NCBI RefSeq assembly: GCF_000336875.1
Contig: NZ_AOJK01000064.1
Coordinates: 149,080 to 195,499 of the forward strand
From: Halorubrum californiense DSM 19288
GTDB taxonomy: Archaea > Halobacteriota > Halobacteria > Halobacteriales > Haloferacaceae
Reading direction: 5' to 3'
DNA: 46,420 nt
Part shown: piece by piece, positions 1 through 46,420 of the stretch
Layout of the letters: each line of letters starts with the position of its first letter
Position numbering within the stretch: the stretch's first letter is position 1
The notes under the pieces: generated by a model
What the model was told of the DNA's origin: nothing
Databases searched by the model: none
The model's input: only the letters and a program-made list of their open reading frames with translations
Translations under genes and position numbers: made by a program

Positions 1-138
1 GCCTCACGCCTCCCCAGCCTCGTCGGTCGCCTCGCTTCGCTTCGGCGACCGACTCCCTCGCGCGTGCGACTCGCGGCCTTCCGGCCGCTCGTCGGCACGC
101 GCCGACCGCTTTGCGTCGTCTACATTTCTGCTTAAAAA
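1..138 (-). repeat. Dispersed hairpin repeat element, copy 1
   Basis: Read on the minus strand, this stretch has a TATA-like A/T run (131-138), then perfect inverted repeats at 91-106 (6-bp arms, 4-nt loop) and 73-88 (6-bp arms, 4-nt loop). A longer hairpin follows at 22-53, with 10-bp arms and a 12-nt loop. It ends in a purine-rich motif, GACGAGGCTGGGGAGG, running to the window edge. The long hairpin and the ending motif recur at 42526-42575 with a compensatory pair change. A looser relative lies at 46351-46420. The element may continue left of the window. Function unknown. Confidence 0.6.
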
Positions 139-161
139 CGCGGAGAGGCTCCTTCCGACGG

Positions 162-167
162 TTTAAA
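162..167 (+). promoter_or_regulatory. TATA box of hel308
   Basis: TTTAAA lies 26 nt before the ATG at 193. This is the usual distance for a leaderless haloarchaeal transcript and supports that start. Confidence 0.6.
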
Positions 168-192
168 TCGAGGCGGGGCCCAGACTCCGGTA

Positions 193-2667
193 ATGGAACC
201 GAGTTCGCTCTCCGGGCTCCCCGCGGGCGTCGGCGAGGCGCTCGAAGCGGAGGGCGTCGCGGAGCTGTACCCGCCCCAGGAGGCGGCCGTCGACGCGGGC
301 GTCGTCGACGGCGAGAGCCTCGTCGCGGCCGTGCCGACCGCGTCCGGCAAGACGCTGATCGCGGAGCTGGCGATGCTGTCGTCCGTCGAGCGCGGCGGCA
401 AGGCGCTGTACATCGTCCCGCTGCGCGCGCTCGCCAGCGAGAAGAAGGCGGAGTTCGAGCGCTGGGAGGAGTTCGGTGTCACCGTCGGCGTCTCGACGGG
501 CAACTACGACTCCGACGGTGAGTGGCTCGCGAGCAGGGACATCATCGTGGCCACCTCGGAGAAGGTGGACTCGCTGATCCGCAACGGCGCGCCGTGGATC
601 GACGACCTCACATGCGTCGTCAGCGACGAGGTCCACCTTGTCGACGACTCCCACCGCGGCCCCACCCTCGAAGTGACCCTCGCGAAGCTCCGCAAGGTGA
701 ACCCCGGCCTCCAGACGGTCGCGCTCTCGGCGACCGTCGGCAACGCCGACGTCATCGCGGAGTGGCTCAACGCCGAACTCGTCGAGTCCGACTGGCGGCC
801 CATCGAGCTTCACACGGGCGTCCACTTCGGCAACGCGATCAACTTCGACGACGGGAGCCAGCGCGAGGTGCCCGTCGAGCGCGGGGAGGACCAGACCGCG
901 CGGCTCGTCGCCGACGCGCTCGACACCGAGGAGGACGGACAGGGCGGCTCCTCGCTCGTCTTCGTCAACTCCCGGCGCAACGCCGAGTCGTCGGCCCGCA
1001 AGCTGGGCGAGGTCACCGCCTCCAGACTGACCGGGGACGATCGCGACCGCCTCCGCGAGTTGGCCGAGGAGATCCGGGGCGTCTCCGACACCGACACCTC
1101 CGAGGACCTCGCGGACGCGGTCGAGCAGGGATCGGCGTTCCACCACGCCGGCCTCGCGAGCGAGCACCGCAGCCTGATCGAGGACGCCTTCCGCGACCGC
1201 CTGATCAAGTGCGTTTCCGCGACGCCGACGCTCGCCGCCGGCGTTAACACCCCCGCCCGCCGCGTGATCGTCCGCGACTGGCGGCGCTACGACGGGGAAT
1301 TCGGCGGCATGCAACCGCTCGACGTCCTCGAAGTCCACCAGATGTGCGGCCGCGCGGGGCGTCCCGGCCTCGACCCGTACGGCGAGGCGGTGCTGCTCGC
1401 GAACAGCGCCGACACCCGCGAGGAGCTGTTCGAGCGCTACGTCTGGGCCGAGGCCGAGCCGGTCCGCTCGAAACTCGCCGCCGAGCCCGCGCTCCGCACC
1501 CACGTCCTCGCGACGGTCGCCTCCGGCTTCGCCGCCACTCGCGACGGGTTGCTCTCGTTCCTCGACAACACCCTCTACGCCACGCAGACCGACGACGAGG
1601 GCCGCCTCGCCGCGGTCACCGACACCGTCCTCGACTACCTCGAAGCCAACGGGTTCGTCGAGCGCGACCGCGACGGCGGGAGTGAGGGCCTCGCCGCGAC
1701 CGGGATCGGCCACACCGTCTCGCGGCTCTACCTCGACCCGATGAGCGCGGCCGAGATCCTCGACGGCCTCCGGACCGTGGCGGACGACGGGGCGGGTGCC
1801 GCTGCCTCCCCGGACGGCGCGGACGGCGAGTTCGTCGCGGCCGACGACCCGGCGGCCGACGCCGACGCCGAGGACCCCGGGTTCACGACGTACACCCGCG
1901 CCGGCGAAGCGGAAACGGACGACGCCGACGGGCCGGCGGCGGAATCGGCCGACTCCGACGACACCAGTCCCCCCGTCACGCCGCTCGGCCTCTATCACCT
2001 CGTCAGCCGGACCCCGGACACCTACGAGCTGTACCTCAAGTCGGGCGACCGCGAGGAGTACACCGAGGTCTGCTACGAGCGCGAGGCGGAGTTCCTCGGC
2101 GACGTCCCCTCCGAGTACGAGGACGTGCGCTTCGAGGACTGGCTCGCCGCGCTGAAGACGGGCCGCCTGCTGGAGGACTGGGCGAACGAGGTCGACGAGG
2201 ACCGGATCGCGGAGCGGTACGGCGTCGGCCCGGGCGACATCCGCGGGAAGGTCGACACCGCCGAGTGGCTCCTCCGCGCGGCGGAGACGCTCGCGCGCGA
2301 CGTCGACGGGATCGACGGCGACGTCGTCGTTCAGGTCCGCGAGGCCCGCAAGCGGCTGGAGTACGGCGTCCGCGAGGAGCTGCTCGACCTCGCCGGCGTC
2401 CGCAACGTCGGCCGCAAGCGCGCCCGCCGCCTCTACGAGGCCGGCATCGAGAGCCGCGCCGACCTCCGCGAGGCCGACAAGGCGGTCGTGCTGGGCGCGC
2501 TCCGCGGCCGCGAGCGCACCGCCGAGCGCATTCTGGAGAACGCCGGCCGCGAGGACCCTTCCCTCGACGGCGTCGACCCCGATAGCTCGGCCTCCGCGGC
2601 GGCAACTGCGGGCGCAGACGCCGACGGCGACGGCGACGGACAGGCCAGCCTGGGTGATTTCGGATGA
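193..2667 (+). CDS. hel308: Hel308-type ATP-dependent DNA helicase
   Basis: This superfamily 2 helicase unwinds DNA 3'-5' at stalled replication forks and in recombination. Visible motifs are Walker A (PTASGKT, about residues 48-54), a DEVH box (about 146-149), motif VI (CGRAGRPG, about 385-392), and a C-terminal helix-hairpin-helix ([17 protein letters not shown]). The protein is 824 residues, somewhat long for the family. The extra length is an acidic low-complexity insert around residues 530-600 in the C-terminal half. The stop overlaps the start of cgi121 by four bases (ATGA), so the two genes are probably one transcript. Confidence 0.95.
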
Positions 2668-3257
2668 CCGACTCCGCGGCCGGCGGCGACGGGGCGCCAG
2701 CGCCCGATCCCGGGGTCAGACTCGTCACCGGCACCTTCGAGATCGACGACCTCGACGCGTTTCTCGGCGACCTCGACGCGATCGCGGCCGAGACCGGCGC
2801 GGTCGTCCAAGCGTTCGACGCAGCCCTCGTCGTCTCCGCGACGCAACTCCGCGAGGCGGCGCGGCTGGCCGCGCGGGCGATCGCTCGCGGCGAGGCCGTC
2901 GCGCGCGACCCCGGCGTCGAGATCCTGCTGTACGCGGCCGGGCGCAGACAGATCGACCGCGCGCTCGAACTCGGCGTCTCGGAGGGCGAGCGGGGCGCTG
3001 CCGTCCTCGTCACCGACTTCGGAGACGTGTCCGGCGTCGAGCGCTCGGCCGCCGACCTCGACGGAGCCGTCGACGCCGTCCGATCCATCGCGACCGACTC
3101 GACCGAAGTTCCGGACGGGGAGAACCTGTCGACCGGATTCGACGAGGGCCGCGTCCGCGAGTTCTACGGCGTCACCGACCGGGAACTCGCCGCGACCACC
3201 GGCGACCTCGCCGACGTCGTCCGCGAGCGCGTCGCGCTGCTGGACGTCGAGAAGTAG
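2664..3257 (+). CDS. cgi121: KEOPS complex subunit Cgi121
   Basis: A 197-residue protein resembling archaeal Cgi121, the KEOPS subunit that binds the tRNA 3' end and helps place the t6A modification at position 37 of ANN-decoding tRNAs. The recognisable core includes the VVQAFDA segment and the [14 protein letters not shown] segment, the latter typical of Cgi121. The start overlaps the hel308 stop, and the hel308-cgi121 pairing is recurrent in haloarchaea. No catalytic motif is expected, because Cgi121 is an accessory subunit. Function is assigned from family resemblance and neighbourhood. Confidence 0.88.
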
Positions 3258-3350
3258 AGGGAGGCCCGCCGTCTGGCTACCCCTTCGTTTCGACTGGAGA
3301 CCGTGGGACGGGGACGCCTCTCTGTTCCAAGTGAAGCGAGACGAGAGAAG

Positions 3351-3423
3351 TAGTCCATCCTGGATTCGAACCAGGGTCGTTGCCCCCAGAAGGCAACAGG
3401 ATTGGCCACTACCCCAATGGACT
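3351..3423 (-). tRNA. tRNA-Gln (anticodon CUG)
   Basis: The minus strand folds as a cloverleaf. The 7-bp acceptor stem is AGTCCAT with ATGGACT, and the discriminator is A. The anticodon stem TTGCC/GGCAA encloses the loop TTCTGGG, with anticodon CTG. The T arm is CCTGGTTCGAATCCAGG. CCA is not encoded. There is no intron. A TATA-like ACAAAG/TTAC stretch at about 3451-3460 lies upstream on the minus strand. It reads CAG codons. Confidence 0.96.
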
Positions 3424-3569
3424 GCGCACTCGTCGATAGCCAGTACGTCTTTGTAAGCGTTGCGCGTTGCGCCCGCCGTGCGATCGGTTGACGAGACCGT
3501 GACACGCCGCGGCCGCGACGAGGCGGTCCGCACCACCCGCGGATCGCGTTCGTGCGCACATCGACGCGC

Positions 3570-3576
3570 TTTATAC
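3570..3576 (+). promoter_or_regulatory. TATA box of purO
   Basis: TTTATAC is centred 26 nt before the ATG at 3599, consistent with a leaderless start. Confidence 0.6.
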
Positions 3577-3598
3577 GACCCAATCCGCACGAAGCTGT

Positions 3599-4192
3599 AT
3601 GTACGTCGGACGATTCGTCGTCGTCGCGCCCGGGACCGGCGGCTACCGCGTCTCCTCGCGCTCGTTCCCGAACCGCCGCGTCCGTGACCGTGGCGGGACG
3701 CTCACCGTCGGCCCGACCCCGGACGCGCCGGACACCGACAACCCCTACGTCTCGTACAACTGCGCGCGGGCGGTCGAGACTCCCACCGGGGAGCCGCTCG
3801 CGGCCCTCGGAAACGGCTCGCACGTCGACCCGATCGCGGAGAAACTGGAGCGCGGGTATCCCGCCCGCGACGCGCTCGCGTCGGCGCTGCTCGCGCTCGA
3901 CTTCGAGAAGGACGACTACGACACGCCCCGCGTCGCCGGCGTCGTCGGCGCGGAGTCGGCGACTATCGGCACGGTCCGCCGCGACGCGCTGCTCGTCGAG
4001 ACCGTCGAGGAGCCCACCGTGGTCGCGACCTACGAGACGGACTCCCCCGAGCCGTACGACCTGACCGCGACCGACGCCGAGTCCGTCGCGACCGAACTGC
4101 TGGGCGCCGACCTCGAACACCCGGTCTGCGCCGCGGGCGCGACGGTCGACCACGGCGGCGTCTCGCTGGCGTTCGACAACGCCGACGACTGA
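3599..4192 (+). CDS. purO: Archaeal IMP cyclohydrolase PurO
   Basis: This 197-residue protein matches the archaea-specific IMP cyclohydrolase PurO, which closes FAICAR to IMP in the last step of purine synthesis. The N-terminal YVGRFVVV segment, the [11 protein letters not shown] segment (about residues 18-28) and [11 protein letters not shown] (about 50-60) are characteristic. Length is normal for the family. The gene stands alone after the tRNA with its own promoter. Confidence 0.93.
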
Positions 4193-4289
4193 GCGACGAC
4201 GGCGAGCCCGACTCGCCGCTCCCCGTCCCCGCCGCCGCCCGCCTTTCCGCCTCCCGACGCCTTTTGCCTCCCCCGTCCGACCCACACCC

Positions 4290-6437
4290 ATGGAGCCGAT
4301 CACCGCCGCCGACTACCGCGACATCGCGGTCCCGTCCGACCCCCGTATCTCCCCGGACGGCGACCGCGTCGCCTTCGTACGCCGACAGCCGAACGACGAC
4401 GATTCCTACGAGACGACGGTGTACGTCGTCGACGCCGCGGGCGAGGGCGCGCCGCACCGGCTCACCATCCCTGAGGGCGCCGACGCCGAGCCGCGCTGGA
4501 GCCCCTCGGGCGACCGCATCGCGTTCACCTCCACCCGTGGCGCGGCCGACGACCGCCAGCAGCTGTGGGTGCTCCCGCTCGACGGCGGCGAGGCCCGCCG
4601 CGTCACCGACGTGGTCGGCGGCGTCTCCTCTATCGCGTGGTCGCCCGGCGGCGAGCGGATCGCGTTCGTTCAGTCCGTGACCGCCGACGACCGCGAGGCC
4701 GACCGCGACCTCGCGGTGCCGGACGACTACGAGCCCGAGGACCACCCGGACCCGCGCGTCATCGACCGGACCGTCTACCGGGCCGCCGAGCGCCACTTCG
4801 ACGGCCGCCGCCCCGGCGTGTACGTCGTCGGCGCGGACGCGACGGTCGGCGGCGTCACCGACCCCGACCCGGCCGAGTCCGGCGCGGTAAGTCGAGTCAC
4901 CGACCGCGACGCCGACTTCGCCGCGCCGTCGTGGGGCGACGCCGACACGCTGTACTACACCGAGGCGGTCGGCGACGATCCGGACGACTCCGTCGAGATC
5001 GCGATCCACGCGCACGACTTCGACGCGGGCGAGGCCGACCGCGTCCACACCACGACCGGGTGGGGCGCCGCCCTCGCGGCGACCGCGGACGGCCGCGTCG
5101 CGTTCACGCACGCCGAGCCGGAGCAGGTGTCGATGCAGCCGACGGCCCTCCGCGTCCTCGACGCGGAATCGGGCGCTGTCACCGACCTCACCGGCGGCAT
5201 CGACCGCGGCCTCGGCCGCGGGACGACCCCGCAGTGGGGGCCGGCCGACGAGACGCTGTACTTCGCGACGCCGGACGAAGGGAAGACGTCGCTGTGGCGC
5301 GTCCCCGCCGACGGGAGCGCGGACCCCGAGCGCCTGCTCCGCCCGGGAACCGTCTCCGGCGCGACGGTCGGCGGCGACGCCGACGCAGCTCCCGAGTCGG
5401 TCACCATCGCGTTCGCCGCCAGCGAGTGGGACCACCCGGGCGACGCGTTCGCTTACGACGCCGCGGCCGACGAGACGACCCGCCTGACGGAGCTGAACGC
5501 CGACTACCTCGCCGAGCGGGCGGTCGGTGAGCCCGAGGAGATCCGCTTCGAGTCCGACGACGGCGTCGAGATTCAGGGGTGGCTGTTGACGCCGCCGGAA
5601 TCCGCTGTCGACTCCGGGGGAGCCGGCGACGATGGCGAGTCCGCCGTCGCCGACGAGCCCTACCCGCTCGCGGTCGAGATCCACGGCGGCCCGCACGCGA
5701 TGTGGTCGACCGCGGGGACGATGTGGCACGAGTTCCAGACGCTCGCGGCCCGCGGCTACGCCGTCTTCTGGTCGAACCCCCGCGGCTCGACCGGCTACGG
5801 CGAGGAGTACATGCAGGCGATCGAGCGCGACTGGGGCGCGGTCACGCTCCGCGACGTGATGGCGGGCGTGGAGACGGTCGCCGACCGCCCGGAGATCGAC
5901 GACTCGAACGCGTTCGTCACCGGCGGCTCCTTCGGCGGGTTCATGACCGCGTGGGCGGTCGGCCAGACGGACTACTTCCGCGCGGCCGTCTCCCAGCGCG
6001 GCGTCTACGACCTCACCGGCTTCTACGGCTCGACCGACGCCGCCTACAAGCTCGTCGAGGGCGACTTCGACACGGTCCCGTCCGAGGAGCCGGAGTGGCT
6101 GTGGGAGCAGTCGCCGACCGGCCACGCCGACGCGGTCGACACGCCCACGCTCCTGATCCACTCCGAGGACGACACGCGGACCCCGATCTGTACGGCGGAG
6201 CTGTACCACCGGATCCTCCGCAAGAACGGCGTCGACACGCGGTTCGTCAGGTACCCCCGCGAGGGGCACGAGCTCTCCCGGTCCGGCGAGCCCGCCCACG
6301 TCGTCGACCGCATCGAGCGGATCGCCCGCTGGTTCGACGGCTACTCCGAGTATCACGACGCCGACCGCGCGCTCGACCGCCCCGAGGACGACGGGCTGAC
6401 CGCTGGCGAGGAGTCCGACGACGAGTCCGAGAAGTAA
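4290..6437 (+). CDS. S9 family prolyl oligopeptidase-type peptidase
   Basis: A 715-residue serine peptidase of the acylaminoacyl-peptidase/dipeptidyl-peptidase IV group. The N-terminal half (about residues 5-400) is a beta-propeller with repeated 'WSPSGDRIAF' and 'WSPGGERIAF' blades. The C-terminal alpha/beta-hydrolase domain holds the catalytic triad: Ser547 in GGSFGGF, Asp627 or Asp628 in HSEDDTRTP, and His660 in REGHE. There is no signal peptide, so it is probably cytoplasmic and degrades or deblocks short peptides. A TTTTGC box at about 4262 precedes the ATG. It converges with the regulator gene at 6460. The exact substrate cannot be read from the sequence. Confidence 0.92.
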   Translation: MEPITAADYRDIAVPSDPRISPDGDRVAFVRRQPNDDDSYETTVYVVDAAGEGAPHRLTIPEGADAEPRWSPSGDRIAFTSTRGAADDRQQLWVLPLDGGEARRVTDVVGGVSSIAWSPGGERIAFVQSVTADDREADRDLAVPDDYEPEDHPDPRVIDRTVYRAAERHFDGRRPGVYVVGADATVGGVTDPDPAESGAVSRVTDRDADFAAPSWGDADTLYYTEAVGDDPDDSVEIAIHAHDFDAGEADRVHTTTGWGAALAATADGRVAFTHAEPEQVSMQPTALRVLDAESGAVTDLTGGIDRGLGRGTTPQWGPADETLYFATPDEGKTSLWRVPADGSADPERLLRPGTVSGATVGGDADAAPESVTIAFAASEWDHPGDAFAYDAAADETTRLTELNADYLAERAVGEPEEIRFESDDGVEIQGWLLTPPESAVDSGGAGDDGESAVADEPYPLAVEIHGGPHAMWSTAGTMWHEFQTLAARGYAVFWSNPRGSTGYGEEYMQAIERDWGAVTLRDVMAGVETVADRPEIDDSNAFVTGGSFGGFMTAWAVGQTDYFRAAVSQRGVYDLTGFYGSTDAAYKLVEGDFDTVPSEEPEWLWEQSPTGHADAVDTPTLLIHSEDDTRTPICTAELYHRILRKNGVDTRFVRYPREGHELSRSGEPAHVVDRIERIARWFDGYSEYHDADRALDRPEDDGLTAGEESDDESEK

Positions 6438-6459
6438 GGCTCTCCCCCCCCGAACGGGC

Positions 6460-6834
6460 TCAGCGCTCGTCGGGATCGAACCCGTCGATGGCGTCGTGGA
6501 CGTCCGCCACCCACTCGTCGAGGGCGTCGTGGAGGCGGCGCTTGGCCTCCGGGACCGGAATCGCGGTGTACTGGTAGACGTAGCCGCCGGAGTCGAGCAG
6601 CCGCCGCCGGCGCTCGACGAGTCCCTTCTCCCGGAGCGTCGACAGCGACCGGTTCACGTTCGACCGGTCACGGTCGAGCGCATCCGCGAGTTCGGCGACG
6701 GTGCTGCCCGGGTATTCGAGCAGTTCGAGGTACGCCCGGCTCTCGTGGTCGCGCACGCCGAAGACGCAGGAGAGGACGTGCTCGAAAGAGGGAGAGGTGT
6801 CGCCGACGAGGTCCTCGATTTCGGAATCGCTCAT
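6460..6834 (-). CDS. TrmB-like winged-helix transcriptional regulator
   Basis: A 124-residue protein with a winged helix-turn-helix (about residues 40-78: STVAELADALDRDRSNVNRS followed by LREKGLVERR). This is the pattern of TrmB/GntR-like haloarchaeal regulators that lack a sugar-binding domain. The C-terminal 35 residues are predicted helical and could dimerise. A TATA-like ATTTAACC at about 6858-6865 on the minus strand supports a leaderless start at 6834. It converges with the S9 peptidase gene. The target is unknown. Confidence 0.8.
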   Translation of the reverse strand: MSDSEIEDLVGDTSPSFEHVLSCVFGVRDHESRAYLELLEYPGSTVAELADALDRDRSNVNRSLSTLREKGLVERRRRLLDSGGYVYQYTAIPVPEAKRRLHDALDEWVADVHDAIDGFDPDER

Positions 6835-6888
6835 GGGACCCGGTTCGCGCGCGGCGAGGTTAAATGTCGGTTTCCGCGGTCGACGGCG

Positions 6889-7128
6889 TCACTCCTCGGT
6901 CGCGTACCCCATCTGGTCGATACAGCCCCGCATCCCCGACTCGTCCGCGTGCCGATGGAGGTTCGTCGGCGTGTCGCAGTGGTACGTCTCCCCGTCGTAG
7001 CGGAGGGCGACCTCGTGGCTCGCGCCGGCGACCTCGACGTCGACGAGGATCCGCTGCCCGTCGTTGAGCGCGTCGATGAGTTCGTCGACGGACAGTTCGC
7101 CCGCCTCGACTCGGAGTACCTCGCTCAT
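6889..7128 (-). CDS. Small haloarchaeal conserved protein, 79 aa
   Basis: A 79-residue acidic protein of a type common in haloarchaea. I recognise no function. The C-terminal half carries Cys and His residues (YHCDTPTNLHRHADESGMRGC) that could bind a metal. Its TATA-like CTTTAAC sits 27 nt upstream of the ATG and inside an inverted repeat at 7142-7165. That suggests control by a DNA-binding protein. Confidence 0.7.
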   Translation of the reverse strand: MSEVLRVEAGELSVDELIDALNDGQRILVDVEVAGASHEVALRYDGETYHCDTPTNLHRHADESGMRGCIDQMGYATEE

Positions 7129-7141
7129 GGGTGTGATTCGA

Positions 7142-7165
7142 CGGTCGGCGAGTTAAAGCCGACCG
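7142..7165 (-). promoter_or_regulatory. Inverted repeat framing the TATA box of the 79-aa gene
   Basis: CGGTCGGC at 7142-7149 and GCCGACCG at 7158-7165 are perfect 8-nt inverted arms. They flank an 8-nt centre that contains the TATA-like sequence, 27 nt before the start at 7128. A repressor dimer bound here would block TBP/TFB. Confidence 0.5.
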
Positions 7166-7239
7166 ATGTGTCTCCGCCCGCGACGCCGCGCCCTCGGCGC
7201 GGCCGGTTCGCCGGGCGATGTCGGCGGACTCGCGCCCGT

Positions 7240-7926
7240 TCACGTCGTCGTCGAGTCAGGGCCGCCCTCCTCGGCGGGCGGCTCGACGCCCTCGGCGGCC
7301 GCGACCTCGTCCGTCCGCTTCTCGGTCTCGACGTGCCAGCGGTCGATCTCGGACTCGTAGTCGTCGAGGACCTCGGAGACCTCGCCTTTCAGTTCGTCGT
7401 CGTTGACGTTCACCTCGAAGACGAACGTCTCGCCGTCCTCGGCGCGGGCGACCTCCTGGATGTTGGCGCTGACGAGTTCGTTGTCGAAGTAGTACGGCGC
7501 CATCTGGGTCATCACGTTCCGGTAGACGGCGTCTTCCACCTTGCGGAGCGCCTTCCGGCTGGCCGAGTCGGCCGCGCGGGCGACGTGTTCGATCGACTCC
7601 CCCCAGCTCTCGCGGGCGCTCTCCGTGTCGTTCTCCTCGACCTTCTCGTAGGACTCCGTGAGCTTCTCGCCGGCCGTCTGGAGGTCGTCGCCCGGCGATT
7701 CCCCCGCGCGCTCGCCCTCGCCCTCGTCGACGGAGGCCTGCGCCGCGGTCTTCTCCGAGACGTCCTCGTCGATGCGCTCGTGGGTCTTGGGACGCCACTC
7801 GTCGAACTCGTAGTAGGCGTCGCCGTCGACGCCGACCTCGCGGAGCGCCAGGGCGATCCGCTCGCCGTGTTCGACGACGTCGCCCCAGTCCCCGCGCACC
7901 TTGAAGCCGGAGATGCTCTCTTCCAT
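7240..7926 (-). CDS. DUF5828-like haloarchaeal protein
   Basis: A 228-residue, strongly acidic protein that I associate with the DUF5828 group; no function is known. The middle (about residues 55-100) is low-complexity and Glu-rich. The C-terminal half has a conserved-looking region (VYRNVMTQMAPYYFDNELVS, then a VFEVNVNDDELKGEV beta segment). There is no membrane segment. A TATA-like CTTATACG at about 7950-7957 on the minus strand gives a leaderless start at 7926. Confidence 0.75.
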   Translation of the reverse strand: MEESISGFKVRGDWGDVVEHGERIALALREVGVDGDAYYEFDEWRPKTHERIDEDVSEKTAAQASVDEGEGERAGESPGDDLQTAGEKLTESYEKVEENDTESARESWGESIEHVARAADSASRKALRKVEDAVYRNVMTQMAPYYFDNELVSANIQEVARAEDGETFVFEVNVNDDELKGEVSEVLDDYESEIDRWHVETEKRTDEVAAAEGVEPPAEEGGPDSTTT

Positions 7927-8039
7927 CGCTTGCCCACGTTACGACACGAACGCGTATAAGTCTCCCCGAACTGACGTGACGGCCCGAGCGCGGTCCCGCC
8001 GCCGGACGCGCGGGCTGAGCTACCGGGCGCGCGCGTCGG

Positions 8040-8300
8040 TCACTCCCCGTACGCGATCCGCCGCGCCACCGCGTCGAGCTGCTCTTTGAGGTTGCCGAGG
8101 GCCACCGACGGGGAGACCCGTCTGAACGACGACTCGTCGACCTCGATCCGCTCGCCCGCGAACGGGTCGCGCTCGGCCCGCTCCTCGGGGGACTGGTCCT
8201 TCGCTACCGCGCCGACGACGGTCGACATCGAACAGCGACCGCACGCCTCCGCCTCGACGCCGCCGTCGGTCCCATCCGGCTGGTTCGACTCGTCTGTCAT
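8040..8300 (-). CDS. Small conserved haloarchaeal protein, 86 aa
   Basis: An 86-residue acidic protein without a recognised domain. A CGRC motif (about residues 20-23) could be half of a metal site. The C-terminal half is predicted helical (VALGNLKEQLDAVARRIAYG). A TTTAAG box at about 8333-8338 on the minus strand precedes it. Acidic composition and the promoter support a real gene; its role is unknown. Confidence 0.6.
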   Translation of the reverse strand: MTDESNQPDGTDGGVEAEACGRCSMSTVVGAVAKDQSPEERAERDPFAGERIEVDESSFRRVSPSVALGNLKEQLDAVARRIAYGE

Positions 8301-8512
8301 GCTCTCTCACGCCTCACTACGACGTTCTGCTCCTTAAATCCGCGCCTCGGTTCCGCTCGACGCCGTTTCGGAACGCGGGCGAGCGCCGCCGAGGACGTCG
8401 TCTCGTCCCCGTTTCGGCGCGCCGTCCCACACGTCTTGGCGCGGCGTGACGCTCCGGTGGCCGTCGGTGCCGCTCCCGACGCCCTTTTACTCACCCCGTG
8501 GAATTCGTTAGC

Positions 8513-8896
8513 ATGGGATACCGCGTCGTCGACGTCGACTCGGTCGAGCCGGAGCCGGACCGACCGTGTGAGTGCCGGAAGCTGTCCGACCCCGGCGGCC
8601 TCGACGCCGCCGCGATAAACCGCTTCCGCGCCGAGCCCGGCGAGCAGCTACCGCTCGCGTACCACTACCACGAGACCCAGGAGGAGGCGTTCTACGTCCT
8701 CGACGGGACGCTCGCGGTCGAGACGCCTGAGCGCACCTACGAGGTCCCGGTCGACGACCTGTTCGTGGTCGACCCCGAGAGCCCGCAGCGCGCGTACAAC
8801 CCCGCGGACGCCGACGGAGCGGTGACGGTGCTCGCCATCGGCGCCCCGCCGGCCTCGGGGGACGCCGCCGCGTACGACCCCGACGGCGATGAGTGA
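8513..8896 (+). CDS. Cupin-domain protein
   Basis: A 127-residue single-domain cupin. The first metal-binding motif is visible as LAYHYHETQEEAFYVLDGTL (His, His and Glu ligands). The second motif (FVVDPESPQRAYN) lacks its usual His, so metal binding may be altered. The ATG at 8513 is preferred over the in-frame GTG at 8498, because the TATA-like TTTTAC at 8485-8490 puts the transcript start near 8513. The stop overlaps the next gene (ATGAGTGA), so the two are probably co-transcribed and may act together. Substrate unknown. Confidence 0.85.
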   Translation: MGYRVVDVDSVEPEPDRPCECRKLSDPGGLDAAAINRFRAEPGEQLPLAYHYHETQEEAFYVLDGTLAVETPERTYEVPVDDLFVVDPESPQRAYNPADADGAVTVLAIGAPPASGDAAAYDPDGDE

Positions 8897-9521
8897 GAAC
8901 GCCGAGCCCGGGGAGGGCGCCCGCCGCGACCCCGGAGAGCTGCCGGCGGAGGTCCGCGAGGCCGTCCCCGACTACGACGACGAGTACCTCGACCGCGTCT
9001 CCGACCGGCTGATGTACAGCTACGACCTCGACCGCGACGTCGTCGTCGACGGCGAGCGGTTCGAGATGACCGCCGAGATGCGGGTCAGAAACCAGAAGCA
9101 GTTCCTCCACCCGGCGCTGAGCTACGCGGACCACGACATGCGGGAGCACGTGTTCGTCCGCCGCGTCTCGACCCCGAGCGCCGCCGAGATGGAGCGACTC
9201 GTCGAGTTCGCGCACGACGTGGCCGACGACCGCGTCGAGGCCCACGAGGAACACTACGGCACGGACGTCACCGTCGTCGTCGTCGCCGACCGGATTCCCG
9301 ACGGGGTCGCCGACTTCGTCGCGGGGTTCCGCGACCGAACCCTGCTGAAGTTCGGCTACTACGGCCACTACGAGGTGAACCTCGTCGTCGTCGCGCCCGA
9401 CCGCGAGTCGCTCGTCGCCAGCGAGAACGCCGACACCGCGGCCGCGTTTCGCCTGTGGGAACGAGTCGACCGGCCGGACGAGGGGTTCTTCTCCCGGTTC
9501 GCGAAGCGCTTCTGGCGCTGA
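8889..9521 (+). CDS. Uncharacterised haloarchaeal protein co-transcribed with cupin
   Basis: A 210-residue acidic protein whose start overlaps the cupin gene stop. I do not recognise the family. It has an alpha/beta pattern with a hydrophobic strand (VTVVVVADRIP, about residues 118-128) and a second one (YEVNLVVVAPD, about 162-172). The C-terminus is short and basic (FSRFAKRFWR), which is unusual in a halophile and might touch membrane or nucleic acid. There is no membrane span. Confidence 0.75.
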   Translation: MSENAEPGEGARRDPGELPAEVREAVPDYDDEYLDRVSDRLMYSYDLDRDVVVDGERFEMTAEMRVRNQKQFLHPALSYADHDMREHVFVRRVSTPSAAEMERLVEFAHDVADDRVEAHEEHYGTDVTVVVVADRIPDGVADFVAGFRDRTLLKFGYYGHYEVNLVVVAPDRESLVASENADTAAAFRLWERVDRPDEGFFSRFAKRFWR

Positions 9522-9569
9522 GCGTCGGCCGTCACTCGAAAAAATCCGCACCGATCCGACTCCCGTCGG

Positions 9570-11456
9570 TCAGTCGTCGCTCGGTTCCGCGGCCGCTCCG
9601 CTACTGCTCCGCACGGTCGTGATGTTGTCGTAGCCGATCCGCACCAGCGATAGCGCCAGGTAGATGAGGACGAACGCGAGCCCCATCTGGACCACCGCCG
9701 ATATCTGCCCGCTGAGTCCGGACACGTTCCCGAGGATGAGCTTCTGGTAGAAGTTATCCCACAGCGCCACCCACGACAGCCCGAGGACGGTGATCGTCAC
9801 CATGACCGTCATCGGGACGCCCGTGGAGGCGAGCTGCTTGGACTCGTCCCAGTTCGCGAGCCAGACGGTGCCGGCGAGCAGCGCCAGCGCCGCGAGCAAC
9901 TGGTTCGCGCCGCCGAACAGCGCCCACAGCGTCACCCACTCGCCGGAGATGACGAGCAGGTACGCGATGGATATTTGAATGACCGGGTTCGTGTACCGCC
10001 CCTTGGCGATGCTGCCGAGGTCGGCGGAGAAGCCGGTCGTCGTCCCGCTCCCGCGGGTGCCGACGATCTCCTCCATCATGTACCGACCGAGCCGCGCCGC
10101 GGTGTCGGTCGAGGTGAGCAGGAAGCTCACCAGCACGAGCGCCATGAACGGCGCGCCGAAGCTCTGCGGAATCCCGAGGCTGGTGAGGATGATCCCGCCG
10201 CCGGTCGCGAAGTTCGGCAGCGCGCCGCCGATGCCGCCGCCCGCGGCCGCCGTGGTCGCCCCGGCCACCGCGAGCGTGGAGATGGCGACGGACGCGAGCA
10301 GCCCCTCGCCGAGCATCCCGCCGTAGCCGATGAGGCGGGCGTCGCTCTCCTTGTTCAGCTGTTTGGCGGTCGTCCCCGACGACACGAGCGAGTGGAACCC
10401 GCTGATCGTCCCGCAGGCGATCGTCACGAAGAGCAGCGGGAACAGCGGGGTGATCCCGCGTTCCCCGATCGCCAGGTCGCTGCCGAAGAAGCCCATGTAC
10501 GCGCCGATCGACGAGTCGATCGTCAGCGGCTGGGCCGAGGTACCGAGCAGCGTCCCGACGATGATCGCGAGCAGCGCGCCGCCGACGCCCGAGTACAGCA
10601 GGAACGACGACAGGTAGTCGCGCGGCTGGAGCAGTACCCACACCGGGAGCGCGCTCGCGAGCGTCGCGTACACGAGGATGACGGGCACCCACGCGGCGAC
10701 GTTCGGCTGGAGGATGGCGTCAGCGCTCACCACCGCCCCGGGCAGCCACGCGCCGTTACCGAGGAACTCCAAGAGGACGATGGTCCCCTCGGGGAACGCC
10801 CCGGACTCCACCGCCGGGAACAGCGCGATCGGGTACTGGATCCCGAGCCAGACGCCCGCGAACACGCCGGCGACGAACACGACCGTCCCCGGCAGGAACG
10901 GGCCGTCGAGCTGGTAGAGGTAGACTCCGAACCCGAACGCCAGCGCGATGTACACGAGGCTCGCGGTCGCGGCCGACGGGAACGCGTTCAACACGATCCC
11001 GACGACCAGGGCGAACACCGCCACCACGAGGATGATGGTGAGGAACGCGAACCACAGCAGCATGTTCTTGCCGCGCTCGCCGACGTACTCGCCGATCATG
11101 AAGCCGATCGACTTCCCCTCGTGTCGCATCGAGCCCGACAGCGAGATGAAGTCGTGGACCGCGCCCATCAGCGGATTGCCGATGGCGACCCACAGCAGCG
11201 CCGGGACCCATCCCCAGATGGCCCCCGCGGTGATCGGACCGACGATCGGCGCGCCGCCCGCGATACTCGAGAAGTGATGCCCCAGTAGCACCGGCTTCTT
11301 CGCCGGTACGTACTCCTGTCCGTCCTCGTACTTGTGTGCCGGCGTCTCCCGGTCGTCGTCGAGGTCGACGAACCGAGAGAGGTACCGCGAGTACCCCATG
11401 TATCCCACGGTGAACGTACTGAGCACGGCGACGACGATCCAAATTACACTTGTCAT
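9570..11456 (-). CDS. cstA: CstA-family carbon starvation/peptide transporter
   Basis: A 628-residue integral membrane protein of the CstA family, whose characterised bacterial members import pyruvate or peptides on nutrient limitation. The family signature HHFSSIAGGAPIVGP lies at about residues 60-75. Many hydrophobic spans follow, and a FHSLVSSGTTAKQLNKESDA segment sits near residue 353. Length is close to the shorter bacterial homologues. The 240-nt upstream region holds a TATA-like box (11496-11501, minus), a direct repeat and a palindrome. This suggests regulated expression. The transported substrate in haloarchaea is not established. Confidence 0.92.
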   Translation of the reverse strand: MTSVIWIVVAVLSTFTVGYMGYSRYLSRFVDLDDDRETPAHKYEDGQEYVPAKKPVLLGHHFSSIAGGAPIVGPITAGAIWGWVPALLWVAIGNPLMGAVHDFISLSGSMRHEGKSIGFMIGEYVGERGKNMLLWFAFLTIILVVAVFALVVGIVLNAFPSAATASLVYIALAFGFGVYLYQLDGPFLPGTVVFVAGVFAGVWLGIQYPIALFPAVESGAFPEGTIVLLEFLGNGAWLPGAVVSADAILQPNVAAWVPVILVYATLASALPVWVLLQPRDYLSSFLLYSGVGGALLAIIVGTLLGTSAQPLTIDSSIGAYMGFFGSDLAIGERGITPLFPLLFVTIACGTISGFHSLVSSGTTAKQLNKESDARLIGYGGMLGEGLLASVAISTLAVAGATTAAAGGGIGGALPNFATGGGIILTSLGIPQSFGAPFMALVLVSFLLTSTDTAARLGRYMMEEIVGTRGSGTTTGFSADLGSIAKGRYTNPVIQISIAYLLVISGEWVTLWALFGGANQLLAALALLAGTVWLANWDESKQLASTGVPMTVMVTITVLGLSWVALWDNFYQKLILGNVSGLSGQISAVVQMGLAFVLIYLALSLVRIGYDNITTVRSSSGAAAEPSDD

Positions 11457-11495
11457 AAGTTCCCTGCCTCGTGATACTGGTTCACTATGTCAAAC

Positions 11496-11501
11496 TTAAA
11501 C
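11496..11501 (-). promoter_or_regulatory. TATA box of cstA
   Basis: TTTAAG on the minus strand lies about 40 nt before the cstA ATG. This predicts a short leader of about 15 nt, unlike the leaderless pattern of most genes here. Confidence 0.45.
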
Positions 11502-11508
11502 GTTACCT

Positions 11509-11534
11509 TCGTTCATGACGATGTTCGTTAATGT
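11509..11534 (-). promoter_or_regulatory. Direct repeat upstream of the cstA promoter
   Basis: TTCGTTCATG (11509-11518) and TTCGTTAATG (11525-11534) are direct repeats with a 16-nt period and one mismatch. They lie just upstream of the cstA TATA box, where archaeal activators commonly bind. Confidence 0.4.
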
Positions 11535-11589
11535 AGAAAATCCCCACCGAGCAGGCCGTCGAAACGAAGTTTATTACTCCTGTTGATAG

Positions 11590-11600
11590 GTGAAATTCAC
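11590..11600. promoter_or_regulatory. Palindrome in the cstA upstream region
   Basis: GTGAAATTCAC is an 11-nt palindrome with a single central base. It lies in the A/T-rich spacer between the ArsA-like gene and cstA. A regulator site is possible; no partner is known. Confidence 0.3.
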
Positions 11601-11696
11601 TACAAACCTCCTCCGACTCCTCTCGCCCGCGCTCGGCCTTCGGCGACGCCGCCGGGGTCGTCTCCCCGTTCCGGCCGGGGTTCTCGGTTCGCCGAG

Positions 11697-12650
11697 TCAG
11701 GGCTCGACGTCGAGGGAGGCGGCGACGTCGGCGAGCACGTCTCCGCGGACCTCCGTCGTGCGCGACTCGATCTCCGCGACGAGCGGCGGTTCGAACCCCT
11801 CGCGGACCTGCGCGAGTCGGTCGCGCTCGGTCTCGACCTTCTCCCGGAGGTAGCGCGCGCCGCGCCCCGTTTCGTCGTCGTCGGGCGTCGGCGTGAGCTT
11901 GTTCGCCACGAGCCCCCGCACTTGGAGGTCGCGCTCGGTGAACGCCTCGATGGCGCGGGCCGTCTCGTTGACGGATAGCTGGTCGGGGTTGAACACCAGG
12001 AAGAAGGCGGCGTCGGACCGCATCGTCTCCCCGGCGTACTCGAAGAACTCCTTGCGCTCCTGAAGGCGCTCGATCACGGGGTCGCCCTCCAGCAGGCGCC
12101 GCGGCTCCATGTCCCCGATCGCGGCCTTCTCGAACAGGTCGATCGACTGCTCGCGCTTGTACAGCAGCCGGTCGATCCAGTCGCCGAGGAACTCCGGGAG
12201 CCCGAGCAGCCGCAGCGTCGAACCCGTCGGCGCGGTGTCGAAGACGACGCGGTCGTACGGCTCGCTCTCGGTGCGCATCACCTCGACGAACGCGTCGAAC
12301 AGCGCCGCTTCGTACGCGCCGGGCGTCCCGTGGGACATCTCCAGTTGGCGGTTGACCTCCGACACCATCGCCGCCGACACCTGCTCGGAGAGCGACTGGC
12401 GGATCTCGTCGAGGTGCCGCTGCATCTCGTCTTCGGGGTCGATCTCCAGCGCGTCCAACCCGTCGACGCCCTCGACCGGCTCCGGCTCGTCGCCGAACTG
12501 CTGGTCGAACACGTCCGACACGGAGTGGGCCGGGTCGGTGGAGACGACGAGCGTCTCGACCCCGTCTCGCGCGCAGCGGTGGGCGTACGCGCACGAGACG
12601 GTTGTCTTCCCGACCCCGCCCTTGCCGCCGAAGAAGACGAACGGCTCCAT
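11697..12650 (-). CDS. ArsA/Get3-type ATPase
   Basis: A 317-residue P-loop ATPase of the ArsA/TRC40(Get3) group. The deviant Walker A, GGKGGVGKTT (about residues 8-17), is clear. STDPAHS (about 41-47) and FDTAPTGSTLRLL (about 145-157) are the switch motifs of the family. It is half the size of bacterial ArsA, so it would work as a homodimer. Family members either insert tail-anchored membrane proteins or extrude metalloids. No arsenical genes are adjacent, which favours a Get3-like role. The small gene at 12679 ends 28 nt upstream on the same strand and probably shares the transcript. Confidence 0.9.
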   Translation of the reverse strand: MEPFVFFGGKGGVGKTTVSCAYAHRCARDGVETLVVSTDPAHSVSDVFDQQFGDEPEPVEGVDGLDALEIDPEDEMQRHLDEIRQSLSEQVSAAMVSEVNRQLEMSHGTPGAYEAALFDAFVEVMRTESEPYDRVVFDTAPTGSTLRLLGLPEFLGDWIDRLLYKREQSIDLFEKAAIGDMEPRRLLEGDPVIERLQERKEFFEYAGETMRSDAAFFLVFNPDQLSVNETARAIEAFTERDLQVRGLVANKLTPTPDDDETGRGARYLREKVETERDRLAQVREGFEPPLVAEIESRTTEVRGDVLADVAASLDVEP

Positions 12651-12678
12651 CAGTCGGCGGAGAGTCGACGTTCGGTCA

Positions 12679-12975
12679 TCAGAAGTGGTACTGCTGGCCC
12701 TTCCGCTCGATGAGGCTCTCGCGGTCCCACAGCCGGCGCTCCCACGCCTCGAACTCGTCTTCGAGGTACGGAAGCAGCTCGGCGGTGTAGTACGACACGG
12801 GCGACGGGATCCCGAAGGCGTCCGGGAAACACGCCAGCATGAACTCGTCTTCGGTGTCCTCGGCCTCTTTCTCGATCTTCTCGTAGGCCGGGTGGGTTAT
12901 CATCCCGTGGTACAGGCCTCGGGCCCACTCCTCGAACACCGCCCGGAACCGTTCGATCCGATCGGCTACTGTCAT
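12679..12975 (-). CDS. Small conserved protein upstream of the ArsA/Get3-like ATPase
   Basis: A 98-residue protein rich in aromatic and acidic residues (YHGMITHPAYEKIEKEAED, SYYTAELLPYLEDEFEAWERR), predicted all-helical. I recognise no domain. A TATA-like TTTTAAC at about 13002-13008 on the minus strand supports a leaderless start. Its position 28 nt ahead of the ATPase gene suggests a shared job, perhaps as a partner or regulator; this is inference. Confidence 0.7.
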   Translation of the reverse strand: MTVADRIERFRAVFEEWARGLYHGMITHPAYEKIEKEAEDTEDEFMLACFPDAFGIPSPVSYYTAELLPYLEDEFEAWERRLWDRESLIERKGQQYHF

Positions 12976-13124
12976 CGTCCTTCATGACAACCCTTCCGGG
13001 TTAAAAGCTGTCGCGGTCGAGCCGTCGCAGCGCAGATCCGCGCCGAACCGTCGAGGCCCCGAACCGCAGTCGAGCCGCCGAGGCGTCGACTCGCGGTCGG
13101 ATCGTCGGACCCGAGCCCGAAACC

Positions 13125-13334
13125 TCAGGCGGAGCTTCCTTCCGGGAGTTCGCTCGACGCGTCGTCGGTCTCGGCGTCGTCGGCGTCGTCCAGTTCCGGT
13201 CGGTCTTCGTTGCCGGGACTCGGACCGTGGATGTCGCTGCCGATCGTTCCCCAGACCAGGTACAGCATCGCGGCGACCATCAGCACCGTCACCGTGATGC
13301 TGACGAGCGACACGGCAGAGGCGGACAGAACCAT
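13125..13334 (-). CDS. Small single-span membrane protein, 69 aa
   Basis: A 69-residue protein with one N-terminal transmembrane helix (about residues 5-31: VSLVSITVTVLMVAAMLYLV) and an acidic Asp/Glu/Ser-rich tail. The hydrophobic head and acidic tail fit haloarchaeal small membrane proteins. It diverges from the CobW-type gene. No function can be assigned. Confidence 0.6.
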   Translation of the reverse strand: MVLSASAVSLVSITVTVLMVAAMLYLVWGTIGSDIHGPSPGNEDRPELDDADDAETDDASSELPEGSSA

Positions 13335-13451
13335 GTCGAGGGTTCGACGACCACAGCCTATCAACGTATCGGCTCGGTCCGAGCCGCCTCCCGGCGCCCG
13401 CCGCCTCCCGCGTGCCGGGGGTTGAATAGCGTCGTGTCCGATCCGAACCGT

Positions 13452-14762
13452 ATGGACGACCGCATCCCGGTGACCGTGCTCTCGGGCGGGCTCGGTGCGG
13501 GCAAGACGACTCTCCTGAACCACCTGCTCCGGAACGCCGGCGACCGCGACCTCGCGGTCCTCGTCAACGACATGGGCGACGTCAACGTCGACGCGGAGCT
13601 GATCGCCGAGGAGTCCGAGGTCGGCGTCGACGGCGTCACGGAGCTGTCGAACGGCTGTATCTGCTGTGAGCTCCAGGACGACCTGGAGTCGGCGGTCGTT
13701 CGGCTCGCCGAGAACCGCTCGTTCGACGCCTTGGTCGTCGAGTCGTCGGGCATCTCCGAGCCGGCGCCGGTCGCCCGGCTGTTCACGACCGAGTCGCGAG
13801 CGGCGGCCCGCTACCGCGTCGACGCGCTGGTGACCGTGATCGACACGCGGCAGTTCCTCGACGCGTTCGCGGGCGACGAGACGCCGGAGCGGCGCGTCGA
13901 CCCGGACGCGGGCGCCGCAGGCGAGGACGCCGACCGCCCGCTTTCGGACCTCCTCGTCGAGCAGGTCGAAGTCTCGAACCTCGTGGTGTGTAACAAGGCG
14001 GACCTCTGTACCGATGCGGAGATCGACGAGGCGGTCGACCTCGTCGGCGCGCTCCAGCCCGACGCGGAAACGGTCGTCACGGAGTTCTCCGCGGTCGACC
14101 CCGACCGCCTCCTCGATGTCGGGCTGTTCGACGAGCGCGAACTCGGCGACCTCCCCGGTTGGAAGCGCGCGCTCGCCGAGGCCGACCGCGGCGACGGCGA
14201 GGCCCACGAACGCGACGATGACGCCGGAACCGGCGAACACGGGGGAGGTCACGGTGACCACGACGGAGACCACGACCATCGCCACCCGGACGAGGTGTAC
14301 GGCGTCACCTCCTTCACCTACCGCCGCCGCCGGCCGTTCCACCCCGAACGGATCGCCGCCGTCCTCCGCGACCTCCCGCCGGGCGTGGTCCGCTCGAAGG
14401 GGACGCTGTGGGTCGCTGGCACGGACCAGCGCCAGCAGGTCGGGCAGGCGGGCCGCTCGGTCCGCGTCACCGCGCTCGGCCCGTGGATCGCGAGCGTCCC
14501 GGCGGTCGAGCGGGACATGCTCCGGTCGAACCGCCCCGACCTCGACTGGGACGACGAGCGGGGCGACCGCCGAACGGAGTACGTCGTCATCGGTACCGAC
14601 TTCGACGAGGAATCACTCGTCTCACGGCTCGACGACGCCCTGCTGACCGACGCCGAACTCGACGCGTTCGGCGACCCGGGCCTCGGCGACGACCCGGCCG
14701 ACGTCGACCCCGCCCCGTTCCCGACCGAGCAGGGGAGCGAGGTCGCGCTGCGGGAGCCCTGA
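13452..14762 (+). CDS. CobW/COG0523-family metallochaperone GTPase
   Basis: A 436-residue G3E GTPase. Walker A is GGLGAGKTT (residues 12-20), the metal-binding CxCC motif is CICC (69-72), ESSGISEP follows, and the NKxD guanine motif is NKAD (about 180-183). A His/Asp-rich loop (about 252-282, GEHGGGHGDHDGDHDHRHPD) precedes the CobW C-terminal domain (from about residue 285), a feature of zinc-handling members. The start at 13452 follows MDDRIPVTVLSGG; upstream in-frame sequence is not protein-like. The gene lies alone without a cobalamin cluster, so zinc transfer is more likely than cobalt. The metal is inferred. Confidence 0.9.
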   Translation: MDDRIPVTVLSGGLGAGKTTLLNHLLRNAGDRDLAVLVNDMGDVNVDAELIAEESEVGVDGVTELSNGCICCELQDDLESAVVRLAENRSFDALVVESSGISEPAPVARLFTTESRAAARYRVDALVTVIDTRQFLDAFAGDETPERRVDPDAGAAGEDADRPLSDLLVEQVEVSNLVVCNKADLCTDAEIDEAVDLVGALQPDAETVVTEFSAVDPDRLLDVGLFDERELGDLPGWKRALAEADRGDGEAHERDDDAGTGEHGGGHGDHDGDHDHRHPDEVYGVTSFTYRRRRPFHPERIAAVLRDLPPGVVRSKGTLWVAGTDQRQQVGQAGRSVRVTALGPWIASVPAVERDMLRSNRPDLDWDDERGDRRTEYVVIGTDFDEESLVSRLDDALLTDAELDAFGDPGLGDDPADVDPAPFPTEQGSEVALREP

Positions 14763-14813
14763 CCCGAGGCGCGGCGAGGACGTCGGCCGCGGGCGGCCCG
14801 GGCGCCAGACGCC

Positions 14814-15053
14814 TCAACAGGCGCAGCCGCCCCCGGTCGCCCGCTCGAAGCGCATCGCGTCGCCGCAGTCGGGACACGTCGGCGTCCCGTCGGCGTCGCG
14901 GTCGAGCCCCTCGTCGTCGACGTCGACATCGCGGACGCGGACGGCGCAGTCGTCGCACCAGTACGCCCCCTCGGAGCCGTCCTCCCCGGCGGTGCTCGGC
15001 GCCGTCCCCGTCGAGCCCGCCAGCGCGTCGGTCACCGTGTCGAAGATGCCCAT
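14814..15053 (-). CDS. Small zinc-ribbon protein
   Basis: A 79-residue protein with two CxxC knuckles (WCDDCAVRV, about residues 33-36, and TCPDCGDAM) and a C-terminal GGGCAC tail. These could bind one zinc, with extra Cys residues. A second in-frame ATG at 15077 exists, but the TATA-like CTAAGA at 15079-15084 (minus) favours the start at 15053. Function unknown. Confidence 0.7.
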   Translation of the reverse strand: MGIFDTVTDALAGSTGTAPSTAGEDGSEGAYWCDDCAVRVRDVDVDDEGLDRDADGTPTCPDCGDAMRFERATGGGCAC

Positions 15054-15126
15054 ACCGTAACGATCCCCATCGATCATCTTAGTCTCTCGGTGTCGTGCGA
15101 ACAGTTCGCACAGCCGCGGCGGCGGC

Positions 15127-15453
15127 TCACAGCAGCGGCAGCGTGAGCGCGAGGAACGCGGCCCCCAGCGCGATTCCGGCGTACAACAGCCGCTCGAACC
15201 GGACGTCAGCCGGAAGCGGGCCGGCGTCGGCCGGGGGCGCGGACCGGACGAGCTGCCGGTGCGCGACCAGGGCCACCCCGCCGAACCCGAGCGCCGACGC
15301 GCCCAGCGCGGCCGGCAGCGACAGCCCGTACGCGAGCCCGTATATCGGTCCGAACGAGAAGATCAGCGCGAACCCCACCCCCGCGGTCACGATGAACGGG
15401 ACCGGGTCGATCGGCTCGCCGCGGCGGTTGCGGAGGCGGGGCGGGTCGAGCAT
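15127..15453 (-). CDS. Small membrane protein with three predicted spans
   Basis: A 108-residue hydrophobic protein with about three transmembrane segments: FIVTAGVGFALIFSFGPIYG, LPAALGASALGFGGVALVAH and LLYAGIALGAAFLALTLPLL. The N-terminal extension in the same frame (to 15594) is not protein-like, and the ATG at 15453 starts MLDPPRLRNRRG. It is divergent from the gene at 15512, with about 58 nt between the starts. Function unknown. Confidence 0.7.
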   Translation of the reverse strand: MLDPPRLRNRRGEPIDPVPFIVTAGVGFALIFSFGPIYGLAYGLSLPAALGASALGFGGVALVAHRQLVRSAPPADAGPLPADVRFERLLYAGIALGAAFLALTLPLL

Positions 15454-15511
15454 GCCCGCCGTACGTGTGCGACGGACAAGAGCTAAGTGGCGCACACCCG
15501 CCAGTCGGCGT

Positions 15512-15751
15512 ATGAGCGCCGAGGAGAGCGCCGACGGCGGGGGCGACGAGGGCGGGATCCGCGAGGGCGTCGAGCGCTCCTCGGGCGACCCCAAGGTGCT
15601 GCTCGCGATGAACGCCGTGCTCTCGGCGTGGTTCGCCTGGATGGTCGTCTGGGGGCTCGACTACGTCGGCACGGCGACGCTGTCGCTCCGAAACGTCGCG
15701 ACGCTCGCCGTGATCCTCTTCGCCGTGACGTACGTCGTCGCGCTCCGGTAG
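15512..15751 (+). CDS. Small membrane protein with two predicted spans
   Basis: A 79-residue protein with an acidic Gly-rich N-terminus and two hydrophobic helices (about residues 30-50 and 60-78). Haloarchaea carry many such conserved small membrane proteins; I recognise no function. It is divergent from the membrane protein at 15127 and lies upstream of upp, which has its own promoter. Confidence 0.65.
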   Translation: MSAEESADGGGDEGGIREGVERSSGDPKVLLAMNAVLSAWFAWMVVWGLDYVGTATLSLRNVATLAVILFAVTYVVALR

Positions 15752-15812
15752 GAGTCGGCCCGCGACGACCCGGGCGATCGATCGCCGCTCGCCGAGTCAC
15801 GGATACGCCACG

Positions 15813-15820
15813 TTTTAATA
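15813..15820 (+). promoter_or_regulatory. TATA box of upp
   Basis: TTTTAATA lies 25-32 nt before the upp ATG at 15845, consistent with a leaderless transcript. Confidence 0.6.
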
Positions 15821-15844
15821 CCGTTCCGGGCGCGATTCCGACCA

Positions 15845-16522
15845 ATGACGATCGAAGACCGCGACGACGCGTACCTCATCACGCACGCGCTGGCGACGGA
15901 CACCCTCTCGCGGCTGCGCGACGTCGAGACGGAGCAGGTGGCGTTCCGGAAGGGGTTGGTGAAGCTCGGCCGCATCTGCGGCTACGAGATCATCGACGGC
16001 GCGATGGAGGCGGAGTACGTGCCGGTCGAGACTCCCCTCGCGGAGACGACCGGCGAGCGCGTGAAGGGGCTCGACGACGTGGTGATCATCAACGTCCTCC
16101 GCGCCGCGACCCCGTTCGTCGAGGGCCTCCTGAAGGCGTTCCCCCGCGCGAAGCAGGGCGTCATCTCCGCCGGCCGCGACGAGGCGGCCGGGATGACCGA
16201 GGACGGCGAGTTCCCCATCACCATCGACTACGTGAAGCTCCCCGAGATACGGCCCGAAGACACGGTCATCGTCGCCGACCCGATGCTCGCCACCGGGTCG
16301 ACGATGGCCGCCGTCCTCGACCACGTCCTCGCCGAGGCCGACGACTTCGAGGACCTGTTCGTCCTCTCCGCCGTCTCCGCGCCCGCCGGCCTCGTCCGCG
16401 TGAGCGAGGCCGTCCCCGAGGCGGACCTCCTGACGGTCGCCATCGACGACCACCTCGACGACGACGGGTTCATCGTCCCCGGCCTCGGCGACGCCGGCGA
16501 CCGGGCGTTCCGGACGGTCTGA
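15845..16522 (+). CDS. upp: Uracil phosphoribosyltransferase
   Basis: A 225-residue UPRT that salvages uracil to UMP using PRPP. The PRPP-binding loop [11 protein letters not shown] is at about residues 142-152. The uracil-binding [12 protein letters not shown] segment forms the C-terminus, as in the family. The central [19 protein letters not shown] segment is typical. Length is normal. Confidence 0.95.
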
Positions 16523-16598
16523 GGCCCCTCGTCGCCCGCGCCGCCGCTCCCCGGTCCGCCGACGTACTTTTAAGAGCCGGCGACGCGACCGGTACGAC

Positions 16599-16814
16599 AT
16601 GAGCGACGCGCCGACGACCGAGCCCTGCGACGCCTGCGGCGACCCCACGACGGACGCGCTCGCGCGCACCGTCCGACTGAGCGTCGATCGGGCGAACATC
16701 GACACGCAGCGGCTCTGCCCCGACTGCTTCGCCGACTGGATCCAGCGCTATCAGGACCGCCTCGGCTCCGGCGGAGACGAGGGCGACACGGACTCCGAGA
16801 TCATCGTCGACTGA
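16599..16814 (+). CDS. Small zinc-finger protein, 71 aa
   Basis: A 71-residue protein with CDACGDP (about residues 10-13) and CPDC (about 40-43), a four-Cys zinc-ribbon arrangement, followed by an acidic tail. A TATA-like TTTTAAG at 16568-16574 supports the start. Conserved type in haloarchaea, function unknown. Confidence 0.72.
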   Translation: MSDAPTTEPCDACGDPTTDALARTVRLSVDRANIDTQRLCPDCFADWIQRYQDRLGSGGDEGDTDSEIIVD

Positions 16815-16893
16815 GGCCGAACACCTTCGCTCTGGCCGGCAACGTCCGTTCCGACCGGCCGTCTTAAGCCGCGCCGGCACCGACGCCGACGTA

Positions 16894-18177
16894 ATGGACT
16901 TCGCCATCGACGCCCCGGCCCCGGCGGCGCCCGACTGCGCCGACGACGGGACGTGGCTCGCGTGCATCGCGTGCGACGAGACGTTCGCCCCGTTCGAGGA
17001 CGTCCGGTACACCTGCGACGAGTGCGACGGCCTACTCGAAGTCCGGTACGCCGACCCGCCGACGTTCGACGAGTTCGGCGCGGGCGCGCCCTCGGAGGGG
17101 CCGGACCGCGGCGTCTGGCGCTACCGCGAGGCGCTCCCCTTCGACATCGGCGTCACGCTCCCAGAGGGCGACACGCCGCTCCACCGCGTCCCGCGCATCG
17201 AGGAGTCGGTGGGCGTCGACGCGCTCCGGATCAAACACGAGGGAATGAACCCCACCGGCTCGTTCAAGGACCGCGGGATGACCGTCGGCGTCCGGGTCGC
17301 GGAGGAGTTGGGCGTCGGTGCGCTCGCGTGCGCCTCGACGGGCAACACCTCGGCCGCGCTCGCCGCGTACGGCGGCCGCGGCGGGATGGAGACGCTCGTC
17401 CTCCTCCCCGCCGGGAAGGTCGCGGCCGGCAAGGTCGCGCAGGCGAGCCTCCACGGCGCGCGCATCTTGGAAGTCGACGGCAACTTCGACGCCTGCCTCG
17501 ACATCGTTCAGGAGCTGGCCGCCCGCGGCGAGGCGTACCTCCTCAACTCGCTGAACCCCTTCCGCCTCGAGGGACAGAAGACGATCGGCTTCGAGATCCT
17601 CGAGGAGTTCCGCGCCGACCACGGGACGTTCCCGGACCGGATCGTCCTCCCGGTCGGCAACGCGGGCAACACCTCGGCGCTGTACAAGGGGTTCCGCGAA
17701 CTCGTCCAGTCGGGCGCGCTCGACGTCGACGATGTCCCCAAGCTCACCGGCGTTCAGGCCGAGGGCGCCGCGCCGATGGTCGAAGCGGTCGAGGAAGGGA
17801 ACGACGAGATCCGGCGCTGGGAGCAGGTCGAGACGCGCGCGACCGCAATCCGCATCGGGAACCCGGTCAACGCGCCGAAGGCCATCCCCGGGATCCGCAA
17901 CACCGGCGGCACCGCCGTCGCCGTGAGCGACCCGGAGATCACCGCCGCGCAGCGCCACCTCGCCAGCGAGGGGGTCGGCGTCGAGCCCGCCTCCGCCGCG
18001 AGCCTCGCGGGACTCAAGAAGCTCCGCCGCGAGGGCGTCGTCGACGACGACGAGCGCGTGGTCTGCCTGACGACCGGGCACCTCCTCAAGGACCCCGACG
18101 CCGCCTACGAGGCCGGCGGCGACCCCGAGCCGGTCCCGAACGACGCCGACGCGGTCCTCGACCACATCAGGGGCTGA
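16894..18177 (+). CDS. thrC: Threonine synthase
   Basis: A 427-residue PLP enzyme converting O-phosphohomoserine to threonine. An N-terminal zinc-ribbon-like region (CIACDETF and CDEC, about residues 25-45) precedes the fold-type II core. The PLP lysine is K125 in NPTGSFKDRG. A Gly-rich phosphate loop (LPVGNAGNTSALYKG) and ACASTGNTSAAL are present. The promoter CTTAAG at 16863-16868 lies 26-31 nt before the ATG. The gene ends in a spacer with a long pyrimidine-rich tract (about 18195-18245) that may serve as terminator. Confidence 0.95.
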   Translation: MDFAIDAPAPAAPDCADDGTWLACIACDETFAPFEDVRYTCDECDGLLEVRYADPPTFDEFGAGAPSEGPDRGVWRYREALPFDIGVTLPEGDTPLHRVPRIEESVGVDALRIKHEGMNPTGSFKDRGMTVGVRVAEELGVGALACASTGNTSAALAAYGGRGGMETLVLLPAGKVAAGKVAQASLHGARILEVDGNFDACLDIVQELAARGEAYLLNSLNPFRLEGQKTIGFEILEEFRADHGTFPDRIVLPVGNAGNTSALYKGFRELVQSGALDVDDVPKLTGVQAEGAAPMVEAVEEGNDEIRRWEQVETRATAIRIGNPVNAPKAIPGIRNTGGTAVAVSDPEITAAQRHLASEGVGVEPASAASLAGLKKLRREGVVDDDERVVCLTTGHLLKDPDAAYEAGGDPEPVPNDADAVLDHIRG

Positions 18178-18261
18178 GCCGGTCGTCCCACGCACTCGAT
18201 TCTCTTCTCCTCTCGCTCTACCCTCTCCCTTCGCTCTGCGCCCCAACGCCGCCATCTTTTA

Positions 18262-18270
18262 CATACACAA
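18262..18270 (+). promoter_or_regulatory. CATACACAA element in the vapB promoter
   Basis: CATACACAA lies next to the TATA-like CTTTTACATA, 28 nt before the antitoxin start. The same nine bases occur in the promoter of the second toxin-antitoxin pair at 33935-33943. Confidence 0.35.
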
Positions 18271-18289
18271 ACACGTACACACAAGCGAG

Positions 18290-18649
18290 ATGCCCACCAA
18301 GACGATCGGCGTTCGCGAGGAGGTGTACGAGCGGCTCCGCGCTCGGAAGCGCGACGACGAGAGCTTCACCGACCTCATCGACCGTCTGATCGACGAGAGC
18401 GAGGGCGACTGGCGCGGCGGGTTCGGGTCGCTGTCGGCCGCGGAGGCCGACTCGCTCCGCGGGGCCGCGGCCGCGTCCCGGGAGCGATTCGACGAGTCGG
18501 CGGGCGACCGACAGGCCGCGGCGATCGATCGGCTGGGGGGCACGGTCGACGAGGCACCTTCGGATGACGGCGCCAACACCGACGACGCTGACGACTCCGC
18601 CGACGCGACCGACGATGGCACGAACCACGACAGTGGGGGATCGGCGTGA
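18290..18649 (+). CDS. vapB: VapB-family antitoxin
   Basis: A 119-residue protein whose N-terminus (KTIGVREEVYERLRARKRDDE, then SFTDLIDRLID) matches the COG1753/VapB antitoxin family, giving a DNA-binding ribbon-helix-helix-like head. The remaining 75 residues are acidic and probably disordered. They would wrap the toxin. The stop overlaps the GTG start of the PIN toxin (GTGA), the classic antitoxin-first arrangement. Autorepression of the promoter is expected for the family. Confidence 0.85.
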   Translation: MPTKTIGVREEVYERLRARKRDDESFTDLIDRLIDESEGDWRGGFGSLSAAEADSLRGAAAASRERFDESAGDRQAAAIDRLGGTVDEAPSDDGANTDDADDSADATDDGTNHDSGGSA

Positions 18650-19047
18650 CTCGGTACCTGCTCGACACGACGTTTCTGATCGATTACTTGGGCGGCTCCG
18701 ACGACGTCCGTCGGTTCCTCGAAGCTCACGAGGACGAGGAGTTCGCGACGACCGCGATGAACTACAAGGAGGTCGCGGTCGGTCTCCGCCTCGACGACGG
18801 GCTCGACCCGGCGCGTCTCGCGGCCGCGTTCGAGTGGCTCGACGTCGTGCCGATCGCGGCCGACCACGCCCTCGCCGCGAGCACCTTCGAGGCGGAACTG
18901 TACCGCTCCGACGACCACACGAGGCGGGCCGTCGACGCGGCTACCGCCGATCTGCTCATCGCCGGGGTCGCAGAGGGGGAGGGGATGACCGTCGTCACCC
19001 CGAACGTCGACGACTTCGAGCCGTTCGTCCCGGTCGCCGAGTACTGA
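18646..19047 (+). CDS. vapC: VapC-family PIN-domain toxin
   Basis: A 133-residue PIN-domain ribonuclease. The acidic catalytic residues are visible: Asp in LLDTTFLIDYL (about residues 6-15), Glu in TAMNYKEVAVGL (about residue 45), and Asp in DAATADLLIAG (about residues 101-106). The last acidic region is TPNVDDFEPF. The start is a GTG overlapping the antitoxin stop. VapC toxins cut tRNA or rRNA. The 3' end is followed by four further degenerate copies of its own last 14 nt. Confidence 0.88.
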   Translation: MTRYLLDTTFLIDYLGGSDDVRRFLEAHEDEEFATTAMNYKEVAVGLRLDDGLDPARLAAAFEWLDVVPIAADHALAASTFEAELYRSDDHTRRAVDAATADLLIAGVAEGEGMTVVTPNVDDFEPFVPVAEY

Positions 19048-19104
19048 TCGCCGAATACTGATCGCCGCGTACCGATCGCCGCGTCCCGATCACTGCGTGC
19101 CGAT
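19035..19104. repeat. 14-nt tandem repeat at the vapC 3' end
   Basis: Five consecutive 14-nt units (19035, 19049, 19063, 19077, 19091) follow the pattern CGCCGNGTNCYGAT, with substitutions growing away from the gene. The first unit holds the last codons and TGA stop of vapC. Confidence 0.75.
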
Positions 19105-19120
19105 CGCCCGCAATCGGGCG
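19105..19120 (+). terminator. Possible hairpin after vapC
   Basis: CGCCCG and CGGGCG are 6-bp arms around CAAT, directly after the 14-nt repeats. No T run follows, so termination is uncertain. Confidence 0.3.
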
Positions 19121-19244
19121 CTCCGTCGGGCTGGCGGTCGTTGGGAGCAGTATCAGCGGCGGCCCGGACTCGGTGAGGTCCTCGCCCGGACCCGACTCCG
19201 TCGCCGATGTTCAGGCACGATACGCCAACGGTTTGAATTAAATA

Positions 19245-21021
19245 GTGGCGTTTCGATCAACGAACAAGTTGATAGATGTCTCGCTGACGGCGCCGCTCGC
19301 CGCGCTCGCCGCGGCCGTGGCTGCCGGTGCCACTGTCGCCGCGTTCGAGTACCGCGACGAGCCGGGCGGACTCGCCGCGGTCGCGTTCATGGCCGCGATC
19401 CTGTGGTGGTCCGCCGGGCTGTTCGGCGAGGCGGTCGCGGCGACCGAGGCCGGGAAGTTGTTCTGGCTCAACGTCCAGTACCCCGCGACCGCGGTCGTCC
19501 CGGTCGCGGCGGTCGCGTTCGTCGCGTCGTACCTCGGTTACGACGCGTGGCTCTCGCGGCGCCGGCTGCTCGCCTTGGCGGCCCCGCTCGCCGCGCTGAC
19601 GCTTCTGAGCTGGACGAACGAGTTCCACGGGCTGGTCCGCACCGGAACCGACCTCGTCGCGTTCGGCTCCGGGACGGTGCTGTTCCGGGAGTTCGGCCCG
19701 GCGTGGTGGGCGGGCTGGCTCTACTCGCAGCTCCTGCTCGTCGCGACGTTCGCGACGCTCGCGTACGGCGTGTACGACTCGGCGTCCGCGTTCCGCGCGT
19801 CCGCGGGGCTGCTGCTCGTCGGCGCCGGCGCGCCGTGGGGCGCGCAGTTCGTCGTCCTCGGGGGCGGCCCGGCGTTCCGCCCGGAGCTCCTGTTCGTACT
19901 CACGGGCGTCGCGTTCACGGTCGCGGTCCGCCGGGGGCGGACGCTGGGCGTGACCCCGGTCGCCCGGCAGGTGACCTTGAAGGCGATCCCCGACCCCATC
20001 GTCGTCGTCGACAGGAGCGGTCGGATCGCGGACACGAACCCGGCGGCGCGCGCGTGGCTCGGCGACGACGTCGCGGTCGGCGCCGCGGCCGCCGACGCAC
20101 TGGCGACCGCCCCCGAGGTCTACGCCGCGTACCGCCGCGGCGAGGCCCCCGACAAGCCGCTGCGCATCGAGGTCGACGGGGAGCCCCGCTTCGTCTCGCT
20201 CTCGGCCGTCTCCCTGCCGACGCTGGGTAGTCGCTCGCAGGGGACGGTGTTGCTGCTGCGGGACGTGACCGAGTCGGAGCGCAACCGTCGGGACCTCGAA
20301 GTGGCGAACGACCGGCTCCAGACGCTGACGCACGCGCTGGCGCACGACATCAAGAACCCGCTGACGGTCGCGGACGGGTTCACGGACCTCGCGACCGCGG
20401 GCGACGAGGCGGCGATCGAGCGCGTCGAGGGCGCGCACGACCGGATCTTCGAGATCGTCGACGAGACGCTCGCGGCCGTCGACCACCCGGACCCCGACGA
20501 CGACGCCGAGTCGTTCTCGCTCGCGACGCTGGCCGAGGAGGCGTGGCGGACCGCGGAGACGGGGAGCGCGACCCTCGCGGTCGCGGGCGACGAGTCGTAC
20601 GTCGCGGACAGGGCCGCGGTGCGCAGCGTCTTGGAGAATCTCTACCGGAACGCGTCGGTCCACGCCGGTCCCGACCCGACCGTGACCGCCGTCGCGCTCG
20701 ACGGGGGGTTCGCGGTCGTCGACGACGGCCCCGGAATCCCGCCGGTCGAGCGCGACCGCGCCTTCGACCGCGGCCGACGGCACCGGGATCGGCCTCGCCT
20801 CCGTCGCGACGCTCGCCGCGTCGCACGGGTGGACCGTCGGCGTCGGCGCGGGCCGCGGCGCGGACGGCGACGGCTCGCTCCCGGACGAAGTCGCCGTCGG
20901 CGACGGCGCGGCGTTCGTCGTGGGCTTCGGCGACCGACCGATCGAAGCTGTCGCGGCGCCGGTCGTCGCCGACCCGGACGCGCTCGTCACGCCCTCGGAG
21001 CCGCTCGCGGCAGAGAAGTAG
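19245..21021 (+). pseudogene. 7TM-PAS histidine kinase, frameshifted in the ATPase domain
   Basis: A membrane sensor kinase: seven hydrophobic helices (about residues 10-235, HisKA_7TM type), a PAS domain (about 240-345), and a HisKA domain with His367 in LAHDIKNPLT. The ATPase domain has an N box (ENLYRNASVHAG) and G1 box (DDGPGIP, about residue 492). After FDRG (20772) the frame must change by one to continue as ADGTGIGLASVATLAASHGW and end at the TAG at 21019-21021. Read straight, the C-terminus becomes Arg-rich nonsense running to 21095. The usual residues between FDRG and ADGTG look missing, consistent with loss of 3n+2 nt or gain of one. The start is a GTG at 19245 or TTG at 19269. It is a pseudogene unless the shift is a sequencing error. 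Confidence 0.8.
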
Positions 21022-21057
21022 TCGACTCGGCTGCGCGGCGTCCCGACTGCCCGGGAC

Positions 21058-22662
21058 CTACTCGTCGGCGCGCTCGTCGGCGCCGTCCAAGGTGATCTCG
21101 GTGATCTCGACGACGCGGTCGTCCGCGAGCAGCTCCTCGATCGCGGGGTCGGGGACGGCCGAGTCGAGGTTGTAGACGGTGAGCGCCTCCCCGCCCTGCG
21201 TCTCGCGGCCGTTGAACATCCCGGCGATGTTCACGTCGTGGTCGCCGAGGACGGTCCCGATGAGCCCGATGACGCCCGGCTCGTCGGTGTTGCGCGCGAC
21301 GAGCATGTGGCCGTACGGGACCGCGTCGACGCGGAACCCGTCGATCCGGACGATGCGGGGGTCCTCGCCCGCGAACAACGTCCCCTCGACCGATATCTCG
21401 TCGTCGCCGTTGCGGACGGTGACGCGGACGAGGCTCTGGAAGTCGTCGGTCTGTCGGGTCTTCGACTCGGTCACCTCGATCCCGCGCTCCTCGGCGAGCC
21501 GCGGCGCGTTCACCGCGTTCACCTCCCACTCCAGCGGCTCGAAGACGCCCTTCAGGGCGCTCGCGGTGACGAGGTCGACGTCCTCCGCGGCGATGTCGCC
21601 CTCGTAGGTCGCCTCCACCTCGGTGATCCGGCCGTCGAGCAGCTGCGCGGCCACCTTGCCGGCGGTCTCGGCCACGTCGATGTACGGCTCGATCCGCGGG
21701 AAGGCGCTCTCGTCGACCGAGGGCGCGTTGAGCGCGGTCAGGACCGGCTCGTCCTCGAACGCCGCCAGCACCGCCTCCGCGGTGTCGACCGCGACGTTCT
21801 CCTGCGCGGCCTCCGTCGACGCGCCGAGGTGCGGGGTCAAGACGACCTCCTCGACGTCGAGCAGCGGCGAGTCCTTCGGAAGCGGCTCCTCGGCGAAGGA
21901 GTCGAGCGCGGCGCCCGCGAGGACGCCGTCCTCGACCGCCTCGGCGAGCGCGTCCTCGTCGACGATGCCGCCGCGGGCGCAGTTGATCAGGTAGCCTCCC
22001 TCCAACTGGGCCAGCTCGGCCTCGCCGATCATCCCCTCCGTCTCGGGGAGCAGCGGGGTGTGGATCGTCGCGAAGTCGCCGGCCGCGAGCGCGTCGTCGA
22101 GTTCCTCGACGAGTTCGGCCCCCATCCGGTCGGCGCGCTCCTCGGAGATGTAGGGATCGTAGACGACCAGATCCATCCCGAGCGAGTCGAGGCGCTTGGC
22201 GACCTCCTGCCCGACGCGACCGAGGCCGACGATGGTGAGCGTCTTGTTGTTCACCTCGGTGCCGAGGAACTCGCCTTTCGCCCACTCGCCGCCGACGAGG
22301 CGCCCGTGCGCCTGCGGGATCGAGCGCGCGACGGCGAACGTCATCGCGACGGTGTGTTCGGCGGCGGCGCGGACGTTCCCGTCGGGCGCGTTGGCGACGA
22401 TGACGCCGTGGTCAGTGGCGGCCTCGATGTCGATGTTGTCGACGCCGATGCCCGCGCGGCCGACGATGACGAGCTCGCTCGCGGCGTCGAAGACGGCCTC
22501 GTTCACGTCGGTCCCGGACCGCACGATCAGCGCGTTGGCGTCGGCGACGGCGTCGAGCAGCGCCTCCCCCTCGGCCTCGTAGTCGGTGACGACCTCGTGG
22601 CCGGCGTCTCGGAGTCGGTCCAACCCCGCGTCCGCGATGGGGTCGGTGACGAGTACCTTCAT
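21058..22662 (-). CDS. serA: D-3-phosphoglycerate dehydrogenase
   Basis: A 534-residue long-form PGDH that commits glycolytic 3-phosphoglycerate to serine synthesis. The NAD-binding motif is VGLGRVGQEVAKRL (about residues 145-158). Catalytic residues are seen in NCARGGIVDE (Arg), the Glu of SFAEEPLP and the His of LTPHLGAS. The allosteric substrate-binding domain (about 300-440) is followed by a C-terminal ACT domain (NTDEPGVIGLIGTVLGDHDV), suggesting serine feedback. The start MKVLVTDPIAD is at 22662; the longer open frame upstream is spurious. It converges with the histidine kinase. Confidence 0.95.
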   Translation of the reverse strand: MKVLVTDPIADAGLDRLRDAGHEVVTDYEAEGEALLDAVADANALIVRSGTDVNEAVFDAASELVIVGRAGIGVDNIDIEAATDHGVIVANAPDGNVRAAAEHTVAMTFAVARSIPQAHGRLVGGEWAKGEFLGTEVNNKTLTIVGLGRVGQEVAKRLDSLGMDLVVYDPYISEERADRMGAELVEELDDALAAGDFATIHTPLLPETEGMIGEAELAQLEGGYLINCARGGIVDEDALAEAVEDGVLAGAALDSFAEEPLPKDSPLLDVEEVVLTPHLGASTEAAQENVAVDTAEAVLAAFEDEPVLTALNAPSVDESAFPRIEPYIDVAETAGKVAAQLLDGRITEVEATYEGDIAAEDVDLVTASALKGVFEPLEWEVNAVNAPRLAEERGIEVTESKTRQTDDFQSLVRVTVRNGDDEISVEGTLFAGEDPRIVRIDGFRVDAVPYGHMLVARNTDEPGVIGLIGTVLGDHDVNIAGMFNGRETQGGEALTVYNLDSAVPDPAIEELLADDRVVEITEITLDGADERADE

Positions 22663-22805
22663 GCCGAAACGCACCCGCGGCGCGGGGTTAACGCTTTCCG
22701 AATCGCGCGGTTTTGCCGCCCGAACGGATCCGCGCACGTGGGTATCGACCCCTCCGTTTCCGGTGGAGAATGCGCGTTCGTGGGTATCTTCGCCGTCGGC
22801 ACTCC

Positions 22806-22813
22806 CTTTTATA
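22806..22813 (+). promoter_or_regulatory. TATA box of the CNNM-like gene
   Basis: The CTTTTATAT stretch at about 22806-22813 lies about 25 nt before the ATG at 22834. It overlaps the alternative ATG at 22813, so 22834 is the likelier start. Confidence 0.6.
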
Positions 22814-22833
22814 TGGGGCCGCACGGTCCGTCC

Positions 22834-23730
22834 ATGGACTTCACGATCACGTTCGTCGGCGTCGGCGCAATCGTCGCGTTGACCGCGGTGAGCGCCTTCT
22901 TCTCCAGTTCGGAGCTGGCGGTGTTCTCCGTCCCGACCCACCGGGTCGACTCGCTCGTCGCGACCGACGCCCCGGGCGCCCGGGCGCTGGCCGCGCTGCG
23001 CGACGACTCGCACCGCTTCCTCGTCACGGCGCTTGTGAGCAACAACGTCGCCAACATCGCCGCCGCGTCGGTCGCGACCGCGGTGTTCGTCCGGTTCGGC
23101 TTCTCCGGCGGGCAGGCGGCCACGGGGTCGACGCTCGTCACGTCGGTGTTCGTCATCGTCTTCGGCGAGATCGCGCCGAAGTCGTACGCGGTCGCCAACG
23201 CCGAGCGGCACGCCCTCCGGGTCTTTCGGCCCGTCGTCGCGATCCAGCGGGTCCTCCGGCCCGTCCTGTACGTGTTCGAGGCGCTCTCCGGCGTCGTCAA
23301 CCGCTTCACTGGCGGCGAGTCCGCGATCGAGTCGTCCCTCACGCGCGAGGAGATCGCGACGCTCGTCCGGTCGGGGGAGGCCGCGGGCGCGCTCGACCCC
23401 GACGAGGGCGCGATGATCCGCGGCGTCCTCGATCTGGAGACCACGACCGTCGCCGCGGTGATGGTCCCCCGGACCGACGTGGTCGCGCTCCCCGACACGG
23501 CGACCCCGGCGGACGCGCTCTCGCGGGCCGCGAGCGAGGGAGTCACCCGGATGCCCGTCTACGGCGAGAACTGCGACGACGTGGTCGGCGTCCTCGACGT
23601 CACGCTCGCCGTCACCGGCGCGACCGCGACGCGGGTCACCCGGGTTCGGATCGAACACGCCGACGAGACCGGGTTCGCGGTCGGCACCGCCGACGCCGAC
23701 GGTGAGGCCGGCTCGCTCGGGCCCGAGTGA
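22834..23730 (+). CDS. CNNM/CorC-like DUF21 membrane protein, short C-terminus
   Basis: A 298-residue protein with an N-terminal DUF21 domain: hydrophobic helices, the signature SSSELAVFSVP at about residues 21-31, and VFGEIAPKSYAVANAERHAL at about residues 108-127. A first CBS motif follows (MVPRTDVVALP to RMPVYGENCDDVVGVLDV). Family members are Mg2+/cation transport proteins and usually continue with a second CBS and a CorC_HlyC domain to 400 residues or more. Here the sequence after VVGVLDV is only about 40 residues of unrelated-looking tail. It is either a truncated gene or a short haloarchaeal subtype. Confidence 0.82.
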   Translation: MDFTITFVGVGAIVALTAVSAFFSSSELAVFSVPTHRVDSLVATDAPGARALAALRDDSHRFLVTALVSNNVANIAAASVATAVFVRFGFSGGQAATGSTLVTSVFVIVFGEIAPKSYAVANAERHALRVFRPVVAIQRVLRPVLYVFEALSGVVNRFTGGESAIESSLTREEIATLVRSGEAAGALDPDEGAMIRGVLDLETTTVAAVMVPRTDVVALPDTATPADALSRAASEGVTRMPVYGENCDDVVGVLDVTLAVTGATATRVTRVRIEHADETGFAVGTADADGEAGSLGPE

Positions 23731-23815
23731 CTCCCCGATCGACGCGTGCGACACCCGGACACATAACACAACATACATGTGCTTTCGACGGATGCCGTGA
23801 GACAGGTTCTCGATC

Positions 23816-24646
23816 ATGGTTGGCCGCTGGGCGTGTGACCGGTGCGGGTTCGTCGCGTGGACGCGGGACCGCTCGGAGATGGCCGAGGTGACGGGCTCGC
23901 ACCTGCTCGCGCACCACTCCGACGCGCTCTCCGCGTCCGACTTCCGGGTGAGCTGGGACTGCCCGTACTGCGCCACGGCCAAGACCGCCTACGACACCGA
24001 CGGCGCCGTCGCCGAGTTCAAAAGCCACCTCCACGGGCACGTGGCCGACCGGATCGCCGGCAGGGCTCACGTGGCCGACCGCGTGGGGTGGGACGGGGTC
24101 GTCCGCGTCGACGCCTCGGCGGCCGGCGACGAGGCCGACGCGCTCCGGACGCACTTCCACGGCGCCGCGGGGCTCGTGGTGGCCGTGACCCCCACGCCGG
24201 AGCGGCTGGTCCGCGCGCTCGACGAGTCTCTCGACGCGTGGCCCCGGCGGACGGTGATCGTCAGCACCGGCGAGTACGAGTTCGAGGCGACGCTCGACGT
24301 CGACTTCGAGGGCCGCAACGTCGAGATCGTCGAACTCGACCCGCGGCTCTCCCCGGACGAGGTCGGCGAGACCGTCTCGCGGATCCTTGACGACAACCAC
24401 GAGCCCGGCGAGCGCGTCTCGCTGGAGGTGAGCGTCTTCCACCAGATCGTCGCCGCCTTCGACGTCGAGCGATCGGTGGCGTTCGTCCGTATGCTCGCCG
24501 CGCGCCTCGCGGACACGGGCGGCGTGTTACAGCTGTACGTCGACGCCGACGCGGACCGCAACGTCGCCACCGTCCTGAACTTCCTCGACGAGACGATCGA
24601 CCTGACGGTCGCGGTCGACGACGGGCGGTTCGTTCGCCGGCCGTGA
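23816..24646 (+). CDS. Zinc-finger protein with a C-terminal alpha/beta domain
   Basis: A 276-residue protein. The N-terminus has two zinc-finger-like units: CDRCGFVAW with HLLAHHSD (about residues 7-32), and CPYCATAKTAY with HLHGHV (about 45-72). The C-terminal 190 residues alternate strands and helices (LVVAVTPTPERLVRAL, RTVIVSTGEYEFEA, GVLQLYVDADADRNV). They resemble the P-loop-less RecA-like DUF7504/'HTR-like' haloarchaeal proteins; this assignment is tentative. It may link signalling and DNA or protein binding. The start follows a spacer rich in ACA motifs. Confidence 0.7.
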   Translation: MVGRWACDRCGFVAWTRDRSEMAEVTGSHLLAHHSDALSASDFRVSWDCPYCATAKTAYDTDGAVAEFKSHLHGHVADRIAGRAHVADRVGWDGVVRVDASAAGDEADALRTHFHGAAGLVVAVTPTPERLVRALDESLDAWPRRTVIVSTGEYEFEATLDVDFEGRNVEIVELDPRLSPDEVGETVSRILDDNHEPGERVSLEVSVFHQIVAAFDVERSVAFVRMLAARLADTGGVLQLYVDADADRNVATVLNFLDETIDLTVAVDDGRFVRRP

Positions 24647-24724
24647 CCGCGGCCACGCGCCCCCTCGATTCCGTCGTATTCGCTCACTCGTCGTCGCTGC
24701 GCCCGGTCACTCGGTGTCGCCCCC

Positions 24725-26140
24725 TCACTCGTTGTAGCTCTCCGTGTAGTCCGCGGGCCACCGGACGTAGACGTACTCCACGTCACGGTCCGCGGCCGCC
24801 TCGACGACCGCTCGCTTGAACCGTCGCAACACGGCCCTCGCACGCTCTCGCGCCGCCTCCGAGGCGGTCTCGTCGCTCGCGAGCGCGCGGAGCTTCCGCT
24901 CGACGTCGACGCCGAGGGCGGACCGGTTCTCCTCGTCCGGCGGGCGCTCTTCCGTCCCGTCCGTCGAGGCGATCCGCGGCAGGTACGCGGCGGCGAGGTC
25001 CGCCACCAGTCGGTCGCGGTGATCGAGCGCGTCGATCAGCCACTCGACCGCGGTCGACCGGTCGGCCGCGGTCGGGTCCGCGGCTTCGAGGAGTTCGCAG
25101 TACAGCCACGCCGCGTACCGCTTCGTCTCGGCGTCGACGCGTTCTCCCGATTCCGCGGCGGCGTCGGCGGGACTCCCCGTCCGGTCGTCTCCGGTTCGCT
25201 CCGCGGCGACCGCCCAGAACACCGCGAGCAGTCCGTCGGTCTCGAAGGGTCGCTCGTCGAGGAGGCGGTCGCGAACGTCGCCCGCCGGGACCGCGTCCGC
25301 ATCGGCGATCACCGCGGCGGTCGATTTCGCGGCCGCCCGGCGGACCGACTCCGCGGGGTCCCGCAGCGAGCCGATCAGGACCCCGGCGGCGTCCCTTCGG
25401 TCGAGTTCGCCGAGCCGACGCACGACGGTCAGCCGGAGCCGCTCGTTGCCCCGTCGCGCAGCGCGCGCGAGCAGTTCGACCGCGTCGTCGGTGTCCATCG
25501 CGACGAGCGCGTCGACCGCGGCGCCGCGCACGAGGTCGTTCCGCGCGTTCACGACCGGTCGGACCGCCTCGACCGCCTCGCCGCCGACCCGCGCGTACCC
25601 CCTGACGGCCCGAGCCCGCACCCGCGCGTCGCCGTCGTCGAACGCCTCGCGGAGCCGGGGCGCGACGTCCTCGTCGCCGACGGCGGACAGCCCGGTCGCC
25701 CCCACCATCCGATACGCGGCTCGGTCGTGTACCACCCATCGGGCGAACGTCGCGACGGCGCCGTCCGCGTCCCCGCTCCGCGGGGCGTCCCCTCGCAGAC
25801 GCTCGTCGCCGCCCCGCCGCTCGGCGATCCGCCGCGCCAGCCGGTCGACGTGTCCGTCGCCGTGGAAGTACAGCGACTCGATCGCCGCCGCGCGGACGGC
25901 CTCGTCGGGGTCGGTGAGCGCCGCCTCGAAGAGCCCCTCGACGATGCGCCCCGCGTCGGCGCTCATCGAGCTGGAGGGGTTGCCGAGCGCCTCGGCCGCC
26001 TCGCGTCGCGTCGACGCGTCGAACCGCCGGTCGAGCCGCGCCAACGTCGGGGGCTCGCCGTCGGCCGGACCCCCGCCGCGCCCGGCGTCGCCGCTCTCCG
26101 CCGGTCCCTCGGCCCCCGCCGGTCGCGGCCTGTCGTCCAT
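24725..26140 (-). CDS. HEAT-repeat protein
   Basis: A 471-residue acidic protein of repeated helical pairs. Examples are DPDEAVRAAAIESLYFHG, DGDARVRARAVRGYARVG, NDLVRGAAVDALVAMD and DPAESVRRAAAKSTAAV. HEAT arrays are scaffolds for protein binding; no enzymatic motif is seen. The N-terminal 40 residues are Gly/Pro-rich and probably disordered. The start at 26140 (MDDRPRPAG) is preferred over 26155, because the palindromic TATA region at 26163-26177 lies about 27 nt upstream. Partner unknown. Confidence 0.82.
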   Translation of the reverse strand: MDDRPRPAGAEGPAESGDAGRGGGPADGEPPTLARLDRRFDASTRREAAEALGNPSSSMSADAGRIVEGLFEAALTDPDEAVRAAAIESLYFHGDGHVDRLARRIAERRGGDERLRGDAPRSGDADGAVATFARWVVHDRAAYRMVGATGLSAVGDEDVAPRLREAFDDGDARVRARAVRGYARVGGEAVEAVRPVVNARNDLVRGAAVDALVAMDTDDAVELLARAARRGNERLRLTVVRRLGELDRRDAAGVLIGSLRDPAESVRRAAAKSTAAVIADADAVPAGDVRDRLLDERPFETDGLLAVFWAVAAERTGDDRTGSPADAAAESGERVDAETKRYAAWLYCELLEAADPTAADRSTAVEWLIDALDHRDRLVADLAAAYLPRIASTDGTEERPPDEENRSALGVDVERKLRALASDETASEAARERARAVLRRFKRAVVEAAADRDVEYVYVRWPADYTESYNE

Positions 26141-26162
26141 CTGTGAACCTCTCACCGATCCG

Positions 26163-26177
26163 GTACGTTAAACGTAC
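26163..26177 (-). promoter_or_regulatory. Palindrome covering the TATA box of the HEAT gene
   Basis: GTACGTTAAACGTAC has perfect 7-nt arms around one base and includes the TATA-like GTTTAAC. It sits about 23-37 nt before the start at 26140, so a bound dimer would compete with TBP. Confidence 0.5.
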
Positions 26178-26229
26178 GGCCGCGGCTATCACCGGTGAGA
26201 ATCTCATCCGCCGTGCGACCGCGGTCGGG

Positions 26230-26805
26230 TCACCCGAGCCCGAACTCCCGGACGACGCCGTACTCCGGACCGGACGCGGTCAGCGTCGACTCGATCAGTC
26301 GGATCTCGTCGACGGAGAACGTCCCGATTTCGGCCCCCTCGTCGTCGAGCGCGTCCCGGACCGCCTCGGCGCCGGCCGCGTTCTCGACCCGGCCGAGCGT
26401 CACGTGCGGCGTGAACTCGTGGCTTTCGGGGTCGACGCCGAGCGCGGTCGTCTCGGCTTCGAGGGCCTCGTGGAGCGCTGCGAGGTCGTCGCCGCCGCGG
26501 TCGACGCCCGCCCAGACGACCGAGATGTACTCGCGGTTCGGGAAGACGCCGAGCCTCTCGATTTCGGCCTCGAACGGAGTGACGCCGGCGCGTTCGACCG
26601 CCCGTTCGCCGGCGGCGATCACGTCGTCGAGGACGGGTTTGGTCCCGTCGTCCCCTTCGCCGACCTCGCCGAGAAACTTCAGCGTCACGTGCGCCTGTTC
26701 CGGATCGACGGGGTTGACGCCGGCAGCGTCCGCGAAAGCGGCCTGCGCGTCCGCGACGGCGGCCGCGAGCGAGTCCGGCAGGTCGACGGCGAAGAACGCT
26801 CGCAT
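26230..26805 (-). CDS. thpR: RNA 2',3'-cyclic phosphodiesterase ThpR
   Basis: A 191-residue 2H phosphoesterase that opens 2',3'-cyclic phosphate RNA ends (historically '2'-5' RNA ligase'). The N-terminus MRAFFAVDLPD and the two catalytic HxTx motifs, both HVTL (about residues 39-42 and 126-129), are clear. Length is normal. A perfect inverted repeat directly abuts the ATG in the leader (26806-26827). A TATA-like ATTTATATAAG lies at 26861-26872 on the minus strand, giving an unusually long leader of roughly 30 nt. Confidence 0.93.
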   Translation of the reverse strand: MRAFFAVDLPDSLAAAVADAQAAFADAAGVNPVDPEQAHVTLKFLGEVGEGDDGTKPVLDDVIAAGERAVERAGVTPFEAEIERLGVFPNREYISVVWAGVDRGGDDLAALHEALEAETTALGVDPESHEFTPHVTLGRVENAAGAEAVRDALDDEGAEIGTFSVDEIRLIESTLTASGPEYGVVREFGLG

Positions 26806-26827
26806 CTCGGTCGACGGATCGACCGAG
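26806..26827 (-). promoter_or_regulatory. Leader hairpin abutting the thpR start codon
   Basis: On the minus strand, CTCGGTCGA and TCGACCGAG form a perfect 9-bp stem around the loop TCCG (UNCG type), ending one base before ATG. If transcribed, it would fold next to the start codon and could limit translation. Confidence 0.5.
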
Positions 26828-26928
26828 CGACGGATACCGTTTGGGGTGGTCGAATCAGTGACTTATATAAATACTACCGTATCAGTCCGGCATAATTTCC
26901 AGTACCCGCGCCGTCCTACACACAGGTG

Positions 26929-27825
26929 ATGGCCACCACCGACTCCGCGCGACCGGACTCGACCCCGGAGCGCCGGGTGCCGGCGCGTGAGGCGTCGAGC
27001 GTCGCCCGCTCGGCCGACGGTCGCCGGATCGCCTACGCGACGTACGGGCCTCCCGGCGGCGACCCGGTCGTCTTCTTTCACGGGACGCCCGGGTCCCGCC
27101 GGCTGGGGGCGCTCCTCGAACCGGCGGCACGAGCGAACGACGTCCGCGTGATCGCGCCCGACAGGCCCGGCTACGGGCGCTCGTCGCCGCAGCCGGACCG
27201 GACCGTCGGCGACGCCGCCGCGTCCGTACGGCCCGTCTTGGACGACCTCGGGGTCGAGCGGGCGGCTCTCGTCGCGTTCTCCGGCGGCGCGCCCTACGCC
27301 CTCTCGACGGCCGCGTCGCTGAGCGACCGGGTCACCGGCGTCGACCTCGTCGCCGGCGCGACACCGCCGTCGTTCGGCGACGACACGCCCGCGGTCCAGC
27401 GGCTCCTGTCCGGCCTCGCGGCCGCGACGCCGTCGGTCCTCGGGGCGCTGTTCCGCGGGCAGGCGTGGGTCGCGTCGCGCGCGGACCCGTCGTTCGTGGT
27501 GGCCCAGTACGCCGAGGACGCCGACGCCGTCCCCGAGGACGCCGCGACCGTCGTGAAGGAGGACTTCCTCGCGGCGTTCGAGCGCCATCGCAACGGTGCG
27601 GTCATCGAGTTCCGCGACGCCGGAACCGATTGGGGGATCGACCTCGACGCGGTCGACGCCCCGGTGCGCCTGTGGCACGGGACCGACGACGCGAACGTCC
27701 CCGTCGCCGGGGCGGAACGACTGGCCGAGACGCTCCCGACCGCCGACCTCCGCGTCCTTGACGGCGCGGACCACCTCGGGACGCTCCTCCGAGCCGCTCC
27801 CGAGGCCCTGTCACGTCCCCGTTGA
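26929..27825 (+). CDS. Alpha/beta-hydrolase fold enzyme
   Basis: A 298-residue hydrolase. The oxyanion region FFHGTPGSRR is at about residues 46-55 and the nucleophile elbow FSGGAPYAL (Ser) at about 115-123. The acid lies in LWHGTDDANVP and the catalytic His in LDGADHLG. No signal peptide is seen. The ATG at 26929 has an upstream AGG, and a TATA-like GCATAATTT lies at about 26890-26898. The gene is divergent from thpR. The substrate is not predictable; relatives include haloalkane-like esterases and proline iminopeptidases. Confidence 0.85.
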   Translation: MATTDSARPDSTPERRVPAREASSVARSADGRRIAYATYGPPGGDPVVFFHGTPGSRRLGALLEPAARANDVRVIAPDRPGYGRSSPQPDRTVGDAAASVRPVLDDLGVERAALVAFSGGAPYALSTAASLSDRVTGVDLVAGATPPSFGDDTPAVQRLLSGLAAATPSVLGALFRGQAWVASRADPSFVVAQYAEDADAVPEDAATVVKEDFLAAFERHRNGAVIEFRDAGTDWGIDLDAVDAPVRLWHGTDDANVPVAGAERLAETLPTADLRVLDGADHLGTLLRAAPEALSRPR

Positions 27826-27890
27826 CCCGTCCGGCCCTCCTCCCCGAGCCCGTCCCCGCTGATCCGTCTGACCCTCCCCCCCGAGCCCGT
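27817..27890. repeat. Imperfect 37-nt tandem duplication at a gene 3' end
   Basis: Units at 27817-27853 and 27854-27890 match at about 31 of 37 positions and share the CCCGAGCCCGT ending. The first unit contains the stop codon of the hydrolase gene. The pyrimidine-rich composition could also aid termination. Confidence 0.65.
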
Positions 27891-27964
27891 CCCGGAGCCC
27901 CGCGAGGGCGTCCCGAACTAGGCGCATTGATATACGGCACGCTCGAACGATGAGCGACCGCGCA

Positions 27965-28609
27965 ATGAAACGGATCAGGTTCTCGGCCGCCTACCCGGAG
28001 CGGCTCCGTCACCCGCTACACGACGTGATCGTCGGCGACTCGCCGGTCCGTCGCGCGGAGCTGCTGATGTGGAGCCCGACGGCGGACGCGACGACGCTGC
28101 TCTGGTTCGACGGCGACCGCGACGCGACGGCGGCCGCCCTCGACGCGCTCGACTCGCTGGTCGCGAGCAGCCTCGTGAGCGACGTCGACGGGACCTACGC
28201 CTTCCTCCGGCAGGACGCCTACGAGTTCTCGGCGGCGCTCCTCGACACCGTCGCGGCGTCGCGGGTGATCTTCCTTCCCCCGGTCGTCTTCCGCGAGTCG
28301 GGCGACGTCCGGTTCGAGGCGGTGGGCGCGACGGCGGCGCTCAGCGAGTTCCACGACGACCTCGGCGCCCTCGCCGACCTCACCATCGAGCGGGCCCACG
28401 AGTTCGAGCGCCGGCGGGCCCCGTCGCGGCTAACCGACCGACAGCGCGCGGCGCTGGAGACGGCGGTCTCGGCGGGGTACTACGAGGTTCCGCGCGAGGG
28501 GAGCGTCGCGGACGTCGCGGCCGCGCTCGACTGCGCGACGAGCACGGCCGGCGAACTGCTCCGGAAGGCCGAGGCGGCCCTCGTCGAGCGCGCCGTCGAG
28601 TCGGCGTGA
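27965..28609 (+). CDS. Bacterio-opsin activator-type HTH regulator
   Basis: A 214-residue regulator with a C-terminal HTH_10 domain (about residues 150-210: LTDRQRAALETAVSAGYYEVP, then SVADVAAALDCATSTAGELLRKAE). This is the hallmark of haloarchaeal Bat-like regulators. The N-terminal part resembles the small sensor region of this family without PAS or GAF. The ATG at 27965 (MKRIRF) fits the TATA-like TTGATATA at 27927-27934 better than the in-frame ATG at 27950. The target genes are unknown. Confidence 0.88.
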   Translation: MKRIRFSAAYPERLRHPLHDVIVGDSPVRRAELLMWSPTADATTLLWFDGDRDATAAALDALDSLVASSLVSDVDGTYAFLRQDAYEFSAALLDTVAASRVIFLPPVVFRESGDVRFEAVGATAALSEFHDDLGALADLTIERAHEFERRRAPSRLTDRQRAALETAVSAGYYEVPREGSVADVAAALDCATSTAGELLRKAEAALVERAVESA

Positions 28610-28646
28610 CGGCGGTCGCCGTCCGCAACGCCGACCCGTCTTCGGC

Positions 28647-30437
28647 TCACAGGCGCTCGCGGAGCGTGTCGGCGGTCGCGTCGCCGACGCCGTCGACGTC
28701 GGTGAGGTCGTCGCGGGAGGCGTCGCGGACGTTCTCGACCGAGCCGAACCGCCGGAGGAGGCGGCGGCGCGTCTCGGGACCGACGCCCGGCACGTCGTCG
28801 AGGACCGTCTTCACTTCGTCGCGGACGGTCTGGTGGTAGGCGACGGCGAAGCGGTGCGCCTCGTCGCGCACGCGCTGGAGCAGGTGGAGTTCGGGCGCGT
28901 CGTCGTCCCAGCGCCGGGTCCCGGTCGGGGTGACGACCAGTTCCTCCGCCTTCGCGAGGGCGACGGCGGGCACGTCCCACCCCGTCTCCGCGAGGGCGTC
29001 GCGGGCGGCTCCCAGCTGTCCCTCCCCGCCGTCGATGAGGAGGAGGTCCGGGTCGGGGCGGTCGTCCTCGCCGGCGAGCGCGCGCTCGGCGCGCCACCGG
29101 ATCAGCTCGCGCATGTTCGCGTAGTCGTCGTTGCGCTCGGTGAGCTTCTTCCGACGGTAGTCGGCCGTCTCCGCGCTCCCGTCGACGAAGCACACGTCGG
29201 AGCCGACGACGGCGGTGCCCTGCGCGTGGCTCACGTCGAACCCCTCGATCCGGTCGGGACGCGAGATCCCCAGTCGCTCGCCGAGCGCGCCGACGGAGTC
29301 GTCGCGGCCGCCGCGCTTCCGGGCGTTCTTGAGGGCGAGCTCGACGAGCTTCGCCTCGCGCCCGGCGCCCGGAACGCGGACCCCGACTCCCTCGCGCTCC
29401 AGCCAGTCGACCACGTCCGGGTCGGCGGGTTGCTCGGCGAGGAGGACCGCGTCCGGGAACTCCCGCTCGGCGTAGTACTGCGCGAGGAACGCGGCGAGGA
29501 CGGCCGCGGGCGTGTTGGCGTCGGCGTCCGCGCCTCCCCCCTCTCCGCTCGCTCCGCCTCGCTCTGCCGCGTCCGCCACCGCGGCCGCGTCCAACTGGTG
29601 TCGCGTCCGGTCGACCAACTGGCCGCGCTCGCTGTGGAGCCGGGCCACCCGGGCGGCCTCGCCCTCCACCGCGGCCGCCAGCACGTCGACGGTGCGGTCG
29701 TCGGACCGATCGCTGACCGCCTCGCCGCCCTCGCCGTGGAACGTCTCGACCGCTTCGAGGCGGTCGCGGAGGTTCGCGGCGCGCTCGAACTCGTTCGCCT
29801 CGGCGGCGGTCTCCATTCGGCGGCGCAGGGGGTCCGCGAGGACGCCCGCTTCGCCCTCGAAGAAGCGCCGCGCGGCGGCCACGTCCTCCGCGTACGCCTC
29901 GGGGGATATCTCGCCGGTACACGGCGCCGAGCAGATGCCCATCTCGTAGTCGAGGCAGGGGCGGTCGCGCCCCTCGTACTTGTGGTCCGAGCAGCCGCGG
30001 AGGCCGTACACCTCTCGGACCGCCTTCACCACGGTCTCGACGCGACCCACGTCGGTGAAGGGGCCGTACGCGACCGCGCCCGCTTCCGGATCGCGGGTCA
30101 CCTCGATCCGCGGCACCTCGTGGTCGGAGAAGGCGACGAGCGGGTACGACTTGTCGTCCTTCAGCCGGACGTTGTACCGCGGGCGGAGCCGCTTGATGAG
30201 GTTCGCCTCCAAGAGGAGCGCCTGCGTCTCCGTGTCGGTGACCGCGAACTCGATCCGGTCGGCGCGCTCGACCATCCCGAGGATGCGGCCCGAGCGCGGG
30301 TCCGCGTACGACCGCACCCGGTCGCGGAGGTCGAGCGCCTTCCCGACGTACAGCGTCGCCTCGCCCGCCCGGAACTGGTAGACCCCCGGCTCGGTCGGGA
30401 GGTCTCCGGCCCGCTCGCGGACCCCGTCGGCGTCCAT
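28647..30437 (-). CDS. uvrC: Excinuclease ABC subunit C
   Basis: A 596-residue UvrC, the endonuclease that makes the dual incision in nucleotide excision repair. Its domains, in order, are the GIY-YIG nuclease ([26 protein letters not shown], residues about 12-95), a Cys-rich patch (CSDHKY to [13 protein letters not shown], about 150-175), a UVR motif ([18 protein letters not shown]), the RNase H-like endonuclease ([24 protein letters not shown]), and tandem helix-hairpin-helix motifs at the end ([19 protein letters not shown]). The start at 30437 ([11 protein letters not shown]) is chosen over 30470 to match the family start. Confidence 0.95.
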
Positions 30438-30585
30438 CGGTCTCTGGGTTCCGTAGCCGCCCGACGCCATTGAACGCTGCGGGCCGGGCCGGACCGCTCC
30501 TCCGGTCCGCCGTTACCTCGGATTATCAAACGTGAGTTCCGGGACGTGCGGTTTATGATGCCGGTTGAGAGACAGTGACGTAGAC

Positions 30586-32205
30586 ATGACGGGACTTCGC
30601 GAGCGTCTGCGGAACGTATTCGGTCGGGGGGACGACTCCCGGTCGGTCCCCGACGGGGGCGTCGTCGTCGAGGGCGCGTCCGGTTCCGGCGGGTCGACGG
30701 ACGAGACACCCGGCGACGCGGCGGCCGGCAAAAACGGGGACCACACGTTCACCGACGAGGCGGGCGTGAACCGCGCGGGGACCCTCGCCGGCGCCGGCTT
30801 CGAGCAGGTGTTCGACGCCACGAGCATCCCGACGTTCATCCTCGACTGCGGGGGGAACGTCGCGGAATGGAACGAGTCGATCGCGTCGCTCACCGGGGCC
30901 GACCGCGACGAGGCGATCGGTCACGGCCACGTCTCCGAACTGTTCTACCCCGACGGCCGGCGGGCCGACACGCTGGCGGACAAGGTGCTCGACGCGCCCG
31001 AAAACGCCGACGAGGTGTACGGCGTCGAGCCGTGCGACTCCGCCCGCGATCGCTACCGCGACTCCAGCACGATGATCGACCGGCACGGCGACGAGCGCCA
31101 CATCGAGTTCACGGCGACCGCGCTGTACGACGACGGCGAACTCATCGGCGTGACGGAGGTCGTCATCGACCGGACGGAGACGGTCAATGAGCGGGACGCG
31201 ACGAGCGAACTGGTCACCGAGGTCAGGGAGACCGCCGAGGCGATCGGCGAGGGGAACCTGGACGCCCGAGCCGCCCGGCGCGACGCCTTCGACCACCTCG
31301 ACGGCGACTTGGTCCGCGTGATCGACGTGGTCAACCGGATGGCCGACAACCTCGACCAGCTCTCCTCGGGCGTCCACGAGAAGGCGCGCGACCTCGACGG
31401 GACGGTCGAGGAGGCGAGCGCCGCGGCCGCCGACATCGCCGAGAACGTCGACGAGCAGAACGAACTCCTCGAAGAGAGCGTCTCCGAGATGCAGTCGTTC
31501 TCCGCGGGGATGGAGGAGGTCGCCGCGACGGCCGACGAGGTCGACTCCGCCGCGATCGCGGCCGCCGACGCCGCCGACGAGGGGCTCGACGCCAGCGAGG
31601 ACGCGCGGCAGGCGACCGAGGACGTCGTCGAGATCGGCGACGAGCTGGTCGAGAGCGTCGGCGCGCTCTCCGAGCGCATGGACGACATCGAGGAGGTCAT
31701 CGAGGTCATCTCCGACGTGGCCGAGCAGACCAACCTGCTCGCGCTCAACGCCAACATCGAGGCCGCCCGCGCCGGCGAGGGCGGCGACGGCTTCGCGGTC
31801 GTCGCCGAGGAGGTGAAGAAGCTCGCCGACGAGACCCGCGGCTACACGGAGGAGATCACGGAGAGCCTCGACAAGCTCCAGGCGCAGTCCGCGGAGACGA
31901 CGACCGCGGTCGAGCGTTCGCACGAGCGCATCGAGGACGCGGGCACCGAGATCGAGACGGTCCTCGACTCCCTCGAAGAGATCGCCGACGCCGTCGACGA
32001 GGCGGCCGCGGGCGTCGCGGAGGTGGCGCGCACCACCGACGACCAGGCCGCGACCGTCGAGGAGCTCACGTCGTCGCTGGAGGCGGTCCGCGAGCGCTCC
32101 GACCGCACCGAGGACGCGACCGACCGCATCGTCGACGCCACCGACGACCAAGAGGCGGCCGTCGACGAGTTGATCGCCCGCGTCGAGCAGCTCGACGCGC
32201 GGTAA
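30586..32205 (+). CDS. Soluble methyl-accepting transducer with PAS sensor
   Basis: A 539-residue chemotaxis/phototaxis transducer without transmembrane helices. It has a PAS domain (about residues 68-195: [21 protein letters not shown]), a HAMP-like helix (about 205-255), and the long coiled-coil signalling domain. The hairpin tip, with [30 protein letters not shown] and related blocks, binds CheA and CheW. Flanking Glu/Gln-rich heptads hold likely methylation sites. The cytosolic location implies sensing of an internal cue such as redox or a metabolite. The start at 30586 follows a TATA-like GTTTATGAT at 30551-30559. Confidence 0.9.
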
Positions 32206-32308
32206 CGCTCCGACCTCCCGGACCTCCGACCCCCGAGACAGCCCGCTTTTCCGGCGCTTCCGTTTCGCCCCGCCGAACGTTTAACCCCGCTCAACCCCCA
32301 GAAATCGT

Positions 32309-33700
32309 ATGTCCGTTACGCCGCCCGGACCGCTCGGCGACCCGCTCTTCGGCAACGGTCGCCAGTTCGCGGACGACCCGTTCGGCTTCCTGCGCGCCTG
32401 CGCCGACAGCTACGGCGACGTGGTGCGGCTCAACCTCGGCCCCAGGGAGACGTACCTGCTCACGAACCCCGCCGACGTGGAGCGCGTGCTCGTCGCCGAC
32501 GCGGAACGCTACACCAAGCCCCAGTTCGACGACGCGATGGACACGCTGCTCGGCGACGGCCTCCTCATGAGCGACGGCGACACGTGGCGGCGCCAGCGCA
32601 CGCTGGCGAACCCCGCGTTCCACAACCGCCGGATCGGCGCGCTCGCCGGCGTGATGGCCGACCACGCCGAGTCGCACGTCGCCGACTGGGAGGACGGCGA
32701 CGTCGTCGACCTCCAACTGGAGCTGGCGCGGCTCACCGTGCGGATCATCGTCACGGCGATGTTCGGTGCCGACATCGACGACGAGGAGGTGAAGACGGTC
32801 CAGGAGAACCTCGAACCGCTCGGCGCTCGGTTCGAGCCCGACCCCCGTCGGTACCTGGTCCCGGACTGGCTGCCGACCCGCGAGAACCGCGAGTTCGACG
32901 CCGCCATCGACACGCTCGAATCCGTCATCGACGGCATCGTCGAGCGTCGCCGCGGCACGGAACGCGACCCGAGCGTCGACCCCGCCGGCCCGGACGGGGC
33001 CGGGGTCCGCGGCCCGCCCGGCGACCCCGACGCCGACCTCCCGATGGACCTGCTCTCCGTCCTGCTCCGCGCCCGCGACCGCGGCGAGCAGACCGACGAG
33101 AACCTCCGCGACGAGCTGGTGACGATGCTGCTCGCCGGCCACGACACCACCGCGCTCGCGCTGACGTACACGTTCTACCTCCTCTCGAACCATCCCGAGG
33201 CCCGCGAGCGCGTCGCGAGCGAGGCGGCGATGGCGACCGAGGGCGGCTCCCTCACCGCGGCCGACGTGCGCGAGATGGAGTACACCGAGCGCGTGCTCAA
33301 CGAGTCGATGCGCCTCTACCCGCCCGTCTACACGCTGTTCCGCGAGCCCAAGCTCGACGTGAAACTGGGGGGGTACCGGATCCCCGAGGGCTCGGCGCTG
33401 ATGGTCTCCCAGTGGGTGATTCACCGGTCCGAGCGCTGGTACGACGACCCCGAGACGTTCGATCCCGACCGCTGGGCCCCCGAACGGCGGAGCGAGCGCC
33501 CACGGTTCGCCTTCTTCCCGTTCGGCGGCGGCCCGCGCCACTGTATCGGAAAGGCGTTCTCGCTCATGGAGGCGAAGATCATCCTCGCGACGGTCTGCTC
33601 GCGGTTCGACCTCGACTACGAGGGGCCGGACCTCTCCCTGCGCGGGTCGCTGACGATGCACCCGAACCACCCGGTGCCGATGCGGATCCGCGAACGATAA
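32309..33700 (+). CDS. Cytochrome P450
   Basis: A 463-residue P450 monooxygenase. The I-helix oxygen motif is AGHDTT (about residues 276-281), the ExxR motif is ESMRLYPP (E332, R335), the PERF-like region is FDPDRW, and the haem-binding loop FPFGGGPRHCIGKAF carries Cys412. It resembles the CYP102/CYP174-like haloarchaeal enzymes, without a fused reductase. The partner ferredoxin and substrate are not evident from the neighbours. A TATA-like GTTTAACC at about 32280 precedes it. The next small zinc-finger gene starts three bases after its stop. Confidence 0.93.
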   Translation: MSVTPPGPLGDPLFGNGRQFADDPFGFLRACADSYGDVVRLNLGPRETYLLTNPADVERVLVADAERYTKPQFDDAMDTLLGDGLLMSDGDTWRRQRTLANPAFHNRRIGALAGVMADHAESHVADWEDGDVVDLQLELARLTVRIIVTAMFGADIDDEEVKTVQENLEPLGARFEPDPRRYLVPDWLPTRENREFDAAIDTLESVIDGIVERRRGTERDPSVDPAGPDGAGVRGPPGDPDADLPMDLLSVLLRARDRGEQTDENLRDELVTMLLAGHDTTALALTYTFYLLSNHPEARERVASEAAMATEGGSLTAADVREMEYTERVLNESMRLYPPVYTLFREPKLDVKLGGYRIPEGSALMVSQWVIHRSERWYDDPETFDPDRWAPERRSERPRFAFFPFGGGPRHCIGKAFSLMEAKIILATVCSRFDLDYEGPDLSLRGSLTMHPNHPVPMRIRER

Positions 33701-33703
33701 GGG

Positions 33704-33889
33704 ATGACGGGCGACGAGGCGGGGTCGTACTGCGCCCGCTGCGGCGAGCCGCTCTCTGAGGGTCTCGTCGCGGGCGAACAGCGCGCTTGCTGTCTCAACG
33801 CGACCCCCATCGCGGGCGTTTGCCCGACGCACGGGCCGGTAGGGCCGCACGACGCGGTCGGGGAGACCGACGCGGTCGACGGCGCGTAG
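33704..33889 (+). CDS. Mini zinc-finger protein, 61 aa
   Basis: A 61-residue Cys-rich protein (CARCGEPLSEG, ACCLNATPIAGVCPTHGPVG), likely binding one zinc. It starts three bases after the P450 stop and so is almost surely co-transcribed. Whether it serves the P450 is unknown. Confidence 0.65.
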   Translation: MTGDEAGSYCARCGEPLSEGLVAGEQRACCLNATPIAGVCPTHGPVGPHDAVGETDAVDGA

Positions 33890-33934
33890 TCAGTCTCGAC
33901 CGTCCGTCACGCTATCCTCGGCGTAACCGTTATT

Positions 33935-33943
33935 CATACACAA
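33935..33943 (+). promoter_or_regulatory. CATACACAA element in the ParD-like promoter
   Basis: CATACACAA is found 24 nt before the antitoxin ATG, next to TTATTCATAC. It is identical to the element in the vapB promoter. Confidence 0.35.
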
Positions 33944-33958
33944 TTTCAGCACACTTGT

Positions 33959-34234
33959 ATGTCAGAAGCGAGTTCGCCGCCGGAGAAGACGACGGTCAAC
34001 ATCCGAATGACGGAGTCGTTCCTCGCCGACGTCGACGCGACGTGGACGGATCTCGGCTACAACAGCCGGAGCGAGTTCGTGCGCGACGTGCTTCGCGACG
34101 CGGTGAAACACCCCGAGTTCGACCGGGCCGACCTCAAGGCGGTCGCCGCGAGTGAGGTCGACATCCAGCAGGGTCGCACACGCGACAGCGACGCGATCAA
34201 AGCCGAGTACGGCAGCGGTGACGACGATCGATGA
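33959..34234 (+). CDS. Ribbon-helix-helix antitoxin (ParD/CopG-like)
   Basis: A 91-residue protein with a ribbon-helix-helix head: strand TTVNIRMTESFLADVD (about residues 10-26) and helix LGYNSRSEFVRDVLRDAV (about 32-49). The tail is acidic. It binds DNA as a dimer and probably represses its own promoter. Its stop overlaps the toxin start (ATGA). The region is less GC-rich than its surroundings, which fits a mobile module. Confidence 0.85.
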   Translation: MSEASSPPEKTTVNIRMTESFLADVDATWTDLGYNSRSEFVRDVLRDAVKHPEFDRADLKAVAASEVDIQQGRTRDSDAIKAEYGSGDDDR

Positions 34235-34467
34235 GCGAGGGGTGGGACTGGCGGTTCACCGATCGCTCCGAGCGACAGCTCGACGAGGTAGTCACCGACC
34301 AGTGGCGGGACCCGACGGACCACCTTGAACCGCTGGCCGGTGCTCCGCACCAGAAACTTCGGATCGGTCAGTTCAGGCTCGCTTGTCGCGTAGACCGCGA
34401 TCAAAAAATACTGTTCGTGGTCGCGATCCGGAAGCGGGGCGGGGACGCGTACCGAGACGACGACTGA
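34231..34467 (+). CDS. RelE/ParE-type toxin, possibly internally deleted
   Basis: A 78-residue toxin-like protein. The C-terminal core LVVTDQWRDP-like segment, APHQKLRIGQFRLACRVDRDQ and FVVAIRKRGGDAYRDD match haloarchaeal RelE/ParE toxins (from memory of the family). Homologues usually have about 15 more residues between SERQ and LDEVVTDQ, the second half of the first helical pair. Here they are joined directly, in frame. The toxin may be inactive or attenuated. It overlaps the antitoxin gene by four bases. Confidence 0.75.
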   Translation: MSEGWDWRFTDRSERQLDEVVTDQWRDPTDHLEPLAGAPHQKLRIGQFRLACRVDRDQKILFVVAIRKRGGDAYRDDD

Positions 34468-34503
34468 ACGTCCGACGCGAACGCCGCGAATGGGTCATCC
34501 CAA

Positions 34504-35079
34504 TCATAAATCGACCGTCGCCGCGACCTCCCGGTACTCCGGGTCCCACACGTCGAGCGCGTGGACGCGCCACCGGACCGGGTCGAACTCGGCGTCGACG
34601 AGGTCGGCGACCGCGCCCGGCTCGGGGTTCCCGCCTCGCGCCAGCGTGACGTGCGGCACGTACTCGTCGCCCTCGATCCCCTCGACCGCACCGAACGCGG
34701 CACAGAGCCGTCGGTGGAGCCGGTCGAGCCCGTCGCTTTCGACCGCCAGATAGACGACCGGCCGCGACCCCGACCGCGGCGCGTCGAAGACGTCGCCCCC
34801 GGTCACGGCGACATCGAAGGGTTCGGCGGCCCCGAGCGGTCGCTGAAGACGGTCGCGCAGGTAGTCGAGAGCTTCCTGTCGGGGCGGGACGGCTCGGTCC
34901 CCTCCGCGTCCGCCTTTCTCGTCTTCCGTTCCCTCCCCCCTTTGTACGTCTCCGACGCCGAACCGCTTACAGACGAGGGTGTGGCGGTCGCGGACCACGT
35001 CGAACCCCGTGAGTTTCGGGTGGAGATCGGCCGCGAGCCGATCGATCGCGGGCGGGAGCGGGACGTTGAGGCTGAACAC
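34504..35079 (-). CDS. 2H phosphoesterase (2'-5' RNA ligase-like)
   Basis: A 191-residue member of the 2H phosphoesterase superfamily, distinct from thpR at 26230. The two HxTx-type motifs are HTLV (about residues 32-35, RHTLVCKRFG) and HVTL (about 142-145, VPHVTLARGG). An acidic Gly-rich linker lies between them (about 45-62). The family cuts cyclic phosphates or 2'-5' linkages on RNA. The start follows MFSLNVPLPP. It lies in the same direction as the small membrane protein gene upstream, with only 13 nt between them, so they may be one transcript. Confidence 0.82.
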   Translation of the reverse strand: MFSLNVPLPPAIDRLAADLHPKLTGFDVVRDRHTLVCKRFGVGDVQRGEGTEDEKGGRGGDRAVPPRQEALDYLRDRLQRPLGAAEPFDVAVTGGDVFDAPRSGSRPVVYLAVESDGLDRLHRRLCAAFGAVEGIEGDEYVPHVTLARGGNPEPGAVADLVDAEFDPVRWRVHALDVWDPEYREVAATVDL

Positions 35080-35092
35080 GAAGGTCGCCGCC

Positions 35093-35281
35093 TCAGATCC
35101 GATCGGTGAGGTGTAAGGCGATCAGGACGACGAGCGCGATCCCGATCAGCGTCGGGAGCGCGTCGAGCAGCCAGAAGGCGACTTCGAGGACGACCCCGAC
35201 GATCTCCAAGAGAAGCCAGGCGATGACGAGCAGCAACACGACCTTCAGGAGGTCGTCGGTGTCGATCTCGGCGCGGTTCAT
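35093..35281 (-). CDS. Small two-span membrane protein, 62 aa
   Basis: A 62-residue hydrophobic protein of a haloarchaeal conserved type (I associate it with DUF7554, tentatively). Two helices: LLKVVLLLVIAWLLLEIVGV and LPTLIGIALVVLIALHL. The N-terminus MNRAEIDTDD is acidic. It is the upstream neighbour of the 2H phosphoesterase gene. Confidence 0.72.
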   Translation of the reverse strand: MNRAEIDTDDLLKVVLLLVIAWLLLEIVGVVLEVAFWLLDALPTLIGIALVVLIALHLTDRI

Positions 35282-35368
35282 GCTCGGAGGAGCGCGCGGC
35301 AGCGGTAAAAAATCGGCGGTGAGAGCGACCGAGCCTCGCGGACGTCGGCCGAGTTTCGCGAAACTCTC

Positions 35369-36283
35369 CTACGCGATCTTCTCGTACTGCTCGGAGAGCT
35401 TCTCGGCGGCCTCGTCGAGCAGGTCGGCCTCGTACTCGTCGAGGTCCCACTCGACGACCTCCTCGACGCCGTTCGAGCCGAGCTTCGCCGGCACGCCGAG
35501 CGCGGTGTCGTCGTAGCCGTACTCGCCGTCGAGCACGACGGAGCAGGGGAGCACCTCGCCGGTGTCCTCGAGGATCGCCTCGACGGTGTGGGCGACGCCG
35601 GTGGCCGGCCCCCACTGCGTCGCGCCCTTCCGGCTGATCACGTCCATCGCGGACTCCTGGAGGTCTTCGAGGATCTGCTCTTTCTCGTCGGCGTCGAACG
35701 ACGGGTCGCGGCCGTCGACGCGCACCTTCGAGAAGACGGGCGCCTGCGCGTCGCCGTGCTCGCCGAGGATCGTCGCCTCGACGTTCTGGACGGGCGCGTC
35801 GAAGCGCTCGGAGAGGACGTAGCGGAAGCGCGCGGAGTCGAGCCGCCCGCCGAAGCCGACCACCTTGTTGCGGTCGCGGTCGCCCGCCTCGTAGAGGTGG
35901 CGGTTGAGCAGGTCGACCGGGTTCGAGGTGGTGACGGTGACGAAGTCGTCGTTGTGCTCAGCGAGCGACGACCCGATGTCCTCCATGATCGGCGCGTTGT
36001 CGCCGGCGAGGTCGATCCGCGTCTGTCCCTCCTTACGCGGGATGCCGGCGGTGATGACGACGACGTCCGAGCCGGCGGTGTCCTCGTACTCGCCCTGCCG
36101 GACGGTCGTGTTCGAGTCGTACGCGACGCCGTGGTTCGCGTCCGCGGCCTGTCCGATCGTCGTCTCGCGCTGGTCCGGAATGTCGACGAAGACGAGCTCG
36201 TCGACCACGTCGCGCAGCGCGAGGTTGTAGCCGGCCGCGGCTCCGACGGTCCCCGCCGCACCGATAACGCTGACCTTTGTCAT
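35369..36283 (-). CDS. mdh: Malate dehydrogenase
   Basis: A 304-residue NAD-dependent malate dehydrogenase of the haloarchaeal lactate-dehydrogenase-like type. The Rossmann motif [15 protein letters not shown] is at about residues 8-22. Substrate-binding Arg residues are in [10 protein letters not shown], the catalytic Asp in [11 protein letters not shown], and His in [11 protein letters not shown]. The start at 36283 is supported by a TATA-like CGTTTACTC at about 36311-36319 on the minus strand; the longer frame is spurious. It is divergent from the gene at 36391. Confidence 0.95.
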
Positions 36284-36390
36284 ACGTCTGGATCCGCGAC
36301 CGGGCGGTGAGTAAACGTTTCGGAACCGCAGCAACGTCCGTGACCGTCGTCGCGAAACCCCTAACTCCCGCGGCGTCGAAGCGTCGCCTC

Positions 36391-36984
36391 GTGCCGACGT
36401 TCCGCTACCCGTGTCCCGGCTGTCGGACGACGAACAGCCTTCACGACGCCGACTGCGACTTCGAGGGCGTGAGCTGGCCGACCGTCGAGAAGGCGTACAC
36501 GGACCTCCTGTCGGTGCTGTCCGCGGAGCCCGACGGCCTCCCGGAGGCGGCGCTGCGGGACGCGGTCCCCGCGGAGTGGGGCGGGCTCCACAAGGCCGCG
36601 CTCGGCGCGCTCCGCCGCGACCAGCGCGTCGTCGAGGACGGGGACCGCCTCCGTCTGCTCACCGCAGCGGAGTTCAAAGAGCGCGTCTCCGAACCCACCC
36701 GCGACCCGATGCGCACCGTCTACGAACACGGCTCCGTCCCGGGCTGTCACGACAACGCGGTGTTCGCGATGGTGGCGTGGTACGAGATGGTCGGCCTCTC
36801 GTGGCCCGAGACGCGAGAGAACGTGATCGAGTGGCTCCACGCGTCGGGCGCGTGGGACCGCGGCGGCTTCGAGGAGTCGACGCCGGAGGAGCTCGTCGAC
36901 GCCAAGCGCCACGTGTACGACGAGGGGTACGGCTGGAAGGAGAAGGGACAGGCCGCAAAGCGCGTCATCGAGCGACACCTGTAG
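36391..36984 (+). CDS. Zinc-ribbon protein of unknown function
   Basis: A 197-residue protein beginning with GTG. An N-terminal zinc knuckle ([17 protein letters not shown], about residues 8-24) is followed by a winged-helix-like region (about 30-95: [20 protein letters not shown]). A C-terminal helical domain ([21 protein letters not shown] to [15 protein letters not shown]) completes it. The pattern suggests nucleic-acid binding, but I do not recognise a named family. The GTG at 36391 is preferred over the ATG at 36277 because the earlier start would lie in the mdh gene, and a TATA-like CCTAAC is 27 nt upstream. Confidence 0.72.
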
Positions 36985-37084
36985 CGCCGGCTCGTCTGGA
37001 GAGCTGACTCGCTTGGAGCGCGGACCGGCCGGGCCGTCGCCGCGCGACAGTTTTACCCCCGCCGTCGCCGTCGTACCTCCACGA

Positions 37085-38947
37085 ATGGCCCTCGACCTCG
37101 TCCCCGCGTGGCCCGCCGTCGGCTCGCTCGCGGGCGGGGCCGGGGCGCTCGCGCTGGCGTGGGCGATCCGCGAACACCGCGGCCGTCCCGGCGTCGACTG
37201 GTTCCTCGGCGTGTTCGCCGCGCAGGCGACGTGGTGTCTCTCCTACGGGGTCGGCCTGCTCGTCTCCGAGCCGGCGGTCCGGGCGGCGCTGGAGGCGACG
37301 ATGTGGCTCGGCGTGATCTGGACCGGGGTCGCCTTCCTCGGCTTCGCGCTGGAGTACACCGGCCGGAGCGACGTGGTCCGGAGCCGCCTGTTCGCGGCGG
37401 TCGCCGCGTTCGGGGTCCTTTCGTCCGCGCTCGTCGCCACGAACTCCCTCCACGGCGCCTTCTGGACCGAGTTCGGGCGCGACCCGGTCTTCGGCGTCGA
37501 GACCGTCTCGTACGCGTTCGGCCCGTGGGCGTACCTGACGGTCGCCGCGGAGACCGTCCTCGTCGCCAGTGCGGTGTTCCTCCTCGTCGACACGCTGCTC
37601 AGCTACGGCCCCCTCTACCGCCGCGAGAGCGCGGCGGTCGCGCTGAGCTCGCTGCCGCCGGGGTTCGCGCTGGTCGCGTGGGCGCTCCAGATCGGCCCGG
37701 TCCCGCAGCTCCAGCTCGCCCCCCTGATGTTCGTCCCGCACGTGATCATGGACGCGTACGCCTTCGACCGCGCGGAGATGTTCGACCGGAACCCGACGAC
37801 CAGCCGCGCCGCCGAGCGCACCGCCATCGACGACCTGCGAGACCCCATCGTGGCGCTGGCGCTTGACAATCGCGTCGTCCGGCTCAACCCCGCCGCCGAG
37901 ACGGTCCTCGGCGTCGACGCCGAGACCGCTCGCGACCGCCCGCTCGCCGACTTCCTCGACCTCCCGGTCGAAATCGGTGACGAGCGCGCGGCCGAGTCGG
38001 ACGGCGGCGAGTCCGCCCCGGACGACGACTCGGCCCCCGACGACGAGCCCGGCGGCTCACGCGAGACGGTTCAGATCGACGCCGCCGCCGGCGCGGGCCG
38101 CCGCACGTACGCGGTGTCGGTCTCCCGGCTCACCGACCCCAACGGGACCCACGTCGGGTACACGGTCGTCCTCTCGGACGTCACCGAGCGCGAGCGCCGC
38201 CGACAACAGCTTGAGGTGCTCAACCGCATCCTGCGCCACAACCTCCGCAACGACGCCGGCGTCGTCCACGGGTACGGCGAGATCCTCCGCGACCGACTCG
38301 ACGACCCGGAGCTCGTTCAGATGGCCGACGCGGTCGAGCGCCGCGCTGGCGCGCTGGCAGCGCTCGGCGAGAAGGCCGGCACGGTCGAGCGACTGCTCGA
38401 AGAGAGCGACCCGGAGGCGACGGACGTCCGCGACCTCCTCGATTCGATCGTCGCGGACGCCCGCGACCGCGACGGCGACGCGACGCTCGAACTCGCCGTC
38501 GGGGACGCGGCGGCGACCGTCGACGGCGGCGCGGCCGACTGGACCACGCGCGTCAGGCCCGACGCGCTCCGCGCGGTCGTGGAGAACACGGTGGAGAACG
38601 CGGTCGACCACCACGACGGCGAGGGGACCGAGCGCGAGGACGGCGGGACGTGGGTGCGCGCGTCGCTCCGCAGGAAGGGCGGCGCGGAGGGGACCGACGG
38701 CGGGGGGGACACCGACGGCGACGCCCGGTTCGTCCTCACCGTCGCGGACGACGGGCCCGGGATCCCGGACCACGAGGTCGAGGCGGTCGAATCGGGGCGA
38801 GAGACCGCCCTCGAACACGGGTCGGGACTGGGGCTGTGGGTCGTCGCGTGGGGCGCCGCCGCGGTCAGCGCCGACGTGACGTACGCCGAGCGCGAGCCGC
38901 GCGGGACGCGGGTGACGGTGTCGATCCCGATCGTGGACGATCTATAA
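37085..38947 (+). CDS. 7TM-PAS sensor histidine kinase
   Basis: A 620-residue membrane kinase of the haloarchaeal HisKA_7TM type. Seven hydrophobic helices (about residues 5-225) form the sensor. A PAS region (about 235-370) has an acidic insert around 305-325. The phosphoacceptor is His385 in ILRHNLRNDAG, followed by the N box (ENTVENAVDHH) and G boxes (DDGPGIP, about 555; GSGLGLWV, about 579). All ATP-binding motifs are intact, unlike the related kinase at 19245. No response regulator is adjacent. Its stop overlaps the stop of the convergent endonuclease gene. Confidence 0.92.
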   Translation: MALDLVPAWPAVGSLAGGAGALALAWAIREHRGRPGVDWFLGVFAAQATWCLSYGVGLLVSEPAVRAALEATMWLGVIWTGVAFLGFALEYTGRSDVVRSRLFAAVAAFGVLSSALVATNSLHGAFWTEFGRDPVFGVETVSYAFGPWAYLTVAAETVLVASAVFLLVDTLLSYGPLYRRESAAVALSSLPPGFALVAWALQIGPVPQLQLAPLMFVPHVIMDAYAFDRAEMFDRNPTTSRAAERTAIDDLRDPIVALALDNRVVRLNPAAETVLGVDAETARDRPLADFLDLPVEIGDERAAESDGGESAPDDDSAPDDEPGGSRETVQIDAAAGAGRRTYAVSVSRLTDPNGTHVGYTVVLSDVTERERRRQQLEVLNRILRHNLRNDAGVVHGYGEILRDRLDDPELVQMADAVERRAGALAALGEKAGTVERLLEESDPEATDVRDLLDSIVADARDRDGDATLELAVGDAAATVDGGAADWTTRVRPDALRAVVENTVENAVDHHDGEGTEREDGGTWVRASLRRKGGAEGTDGGGDTDGDARFVLTVADDGPGIPDHEVEAVESGRETALEHGSGLGLWVVAWGAAAVSADVTYAEREPRGTRVTVSIPIVDDL

Positions 38948-39688
38948 TGCGTGCGTCTCGCCGTACGCCTGTGCCTTCAGGCGATCGTAGCGTTCCCGTG
39001 AGTCGAGCACCCACTTGTACTCGAAACCGGGTGGTGGGTTGCCCATCCAGTTGAGGAATCTCTGAGTCTCACCGCGAGAAAATCGAATGGTACCTCGCCG
39101 AAAATTGGGATCGAATCCGTGTTCTCTGAACAGATCGAGAAGGAACTCGGGACGGTCCGATTCTGTTCGCGTTCGGATTTCAGCTCTCGGCGTCCGATTC
39201 CGATCGACATCGAGAAACCCATCCGAAATATACCAGAATTTCGCAACTTTTGGCGTTAGTTCGAAGCTCTCGGGAATCCGTTTGGTGCCCGACTCGTACC
39301 AACTCCGAAGCCGGGTGAAGTATGGGTGGCTTCGACTCCAAACGGTGTACATATCGTGGTGATTCTCGGCTTTCGCGTTCGGGCTAAATCCGGTCTCTCG
39401 ATTGTTCTTGGCGAGTTCTTCGGCAGTTTTCTTCAACGATACTCCGGTGGTGAAAATATCCATTCGGTTGTCATATCATTCCAAAAACTGCCGATTAACC
39501 ATCGGGAGGTGAAACACGCCGTTACTACCATCGGGTTGCGTAGGTATCGAGCCGTCGCCCATGAGCAATCCCAAAACCATCTCCTGTTTGCGCGGGGGTA
39601 CCCGTGGGTATGGGCATGAGCCCTTCGCCCAGTGGCTCCCGACTCGTTTGAATGCCTCGTTACAGGTCGGACAGACCGCGTTAGTCAC
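38942..39688 (-). pseudogene. LAGLIDADG homing endonuclease, split by an in-frame TGA
   Basis: Two pieces in one frame: 39476-39688 (70 residues) and 38942-39463 (173 residues). The first piece starts with GTG inside the end of pcn and has a zinc knuckle (CPTCNEAFKR, then CPYPRVP) and the first LAGLIDADG helix (MVLGLLMGDGSI). The second carries the partner motif (KVAKFWYISDGFLDVD) and the rest of the fold. The stop is a TGA after QFLE, where TGG (Trp) would be natural. The frame then continues YDNRMDIFTTGVSLKK without another shift. Base composition is clearly lower in GC than the neighbours, suggesting transfer. This is a decayed or, less likely, recoded free-standing endonuclease. Confidence 0.78.
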
Positions 39689-40424
39689 TTTGTATTCTCG
39701 GCGCGAGCATGAAAGTAACGTTCCCCAGCCCCTCGGCGAACCCGTAGTGGAGCTTGACGGGGAACTCCTCGCCGAGTTCGACGGTGACCTCGGCGTCGGA
39801 GGGGATCGCCTTGTTCATGTCCTTCAGGTAGTCGAGGCTGAACAGCGAGTCGGCGGGGCCGGCGGTGAGCGCGATGAGGTCCTCGCGGTCGAGCTTGAGG
39901 TTCACGTCGTCGGTGTCGCCCTCGGCCTCGATGAAGAACGCCTCGTCGGTCTCGTCGACGCGGAGGCGGATGTGGTCGGAGACCATGTCGGCGGCCTTGA
40001 TACCGCGGTCGAGCTGGGCGCCCTCGACGACGATATCGGAGGCGAGATCGAGGTCCGGGATGTCCGGCTCCTGCCGGATCGAGTCGGGGTCGATGAGCGC
40101 GAGGGTGTACGAGAGGCCGTCGATCTCGATGTGGAGCTTGCGGGTCTCCTCGTCGAGTTCGAGGTGGATCAGGTCGCCGGAGTTGGCCATGCCGGCGATG
40201 TCTTCGAGGCGGGCGAGGTTGACGCCGATGACGCCGCCGTCGGCGTCGTAGGACTCGAACGCGGCCGCCTCCAGCGTGAGGTCGACCATGCCGACGTTGG
40301 CGGGGTCGACGGCGCGGATGGAGAGCTCCTCCTCGTTCAGGCGGATCTTACACTCGTCGACCAACACGCTCACCGAATCGAGCGCGTCCTGAAACGTCGA
40401 CGCGCCCACGATGGCCTTGAACAT
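39681..40424 (-). CDS. pcn: DNA polymerase sliding clamp PCNA
   Basis: A 247-residue PCNA that rings DNA as a trimer and tethers polymerase, ligase and nucleases. The start [19 protein letters not shown] and the interdomain connecting loop region are typical. The C-terminal ending MLAPRIQSD is complete, so the gene has no intein and is not interrupted. The TATA-like CCTTTTTAG at 40450-40458 on the minus strand fits the start. The endonuclease gene begins inside its last codons. Confidence 0.96.
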
Positions 40425-40449
40425 ATACGTTCAGCTTGGGCGGTATCAC

Positions 40450-40458
40450 CTAAAAAGG
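40450..40458 (-). promoter_or_regulatory. TATA box of pcn
   Basis: CCTTTTTAG on the minus strand sits 26-34 nt before the pcn ATG at 40424. Confidence 0.55.
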
Positions 40459-40485
40459 CACCCGATCGGAGCGACGACCGACCGC

Positions 40486-40832
40486 TCACAGCGACCGCAC
40501 GAGCCGGGCGACGACGACCGCGAGCGTGACGACGGTTCGCCACAGTCGGAGCCGTTCGAGCCGGTATTCGAACGCGTCCGGTTCGTCCGCCTCGTCGCCC
40601 TCGCCGCCCGGTTCGCGGTCGGGTTCGCCGGCCGCGTCCCCGCCGTGCCGGTCGGGCGGCGGATCGGTAGCGCGGTCCGGTTCCTCCCGCGGGTCCCGGT
40701 CGGACGTTGCCGGCTCGCTGGCCGGGTCGGTCGCGTCGCAGTTCGCCCCGCGATCGGGGGCGCTTTCGTCGCGCTCGGTCGGCCTCGGTTCGGTGTCGGT
40801 ACCGTCGGCGCCGGCAGTGGCTCGTCGATCAT
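40486..40832 (-). pseudogene. Broken acidic reading frame with a membrane-like tail
   Basis: One minus-strand frame ending at the TGA (40486-40488) translates as a typical halophilic acidic protein. Segments include TDTEPRPTERDESAPD, EPDREPGGEGDEADEPDAF and the closing hydrophobic LWRTVVTLAVVVARLVRSL. It has no usable ATG, GTG or TTG start. The ATG at 40832 (MIDEPLPAP) is in another frame, which becomes Arg/Pro/Thr-rich and unlike a halophile protein. A single shift somewhere around 40790-40820 would join them. It lies just upstream of pcn. Pseudogene, sequencing error, or chance frame. Confidence 0.4.
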
Positions 40833-40971
40833 GTGGTCTCTCGGCCGCGTCGGGCCGTACGCGACGACACGGGGTTAATTTATAAATAAACGAGTCGAAC
40901 CCAAGGCGGAACTGAAACTCGTCCGGGCGGGCGGTCTCCCGGCGGGTCGCCGTCGCCCGACCCGCCCGCCC

Positions 40972-42378
40972 TCAGATCAGGGGTTCGACGAGGTCGCGCC
41001 CCTCGGCGAGCAGTTCGTCGACCGCCTCGTCGCTGTCGGCCTCGGCGTACACCCGCAGTTTCGGCTCGGTCCCCGAGGGGCGGACGAGCAGCCACGAGCC
41101 GTTCTCCAAGAGGAGCTTGAACCCGTCGAGGGTGACGACCTTCGCGACGGGGGAGCCGCCGACGGACTCCGGGATGTGGTCTTCGAGTTCGTCGAGAACG
41201 CCCGCCTTCCGGTCATCCGCGCAGTCGAGCGACACCTTCCCGGCCGCGATCTGTCCGTGTTCGGCGAGCAGGCGGTCGACGCGCGCGTCGAACGGCTCGG
41301 CGGCGTGGGTCGCGGCCGCGAGCAGCGCCATCAGCACCCCGTCCTTCTCGCGGACGTGGCCGCGGAGGGTGAACCCGCCCGACTCCTCGCCGCCGAACAG
41401 CGCGTCGTGCTCGCCCATCGCCTCGGCGACCCACTTGAAGCCGACCGGGGTCTCGTACACCGCCTCGCCGTGCGCCTCGGCGATGCGGTCGACGAGGAAC
41501 GTCGTCGACACGGTGCGGACCGCGGGCCCCGAGTCGGTCTCCAGGAGCCGGTCGTAGCAGGCGGCGTAGAAGAGGTTCGCGTCGAGGACCCCCCGCTCGG
41601 GCGTGACGACCGCGATCCGGTCGGCGTCGCCGTCGTTGGCGATCCCCAGATCCACGTCGCTCTCGGGGTCGGTGACGCGCTCGGCCAGTTCTTCGAGGTG
41701 TTCGGCCGACGGCTCGGGGGAGTCGCCGCCGAACGTCACGTCGCGCTCGCAGCGCAGGCGGACGACCTCGGCGCCGGCGGCTTCGAGGAGCGCGTCCGTC
41801 ACGCCGCGCCCGCTCCCGTGCATCGCGTCGTAGGCGACGGTGAGTCCGGAGAGGTCGACGCCGCCGCTTCCGTCTCCGGCGACGCGGCCGACGACCTCGC
41901 GGGCCGCGTCCGCGTGGTCGCTCACGAGGTCGACGCGTTCGATCGCGCCGCGCTCGTCCTCGGGGAGCAGGTCGGGCTCCGCGAGCCGATCGACGATGTC
42001 CTCGGTCACGTCGGGCAGCGCGGGGGCGCCGTCGTGGGGGATGAACTTCACGCCGTTGTACTCGGGCGGGTTGTGCGAGGCCGTCACCATACACGCGCCG
42101 GCGAGCCCGCGATTGACGATGGCGTACGCGATGACGGGGGTCGGCGCGTCGCGCTCGGGGAGCAGCACGTCGAAGCCGTTGCCGGCGAGTACCTCGGCGA
42201 GGCTCTCGGCGAATCCCTCTGAGGTCTCGCGGGCGTCGTAGCCGACCGCGACCGGCTCGTCGTGCCCCGCCGCGTCGAGGTGATCGGCTATCGCCTGCCC
42301 GACGATCCGCACGCGCTCGTCGGTGAAGGTGTCGAGCGTCGCGCGCCACCCGTCCGTGCCGAAGGCTATCTGGTCCAT
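40972..42378 (-). CDS. Phosphohexomutase (phosphoglucomutase/phosphomannomutase family)
   Basis: A 468-residue alpha-D-phosphohexomutase. The phosphoserine loop is TASHNPP (Ser101), the Mg2+ loop is NDGDADR, the sugar loop is GGEESGGF and the phosphate loop is RPSGTEPKLRVY. All four motifs are intact. Members interconvert 1- and 6-phosphates of glucose, mannose or glucosamine. Which sugar is used here cannot be read from the sequence. The start at 42378 is chosen over 42387, because a TATA-like CATTATTG lies at about 42401-42408 on the minus strand. Confidence 0.92.
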   Translation of the reverse strand: MDQIAFGTDGWRATLDTFTDERVRIVGQAIADHLDAAGHDEPVAVGYDARETSEGFAESLAEVLAGNGFDVLLPERDAPTPVIAYAIVNRGLAGACMVTASHNPPEYNGVKFIPHDGAPALPDVTEDIVDRLAEPDLLPEDERGAIERVDLVSDHADAAREVVGRVAGDGSGGVDLSGLTVAYDAMHGSGRGVTDALLEAAGAEVVRLRCERDVTFGGDSPEPSAEHLEELAERVTDPESDVDLGIANDGDADRIAVVTPERGVLDANLFYAACYDRLLETDSGPAVRTVSTTFLVDRIAEAHGEAVYETPVGFKWVAEAMGEHDALFGGEESGGFTLRGHVREKDGVLMALLAAATHAAEPFDARVDRLLAEHGQIAAGKVSLDCADDRKAGVLDELEDHIPESVGGSPVAKVVTLDGFKLLLENGSWLLVRPSGTEPKLRVYAEADSDEAVDELLAEGRDLVEPLI

Positions 42379-42417
42379 ATCGCCCACGTCGGCGGCGGGG
42401 ACAATAATGCCCGGTGT

Positions 42418-42440
42418 CGCTCGCGAGGCTTGCGCGAGCG
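42418..42440 (+). repeat. Inverted repeat between the mutase gene and the repeat array
   Basis: CGCTCGCG and CGCGAGCG are perfect 8-bp arms around a 7-nt loop. It lies 15 nt upstream of a TATA-like ATTTATAAAC (42455-42464) that points into the repeat element. Confidence 0.5.
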
Positions 42441-42454
42441 GCCCGATGTCGGCG

Positions 42455-42464
42455 ATTTATAAAC
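42455..42464 (+). promoter_or_regulatory. TATA-like box facing the repeat element
   Basis: ATTTATAAAC is the strongest TATA-like sequence in this spacer. Transcription from it in the plus direction would start near 42485, at the first hairpin of the element. No protein-coding gene begins there. Confidence 0.4.
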
Positions 42465-42487
42465 GAACCGCGGTGGCGCGCCTCCGA

Positions 42488-42560
42488 GCGGTCGCCGCCG
42501 GCGACCGCGAGGAGTCCGCGAGGGAGTCAGTCGCCGGAGCGAAGCGGAGGCGACTGACGA
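42488..42560 (+). repeat. Dispersed hairpin repeat element, copy 2
   Basis: Two hairpins: 42488-42508 (9-bp arms, 3-nt loop) and 42526-42558 (10-bp arms, 13-nt loop). The second matches the hairpin at 22-53, except that one G-C pair becomes A-T on both sides. It is followed by GACGAGGCTGGGGAGG, as in copy 1, and leads directly into the 57-nt tandem array. Confidence 0.65.
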
Positions 42561-42566
42561 GGCTGG

Positions 42567-42713
42567 GGAGGTGTTCGCCGCCGCCCTACGGACAGTCGAT
42601 TATAGCCGAGCAGCTGGGGCTTTGGAGGTGTTCGCCGCCGCCCTACGGACAGTCGATTATAGCCGATCGGCTGGGGCGTTGGCGGCGTTCACGGCCGATC
42701 TGCGGTCAATCAC
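42567..42713 (+). repeat. 57-nt tandem repeat array
   Basis: Two near-identical 57-nt units start at 42567 and 42624; a degenerate third starts at 42681. Each unit begins GGAGGTGTTCGCC and ends near AGCCGANCRGCTGGGGC. The half around AGCCG and GGCTGGGGCTTTGG is shared with the 54-nt array at 46224; the other half differs. Open frames through it are repeats of the same peptide and are probably meaningless. Confidence 0.8.
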
Positions 42714-42762
42714 GCATCGCCGGCGACCGGCACTCCGACTCCGATCTCCCCCAATCGCCTCC

Positions 42763-42770
42763 GTTTTTAT
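42763..42770 (+). promoter_or_regulatory. TATA box of the FMN reductase gene
   Basis: TTTTTATC lies 23-30 nt before the ATG at 42793 and separates this gene from the open frame through the repeats. Confidence 0.55.
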
Positions 42771-42792
42771 CACTCGGTCCCGAACGCGGATT

Positions 42793-43359
42793 ATGACCCG
42801 AATCGCGGCCGTCTCCGGCAGTCGGAGCGCTGACAGCACCACGCGGGCCGCGCTCCGCGTCGCGCTCGACGCCGCCGCCGACGCCGGCGCGGAGACCGAC
42901 CTGATCGACTTGGCCGCCGTCGACCTCCCGTTGTACCACCCGGACGAGGGCGCGCAGGGCGACAGCGAGGCGCTGAAACGGCGCGTCCGCGAGGCCGACG
43001 GCGTCCTCGTCGGGACGCCCGTCTACCGCGGCTCCTACTCGTCGACGTTCAAGAACTTCCACGACTTCTGCGGCTCCGACGAGTACGAGCACACCGCCGT
43101 CGGGCTGCTCGCGACGGCGGGCGGCGGCTCCTACGGCGGCACGCTCGAACACCTCCGCTCGACGTTCCGGAACGTCCACGCGTGGACGGTCCCCCACGAG
43201 GTCGGGATTCAGGGTGCCTCCTCGAAGGTCGAGACGGGCGGACCGGCGGACGCGGCCGCCTCAGATAGTGCTCCGCGGATCACCGACGACGACCTCCGCC
43301 GGCGCACCGAGCGACTCGGGCGGATCGTCGTCGAACACGCGGAGCGGCTGCGAGGGTGA
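42793..43359 (+). CDS. NADPH-dependent FMN reductase family protein
   Basis: A 188-residue flavodoxin-like reductase. The FMN phosphate loop SGSRSADSTTRAAL is at about residues 8-21. GTPVYRGSYSSTFKNFHDFC (about 76-95) and ATAGGGSYGGTLEHLRS (about 106-122) are family signatures. It probably reduces quinones, metals or azo compounds using NAD(P)H; the physiological substrate is unknown. The start at 42793 excludes an upstream in-frame extension through the repeats. Confidence 0.9.
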   Translation: MTRIAAVSGSRSADSTTRAALRVALDAAADAGAETDLIDLAAVDLPLYHPDEGAQGDSEALKRRVREADGVLVGTPVYRGSYSSTFKNFHDFCGSDEYEHTAVGLLATAGGGSYGGTLEHLRSTFRNVHAWTVPHEVGIQGASSKVETGGPADAAASDSAPRITDDDLRRRTERLGRIVVEHAERLRG

Positions 43360-43439
43360 GGCCGGTCGCGGCCCCGCCGTCGCCGCGCTCGACGCGCCGT
43401 AGGCGGCAGGAATTTCCCCCCGAGACCGACCGTCCGCCG

Positions 43440-43811
43440 ATGAGCCGCATCCGCCCGGACGAGTTGGACGAGCGCCTCGGTACGGACGACGAGCCGTTCC
43501 TGTTGGACATCCGCCCCGAGTCGGACTACGGGAGCGGGGCGATTGACGGGAGCCGGAACGTGCCGGTGTACGACGACCTCCGGAGCGGCGACGACGCCGC
43601 GCTCCGCCGTCGGCTCGACGAGATCCCCGACGATAGCGAGATCGTCACCGTCTGTAAGATGGGGATCGTCGCCAAGCGCGCGACCCGCGTCCTCGACGAG
43701 GCGGGCTACGAGGCCTCGACGCTCTCCGGCGGGATGAGCGGCTGGAACGGGTACGAGCGGGGCTCGCTCGGATACAAGATCCGGTCGCTGTGGTGGCGGC
43801 TACGCGGATGA
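43440..43811 (+). CDS. Rhodanese-domain protein
   Basis: A 123-residue single-domain rhodanese. The entry motif FLLDIRPESDYGSGAIDGSRNVPV is seen in two stretches around residues 18-41. The active-site Cys72 lies in VCKMGIVAKRA, and the ending SGGMSGWNGYE is typical. It would transfer sulfane sulfur or act as a thiol carrier. It follows the FMN reductase gene in the same direction. Confidence 0.88.
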   Translation: MSRIRPDELDERLGTDDEPFLLDIRPESDYGSGAIDGSRNVPVYDDLRSGDDAALRRRLDEIPDDSEIVTVCKMGIVAKRATRVLDEAGYEASTLSGGMSGWNGYERGSLGYKIRSLWWRLRG

Positions 43812-43860
43812 CGGCCGGTCGCGTCCGCGCGGAACTGGGTGCGATCGGGACCCGCGACCC

Positions 43861-43878
43861 GCCGGGCTTTTGCCCGGC
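43861..43878 (+). promoter_or_regulatory. Inverted repeat in the hjc promoter
   Basis: GCCGGGC and GCCCGGC are perfect 7-bp arms around TTTT. It lies where the hjc TATA box would be expected, and 18 nt before a short out-of-phase ORF (43896-43931). Confidence 0.35.
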
Positions 43879-43920
43879 TCGCCGCTACGACGCGTATGAC
43901 CGACCCGGGTGACGACGACC

Positions 43921-44463
43921 GTGTCCGCTAACCGGAAGGGGGACCGCCGCGAGCGCGAGCTGGTGAACGCCTTGGACGAGGCGGGGTTCGCCGTGATGCG
44001 CGCGCCGGCCAGCGGCTCCGCGACCGAGCGCGAGCTCCCCGACGTGCTCGCGGGCGACGGCGAGACGTTCTACGCCATCGAGGCGAAGTCGAGCGCGGGC
44101 GACCCGATCTACCTCACCGGCGAGGAGGTGGAGGCGCTGCTGTTCTTCGCGCGGAACTTCGGCGCGAAGGCGCGCATCGCGGTGCGGTTCGACCGCGAGG
44201 ACTGGTACTTCTTCCACCCGGGCGACCTCTACACCACCGACGCCGGTTCCTATCGGGTGAAGAAAGAGAAGGCCCTCGCGGACGGCACCGACTTCCCCGA
44301 GTTCGTCGGCGAGACGGAGAAGGTGACGCTGGGCGAGGTCGGCGACGACGGGGCCGGTGAGGACGCGGACGCGCCTGACCCGGAGACCGAGGAGCGTCGG
44401 ACGATCTTAGAGGCCGTCCGCGACGGCCACATGCCGGTCGCGGACGCGCTCGACGTGTTGTAG
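43921..44463 (+). CDS. hjc: Holliday junction resolvase Hjc
   Basis: A 180-residue resolvase of the archaeal Hjc family, which cleaves four-way junctions. The catalytic acidic and Lys residues are visible: Glu in RRERELVN, Asp in ELPDVLAG, and the E-x-K motif in YAIEAKSS. The core is complete to about residue 125; a Glu/Asp-rich extension and a final helix ([22 protein letters not shown] region) follow. The GTG at 43921 ([12 protein letters not shown]) matches the family start better than the GTG at 43909. Start choice moderately sure. Confidence 0.93.
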
Positions 44464-44532
44464 CGGGACGGACGCTCGCGGCCGCTCGCGGACCCCCTCG
44501 CTTATCCCTCGCGGCGTCGAACCTCCTGCCGA

Positions 44533-45495
44533 ATGAGCGAGGACTTCGGCCTGCTCGAACCGGCGGACCAGCCCGGCGACGAGTGGGAGCAGCTCGACGT
44601 CTCCGACACCGAGGCCGACCGGATCGCCCGGCGGCAGGACCGCGAGTTCGACGAGTTCCGCAAGCGGATCAAGGACACCGAGCAGTTCAAGCTCCAGGAG
44701 TCGGTGTTCGACGACGCCACGCTGGCGGCGGTGTACAAGCTGGTCCAAGACGGCTACGTCGACGCCTTCGGCGGGCCGGTGTCGACCGGGAAGGAGGCGA
44801 GCGTCTTCGAGGCGCTCGGCGGGCAGGCGGGCGAGCGGCCGGAGCCGGGGTCGGAGGCGGCCGGCGGCGGCCCCGAGGGCGTCACCCCCGAGCGCGAGGT
44901 TGCGGTGAAGGTGTACCGGATCAACTCCTCGAACTTCCGGCAGATGCGCGACTACCTGGAGGGCGACCCGCGCTTCGAGGGCATCGCGAGCGATAAGAAG
45001 GCGGTCGTGCTGGCATGGACCCGGAAGGAGTTCGCGAACCTCTCTCGCGCGCGGCAGGCCGGCGTGCGCGTTCCCGAACCGATCGCGGTCCAGCGGAACG
45101 TCCTCGTGATGGAGCTGGTCGGCCACGCCGAGGAGCGCGCACGGCGGCTGAGCGAGGTCGACGTGGAGAACCCCGAGACCGCCTACGAGGTCGTCCGCGA
45201 GTACATGCGCCGGCTGTACGGCGCCGGCCTGATCCACGGCGACCTCTCGGAGTACAACATGATCATCCACGACGGCGAGCTGGTGATCATCGACCTGGGG
45301 CAGGCGGTGACGGTCCACCACCCCAACGCCGGGGAGTTCCTCGCCCGCGACTGCGAGAACGTGGCGACCTTCTTCACCCGACAGGGGATCGACGTCGACC
45401 CCGACGCCCTCCGCGCGTACGTGACGGAGCCCGAGGCCGACCCGACCGGGGAGGCCACGGGACCGGACGCCCACGCGACGGACTCGGACGAGTAG
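44533..45495 (+). CDS. rio1: RIO1 serine/threonine protein kinase
   Basis: A 320-residue atypical kinase involved in small ribosomal subunit maturation. The nucleotide loop STGKEASVFEA is at about residues 83-93, the ATP-binding Lys in VAVKVYRI, the catalytic loop IHGDLSEYN (Asp237), and the metal motif IIDLGQA (Asp about 254). An acidic Gly-rich insert (about 95-118) interrupts the N-lobe between the loop and the Lys. Followed by the KH gene, as in many archaea. A TATA-like CGCTTATCC lies at about 44500-44508. Confidence 0.95.
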   Translation: MSEDFGLLEPADQPGDEWEQLDVSDTEADRIARRQDREFDEFRKRIKDTEQFKLQESVFDDATLAAVYKLVQDGYVDAFGGPVSTGKEASVFEALGGQAGERPEPGSEAAGGGPEGVTPEREVAVKVYRINSSNFRQMRDYLEGDPRFEGIASDKKAVVLAWTRKEFANLSRARQAGVRVPEPIAVQRNVLVMELVGHAEERARRLSEVDVENPETAYEVVREYMRRLYGAGLIHGDLSEYNMIIHDGELVIIDLGQAVTVHHPNAGEFLARDCENVATFFTRQGIDVDPDALRAYVTEPEADPTGEATGPDAHATDSDE

Positions 45496-45597
45496 GTCGC
45501 CGGTCGGGCGGCTCGATCGGCCGGAGACCACCGTCACGCGCCCACACGGCGCCCGCCGCGGAACACAGTTAAAAGGCTCCGCCGGATATCCCGTGGT

Positions 45598-46140
45598 ATG
45601 CAACACGTGACGGTTCCGCAGGACCGTATCGGCGTCGTCATCGGCGCCGGCGGCGAGACGATGCGGGAGATCGAAGAGCGGGCGAACGTGCGGCTCGACA
45701 TCGACTCGGAGTCGGGGAGCGTCGCCATCGAGGAGCGCGACGACCCCGTGGCGGCGATGGTGGCCCCCGACATCATCAAAGCGATCGGGCGCGGCTTCAA
45801 GCCGGAGACGGCGCTGTCGATCCTCGACCACGACCTCCGGACGCTCGATCTGATCGACCTCTCCGAACACACTCGCAACGACAACGACCTCCAGCGCAAG
45901 AAGGGTCGGATCATCGGGGAGAACGGCCGCACGCGCGAACTGCTCGAGGAGCTGTCGGGCGCGAACGTCGTCGTCTACGGCTCCACCGTGGGCGCGGTGG
46001 GCCAGCCCGAGGAGCTGGAAGTGGTTCGCCGGGCGGTCGGGATGCTGCTGGACGGGGCGCCCCACGGCGCGGTGTACTCGTACTTGGAGCGCATGTCGAA
46101 CGAACTCGACGACGACGTGAGCTTCAACGCGCCGCAATAA
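45598..46140 (+). CDS. KH-domain RNA-binding protein (Dim2/Krr1-like)
   Basis: A 180-residue protein with two KH domains. The first GxxG loop is IGAGGETMREI (about residues 15-25). The second is GRIIGENGRTRELLEEL (about 102-118), with flanking ISGANVVVYG-like strand. In archaea this protein binds near the 3' end of 16S rRNA and works with RIO1. A separate TATA-like AGTTAAAAGG at 45567-45576 suggests its own promoter as well. Length matches the family. Confidence 0.93.
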   Translation: MQHVTVPQDRIGVVIGAGGETMREIEERANVRLDIDSESGSVAIEERDDPVAAMVAPDIIKAIGRGFKPETALSILDHDLRTLDLIDLSEHTRNDNDLQRKKGRIIGENGRTRELLEELSGANVVVYGSTVGAVGQPEELEVVRRAVGMLLDGAPHGAVYSYLERMSNELDDDVSFNAPQ

Positions 46141-46223
46141 GCGAGCGAATCTTCCTGTTCTGTCGTTGTAGGTACTCTTGTTCGGTCACGGACGACCTCT
46201 ACTGCTGGCGACACACTGACCGA

Positions 46224-46350
46224 CTCCAAAGCCCCAGCCGCTCGGCTGTACGTGGTCGGGCTCCTCGGAGATACCACCTCCAAAGCCCCAGCCGCTCGGC
46301 TGTACGTGGTCGGGCTCCTCGGAGATACCACCTCCAAAGCCCCAGCCGCG
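46224..46350 (-). repeat. 54-nt tandem repeat array
   Basis: Two identical 54-nt units begin at 46224 and 46278, with a third partial unit from 46332. On the minus strand each reads GGAGGTGGTATCTCCGAGG through CAGCCGAGCGGCTGGGGCTTT. The perfect dyad CAGCCG-AG-CGGCTG is in every full unit. The CAGCCGNNCGGCTGGGGCTTT half is shared with the array at 42567; the GTATCTCC half is not. Confidence 0.82.
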
Positions 46351-46420
46351 AGGGCTCGGTGCGGTCGCTGCGGTCCTCGTCAGTCGCTCGCTTCGCTCGC
46401 TCCCTCCTGCGGTCCTTGCG
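46351..46420 (-). repeat. Dispersed repeat element, partial third copy
   Basis: On the minus strand it reads GAGCGAGCGAAGCGAGCG then ACTGACGAGG and leads into the 54-nt array. The order and the GACGAGG junction match copies 1 and 2, but the long hairpin is eroded. The window ends here, so the copy may be incomplete. Confidence 0.45.

Follow-up and report, generated by a model that had tools for sequence, protein, structure and literature searches.

A dispersed modular stem-loop element in intergenic regions of Halorubrum chromosomes

The window analysed here, meaning the whole stretch of 46,420 nucleotides on contig C64 of the Halorubrum californiense DSM 19288 genome (3.68 Mb, 83-contig assembly), carries two copies of a folded, non-coding element on opposite strands. 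Copy A lies on the plus strand, where its 5′ boundary, basal stem and hairpin 1 (GCGGTGGCGCGCCTCCGAGC...GCGAGGAGTCCGCGAGGGA) occupy 42470..42525; this boundary is sharp across 63 copies, the stem covaries, and the segment corresponds to a covariance-model match at C64 191551-191657. Hairpin 2 follows at 42526..42558 (GTCAGTCGCC-GGAGCGAAGCGGA-GGCGACTGAC), with two-sided changes among copies in 7 of its 8 modelled pairs, and the conserved core GACGAGGCTGGGGAGG, found by 16-mer matching, spans 42556..42571. Alignment with full-length copies revealed that at 42572..42611 the core is fused to a tail unit, so that neither the GU-rich stretch nor any of the 3′ hairpin is left, while comparison of tail units placed two tail blocks (42612-42625 and 42669-42682, 57 bp apart) within 42612..42715. 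The orthologues of copy A in two related genomes, G281 and G295, are full length, so the window copy at 42470 derives from such a form by internal deletion, its core-tail fusion being what recombination between GGCTGGGG blocks is expected to leave. Just upstream of it, at 42456..42463 on the plus strand, is the box TTTATAAA, which is missing from most copies, and a similar block arrives with the element at locus L035.

Copy B is represented on the minus strand by its 5′ domain (1..109), as shown by the model match and by the sequences of loci L029 and L241, and its remainder runs leftward past the window (locus L029). Its hairpin 2, recognised by inspection, is GTCGGTCGCC-GAAGCGAAGCGA-GGCGACCGAC at 22..53, its core GACGAGGCTGGGGAGG was matched as a 16-mer at 9..24, and the N beside this core is the mark of an assembly join. 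A TATA-like TTTTTAAG (131..138, minus strand) stands about 26 nt upstream, with similar boxes in the orthologues of G004, G257 and G310. An additional copy was detected by the covariance model 132 bases past the right end of the window (C64:195631-195742). An earlier sequence-only reading of the window had described the hairpins at 42526-42558 (plus) and 22-53 (minus) as differing by one A-T versus G-C pair and as adjoining GACGAGGCTGGGGAGG, and both descriptions are accurate. It had also placed a TATA-like box 5′ of both hairpins; such boxes are indeed found there, but they are not equally placed, as one starts about 14 nt upstream of the boundary and the other is centred about 26 nt upstream. 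The reported hairpin is arm 2 of a larger modular intergenic element, so that the original observation was correct and far too small in scope.

The complete element, as read from the stretches around core matches, is a modular, intergenic and non-coding unit of about 250 nt. Its modules are ordered from 5′ to 3′ as a basal stem with hairpin 1, a variable hairpin 2, the core GACGAGGCTGGGGAGG, a GU-rich stretch, a 3′ hairpin and tandem tail units. The 5′ boundary GCGGTGGCGCG is sharp, the information content of 63 copies being about 0.4 bits before the first G and 1.6-2.0 bits from there on, whereas the 3′ end is ragged and not defined. The basal stem (GCGCGTGC/GCACGCGC) encloses hairpin 1, in which a tandem GA/GA is near-invariant, and GAGGGA separates this part from hairpin 2. 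Directly after hairpin 2 comes the conserved core, which in the full-element reading is GACGAGGCTGGGGAGGYGTGAGG and is near-invariant, single-stranded and purine-rich, followed by the GU-rich stretch of variable length. A long branched 3′ hairpin is then opened by GGGACTCAAAGGGGCAG and closed by CTGGGGCTTTGG, with an opposed GGG/GGG loop, and the weaker GGTGTTCGCCGCCGATC after it is often followed by one to three tandem tail units.

Several peculiarities of individual copies were also observed. The lengths of the tail units are multiples of three (51, 54, 57, 60, 63 and so on) in 110 of 119 units from loci L009-L300, including those at 42612-42715 of the window; coding tails were considered and rejected, with a stop in the candidate frame in 39 of the 119 units and no codon-position signal. 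In three copies (L013 +3535, L028 +3504 and L064 -3185), the 3′ hairpin has an inner part that runs in the opposite direction to that of other copies and looks like the product of recombination between the inverted arms of the hairpin; together with the differing hairpin forms at orthologous sites, these inverted parts suggest exchange and inversion between arms. Nested within or beside the hairpins of several copies (e.g., L031, L026, L041, L059, L063 and L081) is a shorter palindrome (GTCGCCGGCG...CGCCGGCTGCCAGAGGGACC..GGTCCCTCGCTG), which hints at a second small dispersed repeat. At L027 and L021, repeated tRNA-like or tRNA-flanking stretches (CACCGGCCGAGATTTGAACTC...) 3′ of the copies replace the usual 3′ domain. 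Single N positions lie inside the copies at L013, L015, L024, L028, L030, L032, L036 and L029, several with duplicated sequence alongside; these are probably assembly joins, the repeats breaking the draft assembly and distorting some copies.

A substantial number of copies was obtained from the genome. The core 16-mer gave 10 matches at ≤3 mismatches in the window against 2.03 expected (none of 100 shuffles reached 10), and 118 matches at ≤2 mismatches in the genome, where 55 were exact and the reversed control gave 8. The covariance model R1 retrieved 98 copies at E ≤ 0.001, so the two to three copies first proposed fell 30- to 50-fold short. Applied to a sample of the class, model R1 was positive in all 22 Halorubrum genomes and gave fewer and weaker matches in some other genera and families; Haloparvum sedimenti contains the element by exact pattern. 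Copy numbers among genus-mates range from 11 to 157. Related elements of family f17 have the 5′ half and core in common and carry different hairpins, and some of them retain the AAAG-GGG.../...GGG-CTTT arrangement on different stems. At other f17 loci (including L118 and L120-L123), this 5′ half and core lead into another 3′ palindrome, AGTAGCTAGCT...AGCTAGCTACTG.

Rfam 15 gave no match to the window at the gathering score and none at E ≤ 1 to the intact copies L035, L010, L037 and L044. In the open-access literature, searched by topic and by literal sequence string with subscription papers outside the search, no description of the element was found. Five partial matches were obtained from PLSDB plasmids, while phage records contained no match to the element and viral contigs no exact match to the 20-base core pattern; a virus-borne element was therefore rejected.

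The fold was assessed over the 5′ domain and over the full length. In 63 diverse copies of the 5′ domain, 90.4% of cells pair versus 76.5% in shuffled controls, and the covariation score is 0.363 versus 0.137 when shuffled (0 of 500 shuffles reached it), with slid pairings giving ≤0.076. Two-sided changes occur in 17 of 25 pairs of the 5′ domain and at least two Watson-Crick types in 23 of 42 well-supported pairs of 65 full-length copies, although the copies share ancestry and these counts are therefore not independent events. Each of the 65 full-length copies folds more stably as the plus strand than as its complement, and over these copies G-U pairs outnumber A-C mismatches by 62 to 9. A symmetric double-strand cruciform would predict similar counts of the two, so this ratio indicates that one specific strand is folded, and we infer that the folded strand is either RNA or single-stranded DNA. 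The loops are mostly triloops, with C(GNA)G in 62 of the 103 triloops of the 5′ domain, whereas GNRA (three) and UNCG (none) tetraloops are almost absent. GCGAAGC is known as a DNA mini-hairpin of unusual stability and is the subject of papers such as PMC10527192, which keeps the single-stranded-DNA reading alive. A G-quadruplex built from the conserved GGGG tracts is not favoured, as it appears in the minimum-energy fold of only 9 of the 65 copies.

By a purpose-made ORF-scoring annotation, 71 of 73 copies are intergenic. Regions with the element are convergent in 24 cases and divergent in 6, versus 7 and 41 in neighbouring long intergenic regions without it, a comparison set that represents the neighbourhood of the copies and not the whole genome, and in which the element itself lengthens its region; the copy at 42470, lying between divergent genes, is an exception to this convergent preference. 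Copies between tandem genes are on the same strand in 17 cases and on the opposite strand in 22, and a cis role in 3′-UTRs was accordingly rejected. A TATA-like box was observed at -30 to -5 of the boundary in only 18 of 63 copies.

Within replicons, four few-contig genomes were informative. All 263 listed copies (69/69, 64/64, 55/55 and 75/75) are on the largest replicon, which makes up about 74%, 89%, 89% and 96% of these genomes, respectively; the chance of this under uniform placement is of the order of 1e-16, a guide only because the genome sizes are rounded and the copies are not independent. Copies occur all along the chromosome at median gaps of 27-35 kb, and the coefficient of variation of the gaps, 0.91-0.99, is close to random. 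None of the four genomes shows segregation of copies by orientation along its chromosome, and a replication-direction motif was rejected on this ground.

Syntenic loci reveal how the copies have come and gone. The locus at 42470 is filled at the same place in nine genomes including this one, shortened in at least two and empty in several; there, the copy in G004 is in reverse orientation and G310 is empty. Of the 13 species covered on both sides of a helicase locus, 11 carry a copy, and the 5′ flank is of two types. Locus L035 is filled in three cases and empty in seven, and the TATTTATAAA block is missing from the empty sites, showing that the block came with the element. The filled, empty, shortened and reverse-oriented states indicate that the element has spread. 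Paralogues in this genome are ≤92% identical over the full length, not counting a 100% pair whose two members, the window and a stretch that overlaps it, come from one place, so dispersal has not been recent in this genome and recent transposition was rejected. Inspection of the aligned 5′ and ragged 3′ ends revealed no terminal inverted repeats, and no clear flanking target duplication was visible by inspection, the filled and empty flanks of L035 being too diverged to fix the ends.

The sequence-only reading had offered two options, a structured RNA and a hairpin-bearing mobile repeat, and this joint proposal is supported by the number of copies, the covarying pairs and the syntenic placement. 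Of the things that it named as decisive, the analysis obtained further copies in this genome and many in every genus-mate searched, additional covarying pairs, and a syntenic site kept in several species. The covariance model that it suggested was built, with the 98 matches given above, and the search that it suggested in other haloarchaeal genomes was positive in all Halorubrum searched, with related forms in other haloarchaea.

In kind, though not in sequence family, the element has what is expected of BOX-, ERIC- or REP-type repeats, namely many dispersed and almost all intergenic copies, a conserved stem-loop with compensatory change (0.363 vs 0.137 shuffled) and presence/absence variation at orthologous sites; it appears to work like these repeats, and we claim no sequence membership in their families. 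The BOX elements of Streptococcus pneumoniae are intergenic, dispersed and modular, with covarying hairpins and one module whose number varies between copies. The present element shares all of these characters, including a variable module number, but differs in sequence and domain of life, in that its repeated module is the 3′ tail unit, and in its confinement to the largest replicon in four genomes. ERIC/IRU, the enterobacterial intergenic repeat units, are about 100-250 bp long and mostly palindromic, with filled and empty orthologous sites. The element resembles them in being intergenic and mostly palindromic with filled and empty orthologous sites, and differs in its two structural domains, purine core and tandem tails; no sequence relation is claimed. 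Enterobacterial intergenic repeat units of 127 bp have been mentioned (PMC2759123). REP/BIME sequences, associated with REP-associated tyrosine transposases, exceed about 100 copies per genome and are extragenic with strand-specific hairpins (PMC2817692). The roughly 100 extragenic copies per genome and the strand-specific hairpins found here are comparable, but the unit of about 250 nt is much longer than a REP unit of roughly 20-40 nt. The class I intergenic repeats of halovirus HF2, a virus of Halorubrum, are 56-58 bp and carry TATA boxes (PMC8707807), a length similar to that of the tail unit; however, the motifs given in that paper (TCTTTAAGTC and CGTCTNNTAGAG) differ, and phage records are without a match to the element.

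Taken together, the element is probably a haloarchaeal counterpart of BOX, ERIC and REP: a modular non-coding repeat, about 250 nt long, that dispersed over the main chromosomes of Halorubrum and whose copies were afterwards inherited, eroded and subject to exchange with one another. It is likewise likely to disperse slowly and non-autonomously, with a folded strand that matters while it is being copied or once it is transcribed. Only one strand would then act through the constrained fold, and we weigh RNA and, during copying, single-stranded DNA about equally for it; a protein of the host or borne by the element would move it; copies would persist where they are harmless, mainly between convergent genes; and recombination between GGCTGGGG blocks would lead to their loss, giving the window copy at 42470. 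Several points stand against this reading: neither terminal inverted repeats nor a clear target duplication was seen, the 3′ end is ragged, and paralogues of ≤92% identity show no recent movement; copy-by-copy selection on a cellular RNA would equally explain an intact fold that persists in place, and a mobile element would not usually be missing from secondary replicons. The undefined ends and the lack of secondary-replicon copies in four genomes argue against a simple transposon.

Four other readings were weighed. It is possible, though we hold this tentatively, that the copies form an undescribed class of multicopy structured haloarchaeal element, found only on the main chromosome, selected copy by copy and acting as a non-coding RNA or a folded single strand. 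More doubtful is a multicopy family of cellular non-coding RNA, in which each copy would give a plus-strand transcript with a two-domain fold and a conserved purine-rich core for protein binding or action in trans. The strand-specific covariation and wobble tolerance, the near-invariant, single-stranded core, the near-invariant tandem GA/GA of hairpin 1, the TATA boxes kept at some syntenic copies and the copy maintained at the helicase locus are consistent with it, but most copies are without a correctly spaced promoter. Mapped promoters of HF2 have boxes starting at -26 (PMC8707807), and with this spacing the boxes near the boundary are too close and would put the start inside the basal stem. 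The copies between tandem genes are not sense-biased, and the predominance of C(GNA)G triloops over RNA-type tetraloops also argues against such a family. We regard as improbable a DNA-level chromosome element, whose folded strand or conserved core would be bound by a protein in the service of nucleoid organisation or of main-chromosome segregation or replication; the confinement to the largest replicon and the chromosome-wide spread agree with it, whereas the absence of orientation segregation, the near-random spacing and the copy number of 11 to 157 among genus-mates do not. Very improbable is the last reading, an ordinary MITE derived from a known insertion sequence or else GC-rich hairpins brought together by chance, for although hairpins form easily in GC-rich genomes and the copies are short, dispersed and intergenic, chance is excluded by the exact 16-mers, the model matches and the covariation controls, and a MITE is opposed by two ends that are not inverted repeats of each other, by the lack of a flanking duplication clearly visible on inspection, and by the absence of viral and paucity of plasmid matches, where insertion sequences are common.

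About 100 strongly folded copies per chromosome, in every Halorubrum searched and belonging to no Rfam family, would amount to a large unannotated part of the genomes of a well-studied archaeal genus. The copies also look like trouble spots for recombination and assembly in practice. The element opens direct questions about BOX/ERIC-type repeats in archaea, the manner of their spread, their absence from secondary replicons and the folded strand as RNA.
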